Positions 1 through 64,000 of a stretch of DNA of 64,000 nt are shown one piece after another. Positions within the stretch are counted from its first letter, which is position 1; each line of letters opens with the position of its first letter. The position numbers and the translations under genes are program-made. Origin of the DNA: Boletus sp. NGJ (lineage: Eukaryota; Basidiomycota; Agaricomycetes; Boletales; Boletaceae); NCBI GenBank assembly GCA_019096195.1, contig JAGTXK010000239.1, forward strand, positions 806,001 to 870,000, given 5' to 3'. Under the pieces are notes generated by a model. The model was not told the DNA's origin, ran no database searches, and saw nothing but the letters and a program-made list of their open reading frames with translations.

Positions 1-29
1 TCCATTATCCAATTCCGACCTCCGCGACT

Positions 30-350
30 CTGAACATACTAGATGAACTGTCACGGTTGCCAAGGTTCCGAGCCGTGCTATCTCAAAGTTAATGCCTTTG
101 GTTCGTTTCTAGATTCATTCCGAATGTCGTTTCAGAATGATAACGTGATAAGCAGTACAGGTATGTGGCTAGTTACTACTACCCCCCGGCATCCGACTCC
201 GAACGTCCCAGATGAACTGCCACGGAAATTGTTTGGGCTTTCTCAAAATTAATGCTGTTGGTTCGCTTCTAGATTCCATTCCGAATGTCGTTGCATAATG
301 ATAACCTGATAAGCAGTACAGGTATTGTGGCTGGTTACTGCTGTATCCTG
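30..350. repeat. Two-copy tandem repeat, unit about 155-160 bp
   Basis: Copies at about 30-187 and 197-350 share the order 'agatgaactg(t/c)cacgg', 'ctcaaa(g/a)ttaatgc', 'ttggttcg(t/c)ttctagatt', 'cattccgaatgtcgtt' and 'gataagcagtacaggta'. They differ by scattered substitutions and small indels, so the duplication is not recent. No convincing coding content is seen. Confidence 0.75.
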
Positions 351-977
351 GCATCGAGGCTGTCCTCCACTGGAAAGCAGAACGATATAAGCCGAATTCT
401 CGTCGGGGCAGCTGAAGTTGGTTTTTCCCACCAGAAGATGCCTGAAGCGAAGAGGCACCGATCACTCTGGTCACGGTGGGTGATCTCGTTCCCAGGCAAC
501 CTCTGGACGGCCGTTGACTAATACTCTCATGTGTCCACCTGATCTTTCCCCTCCGAGCCTCCTCGTGTTTCATTTCACGGGGGACCACAACTCGATCTGG
601 GCACGCAAAAAACACAGAGCGGACGATCGGACGATTTGAAGCCCTCCAAAAGACATGCCGGCTGACTTGATCCGACTGCCACTGGCCAGGTGGGCCGGAT
701 GGATGGCACCTGGCCGGCGATGCCATTTTCTGGGTTTTCGCATGGACAACCTTCCAATTGGCATTGGCTCTGGCCTTGGATTTTGGAAGGCAGCCATGAA
801 GTTGGCCGTTGCTTCCGCCCATACATAAACCAGGACCCTTCTCCCCCGTTTCTGTTATTTGCTCTCCAGAGAAACCTCGATCATCATGACATCTTCAGGT
901 TTCTCATTCGACACTGGTGACAGTGACCCCATACGAGATTGGTAGGGGACGCTTTTTGCTGACCCAAACTCGTTGTG

Positions 978-2040
978 ATGTTGACTCCCTTCAGTTTCCT
1001 TGACGAGTTTTGGAAAGATATTCTTGACGTGAAACCGACTGTCGTGGGCTCTCCCGACAAGTTCTTCCGGTGAGTATGAAAGAGACATTACATTTGCTTC
1101 CCCTGATTGATAGCGCGTAATAGATATCTCCCGGACATTGATCAGGGCTACCCACGGCCTCAGCCCCCGTCCACCGAAAACCCCGCACACGCGCCTCCCA
1201 GTCTCAATGCGCACACGCGCTTTGATGCCCATGATCGGCCGTCTCAGCCTGACCAGTCTGCTCAGTACCATACACCTGTTTTCAATCCCCCAAACTCTGG
1301 GCCAATGTCAACCATTATGTCGACCCGCCGACCATCTGCGATCCTTGACGCTGGGACTTCATCGATGTCGCAAGGATACTCGTCTGCTGTGAGCACTGAG
1401 CAAATAGCTCTAGTCCCCTGTTTGCATCGCTTGCTTATGTGGCTTACCCCCTTTATAGGTCGCTGTCCATGACGCATTATACTCACCCCAAAATCACTTC
1501 TCTCCAGCGGGAAGGACTGTGTCATCCCACCACAATAGTCCCCCGAGGTTTGCTGATCAAGCCAGGCTATTTAACTCTGAAATAGGAACCCCCTATGAAC
1601 AAATTCCACTCGCCTTGGCTGGGATGACGCTGAGTTCTTCCTCTACCCCTTCCGAATTGGCGTTCCGGCCTATGGTTCCTCGCCCCCCCATTGAAAGAAT
1701 ACAGCACCGAAATCCTCGGAGAGGCAGCTCGGTCACAAATTATCCTTACCCTCCAACTCGGACATCCTCGTTGCCGGTCCAAGCGAGCTCACCCGAAGAG
1801 GCGGTATCACACACTTGCCAGTGGATGAGGGCCGACGGCACGATATGTGGGACACCGATCACATGGGCAGGCGTTCCAAAACACCTCACTACACATGGCG
1901 TCGAAAACATGGCAAACCACATTCGTGTGTCGTGCGGATGGTCAGGATGCCGGATCAAAGGAAACCACGATATGTTGAACCGCGAAAGCATCGTACGCCA
2001 TGTGCGCGAAAAACATTTGCATTACAGGCGTTCACTCTAG
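978..2040 (+). CDS. C2H2-like paired-finger protein (family copy A)
   Basis: Predicted exons 978-1069, 1124-1388 and 1459-2040 give 312 aa. The first donor (gtgagt) and the acceptors (aatag, tatag) keep one frame throughout. The N-terminal two thirds is Pro/Ser-rich and probably disordered. The last 75 residues form a paired zinc-binding module: C-x-W-x7-C-G-x2-I followed by H-L-x3-H-G, then C-x-W-x2-C, an R-E-S-I-V-R-H-V-R-E block and a final H. The spacing suggests two C2H2-like fingers, so nucleic-acid binding or transcriptional regulation is the likely role, as an inference from fold only. The same module recurs in the genes at 3483-4639, 6192-7510 and 12795-14586. The start ATG at 978 was chosen because it opens the exon that splices in frame. 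No named orthologue is recognised. Confidence 0.75.
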
Positions 2041-3482
2041 CTAGATTCGGGTGGGAATTGTCGCTCATTTGTCGCTCACTGTTTTCCTCAAACTTGTGGA
2101 TCCAGATGACCTGGTGTTAAATGCTGCACGAAACTCCTGGGAGTTGTAGCACCTATTCACACTACCGTGTGAGGACCAAGGCTAAATCGCCACTTCTTTT
2201 GTTCACCACTTAGTTTTATCGCTTTATTTCATTCAACTCGATACTCCGTCGTACTCCGTTGCTAGCTGTTTATATGGCATCCTTAATCACCTGTCGCTTC
2301 AGGCTTTGTATGTTATCCTCTAGAAATCAATGCCAGTCATTGACATCCTCGAAAGCTTGATTTGCACTCTCCCTTGTCCTTCGGTACGCGGTTGCGCCCG
2401 CTCACTCTGCCGCCGTGCTGGTGACATACCGGTGTTGTTTCGTTTCAGAATTATGCCATTTCGATGTCCTCCGCCGCGGGTCCGCCGATGATCATAGTTG
2501 TACAGGTGACCTTACAATCACTGTTACTCAGTCATTTCATCGACGTGAGGCCGCAAGTACGTACTACTATAACGAGTTGTTGCAACGAGGTTGGTACTCA
2601 ATAGCATGTCAATGTATCGCCGCTCCAACACCTCCGCGTCGAATCCGATTTCTCCGATTTCTCATGAGCTGCCAGCATCTTTGTCGGTCCTTTTTCATCC
2701 CGCCATCGTTCCAAGTCAACCATCAAATATGTGGCACCTTGAACGTGACGATGTTGCCGAATTTTCAAATCTCGTCGAGATCGCGATCTCGATACGCTTC
2801 CATCTGATCTTATCTAATGGAACAATTGATTCGGGTAATTATTATGTAAGTCCCATTCCGCCGGCGGCAGGCTCGTGTCTCCACTGGCAGTAAACATCTG
2901 ACTCGGTTACCGAAAAAACAGTTATCGACAACTTGGGTCCTTTACAAATTGACAGACACTTAGTGGCTGGCTGGGTGCACAGGACGGCCGTATGCTAACA
3001 GCTATGCGATGCCTTTCGCGTGGAGGCGGTGGTTTGCAGTGCTTGCTGTGATACTCAATGTTTTAAAACCAGCACCCTTGGTTGGACTTGGGATCATTGC
3101 TTTCCGTTGCAGATGGGTGAAGGGGGTATCTGTGTAGCAGCGCTTCGGAAGAATGGTACGTTCTCTGAACTATAGCCTAATGATGTTCGATGTTGAATTC
3201 TTTTTCCCCTTGAGGTTACTAGGGTTTTTCGACGAATACAACTCGATTTCAGCCAATTATCTATAGCTGTTGGTGTTGTCGCCGTTGAAATGGATCCCAT
3301 TTTCTCCCACGAACCATGGAGCGTTGGAGAGGTATTATAATTATCGCGCAAGGTTGGTAGCCAATGGTGTTTGGCGAGGTGAATGGCGCGCGGGTGGCGC
3401 CGACTCCTGCTTTCTGCAAGCCTTGGCGCGCTCTGGCAGGCCGCCACTACCAATGGGGTGAGCATTTAATCGCAAGCTCGTC
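2041..3482. other. Intergenic stretch without a recognisable gene
   Basis: Only short overlapping reading frames without family resemblance are present. It should hold the 3' end of the upstream finger gene and the promoter of the next one. Confidence 0.5.
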
Positions 3483-4639
3483 ATGAGTCGAACTCCCTCC
3501 CTCGAGTCGCCCCGAGATTCATCCTACTTACTGTAAGTCCTCTCGTGCAAGCACAAAAAGGATCGCAGTTTCTGGGCGCGCTTGGTCTGCACTCATACCG
3601 CTCCTCTTCTTACATACCAAACAGTCGTTGGTCGGGTCCCCACTTTCCTGATACGAGTCCTTATTCGACACCTGTCAATCAAGTGAATATGGACCCCGTC
3701 GGCGTGGAAGATGATCTTTTCGCTTTCTTCGGATTCGATCCACCATTCGTCTCAAATATCACCGATTCTGCGTTTACGTCCCGAGATCCGACAGAAGATG
3801 GTATTCAATGGCCCTCGTGCCAAGAGTACGACTTTGGTTTCGTGCTCGCTGAAAATCATGATGTATTTACGTTTTTGTTCCTGTCCCAAGCTCAATGTTG
3901 ATGATCTTCAAAGGTGGTGGACAACATTATGCAAGCAAGCGACGAGGCTCCCGGGTATTCCACACTTTCAACGCTCGCGATAACTCTTGACCCCAATATA
4001 TCGTCTTCGAGTCAGGACTTGGAAGCGAGGTTTCAGGTGAGGAGGTTTAGTAGTGTTTTTGACCACGTTCATTTCTCATTTTTGGTTGATAGACCACGGA
4101 TCCGTGTGCATCCCCTTCTGTGGACATTTCGGCTCCGGATCGGGGTTCTGGTCGGTCAGTAGTCCTTTTTTTAGCTGAGAAGTCTTCCATTCCCAACCTC
4201 TCTGATGCCGCGGCCGGGATCTACAGATCACCAAGCCCTGCGGAGAGTTCTCAGAAGGTTTATTACGAGGTCAGTTAACTGCGCTCACACTGCCTAAACC
4301 TTGTCGAACCAAGCTTTACAGGCTGTGCAAAGTTCGTCCCACACCGATGGACCCCCCTCCGAGCGACAAGCGATTCTGTTCGAAGGAATCGCCGGTCTCT
4401 GCGAGTGGCAAAACGGGGACGGTACTGTTTGTTTGGAGGTGATCACCCTTGCAAGCCTTCCAGGACACCTGTCCACGCACGGGATCAGAAAGAAGTCTCG
4501 TGACTGGCCCACGAAGTGCAGTTGGGTTGGCTGTAGGCGGAAGAAGTCCATGAACCGTGAAAGTATCGTTCGGCACATCCGCGAAGTCCACCTAGGCCAG
4601 AAGCGTTCCACCAAGCGGACTCAAGATCCCTGTTCCTGA
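3483..4639 (+). CDS. C2H2-like paired-finger protein (family copy B)
   Basis: Five exons (3483-3532, 3625-3862, 3914-4036, 4093-4269, 4322-4639) sum to 906 nt, an exact 301-codon frame plus stop. Donors are gtaagt, gtattt, gtgagg and gtcagt. The N-terminal 200 residues are acidic and Ser/Pro-rich. The C-terminal part repeats the family module: C-E-W, T-V-C-L, H-L-S-T-H-G-I, then C-S-W-V-G-C and M-N-R-E-S-I-V-R-H-I-R-E-V-H. The last block matches copy A (1459-2040) almost residue for residue, so the two are paralogues in tandem on the same strand, 1.4 kb apart. Copy B has Leu where copy A has the Gly after the second Cys. Likely nuclear and DNA-binding, by inference from the zinc ligands only. 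Confidence 0.75.
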
Positions 4640-6191
4640 GGTGCTGGTTTACCTCCCGGCTAGTGGCTGTCGATGTTGGGCCCAAAGCTTCTATCATCGT
4701 TTCTAAACAGCTACTAGGCCTATTGTCATATTGGTTTCCTTCTCATTATTAATGGTCGGGTACTTTTTTCTCTCATTTAGAACCGATTCACCGCACTTTT
4801 GCTACCACTATGACATACCATTGCCACTACATACCATACGCTACGTTATTCATAATTGCTATGCTATTCATAACATTATCAAGTACTACTATGATGCTTG
4901 CTGCAAAGCCAGTTCGTTTTGCGACACTGTATTGGCACCGTGCTATGTCACAACCCTGAAGAGACATCAAGCTTCTGAAGCACTCCACCAGTGCGGCGTT
5001 GAATCGGCTATGATCGATTATGGATTGCATGATGCACTCGTGACGTGCGGCGTGCCCACCCATCGCTCACGCATCTCTCTACAGGTTCTACTATTTCCAG
5101 AGGTCGTGCAGCATATCCATCCAAGGACCCTCCAAACGTTCTGATACACCGATTCAGTGCCATTGGACACCTTCTCGTGTACTGGTCACCAACTTATTTT
5201 TACTCCGATGGCGGGCTTCTCGCGGCTGTGGTACTATGTGCTCATTAACATGCCACCTGGTAGTGGCACTGTCACCGTGTGGCATGCTTGGATATAAACC
5301 TGGACATCCCAGGAAGAGAAGTCTGAAGAACAGCCCGCCTGCCAGTAAGCTCCACTGCACCCAGTCTGATACTTCTCCCTTGCTCCGAATCCCCAACCAG
5401 CGAGACGTGAACGCCCCAAACTACAAAAAAAACTGACACACATCGAATCAACTTGAAGGCAAGTACAATGTACTACTCCCCTTTGCGAAGAAACAGCTCA
5501 TTGACGCCTCGGACGCAGGATTACTCGATACACTTACCGCCCCCCCCCCCCCCCCTCTCCGACGCGACGTTATTCGTCGATGGCGTTTACACGTTTCGAA
5601 CTTTACCTTTCAGGCTGGAGACTCCACGATGTTCAGGCCCGGCCGCAGTTGACGGTCTCGAAGCAGAGCCACAACCTCATTGTCTCAGGGCAGGCGTTCG
5701 GCGCTAGAGTCTCCGTGCACATATGTCTGCGTTGGTGCACGTCATTGTATAGGTGGTGCGACCACCTGCTTGAGTGGTTGCAGAGCGCCGCGGATCAGGG
5801 GTTCAAGTGCATGCCACCCCCGAGCTCAAGCGAGCTCAAGGACTTCTCCACGCGGTGGCGTCCGACGTCGACCCCTTGTGCGGAGTAAACTCGTCGAGGC
5901 GCGGATTCCCCACCCTTGCTGTTCCTTCTTTCGATATTCATTCCAAAGTGGCCTCTTACACGAGGGACGTTATGTATTACTACCCCGTCGACTTCACGAT
6001 GCCCGTTATGCAGCGTGGCTACTTCCCATATCATTCCTTGCAACGTTTTTTTTTTTGTTCTACTAAGCATCATGAACTGTTCTCTTGTAATGTCTCACTC
6101 AAATGTCCTTTAAAAAGATTACGATTACGCTCTACTGTACCAATCAGAATTACGACGAAGCCCTTTACGACGATTATGCCCAAGTCATGTC
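4640..6191. other. Intergenic stretch with uncertain ORFs and a C-tract
   Basis: A run of about 16 C lies near 5539-5555. Overlapping plus-strand reading frames between 5453 and 6265 could belong to a decayed or novel gene, but no family motif or consistent exon chain could be found. Confidence 0.4.
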
Positions 6192-7510
6192 CTAAGGTTG
6201 TACTATTTTGGTCAACGTTACGGTATTGTCCTCGTTCGTCCTGGCACTGTAGGCTACCGCGCTAGGATGGCTGATGGCTCGGGCTTCTTCGCATCGAGGC
6301 TCCCTACGGGAGTGGAACCCCACGCTGTCTTGGCGCGCGTACGCTCCTGAGCATACGGAACATAACCATTTCAAGCCAAGATGGCTAAGGAAATGCCTCA
6401 CTAGCCCATTCCTCTGCACAGACGACGAGCAACCAACCCACTCGCAACGGGCCGAGTCAGCGGATTTCCCCTTCAGCACCACGTTATGGGTGTATATCAG
6501 GTGGTTCTTGACAGCTTCCTTTTCAGAAGTGATCCAAATTCCACAGTTCGCCCAGCGGCACTGGAAGAACTGCACTTCTCCGGAACCGTAAACGGGCGGA
6601 AATTCGACGGCCTCTAGTGGGACCGTTAGCGTATAAAGCAGACCACTGGGTGATGCAATGTATGGTTGGATTTGGATTTGATCTAACATTCCGGGGGGCC
6701 AAACGGCAAGAGCATGATTGCCCGTAGAAAGAGGAGGACTTGGAGAGGAATATAGCTCAGAGTCAAAGTTTCCGGATGAACTGAGGCTCGCGGTGGAATC
6801 AGATGATGGTAGATGTTGGAAGGTGGCGGTAGGGTGGCGAAGGGACCACCCAAGAGTAAGATGGGGGGGAAGGACAGGGTCCATGTGGCTCGAGGCGCCA
6901 GCGCCAGGAGACGTCGGAACAATCGGCATGGCGATGACTGGTGACGGCACGGGACAAGGATAATCGACCATGTAATTACCCTGGGGGAAGCCAAACGGCA
7001 GGTCGTGATGATATGGGTGAGCGTCAATCAAACCACCCTCATATTGGGTATGCCCAGTCAGAATCGGCCTAGCAACCATGCGTGGGTCAGGCTCCGAGAT
7101 CAAGGGATGGGCGTCAAAGCTCGTGTTATATCGGAAATGAGGTGGAGAACTGCCGTTCGCGTACAACGGAATGGTGGTCGCACGTAATGTCGGCGGGAGT
7201 AGGAATGGAGACTGCGCTGTAGTTGCAGGGCTATGGGTGTGGATGCGCGGATGCGCTAGCCAGTCATCCGGAGGAACAACGCTGCTCTGGGGCTCAATGG
7301 AGACGGAGCTTGGTGAAGCTTGATAGACGCAGTGGCGATAACTGGACCGGTCCAGTACACGATAGCCACATTTTGATTCGGTACCGTCACTGTATTGAGA
7401 ACGGGCGTCAGCGTCGACCACGGATTGATATTTCGCCTCACTGACAATGAGAACGAGGGTTGATCAGACTCGTCGTCCATATGGGTGTAGTGAAAAAACG
7501 AATCAGACAT
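6192..7510 (-). CDS. C2H2-like finger protein with third finger (family copy C)
   Basis: Two exons: 7510-7446 starts at an ATG, and 7389-6192 carries the rest. The intron (7390-7445, donor gtcagt, acceptor tacag) joins phase 2 to phase 2, giving 420 aa. Residues up to about 280 are Pro/Ser-rich. The C-terminus carries C-R-W-x2-C-G-I-W-I, then H-L-x3-H, C-E-W-V-G-C, a G-L-V-R-H-F-L-S-H block and a third zinc-like site C-S-V-C with a later H and C. Copies A and B lack this third site; the copy at 12795-14586 shares it. It therefore pairs with that gene as a subfamily on the minus strand. A regulatory DNA-binding role is inferred only. Confidence 0.75.
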
Positions 7511-9343
7511 GTGCTGAAGCGTCGTGAACTCGGAGGATAAGTGCCCTAGTCGTTCACTCTTGACTATATATCGAATCCATCCCTGAGGCGATTGGCTGCC
7601 ATAAATCGCTAGAATATGCCATTATTTGTGAACCACCAAGGGCTGGATGGCCGGATCTAGGACCTGTAACCATGAATCGAGGAGGGTGTGAAATGAGACC
7701 AAGTCTCAGCTAGAAACTTCATTGCAGTCGCCAGCGAGATGAGTGGGTAGATCAATCTCGCTCGTGGCACTCACGCGATGCCATGCTGTTTTGCCTCTTA
7801 CATACGGTGGGGAGGGTTCGTCCGGGGATACGTCATCCTGTGAAGCATAGCTTTGAACTTTCCGAATGTGGCGTTAGGGTGCCTCCAACGCAGGAAACCG
7901 ATGCAGGAGATGAGAATGACGGACGACCTCGACATTCGGAGGGAACAATGTTGTCGAATGTCTGGATGCCTGAGACGAGTCTGCAAGTTTTCCATCAGAA
8001 CAGTCTACCGCCCACCTCAACAGGAATATTCGATTGTGGGAACTGCAGGTAATCCTTCTCTGGTAATGTAAAGCGCGACAAGTTTTCTACCAGAATAGTA
8101 AAAACATCTTGACGTACCTGTTGCTCTCGAATCCATGAGGTAACAGACGTAACCAGTCACCATTCCGAAGATAGGACTCATCACGATAGTAAGCCGATCA
8201 AAAATACGTGTCATGGCGGCTAGTAACAGCTTTCGGCAATAAAAAAGTTTCAACTTGAGCGTGCTCGAGTGAATAATAACAGAAAACGTGGTGGCCATTT
8301 GGATCCAGATCATAGTTACCCACCGGCCAAGTTGAGGATTTCCGCAGAGCCTCCACCGCGTATGTGCGGCGTGCTTTATGAAATAAGGTTACCATGATCA
8401 AAGCCGCGAAGGTGTTTCAGGAAGATAGCGACTTCTCGATGTCGAAGACCTCACGCACGTCGTGACGTGCGGGACAAATTTTGCAAGGCCGACTCCAAAA
8501 TCATCCGTAGTAACTGTAGAATCTAGTAAACGATTGCTTTCCTAGATCCGGGGGTACATAAACGGTAGATCGGGATGAATAGGTTGATCCGATACAGGGT
8601 GAGCGAGGATTGAAGATAACCGAGCCGCACCTGACGTCGTGATGCGGCATAGTAGGCTTGGCGATCGATGGCCTGTCAGGGAAAAAAAAACTCTAGAACC
8701 CTGCGGAACCTTTTTTTTTTTCTTTTTTTTTGGGATGTGGCCGGCCATTGACAAAGTGCCATGTCAACCTTACAGCACAGAAAAATTAAAAATCACACAG
8801 GAGGCAACCTAGCCATCACTGAAGGTATTACCTGAGAATTAAGTAATGTGCGCCCATATCCATATCCATATATTGAACTTGAAGGCGGCGGTCAGCTTCG
8901 GTCGAAAGAACCGAACGTATGGGTACATTCCACTGCTCCACGGCGGGTCCGATAACCTTTCGCTGGCCCAGGCTAGAGAGAAACACTTTAATGGTACTTG
9001 TGGACCTGGTTAGTGGAAAAACGGCGGCCGACCGATGAGATGGGGGTGGTGAGAAACAAAAATGAAAAGCATGAGGATAGTCAACGACGAGAGCGTGAGA
9101 ACTGCCGCACGTTCGTCAAGTCCTGTGGAAGCGAGATCATATGGATGGTGCTTGAAGTGGAGTCGTCTCTCAGGCTATGTGTGTCGTCGTCCATGTCCCC
9201 AGCGGACGTCGCCCATCATGTGGTCCGCATCGTGACCGCTTGCCACATGCCGAGCGTCGAATTCTCATTCACACGTCCATGGCTTTAGTTGCATTAAGTA
9301 GGGGATCAAGATGAGCTGCATACCCTCGTGAAGCTCCTCCGCC
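7511..9343. other. Intergenic stretch upstream of the metallophosphatase gene
   Basis: Contains a poly-T tract (about 8710-8731) and a short 'atatccatatccatata' repeat near 8855. A minus-strand frame at 8017-8313 has one hydrophobic stretch but cannot be extended by splicing into a recognisable protein. The promoter of the gene starting at 9344 should lie in the last few hundred bases. Confidence 0.4.
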
Positions 9344-12300
9344 ATGCTCTTTTTCATGCTCTTTCTCGTCGGGCTCGCAGTTGCCTGCTCCGACAACGAA
9401 CTCCACGCTCGCGATGGCCATCCCCATACTCGCGTCCACGAAAAGCGCGAGTACCCACAATTTCCGCTTACTCCACCATACCGTCCCCTCGTCTGGGGTG
9501 ACTTCAACGTGATCCACACCACAGATACACATGGATGGCTCCTCGGCCATCAGAAGTCCACCTGGCCAGAGCCCAACTACAGGTGAGCGTCAGCCTCTCG
9601 TATGCGACAGGCGGCAACCGGCTGATGGTTTGCGCAGTGGTGATCTCGGCGACTTTGCAAGCTTTGTCACGCATATGAAACAGATCGCCATCGTCAGTTC
9701 CCTGTTGCTAATCGTTCGAGAGCCTCCCTGTTAACACGCAGAGTAGGAAAAGGATGTCGACCTTCTCCTCGTCGATTCTGGAGATCTACATGATGGTCAA
9801 TATCCTGAAGTTTCTCATTGGAACAACATTTACCCCTGCACGTTGCAGGTACCGGCCTTTCGGATGGTTATCCTGCCGGCGGTGTGGATGCTCACGAGGT
9901 CAGCCCACTTCCGGATATAGGTATCTATACTGATTATATGCGCGAAAACAGTCTAACAAGTTCCTCGAGCGCCTTCCGTATGATCTGATGGCAATTGGAA
10001 AGTGTGTTCAACGCGGTTCTCGTCGTGGTGGCACTGGTCCGATGCTTATGTCCCAATAGCCACGAATTATATGTCTATGCTGACACGTATGACATGTGCG
10101 TGCACCAAACTAAGTAGCCCATGTCGCACTGACCATGCACTTTGGTTTTCCTTCACGTCGCCAATGCACGGTCACACCTTACGACATACCCACGATCCCT
10201 TGGCATTGCCCTACATCATTGTCCATCATATGGACCCTGACGATCATGGTATCCATTCCGATCGCACCATTCAATCTCACCCTGTGCTTGAACTCCTTGA
10301 CATTTCGACGACGCACTTCGGGTAACCCTCTGCGGCTAAACCCGGTGCCCACACGTTAACAAACTTTACTGCGCTGCACTCAATAGGTACACCAATTTCG
10401 TTCCTAACTTGCACGGTCGCTACTTGTCTTCCAATGCCAACATCACAATTTTCAATTCTGATGGCGAGGCTGTGAGCGTGCCGATTGGCAGTGAGTAGTT
10501 CATTCCTCTGTATAGTCGAAGGACGAACACTAACTAACGTTTCTGTGCAACTTGATTGACAGACCGCTACGCGAAGTTCACAACCAGGAAGTGCGCATAG
10601 TCCTATTACTTCTTCCCGGATATTGTCTTGCTGTGGCTTCCCACTTTGCCTTGCCTTCATTCGTGACAGCGTGCCTGATACACTTGTGTACAGAGGTCGC
10701 ACGGTGACATCCCTTGGTGTTCTATATGATTTCACAGGTAACTCGGCCAACACCACTGTTCAACTTGTGGCCGATATGGTAAAGGAGCAATGGGCAAGTG
10801 CGTCAATATCGTGCTCACGATGATGTCTAACATTTCAATCATTCAAGTTTGCGGAAGCCATCGCAGAGGAACCAGATGTGTTCCTTCTGGTCGGGTGTGT
10901 TCTAAAATTCTCATCGTGACCTTCTCTGACACGTGCACAACCAGCCACATGCCAGTATCTTATGACAACTGTAGGCTACGACCAGATTGATCTTTGCACA
11001 AACGTCAATGAAGATTTTTAGGGCCTGTTGTCTTTGATGCTGTCCGGGCTGTGCATCCCTATACACCTATTTTGATTTTCGGAGGTATGCATTGCCACTT
11101 TGGCGCACGGAATGATCTTGGTCTGATTTCGCATATATGCAGGACATACTCACATCCGTGACTGTCAACAGTACGATGGAAGGTCAATGGCCCTGGAGAG
11201 CGGTCGTTATATGGAAACGATTGGTGTGTCAGTTGCCTCCACCGGAGGTTAGCTTAACCATATCATTTCCACAGGCTGGATGAGTGTGTGCTTGCATCTG
11301 ACATGGTGACGAGCGCAACTGAGGCTTCACAGGCGCGGACCTTGGCGCTGCCACGGGAAACACCAACAACATATCGTTTACAAGGAGGTATCTCGATCAA
11401 AACAGGGTTGCCTACGAGGTACGTTGCCAAATCATATCGCGTTCTGGAACATTGTAGGACAAGACGACTTGTAGTACCACACCACGATGTCGAACTTGAC
11501 TTTCGACACCTTGTATGGGCGTTCTATCACCTACGGCTTGCAGGAACTTGCTGTCGACTTTGACCTGGCTTACTTGTACGGCACTGCTCCCCAGGATTAT
11601 ACCATAAACCAGTACGTCTTCACAACGTTGCACTGATCTCATTGACGATGTTCTCCATAGGAATCCATACCCGTCCAATGGAAACGTACTGACATTGTTC
11701 ATCGCAGAAGCTGCACCAGTCGCCCTCACCATCAACAACACACGCGCAGGGATTCCTAACATCATCATCACCAATTCGGGCGAACTGCGATTCAACGTCT
11801 TCAAGGGACCGTTTACCAAGAACGACCAACTCACCGCCGCGCCGTTCACCGATTCGTTCTTCTATATCCCCAACGTGACGGCCAGCGTCGCGAACCAGGT
11901 TTTGCCCGCTTTGAACTACGGAGGCTCCGCTAAGCGTTCCGAACTGGAAAGGGAACTGTGGGGCCGCGGGCACGTCGAGAGCCGTTACCGCAGCTGGTTG
12001 GAAGACATGAGCAGACGCCAAATACAGACGATGAACGCGACCAACCTGACGCTTGGATACGTCACTACGGACGTAAGACCCCCATCCATTGCGTTTCGTT
12101 TGAACCTAACGTCTCGCACAAGGGCTGCCCCGGCGCTGGCGACGACACGCTGCACGTCCCGCTGCCCTACTATTCAGTTCCGAACTACATCGGATCCAAC
12201 CCGCCGCCCAACGTGACGAGCGATACCCCTCTCGACCTAGTCTTTGTCAACTTTATCGAGAGCGCGGTGTTGAGGATCTTGAACTCGGTTCAGAGCGCGA

Positions 12301-12389
12301 CCAACTACACGTCGGCGGACGTGAGCCTGTACACGCCTACGTTGGCTGACGCGGTGCTGGGTTTGTACGCTCAAGCCATGTGGAACTAG
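9344..12389 (+). CDS. Secreted 5'-nucleotidase/metallophosphoesterase family protein
   Basis: Eighteen exons can be chained with perfect phase (total 1839 nt, 612 aa). The N-terminus [14 protein letters not shown] is a signal peptide. Metallophosphatase ligand motifs follow in order: [22 protein letters not shown] and G-G-H-T-H-I-R-D. A 5'-nucleotidase-like C-terminal region ends at ATG TGG AAC TAG. It should hydrolyse phosphoesters outside the cell or in the secretory lumen; the exact substrate is not visible. It resembles the YHR202W-like fungal branch. Unusual gene structure: a GC-AG intron at 10794-10847, a 9-nt microexon at 11275-11283, and one intron of 291 nt (10096-10386) among introns otherwise of about 47-103 nt. 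Family level is secure; individual exon ends rest on reading by eye. Confidence 0.9.
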
Positions 12390-12517
12390 GGATCGGATGT
12401 TGATTATCGATCGCCGGATGTAATTTACATATATATGCTGGACGTCGACAATGACAGTCACAGAAACAGATGCATTATGTGGCCAACTTGGTAGGTATGT
12501 ATACGTCGCGTACAAAT

Positions 12518-12536
12518 ACAACAACAACAACAACAA
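12518..12536. repeat. (CAA)n microsatellite
   Basis: Short run of caacaacaacaacaa in the 3' flank of the metallophosphatase gene. Confidence 0.8.
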
Positions 12537-12680
12537 AACAAGGAGAGAAAAAGCGCAGCTGTGTTTATGTAAAAGCGATAAGTTAGAAGAAAATATGGAA
12601 TATGAAAAGAGAACAAGCGTGTTGGGTAACCTGACCCGAGCGTAAAACAACACGAGCGCTGCTCAGAGAAAGAAGAGAAA

Positions 12681-12682
<2 letters not shown>

Positions 12683-12728
<46 letters not shown>
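12683..12728. repeat. (GA)n microsatellite, about 45 bp
   Basis: Uninterrupted alternation of g and a between two convergent genes (stops at 12389 on + and 12795 on -). Confidence 0.95.
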
Positions 12729-12730
<2 letters not shown>

Positions 12731-12794
12731 GCAAAAAAAGCCAGCTTCAAGTGAACGAAATAGATACGTCTATCGCCTCCTCCGACCACCCAGC

Positions 12795-14586
12795 CTACTC
12801 GTCCGTACGCCGCTTCTTGGACGGCCTCTGTAACGGATCAACCTTGCGCGCATCCAGCACGTGCTGCAAGTCCCCATACATGGGCTGACCAACTCCCAAA
12901 CACCCCGAACGACTATGCGCCCGGTTACACGCGTCCACGCGCGCAAACTCGTGCCGGCACGTATTACACTTGACCCTAAATCCAATATGCGTCACCACAT
13001 GACGCGCAATACTCGTCCCCTTCATATGCGGCTTTGGACACTCGCGCCACAAACACCGCGTCGTCACCTCGCCGCCACGAAAGCCGTGAAAGAGCGCGAG
13101 GTGGTCGGCGACGCTCGATTGGTCGCCTTCGATCCACATCCCGCAGGGGGAGTGGGCGAGGTCCCAGAAACATTCGTAGACGTGGAGGAGCTTGTCTGGG
13201 CGTTGGAGGGCGGCGGTCCAGGATTCTTCGTCGATGAGGTGGCCGTCGCAGCGGATGACGGTGCGCGTGGGCGGTTGTTGTTGTTGTTGTTGGTCGGTGT
13301 CGGAAACGTCGACTACTGCGGCATGAGGCAACGCATACGCCGACGGCTCGTCATTCTCCGACTCGGCCGAGGGCGAAAAGTGTGAAAACGAAGTATCGGA
13401 CGAGGACGAAAAGGGGACGACACTCGGTGACAGGGACGACGTATAGGGAGGTGAGGCGCGCAAGGCAGGGTTGGTCACTGAAGACCATCGACGTAGATGA
13501 CGCGAGCCTGGCGGAGTTTTCTGGCAAGTGTGCCCGATCGAGCCAGCCCTCCTTGGGGAGGACCGCGGACTTTGTCCTGCACAAGGGGGGACGACAGCCT
13601 GAGGATACCAGGCGTGCGGTCGACTGACGTGGTCCCCAAATGAAGTGTGTTCAGGGTACTCTAGGACTGCTCGGGCGTCGCCAACAAAAGGCACTTGACT
13701 ATCGATCAAAGGCGGAGCGGACCCTGGTCTCGGGAGCTCATCGGCGTGGATGGCAGTACTGAAAGAAGGGGGCTCGCAAATAATGGGGTGATCATGCGGT
13801 GACTGTGAGGATGAGTAACCAGGAAAAGGCGTGGCCATAGCACTTGCAAAGCGGTGATCGAGGGATATGATACCTTGGTGAGGAGCCTCTTGACACCCAC
13901 AGCGTGATGGCACAGTCTGGCGATCAAGGGAATAGTGGCTTGCCGGTTCGCGCACGGTCGTACGTGTCATCACGGGAAGTGGTTCGGCATAGCCGAATGC
14001 GCGAGGGCACTCTGCGCCCGAAAAGTCGTCCTCCTGATACACCGTGGAGGGTGGCGAAGGACTTGTGATCAACCCGCCTGGCAAGAACGCCGCCACATCC
14101 ACGGGCATAGAGGGTAATGGCGAGGCCAGGCCAAAATCGTAACTTGTACCAAACTGCCGGTCTGTGATCAACATGCTCGCTCGACGAGCAGGCACCCGGG
14201 GGCTAACATCAGAATGGAGAGCAGAAATCCCTGGCCGCGCGTCCTCGGGCATGGCGCCAGCGCCCTTGATACATTGAGAACGAACTGGTGTGGGGTAATG
14301 TATGCCGTGGTGTGAACTCCAGGAACTGCCACCGTAGAACGTAAGTGGGGAAGGTCAGGTGCTATAGACTGAGAGACGTACGCGTTCTCAATGATGGCCG
14401 TCGGTGCATTTACAGGTTCGTCACGCCCATGACCCCCATATTGCGGAGTAAAGTGAAATCCGCCAAGCTGGGCACATAAAATATTGCCTTGTATGTCGTC
14501 CGCTGAGTCAGTTCGAAGCGGAGAACCAGGGAACGCAAACGTCCGGCCACTTGGCCCCTGTCCTTGATATGGCTCGGACAACGTCA
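12795..14586 (-). CDS. C2H2-like finger protein with third finger (family copy D)
   Basis: A 1.45-kb open exon (14252 down to 12795) plus an upstream exon reaching at least 14586; the first ATG lies further upstream and is unresolved. Two intron choices near 14267-14340 restore the frame (donor gtggca with acceptor tcaag, or gttcta with caccag). The long N-terminus is Pro/Ser-rich with a short Gln run. The module near the C-terminus reads C-F-W, P-C-G-M-W-I, H-L-x3-H-G-F, C-L-W-x2-C, S-I-A-R-H-V-V-T-H, then C-N-T-C-R-H and a later H and C as third site. The end is basic (K-K-R-R), a possible nuclear localisation signal. It is paralogous to the gene at 6192-7510 on the same strand, with the metallophosphatase between them. 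Confidence 0.7.
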
Positions 14587-14639
14587 ACGCGTCATCACGT
14601 GGACAATCACTGTAATTGGATTTTTCGAGGATAAGGACA

Positions 14640-16551
14640 ATTATCTACACGTGGACGGCAAGGACGGACCTTGAGGGAAGATCATCACGTTGCGTGTTAC
14701 ATATATGTGAATCGATGACATCTTCTGCAACGTGTTGTTGGATGGGGTCGGCGGGGTATGATCTCGTTGGAGCTGGTTGCGAAGGAGTCAAGGCCGAGCT
14801 AAAGGGTATTTGTATGGTGACGACGGAGGGACTCGCGAAAAGCCGGGGGCATGCTCACCAGAGCGAAAAAGTGGAATAGTCGAGACCCGACATTACAGAG
14901 GGCAAGAGGGAGAGCTGTAGAGTCGGGAGTTAAAAGGAGGAGCTATCCGAACGTCGAAAGGATAGAGTGGAAATTGAGTTCTCTTTTGCAGTCAGTGGAA
15001 CGACTTTCAAATGGGTCTTGGTCAAGGGTCAAGATCCAAGACTGGAAAGGTTCTTATACATTCCGTATTTGTCGAATGCGGGGCGAGGCAGGACACCAGC
15101 GAGAGGAACATGGCATCCCTACGCTTGCCGCACTTCGAATGTCTTGCAAATCTGAGGCAGGGCAACAATATGATTGGAACAGGGTGCAGGCAGGAGTGCA
15201 TGTTCCGGTGAGCGGTAGCATAAGCGCTCTCCGGGCCGTCAAAGGCGGTGCATTGAATGGCGTCATGGGTGAACATTTCGAGCAGACTGTTGATCATCAA
15301 AAAAACCCTCTTCCTCAAAGAGCTTAACAAGTGAATGACAAAGCACTCACGATTGAATCACTTGAGGGCCAGGAGGAAGAGAGCAAACACACTGTGAGCG
15401 GAAATTGCTGACCTCATCCAACGAATGGAGCATTCATTTTACCGCGGGGAGACTGCACCCCGACCAAGCACACGGCGGCTCAGAGTCACGAGAGACTCAA
15501 AGGGGAAGAAATGGGATTCAGCGACTCCAGCATGTCCGTGGAGAGCGAACGCATCCAGTGTGCTGTACGCCCCTTGGCCCACAAGCGATGGGAGGGCAGG
15601 CAACGGTATGCTCCAATTGACGTAAAGCGGATCGCAAGGTGCACTTCACGCGGCGTTCTTTGAAGCGATATCAAGGAGATACCCGCTGATAAAGGTCCAT
15701 GTACTGAGGTCCCGCTCTGCGGAGCGCAATGCTAAATGAACGATGTCAGATGATAAGTATAGCGAATGATGGGTGGCCGGATTTGAGGCGGAAGTTGAGC
15801 AGCTCCGAACGCACAAATGTCATACGGTTGGCCGCGCCCCGACGAGCACGGCGGACAGAGGGCCCATCATACAGGACGGGCGAGTGCATGGACAACGGGT
15901 GGCAGACAATTAGATTCATTGAGCGGGATACAGTAAAAGAATGAAATGACTCTGCGGTTGCCGGAGAACGGCGTCATTTGGTGTATGGATTGCATGCAGA
16001 ACTGCGTCACCTGGCTCCGCTCAAAGATGTGGTAGCGGATGCTGTGAGAGAGGTGACATTGCAGCATGGTGATACAGGGTATATCCTGTCACACTGTCAA
16101 CGGGGTCGGTGAACGCCGTACGCGACCTGGGGGCATGAGTCAGTGCAAAGGATAGGGAGAGCAAAGGACGTCATTCATACCTCTTCAATGCGTCTGGGTG
16201 GGCTCTGTTTTTGCGGCTTGGTCAATAAACAAAAACGACCCTGTCTTTCTCCACATTTTGCAATAACATTTGGAGAGAGCCCGAGAGATGTGAGTTCGCC
16301 ACGGCGGAGACCCACCTATACCGGGAGGGGTGATGAACCAGGACATTGCTGGAGTGGGCGGTGTCGGTTGCAGGGGGCAAAGAAAAGGAGCATGGAGCGA
16401 TGATAGGACAGTCTTTTTGAAGTTTCAGTGTGTACGAGATCGATCTGGGCCCAGCCCTGAACGTTGTTCGCACCCCAAAACATGCTCGAACCGAGTCCAA
16501 CGAGGGTACCCCCCCTTCCTCGTTTCAAACTCCGTGCCGTTCCACGCCATC
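14640..16551. other. Intergenic region before coatomer zeta
   Basis: The left end may hold the 5' exon of the finger gene. The rest shows only short frames without family resemblance. The promoter of the coatomer gene must lie just before 16552. Confidence 0.5.
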
Positions 16552-17203
16552 ATGAACTTGTCTCTCTACAGCGTCAACGCCTTCATCATCCTCGACAGCG
16601 AGGGCCACCGCGTGCTCGCCAAGTACTACCGACCGAAAACGAACGCTCAGGACGCGCTGAGCCCCAAAGACCAGCGCACGTTCGAAAAGGGTCTATGGCA
16701 GAAAACAAAGAAGCCAGGCGGTATGACTGCATGCGGCTCCCATCGTGCACCACTCACATGGACACCAGGCGATGTGATTCTTTTTGACGGGCATCTTGCC
16801 GTGTTTCGCCATTCGCTCGACCTCATCTTTTATGTCATCGGTGGCCCTACAGAGAATGAAATTATGCTCTACTCGGTGCTGACGGCGCTCTTTGATGCTG
16901 TATCGCTGTTGCTGCGAAATCAGGTGGAGAAGCGTGCGGTTCTGGAGAACCTGGACTTGGTGTTGCTGTGTCTAGACGAGACCATAGACGATGGGTAACC
17001 GGTTGCCGTTACATCCCACACGAAACGCGTCTCATTCCCGTTGCGTTGACAGCATCATTGTCGAGACGGACTCCACGACGATCGCTTCCAGAGTCAGTCG
17101 GCCGAAAGCCGATACGACCGAAATCGTGATCAACGAACAGACGCTGATGAGCGCATACCAGACGGTGAAAGACAAGGTGCAGCAAAGGATCCAACAACTC
17201 TAG
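16552..17203 (+). CDS. RET3: Coatomer subunit zeta
   Basis: Exons 16552-16720, 16769-16994 and 17053-17203 give 181 aa, the usual length of the family. It is the small longin-like subunit of the COPI coat, which forms vesicles for Golgi-to-ER and intra-Golgi transport. The N-terminus N-A-F-I-I-L-D-S-E-G-x-R-V-L-A-K-Y-Y is the typical zeta opening, followed by G-P-T-E-N-E, the L-Y-S-V-L helix and L-D-E-T-I-D-D-G. The C-terminus ends in a short amphipathic tail. Introns are 48 and 58 nt and fall between intact family motifs. Start at 16552 fits the family N-terminus. No anomaly seen. Confidence 0.95.
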
Positions 17204-19355
17204 GCTACTCGCAGACGTTTCGCAGAACGGTTGAGATCTGTCACCACCGGGGTGTGTTCCCATTAGACATTTTGATGTTCGTAAGAATCGTGATGGATAT
17301 CATGGAGGATGTAAAGTAACTTGCGGCCTAATGCTCTGCCCGTGTATCTTACACTTTGCATGATCGTACAGCCACTCTCTATGTACTCGTACAACAACCA
17401 GTTGGGATCCATCCGTCATTGGCGAAAAGAAGCAAGACTGATACAGCATAATGAGTTGGCGTTCGCACGAGGGCAAAGTGTGTCTCACCCAGGTTTTATG
17501 TCCATGCGGGTTAATATCTCGTACACTGCTGCGCCCGATGCTGCGACGACGGTGAGGGTCGCTGCGACCCGTCGTAGGGTGGATATGCTGTCGTTGGATA
17601 GTGTGAAGTCGGGGTGCTCGTAGATGGCGTAGGGACGCATGAAGAGGATGATATGTGGTGAAGAGAGGTCGTGAAGAGTTTGAGTGGGCAGACTCGAGAG
17701 GGTCTTATACCCAAGGCAGCGAATTACGATCTCCGCGGACAATGATCCCAAATGTTTCACTTTTTTTTCTTTTTTGAAGCAACAGCCCCGAGTGCCTAAC
17801 TAGTTCGGCTTCCAGAGTCGATTTAAATGGGGGAACGGGGGAGGGGGGGGGAATTCGTCCGTGCTATACCCAAAGGACGGTTCTTATAAGCCCTCTCGCG
17901 TCCCTGAGCATTACATTTAGACATGTATAACTAATGTCACCGGAACGTTTCGCCTGCTCTCTCCATTACTCTACGTCGCTTCCCGATGGGCCCGCATGAG
18001 AACGTTGACCAACGAGATCGCGACAATCCAACTACCCGCTCATCCGAATCTCGCAAATCGCCCTGCGCCCATATATGTTTCGAGCACACGGTCGCTTGAC
18101 GCGCTTCTGTTATTCTATTCCCGTACCATCACCGTATGCGTTCGCACAGTAACTTGATTCGTTTTTGACACCGCTTAAATCTGTGAGATGTTCACGGGAG
18201 ATCCAATTGATTCTGTAGTGCAGGGTAAACTAAATGATGCCCGTTGATCATGAGAACCGTCGAAACAAGTCGTTGCCGGCGGGCGGAAGGGGCTAAGACT
18301 TGGTAAACTTGTCGTGCACGTCGTCGGCATCGACCGATTACTACGTTACTACTAGCAGTGATCTCACGAGCCAAAACGACTGTTGCGGCGCGCACGAGGG
18401 ACGATGGGACCGACCGTGCGCGTGATCCTCGTACGCAGAAGAAGGGAGTTGCTCGGCTCGGGTACCTTGGCATAACTGTTTAACCTGTCAGAGCCACTCA
18501 CAAGTATAAATTTTTAGACTGTGATGGAAACGTTCCCCCATGCACGGGCGCTGCAGAGCCTCGTTCACTCTGATCTGGGTATAGTTCGTGCGGCGGTCCT
18601 TTCTTCCGCAACAAAGGCAATTTACGACCGACCCTTGCGGCGCTGACACCGGTCAGAGTAAAAAATGGTTCACCCGAGTGCGCACTATCGCCATTTCGAG
18701 TTCGATGCCCATTAGATTCGATCTTTGCAGAAACTCACACATCCTCTGAGTCAAGCTCTTATATAACATCAAGGGACCTGGATAACAACCTCCACGGGGA
18801 CGCCACCATCTCGCTTCTTATAATACCATGTACGGCCAACCCCGATAATGTAAACGATTTGACTAACCCCTGATGATAACAGCACGTGGGTCAAATCATA
18901 TCGATGTTGTTAACGCGTGATAATCACAACTCGTTCGCGCTCAACGAACAGCACGCGGATAAAAAAACGTGTCCACGTCATCGCGTCATATCGTTTCCAG
19001 ATATGCCATCCGTTCTTTTCGTGCGATCCGAGTCATGTCCATTTGAGCAGGAACGCGCAGCTGAGACAAGCGTTTGCGTAACACAATAATATGTGAGACG
19101 CGGACGTACCTGCATGTCCCCGTCCGTTTCTCCGAGCCAACGGAAAGAAAAAAGGTACTGTATTGTGGGGTGATCATCGCAAACGAGCAATCCGCGTCAA
19201 GCGTCTATGAAAAACAAACATAAAACAGACACACGATGGATATCAGAAAAAGACAAAGAGGTAAAAAGTCGATGGGATATATCCTGTGAGATGGGGGGGT
19301 AAAAAAAAACAAAAAGCAGTAAATGGTCGACATTCAGAAAGACCTCCCGAGACAC
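17204..19355. other. Long intergenic stretch, no convincing gene
   Basis: A minus-strand frame at 17485-17760 has a hydrophobic stretch near its end but starts with GTG and has no visible ATG exon. The rest to 19355 is rich in CG-containing short words without coding signal; homopurine/T tracts occur at 17761-17775 and 17827-17850. The last part is the 3' flank of the F-BAR gene. Confidence 0.45.
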
Positions 19356-22288
19356 TCAAAACAAACACACAAAGTTGCTCGGAAACACATGTCGTCCGGC
19401 CTGTCTCCGCGTATCATCCAGCAATTCACCACTCCACCACCCGTCCTCGGGCGTATCCGTCACCGCAATAATATCCCCCGCCTGGAAATCAAACTCTTCG
19501 TCGATCGTCGCAGAATAGTCGTACAGCGCCTTGACTACAATCCAGATCGAAACCGGATCAGCAAACAACGTACACCCGACGTACACATCACGCACCATAA
19601 AACAAGATCGGTCGACCATCGTCCGTGTATGTCCCCGTCGGCGGAGGTGGCTGCCCACGCAGCGGCGCAGGCGATGGCGATCGTCTCGGATTCGTCGCTG
19701 CATACCCCGGATGGTTCGGCAGATACGGATCCGCCACATATAGCGCGCCCTGATTCGGCTGGTGGTGGTACGTAGGCCGTGTCACCGGCCCGTGGTTGTC
19801 ATGATTGGGCTGTGGCGCCGCCGCCGCCGCCGCCTGCGGGTACGGCTGTCCTTGATACCCATCGTTGTACGTCGGATGCTGAGGTGCGTGCCCGTAATTG
19901 TACGGTTGAGTGCCGCCGTAGCCATACTCGTTACGTGGTGCCGGTGGCTGTTGCTGTTGCTGCTGCTGTTGTGGGCGTGTCAGCGCTCGGCTGGTATCGT
20001 GGTATCCGGCGTAGGGCTGAGGGGGAGCTCCACCAGACTGTGGGTAATGCGACCCAGGTGGCCGAACCATCAAATCTTGTATCACCCGTCCATCCTGACC
20101 CAGCGCGATCCCAACAGGATTGGTCGGCGTCACTGACCGAAGTGCGAGGGACGCCCCACGATTGAGCGTTCCGTGGCTGAGTGGCGTGCCGGGAGCCGGG
20201 GGACCTCTGATATAAGGCTGCACAGCCGTCGGGCTGGGTCCTCTCGCAGGCGACGGCACACGGGGTACCAGCGACTGTGTACCAACGCCCGGATATCCAG
20301 CTCTGCTCGTCGGACGCGGCGCACCCTGATCTTGAACCTGGTTCACAATCGGCGGAGGGGGCCCAACATACGAGTTGGCTCGGCTCCGAGGTTCACCCGG
20401 GAAGGGACGTTGGTACCCACCCACAATCTGCTCCACCGGTATGTTCGACGCCGAAGGCGGTATCGAGGGTGGAGGAGGTGCAACCAACGCAGCCTTGGGC
20501 GGGTTAGGCGAGGTCGAGCGTGACGGCGTTTGTGCGAGTGGGTAAGACCCAACGACCACCTCCGCCGAATTACGGAAGTCACGTGACGCAGCGTTGGGAG
20601 TCGTCGTGGTCGACGGCGTGCCATCCCGACGAATCGTGTTTTTTCTCGCGGGACCACTGGCAGCGGCAGCCGTGCTCAGCTCTGCCATCCGCTTCACCAA
20701 GGGATCTTGTTCTCCCACTGGAGGCGACGCCCGCGCTTGACCACCAGGCTTCTGTTGCTGAGGATCCTTGTTCGGGTCAACGTCCCACGCGCGATCACCG
20801 ATAACGAGCTGTGTGTTGGACACGGTCGGATCGATGGGGTCACCAGCCGAAACGGGCTTGACGAGCGCCGGCGCGACGCTGGTGCGTCTCTGGGGGTCTC
20901 GAGAGGGGGACACGTGTCCGTTGACGCCGTTCGCCTGGACCCGAGGGTTCGTCGATTTCTGCGTGGCACTCCTCGACAACAGAGTGGCGTCAATAGTCGC
21001 GCTGCGAGACGGAGCACCACTCCCACCAGCGCCCACACCAGCGTGATTCAGGTCGTCATAGACTTCGTCGTCCTGTGCGAGCGTAGCAGCGCGATTGACT
21101 CTCTGCGTGGAACGGACAAAGGTGGAGGGCCGCATGGCGACCCGGGTAGATGATACAGGGGGTGCGTCGGTATTAGCATAGTTCACAAACATGGGAGGTT
21201 CAGGGATCGCATTCCCTGTACCATAATCCCGAACAAAGTTTTCCATATCCTTGTCTGGCTCCAATTGTTCCAATGCGAGACGCATTTTCTCGCATGACTG
21301 GAAGGGGGATCAATAAGCCCTCAGCCGATCCATGCGCAATCCACGCACCTCGTCGTCTGATACACACACCGTCGACACCGCATTAGCATACGCCCACATG
21401 TTATCCTTCATAAACTCCGTCCGCTCCTCCTCGAGATCTTGACACGTATCACAAAACGCCTTCCAATCCTGCTCCCATTTCTGCATCGTCTCCTGAAACA
21501 CCCTCGTAAACTGCGCATAATCGTTCTCGTTCACTTGCACCGTCTGTTGCGCCCGCTCCAACTTGAGATGAATCTTTTCGAGATCCTTGCCCTGCACGAG
21601 CGTCGACTGCGCCGTGTAGGAATTGATGCGCACACAATCCGACTCGTACTTTTCGCGCGCTTTACTGGCGTGTTGTTCTCGCGTCTGTTTGACCTTGTAC
21701 TCCTTCTCGATCGCAGCTTGATACACTTTTTTGTGGTGTTGTTGCTTGGATACAAAGGCGCCGACCTGGCCTTCCAAGTCCGTTCGGATCTGCTGGGCGA
21801 GTTGTGAATGGTAACCAGCTTGTTTGTCGGTCTCGAGACGAAGCGTGTCGATAGAGTTCCGTAGCTCCCTGTCGACGGAGGCACCCACATGAATCAGAAG
21901 ACGGTCCGAGAGCGTTCGAGCCAGCGAGGATGAATCAAGGCACACACCCGATCTCGTCCTTTCCGATCGCCATCTTGGCCAGTTTTGCCATCCGTTTCGC
22001 ATAGTCTTCCTCGATCGTCGATCTGAACAAACGAACGTGAGTGAACTGGTTCGTGTGGAAGAGAGAGAGAGAGAGAAAACGAGCCACGCACCGTTCCTTC
22101 CAAAAGTTGCGCAGTTCTTCCATGGTTCGCGCTGCGCCACGCATGCGTGCAAAGAGGACGTCGACGCCGCCGTCGCCTGGCCCCCAAAAGGCGTTGCAAA
22201 AGTCGAGGTTACGGGCAGAGGTATCTGGGGACGTCGTGCGGGCATATCTTGCTAGCGAGGTGGTGGATGACTGCCTTCTGGCAGACAT
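19356..22288 (-). CDS. F-BAR and SH3 domain protein (Cdc15/Imp2/Hof1 type)
   Basis: Exons 22288-22092, 22022-21948, 21868-21349, 21297-19596 and 19534-19356 give exactly 890 aa. Residues about 20-270 form an F-BAR domain: N-A-F-W-G, E-E-D-Y-A-K-R-M, then long helices with E-L-R-N-S-I-D-T-L-R-L-E. A disordered centre of some 550 residues follows, with Pro-rich runs, a Gln run and an Ala run. The last 59 residues are an SH3 domain (A-L-Y-D-Y-S-A, E-F-D-F-Q-A-G-D, G-W-W-S-G, P-S-N-F-V). This architecture defines scaffold proteins that bend membrane and organise the contractile ring and septum. The first intron holds a short (ga)n run. The gene opens the minus-strand block that runs to 27811. Confidence 0.93.
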
Positions 22289-22669
22289 GATGCGAAAGAG
22301 ATGTCTGTTCAGTCGTCGTGGTTTGAAAACGCAGCAGTTGAGGTGCACTGCGGTGGATGGGTGGCAAGGGGGGTCGACTGAGAGAAGAGTTCTGGCTGTG
22401 GATAAATGTCGTCGACGACGACGACGACGCCGGTTTCGAGGCTGTTGGCGGCGTGGCCTGTACAAGTCAACACACAGCGCCCACTCGTGGCAATGTTATA
22501 CAAGCTCACTGCCACACGCATCACGGCGTCTCATTAATGCAGCTCATTTGCAAGGCACTGACAAGCGCGATATTACATTACAACTATACAGAAATACATA
22601 TAAATCGCACTAGATTCGTAGAAAAACAGCACGTCGCACGATTGATGGGGAGAAAAAATCAGTACACAA

Positions 22670-23708
22670 TCAAGCATTCGGAACAGTCGCAGGTGGGGGG
22701 ACTCCTTCCGGCGGTGCTTGGTGGGGAGCCATTTTCTGAGGCGCTTCTTCATACATGCCTCTGTCAGGATTGGCGAGACCGGTAACGGCTAATGTCTGCG
22801 TGTCGTATTGTGCCACAAGCAACATGAACCCCATGAGGAACACCGGACCAGACATCAGATCGAGGATCCCATAAAAGACCATCTCAGACGTGGGCGAGAT
22901 GGTGTTGCTACCCTCCGAGAGGCCCCAACAAATCGGATAAAGCATCCAGATAAAGGAGATGTACGAAGCACCAAGGATGTAACCCCCTCGAAAGCCATCG
23001 TTTCTGAACGAGCCGCGACCCATATGGGCAAACAGCTGGACCCTGGCGTAAAAGCAAGGTCAGATAAGCCGACACGCCACGACAAACCGCGACGCACCAG
23101 ATGAAAAAGAGACCAAACAAGCCAAAGACAAAGAAGCCCCACTTGTAAGATGTGGGGACGAGCGCGCCAACTAAGCCATTGACAACCAGGAACCAAGAGA
23201 AGAACAGAGGGACGAGGAGCTCAGGCGATGCCATGGACGTGAAAGACAACAGTGCAAAGAGAACCAAGGGCGCATTGATAAACCACTGAATATATCTGAC
23301 AAACTGGAACGATAGATGAGCAAAAAATACAGCGCAGAGAGACCACGGCGTACCCAGATTTGCCGGGTGGAATGTGTATCAAACTCTGAGCGAACGAGAG
23401 TCCACCCCAAGTCAGATGCCATGGCAAAGTACGTGACAGATGACACTGCGAGGACGATGGTGGGAATGAAGTGGAGAATCCGATTGTGTTGGCGGTTCTA
23501 TGGAAAAAGTCAACAAAAATGAGAGTAGGGGGGAGTGAGAGGGACGGACCATGTATGACCAACCCAACGCGATGAACCAAAAGATGAGCATGAGAGCAAA
23601 GACAGCCCACAGCCAGTCGGATGCATGAGTGGTGATGTGGGCGTCACCGGCTGGAGGGTTGGTGCGGAGGGCATCGTTGCGCCGGGGGTAAACGAGTTGG
23701 AAGGCCAT
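22670..23708 (-). CDS. Opsin-related protein (Hsp30/Mrh1/Yro2 type), retinal lysine missing
   Basis: Exons 23708-23550, 23497-23354, 23303-23098 and 23042-22670 give 293 aa with seven hydrophobic helices. Microbial-rhodopsin landmarks are visible: helix C R-Y-I-Q-W-F-I-N-A-P, helix F W-M-L-Y-P, helix G G-I-L-D-L-M-S-G-P. Aligned to bacteriorhodopsin, the Schiff-base Lys of helix G is Gly235, the proton acceptor Asp is Gln107 and the donor Asp is Ala. It therefore cannot bind retinal in the usual way and belongs with the fungal opsin-related plasma-membrane proteins, often stress-induced and linked to membrane or acid stress. The C-terminal tail is Pro-rich. The start ATG at 23708 is 161 nt from the stop of the next gene upstream. 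Confidence 0.92.
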
Positions 23709-23868
23709 GGCGAAGAGACGTGGGGGGGGACGAAAGGAAAACAGCTCGGCTTATAAAGAGTGCGGTCAGAGGGGTCAGTCAAGCGGGGTGGCTGATTCAG
23801 TCCAGGAAAATAGGAGAAAACATGTTTAATTCCGTGACGTCACATCTAAAACAGCTGACTGAATCGTC

Positions 23869-24405
23869 TCAGTGGCCCAACACATCCGAAAAGTCGTCCC
23901 GTCGAAAAACGCTCCGTGTTGGGTCTTGTCGCAGTCGTTCGTCTTTGAGCATCCTGTGCAGCGCCCACGCTCGGAGGTCAGCGCAAACATCACTAGCTCG
24001 CACCAGAACTCACCGTGCATCCACCCGAGCATCCTCGCCCTCGACACCGAGCACGGCCTGCGGCGTTTTTGCCTCGATGATCTGCCAACGCACGTCCTCA
24101 GCGCACGCACGCATGCACGCGGATCGCATCGCACTCACATAGTGATTATCGCAGTGTGGACAATACTCGTCGCTCTCCTCGTAATTCGACATGTCCTTGC
24201 GGAACGCCTTTTTACACTTTTTGCAGATAAACGCCATCTCTGTCGTTTTATTCAGTCGGTGGTCCTGTGTTTCTGCGTGGCACTCTGCACAGTCGAACCA
24301 CTGCTTGCAGCATGGCGCACGTATCGACACCTGTGCGTTCAGTATATGTTTGCTGCAAGAGTCTGAGTAAGCTTTTGTTCGAAGAAAACATGGTACAGAC
24401 CACAT
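23869..24405 (-). CDS. CHY-type zinc-finger protein
   Basis: Predicted exons 24405-24401, 24352-24139, 24081-24014 and 23953-23869 total 372 nt, a 123-aa protein. Ligands run C-K-H, C-C-x3-F-D-C-x2-C-H, C-K-K-C, then C-P-H-C-D-N-H, the signature of the CHY finger. Small fungal CHY proteins include Hot13, which assists the mitochondrial intermembrane-space Tim system; orthology is only inferred here. The first coding exon would be just 5 nt (ATGTG), spliced to begin M-C-K-H-I-L-N-A, which matches the compact family N-terminus; the alternative is an unspliced start further upstream. The C-terminus V-E-G-E-D-A-R and downstream R-M-L-K-D-E-R joins in frame. Confidence 0.88.
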
Positions 24406-24499
24406 CGCAAGCGGTACCACCGTGGAGAGGGCTCACCAAGGCGCGAGCGGTTTTACAAGAACTGACTCCCATTCAATTGCCTAATATGGGAATCCGCCT

Positions 24500-25280
24500 C
24501 TATGTACGACACAACTCCAACGCCCTGCTCGCAGCCTCATCCGACGGAAACACTGGATAATCCCGCCCAATCACCTTTCCCTCATATACCAACAACGTGA
24601 TCCGCTTCAACAACACCACTCCCTCCACCTCAAACGTCGGCAACCCCAACGCACCAGAAAACGCACGCCTCTCATCGCTCAAAATCGGGTACGGGAGTCC
24701 CAACCGCGTCGCCACCTCGGACTGGTATTCCGCTGACTGCGTGCTCAGCGCAAAGATGCGTACCCCGCCCGGTCGTGCGGCTTGCAACGCGCCGAGCTTA
24801 TCCCGGACACCACAAAGTTCCTGTCGTCGATCCCTCAGCCGTGCGTTCATCGAAGAAGGCGAGGAGAGGGGGAAAAAGATCAAAAACACGAAGCCGAAAC
24901 CGAAAACCGAAACGCAGATCGGCCTCACTTACCGGCGTACACCCCCTCGCACCCGGAATCGCATCCCACCCAGGTGGATTCGCCACCCCAGGCTGCCCCG
25001 TCCTCGGGTACACGAACACCAGCACCGGCCCATCGAACGATAATGCTCGTAGGTCGACCATCGTCTCCCCCTTTTCATCCCCATCCCCATTCCCATGCAC
25101 ACTCGTTTGTCCTTTCCCCGATAACGTCCCGGTAGCCCGCAACAACACCGACGCCGGAAGCTCAACCCGCGACGCTGCGTTGGCACGTAGGTGATCCGCC
25201 GCCCCGTCGTCCGTCGGTACGGGCAGATCACTTGGGAGCGCCGACCAATCAGCAGGTACAGATCCGGTTGCCATCGTCAT
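24500..25280 (-). CDS. PrxQ/BCP-type peroxiredoxin (AhpC/TSA family)
   Basis: Two exons, 25280-24933 and 24820-24500, give 222 aa; the intron has a strong gtaagt donor. The core reads V-F-V-Y-P-R-T-G, then G-A-R-G-C-T-P-E-L-C. The cysteines (114 and 119) are separated by four residues, the peroxidatic/resolving pair of the PrxQ (BCP, yeast Dot5) class, which reduces peroxides using thioredoxin. The second exon carries the thioredoxin-fold helices and F-A-L-S-T-Q-S. The N-terminal 70 residues include a Gly/Asp-rich linker. The stop lies 94 nt from the start of the CHY gene, so the block is tightly packed. Confidence 0.9.
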
Positions 25281-25839
25281 CACAGAGTGCTGGGTGTCGA
25301 ACGTTGAGTACCGAGTTACCGAGAACTGAACGTAACTGACGATGGTACGATGAGAATACTCGGGCTTGGTGAACGGTTGATGATAGCCCTCGTGACGAAC
25401 CCGAGCTCGGTAGCGTAACACGCTGTAACACCTCACACGGTCACCCGCCGAGGTACGACGAAAATATACACAGTATATCGAAAAGGTACAATCGATGATG
25501 TTATATTCACTTCACGTCCTTGGCTCGGATCTCGCTCCTGACTTGCATGGGAGTTGTCGCCACGTCCCCATCATATTAGCGGTGCGTGTGGTTTCGCCAA
25601 TCATAGCATCCGCTGTACTCCCCCCCCCCTGAGACCGATTCCGGTGCTCAGCCGCGATGGGCATGTCCACATGAGCAGGGCTCAACGTCCAGCGGGACAA
25701 GAATACTTGGGATCCCAAGTTAGCATCCGAGCGAACGTATCTTACGCAGCAGCTACAGAGGTAAGATAATCTAATAATCACGGCTATCCTCCGTCATAAA
25801 TCATACGAGTCCGTGCGCGTGACGTCAAGCCCAACACCG

Positions 25840-27811
25840 TCAGCGCGACATCGTTGGTCGCCCAATCTCTACACGTCGAAAGACCGTCTGCATCAGCACC
25901 ATCGCCACGCCATTCGACAACGCAACACACGCACCGATAGGCGACCGCCAATGATGCACCAGGCTACTCACGCGCTTCGATCGTGCTTGAATCAACTCGA
26001 CATCGCCGACGGTCAGCACCCCACCCAACTCCACATCCCCAGTCAGATTCAGGCGATTCGGTAGCAATACGACCGACCCGCCCAGGGGATCCATGTCCTC
26101 CAGCAATGCCTTCTTCGACCGCAGACGATCCTGTCCCCGCGGCCCGGGCGCTACCGCCTCGTAACTGGCACTCGGTTGCGTTCCGAATGGCGTTCCATCA
26201 AGCCGGTTCAGATCCAACTTGGAAGGCGGGAAATGGATGTAGGACGGGTCTTCGTTGTTCCATCGCGACGCTCGATGCTTTCGACGCGCACGTCGTTCCT
26301 CTTTCCGCATCATCTCACCTTCAACCGAGCGTGGAAAGAATATCTGTTACGTAAATAAAATGTCCATTTCCGGCGATATGGAACCGAAACACACGCACGA
26401 CGAGTGTGAGCCCGGAAGAGATAACACAGCCGACACCAGCGATGATGCCCAGTATATCTAAAATAAAACGTGCTGAGCAGCCGAAATACTCCGGGTAAAA
26501 ATGATCCACCTCACCCGTCGGGAACCTAATCGAATCCGAACATCAGTTACGCGCAGCAGAAATGAATACACGCACATCTTATCATTGATATGTTGATGGG
26601 GCCGAACACCATCAATTCCGAGAATGACGAACGAGATGGTGAACAAAAATCGGAACACGATACGAATGCACTATCTGCGGTCAGAGCTCAAAAGATACAA
26701 GGCGACGCAGCAACGAACGTTCAGCTCGTGATATGTGGTCAACCGGACGAGCGTGTTACTCTCGACACCCTGCTGTTTCTGCGTGGAAATGTCATAAAGT
26801 GAGATGCCTCGATAAACGACGAGAGCCGTACGAGATTCGCAATGAAGGAGGGAAAGTTCCACAAGACGGGCAGGAAACATATCGTCAACGAGAGACTCGC
26901 GAGCCCCCCGGCCAAAAATGTGTATGCCTCACACTGTCATCCTGGATCAGTCGTGTCCCACACCGACGTTCGTTCACCGACCTTGTACACGTCCTCGCGC
27001 ATGAGAATGGTGATCAAGGGAATGGCAACTACTGCGATGCAAGATCCAACGGCCCATATCTTGAAATATAGACTCCGAAACCAGTCCTGATGTACAAGGC
27101 TAGAATTCACGAGGAAGAGCCAAAAACACAGCTCTGTGGAACGGTCATCGACCGCCGAGCTTGGGGATGAGCACGCGCACCTTCCAAGTGTGTCACTCTA
27201 AGATCGAGATGGAGTCAACGCCCCAGGACGACAAACGAGACGCTCACATTTCGAGTCCCCAAGCGATGGAATAGGATAGATAGAGCGGCAATATCGCATT
27301 TTGCGCGGTTTGACTCCACAGTTGATACGGCGTGGGTAAAACTGCCGTTGTGTTGGAAAATGACTTGGAAAGATGCGTCGAGGCTTACTTCCTTGGCCGG
27401 GTATGACGGTGAATCCATAGATGCACTTTATGATAGCGAACCCCACGGCATAGACAATGAGCAGTGGGACGCTCAGGAGGTATGAATACTAGACCATGCT
27501 CGTCAGATTCGACGACGATCCGAGGGAGTTGGAAGGACGTACCGTCATGATACGCTTGAACGGCCCGGCATGCGGACCGTGATCCCACCTCGAGCACAAA
27601 TTGGGGCATGACCGACGCCAAGAGCTCTTGAAGCGACTTACCTGAGACACCTGAAGCGATCAAAGGACCAGAGATGGAAGACAAGAAAACTGCCCAGCTA
27701 AAGACAGACGGACCAGGGATCAGCGGATGGAGTGAGACGAGAGAATTGGGACGAGACCATTGTCGATAACAACGCCCAGACGAGATAGACGGCGGGGGAT
27801 ATGTGGCTCAT
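25840..27811 (-). CDS. Seven-helix membrane protein of unknown function
   Basis: A chain of exons from ATG 27811 can be read through at least eight short introns. About seven hydrophobic helices appear: L-V-W-A-L-L-S-T-M, S-V-P-L-L-I-V-Y-A-V-G-F, I-L-P-L-Y-L-S-Y-S-I-A-W, I-A-V-V-A-I-P-L-I-T-I-L-M, L-A-S-L-S-L-T-I-C-F-L-P-V-L-W, F-R-F-L-F-T-I-S-F-V-I-L-G and I-L-D-I-L-G-I-I-A-G-V-G. A basic cytosolic tail (M-M-R-K-E-E-R-R-A-R-R-K) of about 150 residues follows. Topology recalls fungal GPCR-like proteins, but no pheromone-receptor or rhodopsin landmark was found. The join between the last helix and the tail (near 26320) is unresolved. Confidence 0.6.
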
Positions 27812-27995
27812 CGGTCAAGCCAGCGAGGGAGGAGAAGCGGGCCGATAAGGCAGGCGAGTCCAAAAGACGTGCATGTGGCCACCTTTAATATGATGGGAGT
27901 GACCGACACAAGATCATCTGCGGGGTAAACATCACGTGACGGTTCTCCAGATCATTGATGCTACCGTATCAATAACTCGTCTCCATTTACCATCC

Positions 27996-28636
27996 ATGCC
28001 CGACCAGCCCACAGAAGACGACCAACAAGACCTCCTCCTCAGCTGCCGCTACGGCGATCTCCCAGGCATCCAGCTCTTCGTTTCCACATTCTCCCCCGAC
28101 GCCATCAACGCCATCCAAGACGACAACGGCAACACCGTCCTCCACATGGTCGCCGGAAACGGCCACACGGGTAAGCACCCGGTCCCCCTCCTCTTCCCAG
28201 GAATACAAAACCAACATCGGCAAGACGTCCCGTAGACGTCCTCTCCTATCTCCTTCCGCTGGTCTCCCCCCGCCTGCTGATCCGGCAAAATCACGCCGGA
28301 TCGACGCCCCTGCATTGGGCTGTCGTCAATCAGCATCTAGAGGTCATGCAGGCGCTCGTTCAGTTCCCTTCCGGCCCTGGCATCGGCATGATCGATATAA
28401 AAAATGCCGCGGGAAGATCGCCACTAGGCGAAGCAGAAATAGCGGGGTGGGATGATGGCGCACGGTGGCTCGTACAGGTGATGCATCTCGACGAGGCAAA
28501 AGAACAAGTGGAAGAGGAGACAACGCTAAATCCCTCTCAAGCGATTGAGGTCGAGATTCAGGATGCGGATGGCCAGGTGGCCAGGATGACACTCAATCCA
28601 GAAGCAGTGTCAGAGCCAGATCAAGAACCGTCGTAA
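27996..28636 (+). CDS. YAR1: YAR1-like ankyrin-repeat protein
   Basis: Exons 27996-28170 and 28236-28636 give 191 aa. Two to three ankyrin repeats: L-L-S-C-R-Y-G-D with N-T-V-L-H-M-V-A-G-N-G-H-T, then G-S-T-P-L-H-W-A-V-V-N-Q-H-L-E-V, and a degenerate one with G-R-S-P-L-G-E-A-E. An acidic C-terminal tail follows. Size, repeat number and acidic tail fit Yar1, the cytosolic chaperone that protects ribosomal protein Rps3 before its assembly into the small subunit; this assignment is by family resemblance. The start at 27996 is preferred because it opens directly into the repeat region; an in-frame upstream start is less likely. Divergently placed to the membrane protein starting at 27811. Confidence 0.75.
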
Positions 28637-28892
28637 AGTCCGTGAACCGTCTCTCCTCGGACATATGTTCTGACCAACATCACCATGACAGGAAAAGCTG
28701 ATAAACTAGTTGAGGCTGTATCATCGTTTCTGGGGAACGCGCAGGGTGACGACACCATAAAAAATATATCACCCTAGTTGGAAATGTCAGATAAATTCTG
28801 TGTCCCGCCTTGTACAAATCAACACAGATACAAAAGAGTACACATCTACTGATAATCAAAAAGACATGGGTCAACATCCGTCATGAAACTCG

Positions 28893-31412
28893 CTATCCTT
28901 CTGTCATCGCTCGTCGATGTACGGAAGCAAATCGCCTCGATGCAGGGTTATTTTTGTGCCTGTTTCGCCACGAAACGGGGGCACCCTGTGCATCTTGCGA
29001 AAAGGGGGCTCCTTGATCAGGGCCGTCCTGATTCATTGCTCCAAAACCGCACCTGTGTCCTACTCCAGACGCGCTTCCACAACTACAGACAGAGCTCAGG
29101 CTATCCCACCACCCATCTGCTTGTCTCGCCTCGTCCACCGGCGGTTCGGGAACATAAAGACAACCTGGTCTCCATGCCTTGGGCGTCAATAGCGAAGGCG
29201 TCTTTCGAAGCGGGAAAAAATCAAGACCAGAGGGTCGGACGGACGATTGAGGACTCGACACCGGAGACCAATATCGGCCGCCCATAGGCCGACCACGCTT
29301 TTGCGGCACGACATGTGTCCCCTGTGGGCCGTCCCCACTTGTTGGATCAGTGCACGCCGTTAGTTTTGTTTGTTGGTGAGATAGGGATCACGCGTAGACG
29401 TACCTGCCCGCGCGATGAGTGTGCGAGGCATCCACGTTCAAGGGAGGTGATGAGTACCGACGAAGCTTGATGCCGTCGCTGTTGCCCTGACATTGCCCTG
29501 CGTCGCTCTTTATTTTCGGCGCTGAAAACTGAGTAACCTGTGAGCTTCGTGTGCGCCAGTTGTCGGTCTCATCCTCTCGTCCCTCTCGGGGCCAGGAAGC
29601 AAAGTCGGACCAACCATATCGACACGATATCCGACGGGGATCTCGCTCGCCAGACAGTCTTGCATTGACTTGCTCCGTCCAGTAGGAATCATCGCTAGGC
29701 CTCCCGTCGTCATCGTCGAATATGTCATGTTTCTTCCCCAGATGCCCGGTACTACGGACTCTCCTGAGCGAAGGCGGACAACCAGTGTCCGACAAAGTTC
29801 CATCTTGCCGTCGACCAAGGACACGATACCCGTCTTTCCGCTCCAATTGTGAAGTGTCTGCGCGGTGTGTACCGACACCAAACAATCCTTCGTCTTCGGT
29901 ACCGTCGTACCGATCATCGCCCCCACTGTCGTCAACATCGGAAGTTGTGTCCTCTTGGCACAAGAAATGATCCACGTTGCTCGACCCTACCAAGCCAAAC
30001 GTTAATCCAACCTTATCTCCGCACACAACTTCCAGCGTTGTAGTTCGCGTAGGGTCCCGATCCATTGGGGCTACGTTATTGATCGCCACTGGCCCACAAC
30101 GTCGGTTGTGCATTCTCGTAATCGACCCACGGAGGTTTCTGATGGCAAGACAAGATTCGATAGGTTGGAGTGTACCGTGTTCAAACTTGTCAAGCGCGAC
30201 GGGTGTCGAAACACCAGCATCGAGGTCCAACTTGTTCAATCCCAGTCCTCGGCACACCGTTAAAGGACCGTGCTCGGATATTCGTCGAATAGTAACCACG
30301 TTGTTTGAGCCACGATTCCAAGCATCCGACGTAAAGGTCGCAATCAAACCAGGAAAACTGACCCATGCCTTTATTCCCATGGGAGCACAGGAGCAAAATA
30401 ACGTCCACGACATCGTATTGAAGACGGATTCCTCGAGCGTTTCGAGCATGTTCTGCTCCTGACGTTCATGAAGCCAAGCCCCAGGCATGGACGCTTGATG
30501 ACCGACATCCTCTGGCGCACGGAAAACTACTCTTTGGGTCGCCCCGTCTATTGGGAGACCGCCCTGAGGTCGCTCGTGCGAATTGGTTGTCGATTCCACA
30601 GCCACCCTTAGGGATCGGCACAAGGCTCGAAAGGAACCAGAGCCCGTGCTGGAACAATGCGAAACGACAATTGCCAGAGTGAGTACCCACAAAAGGATAA
30701 AACCAACTACGCCAGTGGGAGGACTGGCATAGACTCCCAGAACCCGTCCGGAACCTAGAAGAAATCACGGGGTAAGCGGATGTCAGGCACAACCCAGGAC
30801 CACGATGGAACCTAGCAGATCAAAAGCGACCGCAGGAAGTGTAGGTGCGTCGTAGAGACCGTGTGTGATATTGATAGATTGTGGGAAAACAAAAGGAGGG
30901 AGGGGCATGGTTTGATCCATGGGCGAGTTTACTGCAGATGAGAGCAACGATGTCGCTTCGTATTTCCTCTCGGGCGGGCACTGTATTGGTGCGCCGTTGT
31001 GATGACCCGGCGGGGACGCCCGGTCAGAAATAGGCTCGTGCAGATGACCAGCGTCGTGCATGAGACCCGTGTCGGCGAGCCGTTGGCCAAGCACTGCCAA
31101 CATCCATTTCGAGCCATGGGACAGAACGGCAAGTTCGCGGTGAGCGTCCAGAAAGCCGAGCAGGAAGCAACGAAACAGTCTGGCATGGAAGCTGATTGTG
31201 TCCTCCCATTGAACGAACCTGAACATCGTCCAAAGGGGTTCGAGAAAGTCTTGGTGAAAGGAATGAGATCGGAGCTTCAAACTTGCTTGCCAGTGGACCC
31301 TACTTTCCCCGAACCTCGAAGACCGCCACATCAACCCGGAACCCGTCGAGCTAGCGGCGGATAAAGCTTGGCAACGGTTTCGAAATGTAGCCCATGTGGT
31401 GGTCTCGACCAA
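28893..31412 (-). CDS. Unknown spliced protein with a short membrane segment and long tail
   Basis: Three long open exons join cleanly. The segment 31412-30783 connects through an intron ending ttctag to a 1.3-kb exon, reading through G-S-G-R-V-L-G-V-Y-A. The 1.3-kb exon connects through a gtacgt donor to 28893-29340 via acceptor ccaacaag. One or two hydrophobic helices (D-L-L-G-S-I-V-V-L and V-V-G-F-I-L-L-W-V-L-T-L-A-I-V-V) are followed by several hundred polar residues with an Asp-rich stretch. I do not recognise a domain. The first exon is unresolved; an ATG near 31469 is possible. Single-membrane-pass fungal surface or sensor proteins have this look, but that is speculation. Confidence 0.5.
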
Positions 31413-31530
31413 ACGTGGACTGATGATGATCAGATTTATTCCTCCCGTTTTCCGAGAACCAAATCATTCCTTTTCTATGCTGCGGTAATACTAGCTTGCC
31501 TGGTTCTCCCGACATTAGGCGTCGACAGCC

Positions 31531-31722
31531 CTCCGTTTGCGTCCGTTTCGGTTTCTATCGTATGGAAACGGACAAGCGCGTTCGGCAGCCTATTTCGTTT
31601 CAGATCAGGTGTCACACTCTCGTTTCACTTTGGTAACAGGACACCATTCGCTCTGGCTCGCTGAACTCGACCGTTTGCAAACGGCGGGAATTCAAAATGA
31701 AACGAAACGGACACAAACGAGG
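31531..31722. repeat. Short inverted-repeat (MITE-like) element
   Basis: Left arm 31534-31555 (cgtttgcgtccgtttcggtttc) and right arm 31699-31719 are near-perfect reverse complements, 143 bp apart. The interior repeats the word CCGTTT/AAACGG several times and can fold back. No clear target-site duplication was seen. Confidence 0.5.
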
Positions 31723-32019
31723 AAACGGAAGGCAGCCGAACGGCCCAGGCCTCACAGATACCGAGCGGCGACACGGTGTGCAACATTTGATGCCATTCAT
31801 TTCGGAATGATCTATCCTAGATTCACGGTGTTAGTGTTCACCTTGGTCTTTGGATTCGTAACACTTCGAGTATCGGGGACGCTTATTAGATCACTTCAAC
31901 ATCACTCTTCAAGAAGATTTAGTATCTTTAATGGTATTTTCTTTGAATTCGGATATGGGACGTTCTTGAAACCCAAAGTTTGATACTGCTATATTTTCTC
32001 ATATCGAATGCCAACCAAC

Positions 32020-32105
32020 GGTCGTATAGTGTAGTGGTTATCACTCGGGATTTTGAAGACAAGATTAGATTTCCCGAAACCCAGGTTCGAACCCTGGTAC
32101 GACCT
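32020..32105 (+). tRNA. tRNA-Gln (anticodon UUG) with 14-nt intron
   Basis: Acceptor stem GGTCGTA/TACGACC, D arm tagtgtagtggttatca, anticodon stem CGGGA/TCCCG with loop TTTTGA-T, and T arm CCAGG-TTCGAAC-CCTGG with discriminator T. Anticodon TTG lies in the loop. The 14 nt agacaagattagat sit between positions 37 and 38, the usual site of nuclear tRNA introns. Mature length is 72 nt. Confidence 0.93.
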
Positions 32106-32109
32106 TTAC

Positions 32110-32115
32110 TTTTTT
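32110..32115 (+). terminator. RNA polymerase III terminator
   Basis: A run of six T starts five bases after the tRNA 3' end. Confidence 0.8.
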
Positions 32116-34066
32116 ACATTCGTCGGTGCTAGACCTACCCAATTTACTTGCCCACGTTCCTAGAGTTGTGGATGGTCGATTACTAAGTACAAGGTACTGT
32201 CGAATTCGACGTAAAGATGGGGCGAGGTTCTGGTCAAGTGCTTCTTCTATGCCTGGACCAGCCCTCGGGTAACACACGCTACCATTTCCCATCAAATCAC
32301 GAGCGTTTCCATTCCAGTGTGCAGTCCCTTGGTTCTTCGGCGTGTGTGGTACCGACTGCCAAGTTCGTCGTCGTTTTCGAAGTGGTTGCTTCCGGAGAAC
32401 TAGCTTGCCGTTGAATGTCACCAGGGACGCTGGGACCTGCCACTACTCCGTCGAGCACTCCAATATCCATCTGTGCGTCAGGCCACGAATGGTCTCAGAG
32501 CGAAGATGGCAACGTCGCTTTGCCATACATCCACCTCGAGACCGGATTTTCCAATGCCGGTTACGAGGTCATCGTATCTTCGACGAAGAGTGCACCTCCC
32601 AGGCGCCATCTGACAGCGTTTCATTTTGGCGCGCACGTGTAAGAGAGATGGAAAAAGACCCAGTCAACCGTCTGGCACTTGTCCTCGGACACCTCACCGT
32701 CCATGAGGCGTTGGCCAAGAGAGGACATTTACATGTCGTCGCGCGCCAACAATCCGACACGAGATTGTCCGATTCAATGCATGCCTCGTAGTCCCGTGAA
32801 TCACCTGAGCTGGCACCTGAGCTGGCAGTGCGCCACAAGAAGATGTTTGGGTCAAGGCATAAAAAGGGAGGTGCCTATCCTTGGACGACTCTGGCAACAA
32901 CCGAGCTGAGCTCACGGAATCACTTTGCTGACACTTTGACGGCGAAAGGAGGACTTGGTTGAATTAAAGAAGAAGAGAAAAGAATGGAACAGAGTGTACA
33001 AACTGGACGGATGGTTTTGATGGCGCTTTTTGCGTCCGAATTTCGATCTCGGCAAGCGTCGTTATTAACGTGTTCCGTGAAACTTGTCAGGAGGATTTCT
33101 CAGTGGGCGGTCTCTCACCCGCCGCGGGGCGGATTTCAAGAGTTATGTACGTACAGAACCCGGCGCTTCCTCTCTTTCCACTCTCCCTCTTCGTTCGTCC
33201 CTTCTCCAGCAGTCCCTGCGCACCCACCCCTGCAGCAATCTACCTATATCGAGGCCGGTTTTCGATACAAGACTGCAAGGCATCGGGGTCTTCGCGACCA
33301 CGCCGAGACAGGGAAGAAACAACGCACACTGTGGACCAGTTTGGCAGGTATTTCGTTACGAGGCACAGCGTACATCTCGCCAACAGGCTCGAGCTTCGAG
33401 GTGACCCTCTGCCTCGCGTCGTAGAGGTTGCCGCGACTTATCTCCGTCGTCGTACTTCAGTTCCGCGTTATCGTCAAGCTATTATACTCGAGCTCATCGC
33501 AAAGCCCAATTGCATCCGTGTAGCAATTTTCTGCCCGTGGATTAAGTTGCTGCGGCACCGCCATCAAACCCAATCCGAGGTGCGTTGGCAACGGGCTATA
33601 TTCAGACACATGACTTGCCATCTCACCGGCTATAGGACTGTGTAAACGTGTCCTCTACACTCTCCCTTAGTCTTCACGCCAAACCTGAGCCGTGCAACCC
33701 AAACTATTCTGGGGAAGGGCTTCTATTCTGGCATTGCGGTGGCGACTCTTGGACCTCTATCCGAGCGGAACATAACCCTAGAGGCACGAGGTGCCAACGT
33801 GGTCCGTCTCCTAGGACACTTTGCGACTTTCCGGTAATAAGCGCGGATTTGCAGTGCCTCTCTACTCTTGATCGGAGAGGGCGGGGACGTACGTACACCT
33901 CAGCAACGAACGTTGCACCTATCGTTCTTCGATCGAGATTCAAGAGTGTTCCTTTTTTTCCCCTTTTGCAACAAGGTGGCTGAGGGTACGGTTCGGAACC
34001 AAGCCCATTGATAAGTTCTCGTTTGATCACATCTGATAAGCGCCATTCGGCCGACAGGACAGAGAA
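32116..34066. other. Region without a recognisable gene
   Basis: Several frames of 75-190 codons occur (for example 32342-32791, 32415-32642, 33070-33645 on +) but none shows a domain, and they conflict with each other. A small lineage-specific gene around 32415-32791 cannot be excluded. Confidence 0.4.
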
Positions 34067-37000
34067 ATGCTAGGCGTGCGAGGAGACAACGGGCGAACGG
34101 AACAGGAGAGAACGGAAACGAGTCCAGACATCGGTGTTCGCGGAGATGATTTAGATTTGGGGTCTGCCATGAGGGTCGTGGGCGGCGAAGGGCTGGATGA
34201 GGCGTGTCATGAAAAGGACCGAGAGGCCGTGTTTTCGGGTGATGCGAACGAGGCCTCGGCGGGCGAGAAGCATGAACAGAGCCAGAATCTGGTTGCTGGC
34301 GAATCAGCAGCGGAGGAATTGGACGAGAAAGAAGAAAAGAGGCCGGGCGGAGGAGCGGAGACGGCTGGAGTCCGTGAAGATCAACATGAGGCTCGGTCGA
34401 ATCGCCGCGTGGTCATTGTGTGTGCGCCGCGAAATTACAAACGCCCTCAGTCACTCCAGAATCTCAAGTCGAACGGAGCAAGAGAAACTTATAGCACTAC
34501 TATCAGCAGCGGCGGCACCACTCTCACCGGCTCCAACGGGAAGACTACTACTACCACTACTCCCATTCTTCCGCCAGCCATCCCTCCGCGCTCACCACTC
34601 CGTCCTCGTTCTCATTGCCAGGGAACCCCTCCAGCCCCCGTCGGAACAACACCGAAAGCGACTACCATTGACATTCCCGTTGACCCCGTCACACCTTGTA
34701 TCGACGTTAACGAGGACGGCACTCAACTTATCCTAATGCCATCCCTCCGCGAGAGTTTCGGAGGGTCTCTTACCGCCCTCCTTGCCACTCTGGAGGCGGA
34801 GACCCTCCAAGACAAAGCCTTGCCTCTTCCACCCGACCAAGAAGATGGGCTCACCATCGACTACAGCGACGAGATTGAGGAAGAAGAGTATGATCCGGAC
34901 GCATCCCAGCTTTCTTCCACGGACAGCCTCACCCTCGACATTCCAACTTGCCCTGCCTTAGCGAGCCCTACCACACCCAATCAACCGACAGTCATGACAA
35001 AAAGAGTCCATGCCCTGCGCGAGCTGCTTTCTTCAGAACGTGCATACACATCGGATCTCGCATTGATCCGCGATATACATATCCCACTGGCACTAGGCAG
35101 GTCCCTTTTATAATAGTCTACGCTAATCCTCTAACCTGGTTCCCGTCGCAGGACAACCGGCTCCTTTCAACACCAACGGCCCGCCTAGCCCGCCACCCTT
35201 CTCGCCCGGTTCTGGGTCGGGCTCCTCAACGCGAACAGTCTCTACTGCTTCCGATTCTTCTACAGCTTCTTCACAGCTTGGCCCTCCTATGACCCGGGAC
35301 GACGTACGCATCATATTTGGGAACATCGGCGATCTAGCAATGTTCTCAGATCACTTCGTTGACCGCTTAGAGGAAGCCCTCGGGGGCGCACTCGACGGCG
35401 GTAGTGGCGAAGATAGAGTTGGCGCACTATTCCTCGAGATCGTGAGTGTACATGTTCTTTGTCGTTGTCGGCTTTGTTCACACATCGTTGGTTCCGTGCT
35501 CAGATCCCAGCCCTCGAACCTCCTTATAAGACATACATCACTCGTCACCCGACTGCACTCGCCCACCTCAATGCCCTCCCTTCTTCTCCAACGCTCTCGG
35601 CCTACCTCTCGCATACCCGAACGCTCGCATCTTCCCTTACGCATGCCTGGGATCTTCCTTCCCTCCTCATCAAGCCCGTGCAGCGGCTTCTCAAGTATTC
35701 ACTTCTCCTTGGTGCTATCATTGACGCCACCCCCGACTCCCACGGCGACCGCACCGCACTCGTAAAAGCGCGTGAACGAATGGAGGAAGTCGCGAGAAGC
35801 GTCAACGAGGACCGTCGGCGTTGGGAAGTCGTACGCGAGGTCCTCGGAGGTGCACCCATCCCTTCTGCCAACGGAACAGGCAAGTCAAAGAAAGGCAATG
35901 GTACTGTCCATGTCGGTATGGGAGCTGCTGCTTCTGCGCATCTGAGCCGGATGAAGTCCCTCCGCGGACACAAGACCAAGGACATTGTCGAGAACCTGTC
36001 CGATAACGCGGAAGCTCTCGAGGTGGCGCGATTAGAAGGCGAGTTGCAGAGGTATGCGGCTTTCCTAGATAAGCTGGCCAAGGATGTCAAGGACTGGCGA
36101 CTGAGCATGCGTCACGCATTGGTCGCGTTATGGCAATGGGGCATCACCTTTGGTGCCGTTCTCGGGCTCACCCCGTCGCCGTCTGTGTTAGAGGCCTCCA
36201 ATTCCGTTGACGAGCTCGATGCCGAAGGACGCTCGGAGGCATACGATGCGTTCACAGTGTTGCTGGCCGGCCTTCCAAGTCTATGCGCGGACCTCGAACA
36301 AGAGTTACAAAAGTCGTTCATCCCTCTTCTCTGCAACCTGAAAGCGATGATGGAGCCCCCGACGAAACTCCTCAATGCGATGCACTCGCTCGAACCACTC
36401 CATGTCACCCTCCTCCACACGCCCTTTTCGCCGACCAAGTCCCGTCGCCCCGCTCCTACCCTTCTCACTGCGTCGCAATCCTACCTCGCCCTCCGTTCCG
36501 CGCTGTCAGCCGAGATGCCTATCCTGCTGCGAGCGATGAACAAAGCGACGGGGTTGGCGGTGCGTATCATCGCAGAGCGACAAGGGGCGTTCTACGCCTC
36601 CATTGGAGAGAGATGGGCTGAGCTGTGGGATGCACTTAGGGTGGAAGGGGAGCGATGCGGCGGGTCGGAAGAGACGTTGCGGGTATGGTGGGAACGATGG
36701 GGTGATGTCGATGCGCAGCTGTCGACGATGAGAGTCACGCGCAAGGACAAGTGGTGGGCGGAGAGGGAGAAGGAGCTGCGGGATCTGGGTGTGCGGGCTG
36801 AGAAGGAGAAGGAAGGTGTGCGGGAGGGCAATGGGAAGGATTCTCGACCGACGAGGAGGTCGACCGCACCGCCGTCGGCAATACAGGGAGGAGCGACGCC
36901 CGATTCTGGACGTGCGTCGAACCAACAAGGACCGCCGACGCCGTCGTCCCAAGCGAAGCGGCAGAGCCATCAACATCAGTCATCGACTGACACGATACCT

Positions 37001-37852
37001 TCGAACCGCAGACGTAGCGGAAGCGCCTCGATCATCCCGCAGATACAGCGCCGACCATCCGATGAGTCGCTCCGGTCGGGCAAGTCGACCAAGTCGACTG
37101 GCAAGTCTAATCGGAACAGTCGAACGGAGGATGAGCCACCGGTGCCTCGTCTCAAGCCCAACTTTTCACAAGCGAGCGGTAACGGGCCACCGCGCACCAA
37201 GGGCGAGGTCCCGCCTCTGCAAACAATGTCATCGCAGCCCTCGCAGGTGTTTGTGGACTTTGAGAACCACTGTCCGCCGTCGCCGCTGTCCCTTGACATA
37301 TTCGATGCCGAGGAACTGGATTCAGAGTATAGAGGACGAACTCAGCGGCGGTCGAGTCTGAAAAGTAAGCTTACAGATACGTTCCGGCCTGCACATCACC
37401 GTCGACGATCGTCTTCCGTCAAGTCTCTGGGTGCACCCTCGTCCCTCGCGCCGTCATACCACTCGACAGATGCGCCTCTGCCACCATACTCTCCTTCACA
37501 CCAGTTACAAACGCACTCCACCAATGGTTCTGTGACGTTGCCTTTGCAGCAGGCACGTCCGTCGCCTACGCTTGCCGCCACGCGTGCGCTATACACTACG
37601 CGAGCTATCCACCCCTGTCTCCCACCTACCGGGGTTTCGTACCGCGGCCTTCCGTTCTTCCAACTCGTCTATGGCGACTCGTTTGACGTCTTGCGCGAAT
37701 ACGGACATCCCTCGACGCACGTTGACCTGCCACTCTACGTCGATGACGGGGAGGACTGTCTACTCCTCGTGCGAGCGAGAAGCAAAGGTGGTGGGTATGA
37801 GGCGAGTGATGTGGGTTGGGCGTTGGCGAGTTTCTTATTGCCTGTCGACTGA
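34067..37852 (+). CDS. DH-BAR Rho guanine-nucleotide exchange factor (DNMBP/Gef1-like)
   Basis: Exons 34067-35096, 35152-35441 and 35504-37852 total 3669 nt (1222 aa). The first 310 residues are acidic and low-complexity. A Dbl-homology domain starts at R-E-L-L-S-S-E-R-A-Y and ends after the hallmark helix K-P-V-Q-R-L-L-K-Y-S-L-L-L. A BAR-like helical region follows (about residues 630-850). Next comes a basic Ser/Pro-rich stretch and a divergent SH3-like C-terminus (T-R-A-L-Y-T-T-R-A-I, V-Y-G-D-S-F-D-V-L). DH plus BAR without a PH domain is the plan of fungal Cdc42 exchange factors such as fission-yeast Gef1 and of animal Tuba. Intron 1 (35097-35151) must use a GC donor (ag|gcaggt); the GT four bases later breaks the frame. 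Confidence 0.92.
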
Positions 37853-40800
37853 GCGATACGGTTGGCTTGGCAACGTGATGGATGGATGGGCCTGTGGACC
37901 TGGTCGAGACCGTACTGCCAGGTTGGATATTTCCGGTCTGTTGCGATACCCCTACCACCTTCCTTTCCCCTTGTTACTGCAACTATCTATCTGTCGTACC
38001 CACACACCATCCCCTATCGCTGATCATAGATGGATAACGCATTGCATACCTGCGTACCCCTCACCACCGCCTTGGATGGCGGAAGGACAGATCGAGGCGG
38101 ACGCTGTCCCCGCCCTTTATAGCAGCATAGCACACATCGACGATAGCACGTGACATAGTTACGTGCAAGGTTAGGCTGTCTTTTCTTTCTTTTCTTCGTT
38201 TTACTTAGATGCTTGTACTAATTCATTGTGCACTGCCCACACATACTGCATTGCTTTGCTCCTGTTTCTCCCATATGCTTTCTTTTTGCCTCCGTGTTCT
38301 TCGTTTGAGGGATCGATTGATAGATCTTGTACAAGAGTTGGTTCTTGCGGTCGAGTTGGTACGACGATGTAGCAATCAAGAAAGTGATTAGAAAGAAAAA
38401 GAAAAACGAACGGCTGGCTCGATGCATAGCATTACCACCTGGTGGTCCGATCGTCGCAGAAGCGATGCACCCTTGCGGCTCGACCGACGCTCTATTCCCG
38501 AAAACTCGAATGTGGATATGCCGAGTGCTGTCATTCATACCACGTCATCCCAAACCTTGCAGTTTATCCGCGAACTGGAATGTTTTGTCAAAAGTAGGAG
38601 CATTCTCGAATGGCGACGGTGTTATCTTATCTTATCTGAATCTTTTAGGGATTGCGCGTGGGGGCTACTGCCCGAGCTGCAATGCTTTGAACTGTAGTAC
38701 CGTACACTGTTGGTCAGTGGTCACCTTCATTCATTATGCATTATGAAGTATTACTAGCATGCATGATCGGGTTGGTGCCAGTGAAGGGTGAATTTGTCCC
38801 AGCTATGTGTTATGAGGGAGTGACCCTGTTCCTGGTAAAGATGGCACGAAGGCCCACATTGAGATGTCAAATGTCGGCGCAAATCTGTCGTCACGGGGCA
38901 AAGCAAATCACTAGTGATTCACTACGAAACCATGGACATGCAAGTGCTCGACTTCCACGTGCTATCGTTGTTCACTTCCCAGCCCGTTGCAGAGCGTTTC
39001 TCAAGCCACTGTATGTAACAGAAGCATGCATCGACTGCTATGCAAGGCAACTACCGCCTTCGTAGATGGAAACCTTGCTTGAACTGATTAATCAATGATC
39101 GATATCATGTATGAAGTAAATCCTGGTGATTCGGCAGTTACCGCTAAGTTCGGCGTTGCCCGGTGAGTCAAATAAAACAACGGAAAATTAGATGGGGAAC
39201 AGGCAAGGTGATATGTAACGTTATCGCTTCAAGACACAGCCTGTTTGAACAGCTTGCAAAAGAAGGACATTCCTTGTGCCAAAGTGGCAGGTTACCTCGA
39301 TCGTCGGCTGACAATACTTTGTTCACCTCTCGTGAACGTCTACTTTTGGGTTCCCCTCGGGAGTACTTTGCAGTGAGTCCCAGATATGACGTTTTCGCTG
39401 CTTATTCTTCCAGAAAAAAAAAAAGGAGGCCTGGAAGACCCGTAGACCGAGTCGACGTTGATGAACGTCACGAGCGAACATACATAACTTGCACATTTTT
39501 GTCGACGGCCCGGAAACGCAGATCTTCAAGTACTGACAAACAGTGAAATTGAATGTCATCTCGGTACGAGGTGAGTTCCACATGTTCCGCACAAGGCGAA
39601 CGCCAACGTTTGATGGCGGAGCCTATCAGGTTGGTGTAACCGTTCGAGTGTTGCTTGTTTGCACAGACCCCCTTTTTGCTCTTGGGATTAGCTTTCGTGT
39701 TTCCATGATTAGCCTAGAACAAGGCACCAGGACCAAGGGGAACGCGGTACCCGGAGACACGTTGTCCTGAAACCGGCACTCTCCTCAGGGGTACTTATCC
39801 CCTGCGCATTCCTGACTCGACGACGACGACGGTTAGTAGCTTGGTCCAATCAGAGCTAACCACACAAAGGTTCATGATTGTATACGGACCTACGTGGACA
39901 TGCAGTAAGTTATGTGTCGTGTGGATGGCATTTGCGCACGTCTCGTCGTGCGTGATGTTCAATTAAAAAACAGTGTCTTGCTCTCCCGACTATACATATC
40001 TCTGCAGGCAAGCACCCTGCAATGTCTGGAAAATTGCCTCTAGGAAAGCCCGTTTACCATTCGTGGATTTTTCTTGGTAGAGCGAGGTCTATCTTCAAGG
40101 CGCCAGCAGAGCTCCGTCCGTCACTGCCTCCGTACCTGAATTACCAACGAACGGTCAGATGGCCTCGGACAGGAATTTGTGCAGTCTGGCTGCCGAAGCA
40201 TTTACGTTCTTTCGTACCCTGGTCAGTAGTCTTATCTCGAAATGATGCATCCTCAGTTTTGCAATTCCGCTTATACCCTCACCATGAGGAAACAGGACGC
40301 TGACCTGTCTTCTGACGCGGGCATTAACGACACAATGAACGTGGAACTGCCGTACTGCGCTGTTTACTGATGGCGGGCATTTGGGGGGGCAAGGAAAGTC
40401 TTAATTTATATATATTTATATTTATATTTTCCTGGAAAGGAACCCGACCGCTCCACAAGGAGGTTTGTGGAGCCTCTCCAGGAGCCTTACCTGGCAAGAC
40501 GTTTCCCTGGTCAATCCCTTTCCGTTCACCGTGCTGGAACCCGGTCTCCCACAAAAGAAGCCGAGCGAGACCAAGGCGTTGGCGTTTCCCCTGCTAAACG
40601 TTCCCTTTTTGTTTTCCGTGGACATATGAGCCAACGTTCCAACCCCCCGAGTGAGTGGCATCTCATCATTTCTTATCCGACCTTGCCCCTCGCGTCGTTT
40701 GTCTGGTGGCAGATGATGCGGCTCGTTCAGCAAGGGAATCATGGAACCCATAGGCCATAAGACCAAGGACGAGAACGAGAACGAGAACGAGGAAGACAAA

Positions 40801-41388
40801 GCGCGCCAACCGCCTTATAATATCCCTCATCTTTCGTCTCCGTTCCACGACATTCTAGAAAACCCGCGCTATTCTAGAACATCCAGGTAAATAAATAAAA
40901 AAACCGTCATTCACCCAGGTGTATATATTACATATATAAAATAAACGGTGGCGTTTTCGTTGGCAATCATGAGAACGACGTAAATGTCGTCGTCACGGCT
41001 GTACATTGATCCGACAAGAATGGATGGGGGGGTTCCCAACGTTTTAAGGGGGGGGGGGAGAGGGGAGGCAACGCTGTTTGGAAGATCAGCGTGGGGTTAC
41101 TATTCCGTGTTCGTTTCGAAGTGGATGGATGGATGGCGACGAGTTTCAATGTGACTGCTTTGAAAAAAGGGTGAACTCGGTTTCTTGTGTGAAACCCTTG
41201 TCCCGTCATGCGGGAGTTGCAAAAATACCCCACTCGGTCCCACCGCGTTCCGGGGTAGCACGCTCGAACGTAAGGGCGAAAAAAAAGGAACTAAAAGGGC
41301 CCCTTGAAGACAAGCAGCGGCCCATGAGGTGGTCATTTCCCCCTGAGTAAGTACCATCTGGTCATGATCATGTTCTTTTCGAAATTCG
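37853..41388. other. Gene-poor stretch
   Basis: About 3.5 kb with only short unrelated frames. Visible landmarks: an AT-rich run at 40400-40432, three and a half copies of 'gagaac' at 40768-40791, and tatata-rich DNA near 40920-40945. No coding family, tRNA or intact mobile element was recognised. Confidence 0.5.
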
Positions 41389-41602
41389 ACTCGATAGATA
41401 TGACTTGTTCCAACACCTTCGAGAACGTTACCGTCCAAATTCGCACCACCAATACATTCATACAGATCGCATCAGAAGAAACGCGAAGAAAGTTCCATCA
41501 TGTTCGACTCGGTAGATACGGGTCGTTCCAACACCTTCCAGAACGTCTGTCCAAATTCGCATCACGTCCGCTCGATACAATTCATACAGATCACATGAGA
41601 TG
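41389..41602. repeat. Two-copy tandem duplication, period about 116 bp
   Basis: Copies at 41389-41478 and 41505-41602 share 'cgactcg(a/g)tagata', 'cgttccaacaccttc-agaacg', 'gtccaaattcgca' and 'attcatacagatc-cat'. They lie just beyond the 3' end of the FAD-oxidase gene. Confidence 0.8.
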
Positions 41603-41721
41603 ATGCATGAAAGAAAGAAAAAATCGTCACAACGTCAAAAGTCATGCATGATCAAACAAAACAAAAAACGACCGAGAAAAAAGGAGGCATCCGAGTAACC
41701 CGCTGGAGAAACCATGCTTGA

Positions 41722-44294
41722 TCAAAATCGCACGTGTTCAGGTTCGTGTTCTTCGGGAGGGACGACTTCGCCCTCGGCGTTGAGCGGCCAGAGCGAATTT
41801 CTGAAAAAGTTGGATGGATCATATGTCCGCTTCACTTCACAGAGCCTGTTCCAGTTCTCTCCAAAGCACGCCATGACCCGGCCGGGCGGTTCATGTCTCC
41901 CTAGGAACTGCTCATGGAATTGGGACACCTCGACATCATCGAGTATGGAAAGGCTTACGCTGGGGAGAGGACCACCGATAGCGACAGGGGCGAGCGTCTC
42001 CGCAATCCACTGCATTCGCGAATAGACCGTGCCGTGAGAAAGTGGCGAAAAAAAAGAGGTGCTGGGGGACACGCTTACCTCCTCGGCAGACTCGACACAT
42101 CGCGGATCCTCAAAGTCGATGTCCCACTGATGAAGTGCAGCTATGGTGAACGCCGCCTGACGCTGGGACTTTGGCAAGCTACTGTTCTCAAAGTCAACCA
42201 GGGCTCCTCCAGCGAGCTCAAAGAGCCAAGCTGTGCAGTGTGCATGAATCGTCAGCAGAGTCAATTCCAGATTTCGAAGCTACGTACTGCAGCCAACAGG
42301 CGTCTCGGCGAACTGCAGCACCGTTTTGTTGACGATGTCGTCGGGAAGTGAGTGGATCAGCGCGGAGCGAATGTACCACTTGTTTCCCGCTGCGTCAATG
42401 CTCCTTTAATACCCTTCCGCATTAAACGTCGATGTTAATGACATACCCTTCCCTCTCAACACCTGGGCAACACTGTCTTGTTGATGCAGAAATGATTTCT
42501 CGTCCACTTCGTTTAGCAAGCAACGTTCACCATCCCAAGACGAGATGGCCTGAAGAAATTCTTGTCCCTTCACTTTAGGCCCAACATAGCACATCTGGAT
42601 GACGACGAGGGAGTCTTGACCGGCCGGTCCCGCCGTGAGGAGAACATTGGCATAGAGCTCACGTGGTGCGCCCTTGACACAGTCACGAAAATGCTTGATG
42701 AGCGAAGGCGCAGTTGCTCGGTGGAAGCGGCTGTGGAAAGAAAGAAAAAAAATTTGAATATCGGTGTTGATGAACGACTGTGAATCTCACTAAATGAGAC
42801 TTCCAGCGAACACCACAGGGACTGGGAAGGCCCTGGCCTTATAACGTGTAACCACACCAAAGGCTGGACCAGCTCCGCGAAGCGCCCACCACAGATCTGG
42901 GACTGCGATCAAATCGTGCGAAGTGGCGAATATCAGGGAAACAACTGACCTGGATGTTCGCTTTCGTTGGTGATCACAATGCGCCCGTCTGCGAGCACCA
43001 CTTCAGCCTCGACAAGATTATCGATGCTCAGTCCGTGAAGACGACCGAGGAAACCAAAGCCTCCAAGAAGCATAACAGCAGAGCCAGCTGGATGAGCGGC
43101 ACTGAAAATTAGGTCACTCAGACACATCCTCTGTCATATCAGTCGTGAAGTGTTACTCACAACGGGATGTGGTACGGCACAGCACTACGACCACCCGCCA
43201 AAGACTGCGCTTCCAAAGGGTTGGCTGCACAGAATTGATCAACCTCTTTTTGTCGCATTCCTGCACCAAAGGTGACATAGGCGTGTGAATGAAGAGGGGT
43301 TGCATAGGTGAGCATGTTTTGCGTGGAAGAAAGGAATGCGGGGGAAGCAAACATTGAGCTAGGCAAATGCCGTACCAGTCGAGATGTCGAAGGCGCGGGC
43401 GGAGGATTCTGAGTCAGGTCATCATCAAGGTATCCAAACGGATCTGCAGCAATTGATGGAGAAGACACCGATGACTGGGAAGGCGGAGTTGGGGGAGACG
43501 TCGGCGGGATGCTCCGAGTTAGTGTCGCCGGCCGTCCGCAAACGCTTTCGAGTGGTAATACTGGAATACTTTCGCTAGGTATCGCGGGGCTGGCAGAGAT
43601 CTGAGGCGAAGGGTCGTCTGTTTGAGGAGAGGCATCCAATCTTCGCCGGATGGATGGACGGAGAGGTTCGGACATATCTGCGGGGTGGAGAAACCTTTCG
43701 AGAGACTCGGAAGACGCGCCGTATACGCGGAGTCTTGCGTCATCATCTCTTCTGCGTTTGCCACTTGCCGCAATGTCCGAGATGTCCGTCGCAGCCTTTT
43801 CCTTGCCCTTGCTGCCGGGTGGGGGCATGTCTCTGATGCTCGTAAAGGATCCATCGTCCTTTGGAGATTCGATATCTGTTTGGACTATCCTGCTGAGATC
43901 GACGATGATGTCGCCACCGACGGCCCAGCCAGCTGTACCATAACCACCTGCTTTGATGGATATGGTAAGAGAGTGGTTCTGACAGAAGACGATGATTCTG
44001 GAAGCGAGCGCGCGCGGTGTCAGAAGCGGATGCACGTGTTCCCCAAAGTGTGCTTGCGACTCACCGGCTGACGTCTTGAGCATCCAGAGGACACGCCACG
44101 GCCATGGCCGCAACCTTGACGTCGCCGTTGAACATTTTGGAGTAGTCTACGAAGCTAGAGGAGATGCAGGAGCGTCGAAGATGAGGAACAAGATGCATCA
44201 CATACTTGGGATCTGTCGACTGATAGACATCGCCGCGTATTGTAGCGGCGAGCTCCGTGAAGAGGTTGGTGGGGAGAGTGTGCGTGTCGGGCAT
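41722..44294 (-). CDS. FAD-linked (PCMH-type) oxidoreductase with a long internal insertion
   Basis: Exons start at ATG 44294: 44294-44206, 44154-44065, 43997-43161, then 43101 downward through about five more to the stop at 41722. Family motifs appear in order: D-Y-S-K-M-F-N-G, the FAD-binding I-K-A-G-G-Y-G-T-A-G, T-F-G-A-G-M-R-Q-K, A-G-S-A-V-M-L-L-G-G-F-G-F-L-G-R, L-W-W-A-L-R-G-A-G-P-A-F-G-V-V-T, and the BBE-like end R-T-Y-D-P-S-N-F-F-R. Such enzymes oxidise diverse small molecules; the substrate is unknown. Between V-D-L-S-R-I and T-F-G-A-G lie about 195 extra Ser/Pro-rich residues (43283-43873), where relatives have only a few. No signal peptide is evident. The same-strand P450 is 0.9 kb upstream. 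Confidence 0.88.
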
Positions 44295-45162
44295 GATGGT
44301 GATGAGAACAACTGGGATGGCGTGGATTGGAGAGAGACGGGGGTCTTTTAAAGAGCTGGAGGACTCCCTGAACATTAAAAGGGCGAATTAATTTTGATGT
44401 GTATATGAAAGGCCGCACCTTCCGGGACACTCATGTGTCCATCGCTGCTGGACGGGAGAGAATTCTTATCACTTAACTTCGCTGCTGCAGTGCAGTCGAG
44501 GCGATGAGGGCTAGCCAGATTTTTTATGTGGTGATGCTGGCATCCGGATCGAGCAAGTCCATCAGGATCTTGAACTTAACGGTGAACTTGCACAGTCCCC
44601 CTAAGTTCGCACCGTCACAAAAGATCTTCTCTCACCGCCAGCCTATGTAACTCGTCAGCCAACGTCGGACACACCTTGCCTGATGAGTCCCGGTCATTGA
44701 CCTCCAGCCTTCACAGTGACAGAGCCGCTCGCCTCTGCAACTCCGGTGCTCGGGAAATGGGAACACAGTCGAATGGTGGCACCCTCAAAATTGGGGAGCA
44801 CCCGTTTTCTGCGGGCCCCACCCGTCGATCTGCGCATTTGGGAAAACCACATAGTCGGCTTCTTGGTGGTGCAAGTTCACGCCGTAATCACCGAGGTCGT
44901 ATTTACGGAAATCCGTCTCTCTCTCATACACAGTGCTCCACAAGATTGACTCCACTTCGGGCACCCAAATCTCTGGGTGGCGCTGTCACGGTCCTTCCAC
45001 ACGTTGCAACACCGGACGAGCGAACACCAGAACGAGAATAGGGTGCGTTGTTGAGCTCCACTCTAGTGGATCCCGTTGTCAAGAGAGGAAACGAGCCTTG
45101 CACCATCCGCGGAATCAATACGTCAAGCGACAAAAGCATACTGTTATCCGACCTATCTTCCC
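44295..45162. other. Spacer between the FAD oxidase and the P450
   Basis: No recognisable gene. It should contain the P450 3' flank and the FAD-oxidase promoter. Confidence 0.5.
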
Positions 45163-47460
45163 TCAAACATCCTCACGAGCGGCGACCGACACCGCCAATG
45201 GTAGTTGAGAACCGAACTCAACTTCACCCTCGATTACCGGAAGCATCACGAAGGACGCCCCACGGCGAACCCTCTCAGATCGATCCGTCATCGTAATCTC
45301 AAACTTGCCAATAATTTCCACGAGGAACGCTTGCATCTCGATTACGCTGTTGGATGATACGGTCTGTTCAGTATCTTTCGTTGATTGTCAAGAAAAGGTG
45401 GCGTACGCAAAGCGCCATCCCAGGCATGCGCGGACGCCGCCCAAGAAGGTCATCCTGTATTAAAAAAGGGTTTGAAGTCGTTTGCCTAATAATGCGCAAG
45501 CATGCCTTACAAGCTTGCATAAACACCAATGGACACGGGTTTCTTTCCATTTGCGACACCGTCCAGCCATCGGTCAGGGTTGAACTCGTGTGAATCATCT
45601 CCCCATAAATCCGGAATGCTGCAGGATATCAGAAAACGCATGCGACACATAAGTGCACAGCAGACCGGTTGTACGCAGCGATCGACGCCACTATCCGCGT
45701 CCCCTTGGGGACAACTATTTCAGTGATCACCTCACCGGATTCTGTGGTAATTGCTCGGGAAAGTGGAATAATGTCATCTTTATCAGCTATACGGTAGGCG
45801 TGAGGCACCACAGGATGGTACCGTAATCCCTCCTAGTAAACGAGGCACACAATGAGTCAAAACAATGCACGACATGGAGTAAACGCGCTGTTTACCTTGA
45901 TCACTGCCGTGGTGTAAGGCATCACATCGAAATCGGCCATCGTGAACTGTGTATCACCGCGTGCCCGGACAACAGCCTCTGTCTTTCGTATCTCTGCGCG
46001 GAGTCTAGACTGCATTTTCGGATGCCGCGCAAGCTCCAAGATGATCCAACTCAACGAGTTTGACGTGGTTTCATGTCCCGCAAACAGAATTGTACTGACG
46101 ACCGTTAGGCGGGCGTGACCACCAGGCAAAGATCAAACCATTCTGCGTACCGCATTTGAGATAACACCTCCTCTTCTGTCATCTTGTTCTTTGTGTCCGT
46201 GTCCATGTTGGCCTTGACTGTGAGATGGTCAGAAACATTGATGAGAAATGCTTAAACATCGTCTACCAAGCAAACTGAAGATGTCCCGCCCCCCCTCTCC
46301 CGCTAACAGTGTCTCGGTTTTCTCGCGCACCATTTCTTTTGCTACTTCCGTGACTGCCTTTTTCGCCTCGCGCGCGCGTTTAAGCCGAGGGTTTGATCCG
46401 TGATCAGCCACCCATTCGAGTACCGAGAGCGGAATATACTTGGAAGCTGCCTGTACGAAAATCTGTGTTGCAGAGGGATGTCCAAAGACGTCGCTCCTGG
46501 GAACAATACAAGGTCACATTACAATCCGAAGAGAAGGTCCGCGAGTGAACTAACAGCATATTATTATACTTCTTATACAGGGGATGTTCGTCGTTGTGGA
46601 CGGTGCCGAATTGGACATCGAATGCAGCTGATGGGATGTTGGAGGGTGCGTTCTTATCATCTTATCACGCGGGAAGAGACATACCTTGGCCAATGGCATC
46701 CAGTGTTCCACGGGAAATCCATTCTGGAATATTGAAGACGACTTTCTGGTCGTCACTGCTTCCGATGACCTCCATCCATTTCGTGCACATCTACATCGCA
46801 AGTAAGACTCGCAAATGCAAGCAGGAAGTTGGCATGCATGAACTTACAGCCTCGGCGCATCCCTTGAAGGTGCTCAAGAAAGCTTTTGATTCCGGCACCC
46901 CAAATCCAGGGAGGATGATCTTCCTTTGTCGCTTATGATCCTCGCCTGTCAAACGGTTATCAGAAATCCCAACGATCGAGCACTGGCATTACCATCTGCC
47001 CAAATCAACCCCTGTCCGTTGACCATTCGGGAAATGACGCGGAGATTTGGTTGCTTCGGATAAGAGTAGGCCGCAGTGTTGAATATCCATTGGAGTGCTT
47101 TTGGATCGGCGAGCAGAAGCTGATCCCCCTACAGACCAGTAAGACACGGAGTTAGATACCAATACGACACTTGTAATCGATTGAACTTGCTCCAAAGACG
47201 GTCTTAAAGCGAACGACGTTTCCATAGAGGCTTTGCCATTCAAAGTCGGTCAGACCGACGGGACGTTGGAATAGCTCAAGCAAGTTTCCTGGGCGACGTC
47301 AACAATGCGGCGAGCGGACAGGAAGACGGGACTCGCCAAGGAGGAACGAGGATGGCTTTGGGCCCTGGATTTTGGACAAAGATGGGCGTGTGTAACGCTT
47401 GAGCAAGGTATAGGCGAGAGCGAGGGCAGTCAGCCCCACTACCACGGAGCTGGTGATCAT
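45163..47460 (-). CDS. Cytochrome P450 monooxygenase
   Basis: Start ATG at 47460 opens an N-terminal membrane anchor (V-V-V-G-L-T-A-L-A-L-A-Y) and a Pro-rich hinge. The I-helix shows A-G-H-E-T-T (oxygen activation), the K-helix E-G-L-R-Y-H-P, then F-N-P-D-R-W. The heme loop F-L-G-G-V-R-A-C-L-G-W-R-F-A is complete with its Cys thiolate ligand (near 45410-45440). About ten short introns are needed; the last exon begins V-I-E-M-Q-A-F-L-V-E and ends at 45163. It is an ER-anchored class II P450 that needs a CPR partner. The CYP family number and substrate cannot be told from sequence alone. Confidence 0.92.
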
Positions 47461-48177
47461 GGTGAGCAAGCGAGCAAATACGAGGGCTGAGAATTTATGG
47501 TGGATGGCGCCTTGTCCCGTCATGACACTGACAGTACTACGCAGCTATCGATGCCATCGGATGATGAATGTCAGATGGTGAACAAAAGGAGCCAATGACT
47601 GCAAGAGGCAAGCAGTGGAATAATTCCAGTGACGAGAAAATTTGGTGGCTAAAAGAGGGTGACTGCAAATGTTTTTGTCATAAGCTCTTACATGTTGGGG
47701 TCAGGAGACTCAACGTCGCAACCGAATTATTGCAACGCTGTGGGAGTCGCGTGGGTTCGTCTCCTTTTTTACGGGAGGGTCGCATGCCCGAAGATATCCA
47801 AATTCTTCATGGACCCACGACGTGCTGGTGTCTCAGCTCTTGTCTGGAAATGCAAATAATATGTCAGCGGGCACCGAGACACGGATGGTCAGTGTTCGTC
47901 GAGAACATTCTCCCGCGCTGTTATGTGATGAGGATGAGTCCTGAGGATCGAGACGTGCATGGAGGGGGAACAGGCCCAAGTATGTAAAAGCAGTCGAGTT
48001 GGACCAAGCACACGCTCGCGCTTCTACAGTATCCCTTTTCGTAACGATGCGGTGTTGCCAGACGTTGTTCGGAGCCATACTGCATAGTCGTCGACGTGTC
48101 ACTTTTTCCACAGTCCTCGCTCGGGACGCTACGCACGACAACGTCCGACCATCACCGTTGCTACTGCCAGGGTTCGC
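47461..48177. other. Divergent promoter region between the P450 and USO1
   Basis: Short frames only; the two genes are transcribed away from each other across this 0.7 kb. Confidence 0.6.
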
Positions 48178-51100
48178 ATGGACTTTCTTTCCCAAACTTA
48201 TATTGCCCTTCGAGGGCCCACCGGCGCGCCGCAGTCACCGACGGATACGATCGCCAAGCTCAGCGACCGCCTCTCTCCCTCGACACTCCTCGCCGACAGA
48301 CGCGCCGCTGTCCTATCGCTCAAAGGCCTCACCCGAGATTGCAAAGCAGATGTCGGCGAAAGAGCCTTGCCCGGCCTCATACACGTCTTGCAAAACGACA
48401 CTGAAATCGATGCGGACATCGGCAAGGCCGTCCTCGAGACGCTCCAACATCTGTGCGAGGTGGACGAGCCGTCGAAGGAGCTCGGTCTTAAGCATACCGA
48501 CTACTTTCTCGCCAACGAGCAATCGACCCATACGTTGTTCACCCTTCTCGGCAGCTCTCATTTCTACATTCGCTTTGCGACGCTCCAGTTTTTGGCAACC
48601 CTGCTTCAGAACAGGCGCTCGGCGGTTCAGGGATACTTTCTCAAGGCACCCAATGGCGCCCCCAGCGTTATATCGGTGTTGGAGGATAAGCGTGAAATCA
48701 TTCGAAATGGTGAGTCAATTGACCTCGCCGGATGAACATAGGTTGTTTTATTCCTCATACTGATGAGGACAACCCTAGAAAGCATCGTCATGATACAACT
48801 ACTAATATCGCAAAGCCCCGATATTCAGAAAGTCCTCGCTTTCGAGGGTGCTTTCGAGAAGCTCTTCAACATTGTCAGTCAGGAGGGTGGGGTCGAGGGT
48901 GGTGTCATCACTTATGATACGCTGCGGTGTGCGGATGGCTTGTTGCGTTTCAACGCTTCAAATCAGGTATGTCTTCCACTCTTGGTTTGTTGGCAATACT
49001 AAGGTGCACAGAGTTACTTTCGTGAAACATCACTACCAGCCCTCCTGTGCTCCCTGTTACTCTTTCCACCGAATCTCCAGCTGCAGGATTCTCCTCCCCA
49101 GGAGTTTGCATTGCAATTCTGGGATCAACAGAAGGCCGCAAACATAAATCTCATCATCGGGATCATGGGTATGCTTATTGGTTCAAAGGGCAGCAGCGTT
49201 AGTATCATCTTTGTCGTCCTTCTCTCGTCCTGACTGTACTTTAGAATCAAGAGACGATGTTGTACGTCCGATGTTTTGTAGAGCTTGCGCTTGCTTCGAA
49301 TGCACCTACTCTCCTGAAGACCCAGGTAAGCACTTACTAGATCACATTCCCTGATCTAATGCCCGACAGGCTCTGCGTTTGCTTCCCAGTAATCTTGCCT
49401 TCCCTTTGTCTGACGTCATTTTGACACCCTATATGCCCGTTCCTGAGACAAATGGTGAAGAGTGGGATAGATTAGAACCTGCATCTGCGCTCGACGTGCT
49501 CGTCGAACTCGCCTTGCATGGGGAGTACAATGGTTTGTACGGTGACAGACGGTCGAAAGATGCTCTTGAATTGCGTGGGGCCGCACTCAACGTTTTCGAT
49601 GTAAGTCTCCATCCCGGTCCTCGCCTCGTCGATTCAAACATTCCCAAGAATTTTGTCCGCAAAGAGGAGATCAAGCAAGCGATCATTCAAGGCATGCTCC
49701 CTCCGGAAGGTGCGCTCCCGCTCGGGCATGTTCTGCATGTACATCATACCAACCCTCGTTGCAGTCCCAACGCCAGCTCCGATGATCTCTCCACTCATCC
49801 ATGCCTTGTGTATCCCACCCACCTCCCCGCTCAATGTCATGAACGTCACGACGACCCACTTTGCCACTCTTCTCTTCGCGCATTTACTCGCATCCTCTCC
49901 GCGCTGTAAGACATTCGCACGATCCATCAAGCCTTCTCCAGCGCTTCCACCCTCCACACCCGGCCAAGGCCAGTTTTTCGTCCCAGCCGATGGCGCACAT
50001 CCGCCATCCCAGTGTTCCGGAGCCCGACGACGACGATGCGCCACAAAGCCTTATCCCGCTCTTCACTGAAAATCTCTCCTTGTCCTTCTTGTCGAAATCG
50101 CGGGTGGACGTCGCGGAGGAGAAAGAAGTGAGGGAATGGGAACGGCTGATTGTGGGGTATCTTTGTCTGCTGGTACAGTGGCTCTGGGAGGAACCCAAGG
50201 CTGTCAGGGAGTTCCTCGAAGCTGGTGGATTAGGTGTGGTGAGTCTTTATGTAGAGTCGTTTTCGCTCGTCTCTTGAATCTTTTTGCCGTCAAAGCTCGT
50301 GGAACCCATCAATCAAACCACGGAAACCGAAAGCCTCGTTCCTGGCCTCTGTGCCTTCCTTTTAGGGTTATGCTACGAATTCAATCACGAACCCGGAGAA
50401 ATCACACGGTTGGTGATCATCTCTTCATGTCCCCTATTTTTTTTTTAACAATGCCGACACGCTTACCGTGTCACTCTATTATTTTTACTTCCGCACAGAT
50501 CGACAATTCACCCGATCATCTCTCGGCTCGGTGTGGATGCCCTGATCGGTCGAATGACGCATTTCCGCGAGGACGACCGGTTCAAATCAGTCACTCCCGA
50601 GTCGATGGTCATGTCCTCCCGGACGTCGTCTGGTATCGGAGTAGACCCTAACCAGAATTCGGTCGAGCAAGAAGCCGAGATCTGGTTCGACTGGGCCTTT
50701 ATTGATTTCTGGAAATCGAACCATTGTGAGTCTGCGATGATGGTCGTGTAAGAGATGGACTGACTGCGCCTGCTCGACCGACCGGCCGATTGATCGGCAT
50801 ATTGGTTTGTCGGTGCGCGGGGAGTAGACACGGTACAGCGTGGGCTGAGCGTGGATCCGAACGTGTTGTCCTCTTCCGCGTCTTCGTCTTCGGGTGCGTT
50901 TTTCTTTAAATTCTGGCCATTGCTTCGGGTGTCGGCGCTGTCCTTTGCTGACGATCTCGTGTTTTCGCTTACCTCCTTTTCTCCGGAATTGTAGGCCCTA
51001 ATGCAGAGTCGGCCATGTTGATCAGCTCGCTGCGCGACGTGATCCGCACACAAGCAACCGAGATGGACACGCTCAAAGCCCAGCTCAAAGACGTCACCAC

Positions 51101-51440
51101 GAGCTCTTCTGCACAGGTACGTCACGTGCTCTGACAACGCGATCGTGACCCCTGTCTCGTCATTATGCTGCCCCGCCACTGACATGTTATCCACGTTGAT
51201 GGACGATCCCGACAGCTCAAGGACCTCCACGCACGGATCGCTGATCTCGAGGCTACGCTGGAAAACGTCGAAGGGAACAAAAAGGACGTGGAGAAGGAAC
51301 AGGAGGATCTACTTGTGTTGCTCGACGAGATGAGTACGAAGCGGAGGCGGGACAAGGCGCGGATGAGGGAGGCTGGTTTGGAGGTGTCCGAGGACGAGGG
51401 GGAGGACGATGACGATGTGGGAGGTGAGGAGGAGGAATGA
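48178..51440 (+). CDS. USO1: USO1/p115 vesicle-tethering factor, with a possible frameshift
   Basis: Start at 48178 opens M-D-F-L-S-Q-T-Y-I-A-L. The armadillo head follows over many exons (48178-48709, 48779-48966, 49012-49197 and on): Y-F-L-A-N-E-Q-S, S-Q-S-P-D-I-Q-K-V-L-A-F-E-G-A-F-E, F-F-V-P-A-D-G, W-L-W-E-E-P-K-A-V-R-E-F-L. The tail has a coiled coil (S-A-M-L-I-S-S-L-R-D-V) and ends in the acidic run typical of p115. The tail is much shorter than that of yeast Uso1, as is usual in basidiomycetes. It tethers ER-derived COPII vesicles to the Golgi with Rab1/Ypt1. Between F-F-V-P-A-D-G (about 49985) and V-P-E-P-D-D-D-D (about 50014) the reading frame changes by one base with no usable intron. 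Confidence 0.9.
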
Positions 51441-52552
51441 GGGAGGTGGGATGTGAGAGCGTGTGGGTGGAGCAGTCGAGGTGCGTATGGGGTAGGTCCT
51501 CTGATAGATGCTGTGAAACCATTTCTTGTCGCAGAGATTGTAGTCATTACATGCAAACGGGACGCCTCGAACACATGTCTGATTGCACGAAACTGAGTGA
51601 AGATGGATGACCGCAACTATCGCGCTGATATGGACTTGTTCGATGCAGATGAATGTACGTGTCGGTCCAGGCGTGTGTCACGTGCTACATAGTCACCACT
51701 AGTAGTACTTCGCGGGTGGGAACAAGGACACTTGCAATACCTTTGTGCGCAAGAAGCAGTACTGACTAGAACTTCAATGAAGAACCGCCGCTAAGGATGC
51801 AGCAGGTGTCCGATCGCTATGTATACGCCACGACGTCGTCGCGGCGAACCAAATCAAGCTTCGCTGCCTCTTGGTCTGGTTCTCGAGAAAACGGACATCG
51901 CAAACGGCTTTCGAGACGTTCGATGCGACGACCTCAGTGACCGGCGAGAGCATATATCGCTATGACTGCATCGATATACAGGTTACATTCACGAGATGGG
52001 CCAGTACCGCGTTGTATCTTGAAGAGATTGTATCGGTGTCAATGGATACGTATCACTCCCGTGTTTATCAACAGCAGCTCCGTTATTGGGACCGTCACGA
52101 CATCCACTGCCACCCTGGCTCTCTGCTCCTAGTACTCGCTGAAGGCCTGACGCCGCGCCGCCGCACTGGGAAATGTGGAGATAAGATGAATACCGCGCGC
52201 CGCTGTACGATAGCGGTCCATGGCCTAGTAGGTGTATTCACCTGGACCGTCGCGGCCGCGGCGCGTACTGCTCTTCCCGGTGCCGCCCCGACCCTTCTCA
52301 GCTCCTACCGGCCCTAACCCCCTGAAGCTAAAGGCCTGGCTGGGAAATGGACACCGACGTGGGAGCGCGCTCAATACCGACAACAGCATGGATCACAGAT
52401 CCAAGTGCAGCGGGGTTTGAAAAGTGAATGCGAACCGGCGTTGGAGCCCTTCCGACAACCGTGCGCGACGGTCTGCTCTACTTGTGATCGGAATCCTTTT
52501 GTCAACCGAGTTCGGACAAACCGTCTGTCCCGACCGCTCCCGTGTTTGGGTT
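51441..52552. other. Region without a recognisable gene
   Basis: A plus frame at 51871-52317 has no family resemblance or splice partners. The remainder is the 3' flank of USO1. Confidence 0.45.
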
Positions 52553-53275
52553 AGACCGTTTTTTGGGTACGGGGACCTAAGGTATGCCAATCAGAAGCGG
52601 CTGCGATCCACGAGACGTAACCTCCCCGTACGCGTAGACCCGTTCATTTCAGCTGCTCCACAGATGTCGGATAGATAGCGCTCACCTGACTTGGATGAAT
52701 CACACCACCCTTAAATTCACTGACACATCAAAGCTACTGACCATTCAAAGTGCTGTTCCTATCGATTAGAATCGTTCAGACGCGGTCAGTGCTTTGTCTC
52801 GAACGTATTCATTTACTTGTGTTGATTTTTGCAGTAGTTTGGTTAGGCCGTTTTTTTTTTTTGGGACCTTGAGGTATGTTAATCATAATTTAAAGGGGTG
52901 CGATTCTCGGGCCGTAACCTCCCCGTACGGCATAGACCCGTTCAGTTCAGCTGCTCCACAGACGAGTCGGATAGATAGTGTTCGCCTGGGGGTGCTAACT
53001 TGGATGAGTTACACTTTCCTTAAAATCAATGACACCTCAAACTCATTAACCATTCGAAGTGCTGGGTACGGGGACCTTGAGGTGTACCAATCAGAAGGTT
53101 GCGATCCACGAGACGTAACCTTCACAGCGTAGACCCGTTCATTTCAGCTGCTCGACAGATGTCGGATAGATAGTCTTAACGTTACCAGTGCTGTTCCCAT
53201 CAGTCAGAATCGTCCAGACGCGGTCAGTGCTTTTGCTCCAAACCAGATTTACTTATTTTGGTTTTCGCAGTAGAG
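52553..53275. repeat. Degenerate three-copy tandem repeat with CCAAT motif
   Basis: Core copies at about 52553-52700, 52846-53010 and 53065-53190 share 'ggggacct-aggt-tgccaatcagaag', 'gcgatccacgagacgtaacct', 'gtagacccgttcatttcagctgctc-acagatg' and 'tcggatagatag'. A second module ('agaatcgt-cagacgcggtcagtgctt') recurs at 52765 and 53205. Copy 2 is the most diverged and lacks the CCAAT word. Confidence 0.8.
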
Positions 53276-53298
53276 TACCCACGAAAAAAAAAATACTG

Positions 53299-55220
53299 AA
53301 TCAACGATCCAAGCTCGCTCGAACCATGGCGCTAGTATAACTAATCTCAAAGGACAGATATCAAAGGTACAGAGTCTCCGCGAAAGCAAATATAAAATAA
53401 GTATATACAGAGCGTTGATCCACATCCGCGGCGACTGCAAAGGTTTCCATGCTAGAAAATAAAATAAAATAAAAGAAGGACCATAGATGGACGACGTCCG
53501 TGCGCAGTGTTCACGAATCACACCGCCTGCCCGATGGGGACCTGCGTCCACGCATCCCACCACGCCATCCGCTGGCTCTCATCCCCGAATCCTTCCAACA
53601 ACTGGATCACGCGCCATACATCTCCCCAATCACTCCCGAGCCCAAGACTGACGCGCACCACACCCAACTCCCGCCCGAGGTCCGACTCGAGATCCCTGAG
53701 CGTCGCACCGTCGCACAGGCCATCCATGACGTTTTCAATCCCGAGGAGCGCCGAGGCACCTCCGGGATTGCACATGCAGCCCGTGCGCAATGAGATGTTG
53801 TGCATCGTGGCGACGTGTTCAATAAACGTGTTCGGGAGCATGTCGCCTCTCGGCTGTTGACAGGTGGGTATGACATGCATGATCGTGTTTCAGAATCTTA
53901 CTCACGGAGAGGATCACGAAAGAGACAGTCGACCCGGTGTCAGACTGTTCGCCAACCGATTTTAGACGCCGCGAGGGCAGCTTCGAGAGGATCTTGACCA
54001 CAGGCATCCCGTTTGTGTCGTGGCGCAGCACAGCCATACACGATGTGAGGAAATGCATCAAACACGATAAGCGGAGCGGAAGGAATGGGAGGTAAGCAGA
54101 GAGAAATCGGAGGCCGTCAGTGACCGCCGATAGGGTTAGGTAGTTGACTGTTCCATCCTGCGCATACGCTCAGCTGATTCAAGGTACATGGCTTCAGGGA
54201 AAGTTGATACCTCAAACTGTTCATGCAGCTTCACCGCCCTCGTAACCAGCGTCCCCGGAACCTGGACAACATCCACTGTGCCGCCAGCAAACCATGGCCG
54301 CTTCAACATAGCCAGAAAGCTCTCTTTGACGATCAGCGCTCCGACACCAGTAGGATATCCGAACATTTTGTAAAAACTGACAGCCATTGCATCGACAGGG
54401 GTTTCAGTCAGCGAGATCACAGAGGTAGGTGCCAAGGCAGCCGCATCCAGTAGAGTGTAGTATCCGAGAGACGATGCGTAGCGGAGGATTGAGAGCGGAT
54501 TTTTGGAGTTGGAAATATTTGACTGGCCGGTGAGTGCGAAGAGTGAGAGTGTGGACGAAGAATTCGGACGGCTGCTTCGAAGGACATCCTATAGGCGACT
54601 AGGTTCAGTGAGGGAACGGTGCGCATATACGCAGGCGAGATGGCGCGACGGATCTATCTTACCTTTGCAATCGACGGTTCAAAGCCTCCGGTAGGTGTTG
54701 AAGGGATATAATGTACCTTGGCACCTCCTCGCACTGCGAATTCGCGAATCCCATGCACGCTGTTGTGGGAATCGGTTCCGAGAACAAAAGAACCATCCTC
54801 TCGAAATGGAAATGCCTCTCCGATAAGTTTAAGCGCTCCCGTCGCGTTTGCGGTAAAGATGACAGTGTAACCCCTTGGCGCTTGAAAGGATGACAGCACC
54901 ATGTCCCTGGCTTCGTCTGCGCATGCCGAGGACAGTCTCGAACTACAGTGGGACCAAATGAGAACGCATAGACTGGGAGATATCGATGGGCGGGAGAGAG
55001 GGGGAGATGGTATAGAGATACGAGGGGTGGAGAAAAGATGCACGGGCAGGGGCCGCCATCATAGCGGCATTAATATTTCTCGCAAAGGCTTTCGTTTGAG
55101 GGGTGAGATCTTAGAGCGGTGCGAGAGATGGGAATGAGGGGACTGATGACATTTCTCTGGCGTCGATCGTCCCAGGCAGATATGCAGGAGTGTTTGTTGC
55201 CCATGTGCGGGGCAGGAAAG
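53299..55220 (-). repeat. Left arm of a large inverted repeat
   Basis: Reverse complement of about 61758-64000. From 53299 to about 54942 the match is nearly perfect and free of indels; from there to about 55220 similarity drops and small indels appear. One block present in the right arm (about 62057-62323) is missing here. Confidence 0.95.
53518..55059 (-). CDS. Exon-deleted copy of the MOCOS-like class V aminotransferase
   Basis: Predicted exons: 55059-55022, then from 54942 down to 53518 the same four exons as the right-arm gene with identical spacing (1425 nt in both). Exon 2 of the right-arm copy (248 nt, residues 17-99) is absent; its flanking introns are fused into one of 79 nt (54943-55021, donor gtatct, acceptor ctgtag). 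A separate 10-nt loss in exon 1 moves the donor phase so that exon 1 still joins exon 3 in frame. The result is an open 427-aa frame that keeps the PLP-lysine block S-F-Y-K-M-F-G and the R-T-G-C-M-C-N-P-G cysteine loop. It lacks the N-terminal Y-M-G-G-A and G-N-T-H-S-V-S-N blocks. Probably inactive as an enzyme, though still translatable; it may equally be a pseudogene. Confidence 0.75.
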
Positions 55221-55620
55221 ACGGAGACAATCAACAATTAATGAGTGGCAAGTCGAAATATCACGTCGTATGCAGGGCGGTGCACGAGCTTGAATCCAAC
55301 ACTCCCCTTCAAGCTGTGCGTAGCCCAAGTTCGCTGGCGAAATGCTTGACTTTCGGCGATGGAAGTGCTTTTGTAAACACGTCCGCGAGCATATCGTCGG
55401 TGGGGCAAAAAATCAGGTGCATCTTCCCTTCGTCGATTACCCAACGAATGAAGTGGAAATGAATGTCGATGTGTTTCGTACGCGCGTGATATTGGTGATC
55501 GACCCAGTGAGAACTTGCCATGTTCAGGTGTGCCCGGGCATGAGGACACATGTTTTTGTGCCTGCTCCATACGTTGTCATGAGTAGGCAGATCTTACGAA
55601 CAGAATCATAATGTTTTCCA
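55215..55620 (-). mobile_element. Ty1/copia LTR-retrotransposon fossil, 3' end only
   Basis: On the minus strand the end of the RNase H domain is recognisable (R-T-K-H-I-D-I-H-F-H-F-I-R and D-M-L-A-D-V-F-T-K-A-L-P), followed by a purine-rich tract and a TGTTGGATTC start typical of a copia 3' LTR. Broken: only the last few hundred bases survive, and the LTR runs directly into the left arm of the inverted repeat. Age is hard to judge from so short a piece. Confidence 0.8.
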
Positions 55621-55787
55621 TGCTATGACATGACTGAGCCTGTTCTGAGATGCAAATGACATGATATGGCATAAATGAGCAGGTCACGACATATCTTTAT
55701 TACGGACTTGCTGAATAGAAATTGAACAGTATGATTGAGTATTAGTATTTGCCATTCATGCGCAGCCATATACAGGACCGACAGTAT

Positions 55788-56927
55788 CTAGTATGGTAGC
55801 GGCGCAGATAATCCATTGAAGAGACCCGTGCTCAAGGGCGGCAATTTGAACGGAGGTAGCGTAAACGTACCAGCGACAAGCGGGGGATGCAAGATCTCCC
55901 ACAAATCGCCGCTACAATCACCAAAGTGATCACAACACATCGGCGTCGGCGTTTCAGGTGCATCCTTGATAAGACTCGAATAGGCCGAGGGGAAAGAGGG
56001 GAGTCGGAAGGTGAGGTTGTAGTCTGGGGGATGCGCAGAGCCGTGTGGCTGCGTCGTGAAGGGATCGTCAGGTGTCGTTTTTCGTTCGGATTTAGTAGTA
56101 GACAGAACGTTAGCAGGATGATTGATGTTGTTAGATGGGCCAAACGGTGTTCTCGACGGCGGCCGTTGGGTTGAGAGAGGTAAAGGTTTTGCGTGCTTGG
56201 CGTCAACGGACGTGACGAGGATCATTGGAACGACGTTTTGGTCGTGAGGCCAAAGCTTTGGTTTTTGTGCATCCCTGTCTGAGAGTACGCGACGTGAAGA
56301 CGTCTCCGGGTGGACGGTTCGTTGCGGAGACACGTTTGGGCTTTTCAGGCACACACCCATGGCGATGTCACGTGATGAGCTCTCTGTGAGGAGTGCAGCG
56401 TGATCCGGACTCGCATCTCCTAAACTCAGTCGGCGCAAGTGTTGTTCCAATCGTTCGACCAGATAGTCTTTCGTTGACGCCGAGCGTAGCTGGAACACGG
56501 AGGGAGATGTAGGGAATGCTGGTGCGGGATTTGGTGAGAAATGCCGTCCGTCAGGGGGAGTGCCTTTGAGACCAGAGCTTGAGGCCTTGCTCATTCCGGA
56601 TGAGCAATCTTCCTCCAGGACGCTTGCAGCATCGGAATGGTAGCATGAAGCATGAAGAGACGGTGACGTGCAAGGGTGAGGTGGGGGGGATTGTGCAGGT
56701 GAGGAGTCGTGGTCAGCAAAGGGCAGAGGCAAGCTGCGTGAGTGAGTCAAAGAAGATCGATGAGAAACGTCTCTGCGTAATCTCCGGCGTCGCAAGGACT
56801 TGAATATATCCGTCAGTTTCACATGTGTGGCATCACGAAAACGATGACGGCCGGTAACCTTGCCCTCATGATAGTCGCCAGGCATGTCTTTGGTTTTTCT
56901 AAAGTGAAAGGAAGACGAATGGGGCAT
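55788..56927 (-). CDS. Single-exon unknown protein, Ser/Pro-rich
   Basis: A 379-codon frame from ATG 56927, unusual here for having no intron. The protein is Ser/Pro/His-rich and probably disordered. One possible structured part is near residues 155-175 (S-T-K-D-Y-L-V-E-R-L-E-Q-H-L-R-R-L). The end has C-C-D-H-F-G-D-C-S-G-D-L-W-E, a small Cys/His cluster. No domain is recognised. Long uninterrupted length in a GC-moderate region favours a real gene. It lies inside the 6.5-kb spacer of the inverted repeat. Confidence 0.6.
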   Translation of the reverse strand: MPHSSSFHFRKTKDMPGDYHEGKVTGRHRFRDATHVKLTDIFKSLRRRRLRRDVSHRSSLTHSRSLPLPFADHDSSPAQSPPPHPCTSPSLHASCYHSDAASVLEEDCSSGMSKASSSGLKGTPPDGRHFSPNPAPAFPTSPSVFQLRSASTKDYLVERLEQHLRRLSLGDASPDHAALLTESSSRDIAMGVCLKSPNVSPQRTVHPETSSRRVLSDRDAQKPKLWPHDQNVVPMILVTSVDAKHAKPLPLSTQRPPSRTPFGPSNNINHPANVLSTTKSERKTTPDDPFTTQPHGSAHPPDYNLTFRLPSFPSAYSSLIKDAPETPTPMCCDHFGDCSGDLWEILHPPLVAGTFTLPPFKLPPLSTGLFNGLSAPLPY

Positions 56928-57973
56928 GTCTGAGCAGGGAGAAGTTCTGAAAGAGTGGCGGGGGAAACCAGTTCAATTTGTGATCTATTAGTATATCCAC
57001 AATTCTAAACCAGACCGCAGCCAAACACTTGTAGATGAAATTACACATCTGTCCATGTGACAGTGTAAAGGGCGTGGCTAGCTCATAATACTGGACGGCG
57101 CTGATATTCACTATATGTGATCTGCTATGTTCCTAATATGGCAATTGTGTGGGTGTAGTGGCTGCTTCTGACCACTTCTCGTTACCCCTCAACGTGTCCG
57201 TCCGCTCTGTCGTCCCAGTTGGAACACAAAACCAATCACCGAGTCAACGGCGGGTGGTGGCAGCTGAGGGTGGTCCCCATGTCAAGACGAATGGTGCCCT
57301 TTCCTCACTTGGACTTCCGAACCCCCCTTTCTATCCCCTACGACCTGGATTCCCTTGGCGATGATGGCTAGCCACTTGGAGGTCACCGCGTAGAGGTTCA
57401 GAGCTACACCCACGTGTGGTGGATGCATGACATGTTGCCGTTCACACAGGGCAGGTCGTACTTGGCAGAACACTGTCGACGTCCCGACTTGAGGACGTGG
57501 CACTGCACTTTCGATCGGTGATGAAAACGTCCCGTGAAAGCTCTGTCCAACGCGCTGGCGACGACACAGGTCGATTTGGTAGCACCCAATCTCAGAAAGC
57601 CCCGCACGGTTATCCTCGTGATGAGGAGATGGAACATGAGACGGGTCAAAAGGTTAGACCGGGGAGAATAGCGGCGTGGTTCGCCAGCTGGCCACAGGCA
57701 CGCACCACCTCCATGTTATGAATGATATGTTCACGATCGCGGAAGGACATGACATGTGCATGAGGGTTCCTCCGGGACACGGGACCAATATATATTCCTG
57801 CACTCGGCTTAGGCGTTTCAGCGCATGTCTTTCCAATATCAACGTCAACTTGTCACGTCACAAAAAGCACCTCAAAGAATGTCAACTATTGACACAAGCA
57901 ACAAACGCCGGAGCAGGATCGAAACGGAACCTCCAGTTCGAAACCTTCCTTTCCGCCAGCGTCAAAACCCCAT
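56928..57973. other. Region without a recognisable gene
   Basis: Short frames on both strands, none with a family match. It contains the promoter of the minus-strand gene ending at 55788 and the 3' flank of the pseudouridine synthase gene. Confidence 0.45.
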
Positions 57974-60458
57974 TCACCGCCCCCACTCCCACCCCTCCTT
58001 GGCCCACTCTGGCATCTCCGTCTCAAACCGCCCCAAACTTAACTCATATTTCAGCGCATGCAAAAAGATGTAAAGCCTCTCCGGCTTGGGGTCCGGATGA
58101 AGCGGTAAATAGCATTCAGGGCAATAGAGCGTTCCCGTGGCTGGGTCCGCCTCGGGTCCGGGTGCAACGAGCGATGGGAGGCGGGAGGTGGCTTCGGGCA
58201 ATGTTAGCTGCGTTGCGCCCTCAGGTTCGAGTGGTGCGGGGGAATCGCCTTCGGAGATGAGCTGTGCACGTGCGCTGCTCTCAGATTGTGGCGGCGGCGG
58301 CGTTGGAGGGCGCTCCGCGAGGTTCTTTGTCGAGGCTGTACCTTGTCCAGAGTCCTCGGGGTCGTTCTCCGCGGGCGTCGGTTCCAGGACGCTCCTTCCA
58401 CCCCTCTTCCGTTTGTTCGGTGGCGGCAGCGGCGGTGGCTGCCGAAAGTTTTTTGGTGTCAGCGAGCCCTTGGCTCGAAAGACGACATCTCGCCACCGGC
58501 TCCAATCCTCATCTTCGTCCTAGGATGAGGGAAAGAAAAAAAAAAAGCGAAACGTAAGTGTCCATCCTCTCTCACGGGAATGGATGATGCAGAGCGAGTT
58601 CTGTGCCGTCCCGATATCGGGAGCGAACGAAAAGAACATGTGCACGACAAGCGTAAGACGAACCTTCATATTTCTCAAACGCGTGATGATCTGGACAGCC
58701 TCTGCAGAGAGGGGAACTGGAGAGCCCATGCCGATGTCGTGGCCTGTTTCTCTGGGAAGCAGTTTCTTTTGTTGCGTATACGCTTCGTTGTTTTCGTCCT
58801 TGTTTCCACTTGAGTTCGGTTTGGGGTCTATGCAGGCACCGCCGGTGGCTAATGACTCGGGGCTATCGTCATTCTTGAGGTGTTCGGGTATGGCCGGTGC
58901 GAACCGATCGGAGCTAGGTATGACATCAATACCGTTCTTTCCCAAGTTTGGTCCCTGCGCATAGACCCGAGGAGGTGAGTACATATACGAGTCGCCAAGC
59001 ATGAAAGAGAGGGCCAAGAAGTATGTGATACACTAGTAGAAATGGAATGAAAAAGGGTACACGCGATACAGCGTATTTGCCCGGTCGAATGAGAGTCGAG
59101 ATCGAAAGAGACTTACCCATATTCGCTCTTCCGAGTACACGGGATCATTAGCGATGGGATGTCCGAGGTATTGGAGGTGAACCCTTATTTGATGCGCTTT
59201 AAGGTTTCATGATGTTATGACAGTGTTGATAATACGAGAGGAGCCAATAGAAAGAAGATTTAAGATGAATGACGAGATGTACTCACAGCGACCCGTAAAA
59301 GGACGACCTAAACAGTAAAACAGAACATTGGATATAATTGATGGTGGGAATGCAAGCGGCACATACAGCGGAGGACACTCGTATCGGTATTAGCGTCATA
59401 GTGGAGCTTATTAAAAATCGTCTTGGCTAGCTGGCAGGGCATTAGCGGGAGTGAAAACGGGAGTGGTAGAGCGGTAAAAACCGTACCTTCCCCTCCGGAT
59501 GTACGATATTGAGTCCCATCTGTCTATCTACGGTCAACAATGGTTCCTCGCAAACGACCTCTTCCCTGGATAAAACCAGCAAGTCAACATATTATTATGC
59601 ACATTGAGGTCCAGGAACGAGACGCACGCGGGAAACTCCCCTTTACATCTCGCCACATATTCCTTCCTTACAGATCCATTCATGAATTCACTCGTGAGAG
59701 ATCGCGCAAGATTAGCGTTGAGCGGTAATATCATGAGACCAGAAGTGAGTCTATCCAATCTATTGATTGCTATGGGTGGCAGGCTTGCATGTGGGACCGG
59801 CGAGATGATACAGGACACGAGACTCACTGTATACTCTGTCAAAGCCGAATTCGTATCGGAGCAGCTCGACAAGACTGTGTCGGTAATATCTCCCCGATGC
59901 ATGTACAGGCTATCATAGATCCTGTTCGAGAGGCTGGTCGACAAAAATGGAGGGGGATGACATACGATACTACCAGGTTTATCGATCATGAGGAAATCCC
60001 GTTGATCATCATGGAGTATGATCTTGACCGGCGTTGCTGTGACAGGAGGTTCGTGACGATGAACGACGTTCCTTGAATGATATTGACACGAACGCTCCGC
60101 TTTTATTGGGGGCAAAATACTCACTCGATACGGTCGCCGTTCCTGACTACTGTATCCGGTTTTGCGACCTTTCCGTTGATTGTGGTGACACCTGATTCAA
60201 GAGCGTACCTCTATGTAGAAAGGTACATCGATGAAGATCGCACGGATGACAAGAGGGGAACAGCGCACCCACATAATACTCCATGCTGCGATCTCTGAAC
60301 TCTGTTGAGACGATTTCTAATATCTCCCTTCCAAGCCACCGCTCCTTTGCCATTGTCGTGTACGGGTACCAATATGGGGGCATCTTTTTGAGACCGCCAT
60401 TTCGGGTGACGGGGATGACGACTTGGGAGGGCTGGCGTTGACCGAGAGTACCAGACAT
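57974..60458 (-). CDS. RluA-type RNA pseudouridine synthase (PUS9/RIB2-like)
   Basis: ATG 60458 opens exon 1 with [15 protein letters not shown], the fungal PUS9/RIB2 signature, and [15 protein letters not shown] as part of an S4-like element. Later exons give [17 protein letters not shown], then [10 protein letters not shown] with the catalytic Asp, and [19 protein letters not shown]. The C-terminal extension ends with [11 protein letters not shown] and stops at 57974. The enzyme isomerises uridine in tRNA (position 32 in the yeast relatives). At least nine introns were placed with consistent phase. No deaminase domain like that of yeast Rib2 was seen, so it is closer to Pus9 in content. Confidence 0.9.
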
Positions 60459-61757
60459 GGATGCCGTGATGAAACGAGAGATGACGTGTCTGAACTGGTC
60501 GCGTGAGGAGAGCGTTGTCAGTGGCAGTTGCTCGCGCGACTGGAGCTTGAATGTGTGGAGGTTCGCCAGGACGACCTGTCGTTTGGAAAGGACCTGGCAG
60601 CGAACACGAGTGAGTACTAGGAAGGGGATATAGAAATAAATAAAAACCGACATAAAACAAACGACAGGAACGATTGCAGGTATCTTTGATGGGCGTTATT
60701 TTGGAAAGCGGTTTTGAGTGGCTGTGTCATCAACTAAAGGAACCGAATGCAGAGCTATCTAATGAAGATTAGGCTTTATTTCATGTTCAATGCGCCACAT
60801 CAGCAGCGGCTTTTGATGCAATACAGTACTTAGATAACATGCACCAAGGTCATCTTGGCCTTAACTCTTTTTAGTGTACAAAATGAACGCGAGAAACCGC
60901 CCGAAACACTAACAAGTACCGGTGCTGGGAGCATAGCTATGAATGGCACCGCCACACCCGCCGTGGAGGACCTTCCCCGCGTGGGGGAATTGGATGCTTG
61001 TGCAGCCATATCGAATGGCATTTTGGCAAACCTTTGCATCCGTGAATCCCATCGCCGTGGTCCTGGTGGCGAGCCCGTGGAAGCCGTATGCACGATGCTA
61101 TGATCACTGATGTACGTATGGCACACTCCAATCACTGCCGTCACTGTCAGAGCTGCTGTTCGTTGGCCGGAAAGGTGAATCCTGTACACACACTAGACTA
61201 ACCAGGTGTAGTGGAAGAGCCACTCCGACGGCGCGGCGGTGGCAGCAAAATCTCACCGGCCATGTACTTACATATCACCACTGACCTAACCGTATGTCAG
61301 GAGTGCTGTGGCACGTGGGAACGGCGATGAATAAGTGACCATTCATAATTATTCTGCGACGTCTCATCAGCGGTGATTTGGTATACGTGTACTCCCACTA
61401 TTCTACTCTTGGTCAAGCAAATGAAGCATCGTGTGACAAAATAACGACCGAATGATTCCTTTTCGTCCGTTTCGGCAATGTCTATCCATCAGGTACGCGG
61501 ATTTCAGCTGTCCAAGATACCGACCGATGCAGTGGAGAGTCGCCTCCGCACGAATCTGCAGATACATAACAAAAAGACGAAGCTGTCCAACAAAATGTAC
61601 GTGCGAACTGATGCTTATGTCGCAGACCGACTGGTGGGATCTGTGTTCGAGAGGATTGCCCAATAAATGCAATATTACCGTTTGCGCGGCACCGACCTGT
61701 ACTCCAAGACCTATAAACGTATGCCATCCTGGGAGGGCCTACAGCGCACCAGTGTAG
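60459..61757. other. Intergenic stretch up to the right arm
   Basis: No recognisable gene; short frames only. It should contain the pseudouridine-synthase promoter. Confidence 0.5.
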
Positions 61758-64000
61758 CTTCTTTTCTGCCCGCCATGGGTAACAAACACTCCTGCATATC
61801 TGCCCGGGACGATCGACGCCAGAGAAATGTCATCAGTCCCCCCACTCCCATCTCTCGCACCGCTCTAAAATCCTACAGATCTCACCCTTCCCTCAGCAAA
61901 TCCTTCCCCTCAAACGACAGCCTTTGCGAGAAATATCAATACCGCCAAGATGGCGACCCCTGCCCATGTAGCTTTCCTCCACCCCTTCCGCTCCCTCGTA
62001 TCTCTATACCATCCCCCCCTCTCTCCCGCCCATCACTGTCTGCATATATCTCCCAGGCACAATTGAGACCACTCGGGGAAGAAGCACTCCTTGCTTACTC
62101 AGCTTTCTTACAAACGTACCCAGAGTACCGAAGTACCTGGATCATAGATACACTACGGCGAACTGACTTCGCTAGGCTCGACCGCGTAGGGGAAACCTAT
62201 GTCGACTATATGGGTGGTGCCCAACATCCCGAATGCCTCGTCCACGTCCATAGTGACTTTCTGACACAAAGCATCATGGGTAACACCCATTCAGTCAGTA
62301 ATAGGTAAGATTGCATTCTCGCAGAGTCTATGCGTTCTCATTTGGTCCCACTGTAGTTCGAGACTGTCCTCGGCATGCGCAGACGAAGCCAGGGACATGG
62401 TGCTGTCATCCTTTCAAGCGCCAAGGGGTTACACTGTCATCTTTACCGCAAACGCGACGGGAGCGCTTAAACTTATCGGAGAGGCATTTCCATTTCGAGA
62501 GGATGGTTCTTTTGTTCTCGGAACCGATTCCCACAACAGCGTGCATGGGATTCGCGAATTCGCAGTGCGAGGAGGTGCCAAGGTACATTATATCCCTTCA
62601 ACACCTACCGGAGGCTTTGAACCGTCGATTGCAAAGGTAAGATAGATCCGTCGCGCCATCTCGCCTGCGTATATGCGCACCGTTCCCTCACTGAACCTAG
62701 TCGCCTATAGGATGTCCTTCGAAGCAGCCGTCCGAATTCTTCGTCCACACTCTCACTCTTCGCACTCACCGGCCAGTCAAATATTTCCAACTCCAAAAAT
62801 CCCCTCTCAATCCTCCGCTACGCATCGTCTCTCGGATACTACACTCTACTGGATGCGGCTGCCTTGGCACCTACCTCTGTGATCTCGCTGACTGAAACCC
62901 CTGTCGATGCAATGGCTGTCAGTTTTTACAAAATGTTCGGATATCCTACTGGTGTCGGAGCGCTGATCGTCAAAGAGAGCTTTCTGGCTATGTTGAAGCG
63001 GCCATGGTTTGCTGGCGGCACAGTGGATGTTGTCCAGGTTCCGGGGACGCTGGTTACGAGGGCGGTGAAGCTGCATGAACAGTTTGAGGTATCAACTTTC
63101 CCTGAAGCCATGTACCTTGAATCAGCTGAGCGTATGCGCAGGATGGAACAGTCAACTACCTAACCCTATCGGCGGTCACTGACGGCCTCCGATTTCTCTC
63201 TGCTTACCTCCCATTCCTTCCGCTCCGCTTATCGTGTTTGATGCATTTCCTCACATCGTGTATGGCTGTGCTGCGCCACGACACAAACGGGATGCCTGTG
63301 GTCAAGATCCTCTCGAAGCTGCCCTCGCGGCGTCTAAAATCGGTTGGCGAACAGTCTGACACCGGGTCGACTGTCTCTTTCGTGATCCTCTCCGTGAGTA
63401 AGATTCTGAAACACGATCATGCATGTCATACCCACCTGTCAACAGCCGAGAGGCGACATGCTCCCGAACACGTTTATTGAACACGTCGCCACGATGCACA
63501 ACATCTCATTGCGCACCGGCTGCATGTGCAATCCCGGAGGTGCCTCGGCGCTCCTCGGGATTGAAAACGTCATGGATGGCCTGTGCGACGGTGCGACGCT
63601 CAGGGATCTCGAGTCGGACCTCGGGCGGGAGTTGGGTGTGGTCCGCGTCAGTCTTGGGCTCGGGAGTGATTGGGGAGATGTATGGCGCGTGATCCAGTTG
63701 TTGGAAGGATTCGGGGATGAGAGCCAGCGGATGGCGTGGTGGGATGCGTGGACGCAGGTCCCCATCGGGCAGGCGGTGTGATTCGTGAACACTGCGCTCG
63801 GACGTCGTCCATCTATGGTCCTTCTTTTATTTTATTTTATTTTCTAGCATGGAAACCTTTGCAGTCGCCGCGGATGTGGATCAACGCTCTGTATATACTT
63901 ATTTTATATTTGCTTTCGCGGAGACTCTGTACCTTTGATATCTGTCCTTTGAGATTAGTTATACTAGCGCCATGGTTCGAGCGAGCTTGCATCGTTGATT
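61758..64000 (+). repeat. Right arm of a large inverted repeat
   Basis: Matches the reverse complement of 53299-55220. The match is still continuing at the window edge, so the full arm is longer. It carries the complete gene copy. Confidence 0.95.
61950..63781 (+). CDS. PLP-dependent class V aminotransferase, molybdenum-cofactor-sulfurase-like
   Basis: Exons 61950-61997, 62057-62304, 62357-62636, 62711-63088, 63142-63393 and 63446-63781 give 513 aa. Motifs in order: Y-V-D-Y-M-G-G-A-Q-H-P, M-G-N-T-H-S-V-S-N, F-T-A-N-A-T-G-A-L-K-L, D-S-H-N-S-V-H-G-I-R-E, S-F-Y-K-M-F-G-Y-P-T-G (Lys266, PLP Schiff base) and R-T-G-C-M-C-N-P-G (Cys428/Cys430, the mobile catalytic-cysteine loop). These match the desulfurase half of eukaryotic molybdenum-cofactor sulfurase; no MOSC domain follows. 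It probably removes sulfur from cysteine, but whether molybdenum cofactor is the acceptor is not shown. The start at 61950 is the ATG whose exon splices cleanly; an upstream in-frame stretch is likely 5'UTR. Confidence 0.88.

What the first reader, a model, noticed from the sequence alone, without database searches (positions are those of the whole stretch)
53299..64000. Large inverted duplication of a MOCOS-like gene around a 6.5-kb spacer
Two arms of about 1.9 and at least 2.2 kb face each other and carry the same gene. Convergent tails could form a long hairpin transcript or a recombination substrate that flips the spacer, which holds a tRNA-modification gene. Arms this similar so close together are usually unstable, so the event is recent or maintained. 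An assembly artefact is possible.
Basis: partly seen in the sequence, partly recalled or inferred. Interest (0 to 1): 0.8.

Follow-up and report, generated by a model that had tools for sequence, protein, structure and literature searches.

The report
Gene-converted inverted gene duplicate in fungus
A fungal enzyme gene has a truncated, mirror-image twin about 6.5 kb away, and most of the twin has been kept or made almost identical to the intact copy, most likely by ordinary copying between the two during DNA repair.

Summary
The inverted duplication is real in this assembly and extends past the window. Left arm 53063-54974 matches right arm 64236-62325 at 1907 of 1912 bases. Homology continues outward to 52318/64480 (98.8%) and inward to 55221/61760 (92%, with indels). 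The genes are divergent, not convergent: their 5' ends face the spacer, so the hairpin-transcript idea fails. The right copy reads as an intact five-exon, 591-aa class-V aminotransferase-fold protein without a MOSC domain. The left copy has lost the second half of exon 1 and has a stop in its 5' remnant, yet its exons 2-5, introns and 3' flank are almost unchanged. Identity drops sharply at the left copy's 283-bp deletion (Fisher p 1.2e-14). Best reading: an old inverted duplicate whose left copy decayed at the 5' end and was later overwritten by ectopic gene conversion. All five differences in the main tract carry the same plus-strand letter in both arms, which would fit mismatches that escaped repair, or a consensus artefact; the statistics are modest (p 0.0002 to 0.007). 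Spacer flipping is possible but untested. A member of a known kind; modest interest.

The parts
52318..52563 (-). outer end of left arm, pairs with contig positions equivalent to 64480-64237 (outside the window)
   Evidence: 240 of 243 aligned bases identical, 2 gap runs
52564..53062 (.). extra degenerate repeat units present only in the left arm
   Evidence: 47-base units at 52632, 52930 and 53127; 501 gap columns in the right arm
53063..54974 (-). homogenised tract, left arm: exons 2-5, introns 2-4 and 3' flank of the truncated gene copy
   Evidence: 1907 of 1912 identical to the right arm; exon 2-5 protein identical
54978..55221 (-). diverged 5' remnant of the left copy, with a stop codon in the frame of the right copy's exon 1
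   Evidence: 223 of 242 aligned bases identical, 5 gap runs
54974..54978 (.). deletion junction (283 bp lost: second half of exon 1 and first 20 bases of intron 1) where identity drops
   Evidence: short repeats CTCCCAG / CTCGCAG at the two ends in the right arm
55309..55593 (-). fragment that looks like the C-terminal end of a copia-type polyprotein
   Evidence: translation; resemblance recalled, no Pfam match
55788..56972 (-). open frame of 394 codons in the spacer, no Pfam family at E 0.01
57974..60700 (-). exon-split pseudouridine-synthase gene of the spacer (limits approximate)
   Evidence: PseudoU_synth_2, E 5.7e-11 for the frame 59534-60196; the frame 57974-58519 gave no Pfam match; other exons by reading only
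61760..62041 (+). inner end of right arm, first half of exon 1 of the intact copy
61775..63781 (+). intact gene copy, five exons: 61775-62304, 62357-62636, 62711-63088, 63142-63393, 63446-63781; 591 aa, Aminotran_5
   Evidence: E 1.2e-28; exon limits and start codon chosen by me, no transcript data
62325..64000 (+). homogenised tract, right arm (continues to the equivalent of 64236, homology to 64480, outside the window)

Best explanation
An older inverted segmental duplication of a MOCOS-like (class-V aminotransferase fold) gene. The left copy lost half of exon 1 and became a 5'-truncated remnant. Later, ectopic gene conversion between the two arms overwrote the left copy's 3' part, introns and 3' flank with the right copy's sequence; heteroduplex or copying stopped at the 283-bp heterology at 54974/62325. 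Shown: the arms, the orientation, the truncation, the step in identity at the heterology. Inferred: conversion as the cause, the direction right to left, and the order of events.
For: Identity is heterogeneous: 5 of 1912 mismatched in the tract against 19 of 242 plus 5 gap runs just inside it (Fisher p 1.2e-14), and the step falls at the deletion junction. The left copy is a 5' remnant with a stop, yet exons 2-5 give an identical protein, introns 2-4 (179 bases) have no mismatch and the 3' flank has 2 in 455, which selection on protein alone does not explain. The genome DNA search found no third copy (3 matches, all in these two arms; its counts are lower bounds).
Against: The outer segment (3 of 243) does not differ clearly from the tract (p 0.05), so a recent copying of the 3' part onto an old 5' remnant is also possible. 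No related genome was available to date the duplication. Without reads the central identity could be an assembly product.
Confidence: 0.62

Rival explanations
1. A recent templated copying event (break-induced or microhomology-mediated replication) copied 62325-64480 in inverted orientation and joined it beside an old diverged 5' remnant; no conversion between full-length arms.
For: Identity is high up to an abrupt outer end at 52318/64480; outer and central segments are similarly young (p 0.05).
Against: The old remnant would have to lie in just the right orientation and register, and priming from it should start copying at 62042, not 62325 (inference).
Confidence: 0.17
2. Assembly effect: two real but more different arms were collapsed or over-polished to one consensus in the central tract.
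For: All five tract differences carry the same plus-strand letter in both arms (C, T, C, C, C), as self-complementary ambiguity codes S and W flattened to one letter would give. The assembly has a near-perfect foldback palindrome at the start of contig C48, so palindromic artefacts seem to occur in it.
Against: No N or ambiguity letter in the 274 kb read; the foldback at a contig end suggests long reads (inference), which would span arms of 2 kb; an opposite-strand near-identical pair on C133 shows an ordinary spectrum, 1 of 14 mismatches self-complementary.
Confidence: 0.13
3. A purely recent inverted duplication (one event), with the inner 240 bp diverging fast.
For: Overall divergence of the outer and central parts is 8 of 2155 aligned bases.
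Against: The inner part would need about 30 times the rate of the introns, codons and flank beside it.
Confidence: 0.05
4. The arms are kept because they do something: hairpin transcript for silencing, or a switch that flips the spacer.
For: Arms are near-identical and inverted, so inversion by recombination is physically possible.
Against: The genes are divergent, so no gene-length transcript contains both arms. No data on orientation or small RNA were available.
Confidence: 0.03

Closest known systems
Inverted paralogous gene pairs of Caenorhabditis proposed to be kept alike by gene conversion (PMC1803023; parts 1 and 2 of 4 of the text read)
   Same: Inverted, divergent paralogous genes, up to 100% alike, with identity that is patchy along the genes and some decayed members
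   Different: There the two spacers quoted are 126 and 414 bp and the structure is shared by species; here the spacer is 6.5 kb with genes, one copy is truncated, and no relative was available
Human Y-chromosome palindromes with arm-to-arm conversion (PMC3723533; search listing and start of abstract only)
   Same: Inverted arms made near-identical by conversion; the title speaks of multi-kilobase tracts and rare inversions
   Different: Arm similarity there exceeds 99.9%; here 99.7% over 1.9 kb with worse edges, in a fungus, and conversion is inferred, not observed
Molybdenum cofactor sulfurase (MOCOS / ABA3 / HxB; recalled)
   Same: Class-V aminotransferase domain; alignment with SufS-type cysteine desulfurases covers the pyridoxal-lysine region (role of the lysine recalled)
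   Different: No MOSC domain in the protein, and none found in the genome

Membership tests
gene-converted inverted paralog pair | near-identical arms in opposite orientation close together | tested here: met
gene-converted inverted paralog pair | identity extends through introns and flank, not only codons | tested here: met
   no mismatch in introns 2-4 (179 bases), 2 in 455 bases of 3' flank
gene-converted inverted paralog pair | homologous edges of the duplication are older than the tract | tested here: inconclusive
   inner edge 19 of 242 (p 1.2e-14, met); outer edge 3 of 243 (p 0.05, not clearly older)
gene-converted inverted paralog pair | same structure in related species, arms more alike within than between species | not testable with these tools
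   the genome has no relatives in the collection (note)
foldback (palindromic read) assembly artefact | arms meet with almost no spacer | tested here: not met
   spacer 6538 bp (ends); C48 shows what such an artefact looks like
collapsed or over-polished repeat | true arms differ in the reads | not testable with these tools
   no reads available
molybdenum cofactor sulfurase | class-V aminotransferase (NifS-like) domain | tested here: met
molybdenum cofactor sulfurase | C-terminal MOSC domain | tested here: not met
   Aminotran_5 only; 0 matches in the genome (a domain split over exons could be missed)

The most novel reading that the evidence does not exclude
The five remaining differences are a fossil of one heteroduplex. 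If the left plus strand paired with the right plus strand, they would be four C/C and one T/T mismatches, pairs that mismatch repair can handle poorly, while the other differences in the tract were corrected. The prediction is general: converted paralog tracts should keep an excess of C/G differences of one strand polarity.
Probability: 0.2. Interest if true: 0.5.

Novelty: new member of a known kind. Interest (0 to 1): 0.27.

Why it matters
It is a clean case of an old, truncated inverted duplicate homogenised up to a heterology, useful as a test object for ectopic gene conversion in fungi. If the leftover-mismatch reading holds, the strand polarity of a single past conversion event could be read from a finished genome, and the idea can be tested on any set of converted paralogs. 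Otherwise it is ordinary genome evolution.

Tried and rejected
Hairpin transcript: rejected, the copies are divergent. Foldback artefact: rejected, see membership test. Genome-wide flattening of ambiguity codes as a cause of the odd mismatches: not seen in the one other near-identical opposite-strand pair examined, on C133, where 12 of 14 mismatches are transitions and 1 of 14 is self-complementary; a local effect stays possible.

Limits of the mismatch statistics. Tract alone: 5 of 5 self-complementary against a background of 242 of 1304 mismatches in same-strand self-matches of 274 kb (all lengths), p 0.0002. With the outer segment added (3 mismatches, all transitions): 5 of 8, p 0.007. The opposite-strand total is 39 self-complementary of 143; this includes the tract itself (5 of 5) and one simple self-palindrome at C89:600179 (13 of 27), and without these two it is 21 of 111 (19%). 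The background comes mostly from diverged, transition-rich matches and the pattern was noticed after the fact, so both p values flatter it. The three coding sites are all synonymous third positions, which speaks against random sequencing error.

Other Aminotran_5 stretches in the genome (11 stretches, 4 of them in the two arms, 7 on C22, C117 and C102) were not examined further. The tRNA that ARAGORN reports at 52829-52919 with a four-base anticodon was taken as false without a test.

Papers. Searches (inverted repeat, gene conversion, complementary transversion; 948 papers with 2 of 3, 10 listed; C-C mismatch, gene conversion, heteroduplex, post-meiotic segregation; 28 with 3 of 4, 12 listed; inverted duplication + gene conversion + basidiomycete: 1, irrelevant; palindrome, gene conversion, mismatch repair, arm-to-arm, G-C transversion: none with 4 of 5; molybdenum cofactor sulfurase + basidiomycete + paralog: none). 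PMC3758752 searched for five terms, none found. I make no claim that the leftover-mismatch idea is absent from print.

Full report
Setting. The window is C89:806001-870000 of an unnamed 32.8-Mb genome in 141 contigs. Short GT-AG introns and copia-type elements (120 RVT_2 stretches, a lower bound) point to a fungus, probably a basidiomycete; that is my reading, no call names it. The collection holds no relatives for it.

Observation. The inverted repeat is real and longer than the window shows. With the next 10 kb of the contig, BLAST of the region against itself gives 53063-54974 against 64236-62325, 1912 bases, 5 mismatches, no gap. Outward, 52318-52563 pairs with 64480-64237 (240 of 243 aligned bases alike, 2 gap runs); inward, 54978-55221 pairs with 61760-62041 (223 of 242, 5 gap runs). 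The left arm has about 500 extra bases of a degenerate repeat at 52564-53062, a repeat for which the genome search gave 5 matches, all in these two arms. The left arm lacks 283 bases. In 274 kb of this contig (200 kb at C89:600001-800000 plus the window and the next 10 kb), of 16 listed self-matches of 150 bases or more only this one exceeds 98% identity; the rest of the contig and the other contigs were not surveyed.

Genes. The right copy, plus strand, reads as five exons with GT-AG introns of 52, 74, 53 and 52 bases and a 591-residue product with one Pfam domain, Aminotran_5 (E 1.2e-28). It aligns with SufS-type cysteine desulfurases of known structure, best E 5.3e-12. It has no MOSC domain, and the genome search for MOSC found none, so 'MOCOS-like' is fair and 'MOCOS' is not shown. 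The left copy, minus strand, has exons 2-5 with an identical protein, but the deletion removed 263 of the 530 bases of exon 1 and the first 20 of intron 1, and the 5' remnant has a stop codon. Both copies point away from the spacer. The spacer holds a pseudouridine-synthase gene, a 394-codon frame without a Pfam family, and a fragment that resembles a copia polyprotein end (recalled; no Pfam match).

Explanation. Divergence changes about thirtyfold at 54974/62325, the deletion junction (Fisher p 1.2e-14). A left copy truncated as long ago as its 5' remnant suggests should have decayed along its length, introns and 3' flank included; it has not. The simplest account is that an old inverted duplicate was overwritten from the right copy by ectopic gene conversion which ended at the heterology. 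A recent templated copy of the 3' part beside an old 5' remnant is the main rival, and the outer segment (3 of 243, p 0.05 against the tract) does not separate the two.

The odd mismatches. At all five tract differences (left/right 53309/63990, 53501/63798, 53656/63643, 53782/63517, 54496/62803) the plus-strand letter is the same in both arms: C, T, C, C, C. Such self-complementary differences are 242 of 1304 mismatches in same-strand self-matches nearby, 1 of 14 in an opposite-strand pair on C133 and 1 of 22 in the flanking arm segments. Chance gives p 0.0002 for the tract, 0.007 if the outer segment with its three transitions is added. Two accounts fit. In one, these are C/C and T/T mismatches of one heteroduplex that escaped repair. 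A genome-wide yeast survey reports an enrichment of polymorphisms giving C/C or G/G mismatches among unrepaired ones and cites C/C repair as three- to fivefold less efficient at two loci; for A/A and T/T it cites both poorer repair in mitotic assays and ordinary repair in meiosis (PMC3218862, passages), so the T/T site is less well covered. In the other account, self-complementary ambiguity codes of a collapsed consensus were flattened to one letter. Neither is shown.

Verdict. Real, well defined, most likely explained by a known process; the hairpin idea does not fit the gene orientation and the flipping idea is untested.

Noticed in passing
L027 (C48:1-2600): The contig begins with a near-perfect palindrome, 1-1030 against 1199-2228 at 100%, with only a short diverged centre: looks like a foldback assembly artefact.
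   Followed up: partly
L028 and L029 (C133:31500-34500 and 71000-74000): A second inverted duplication in the genome, 99.2% over 2510 aligned columns with arms about 36 kb apart, in repeat-rich DNA; the match continues beyond the fetched stretches.
   Followed up: partly
52564-53173: Three degenerate copies of a 47-base unit; the genome search matched only these two arms, and the left arm has more of it than the right.
   Followed up: partly
G000 whole genome: No MOSC domain found in a six-frame search although a MOCOS-like gene is present in two copies; a domain split over exons could be missed.
   Followed up: no
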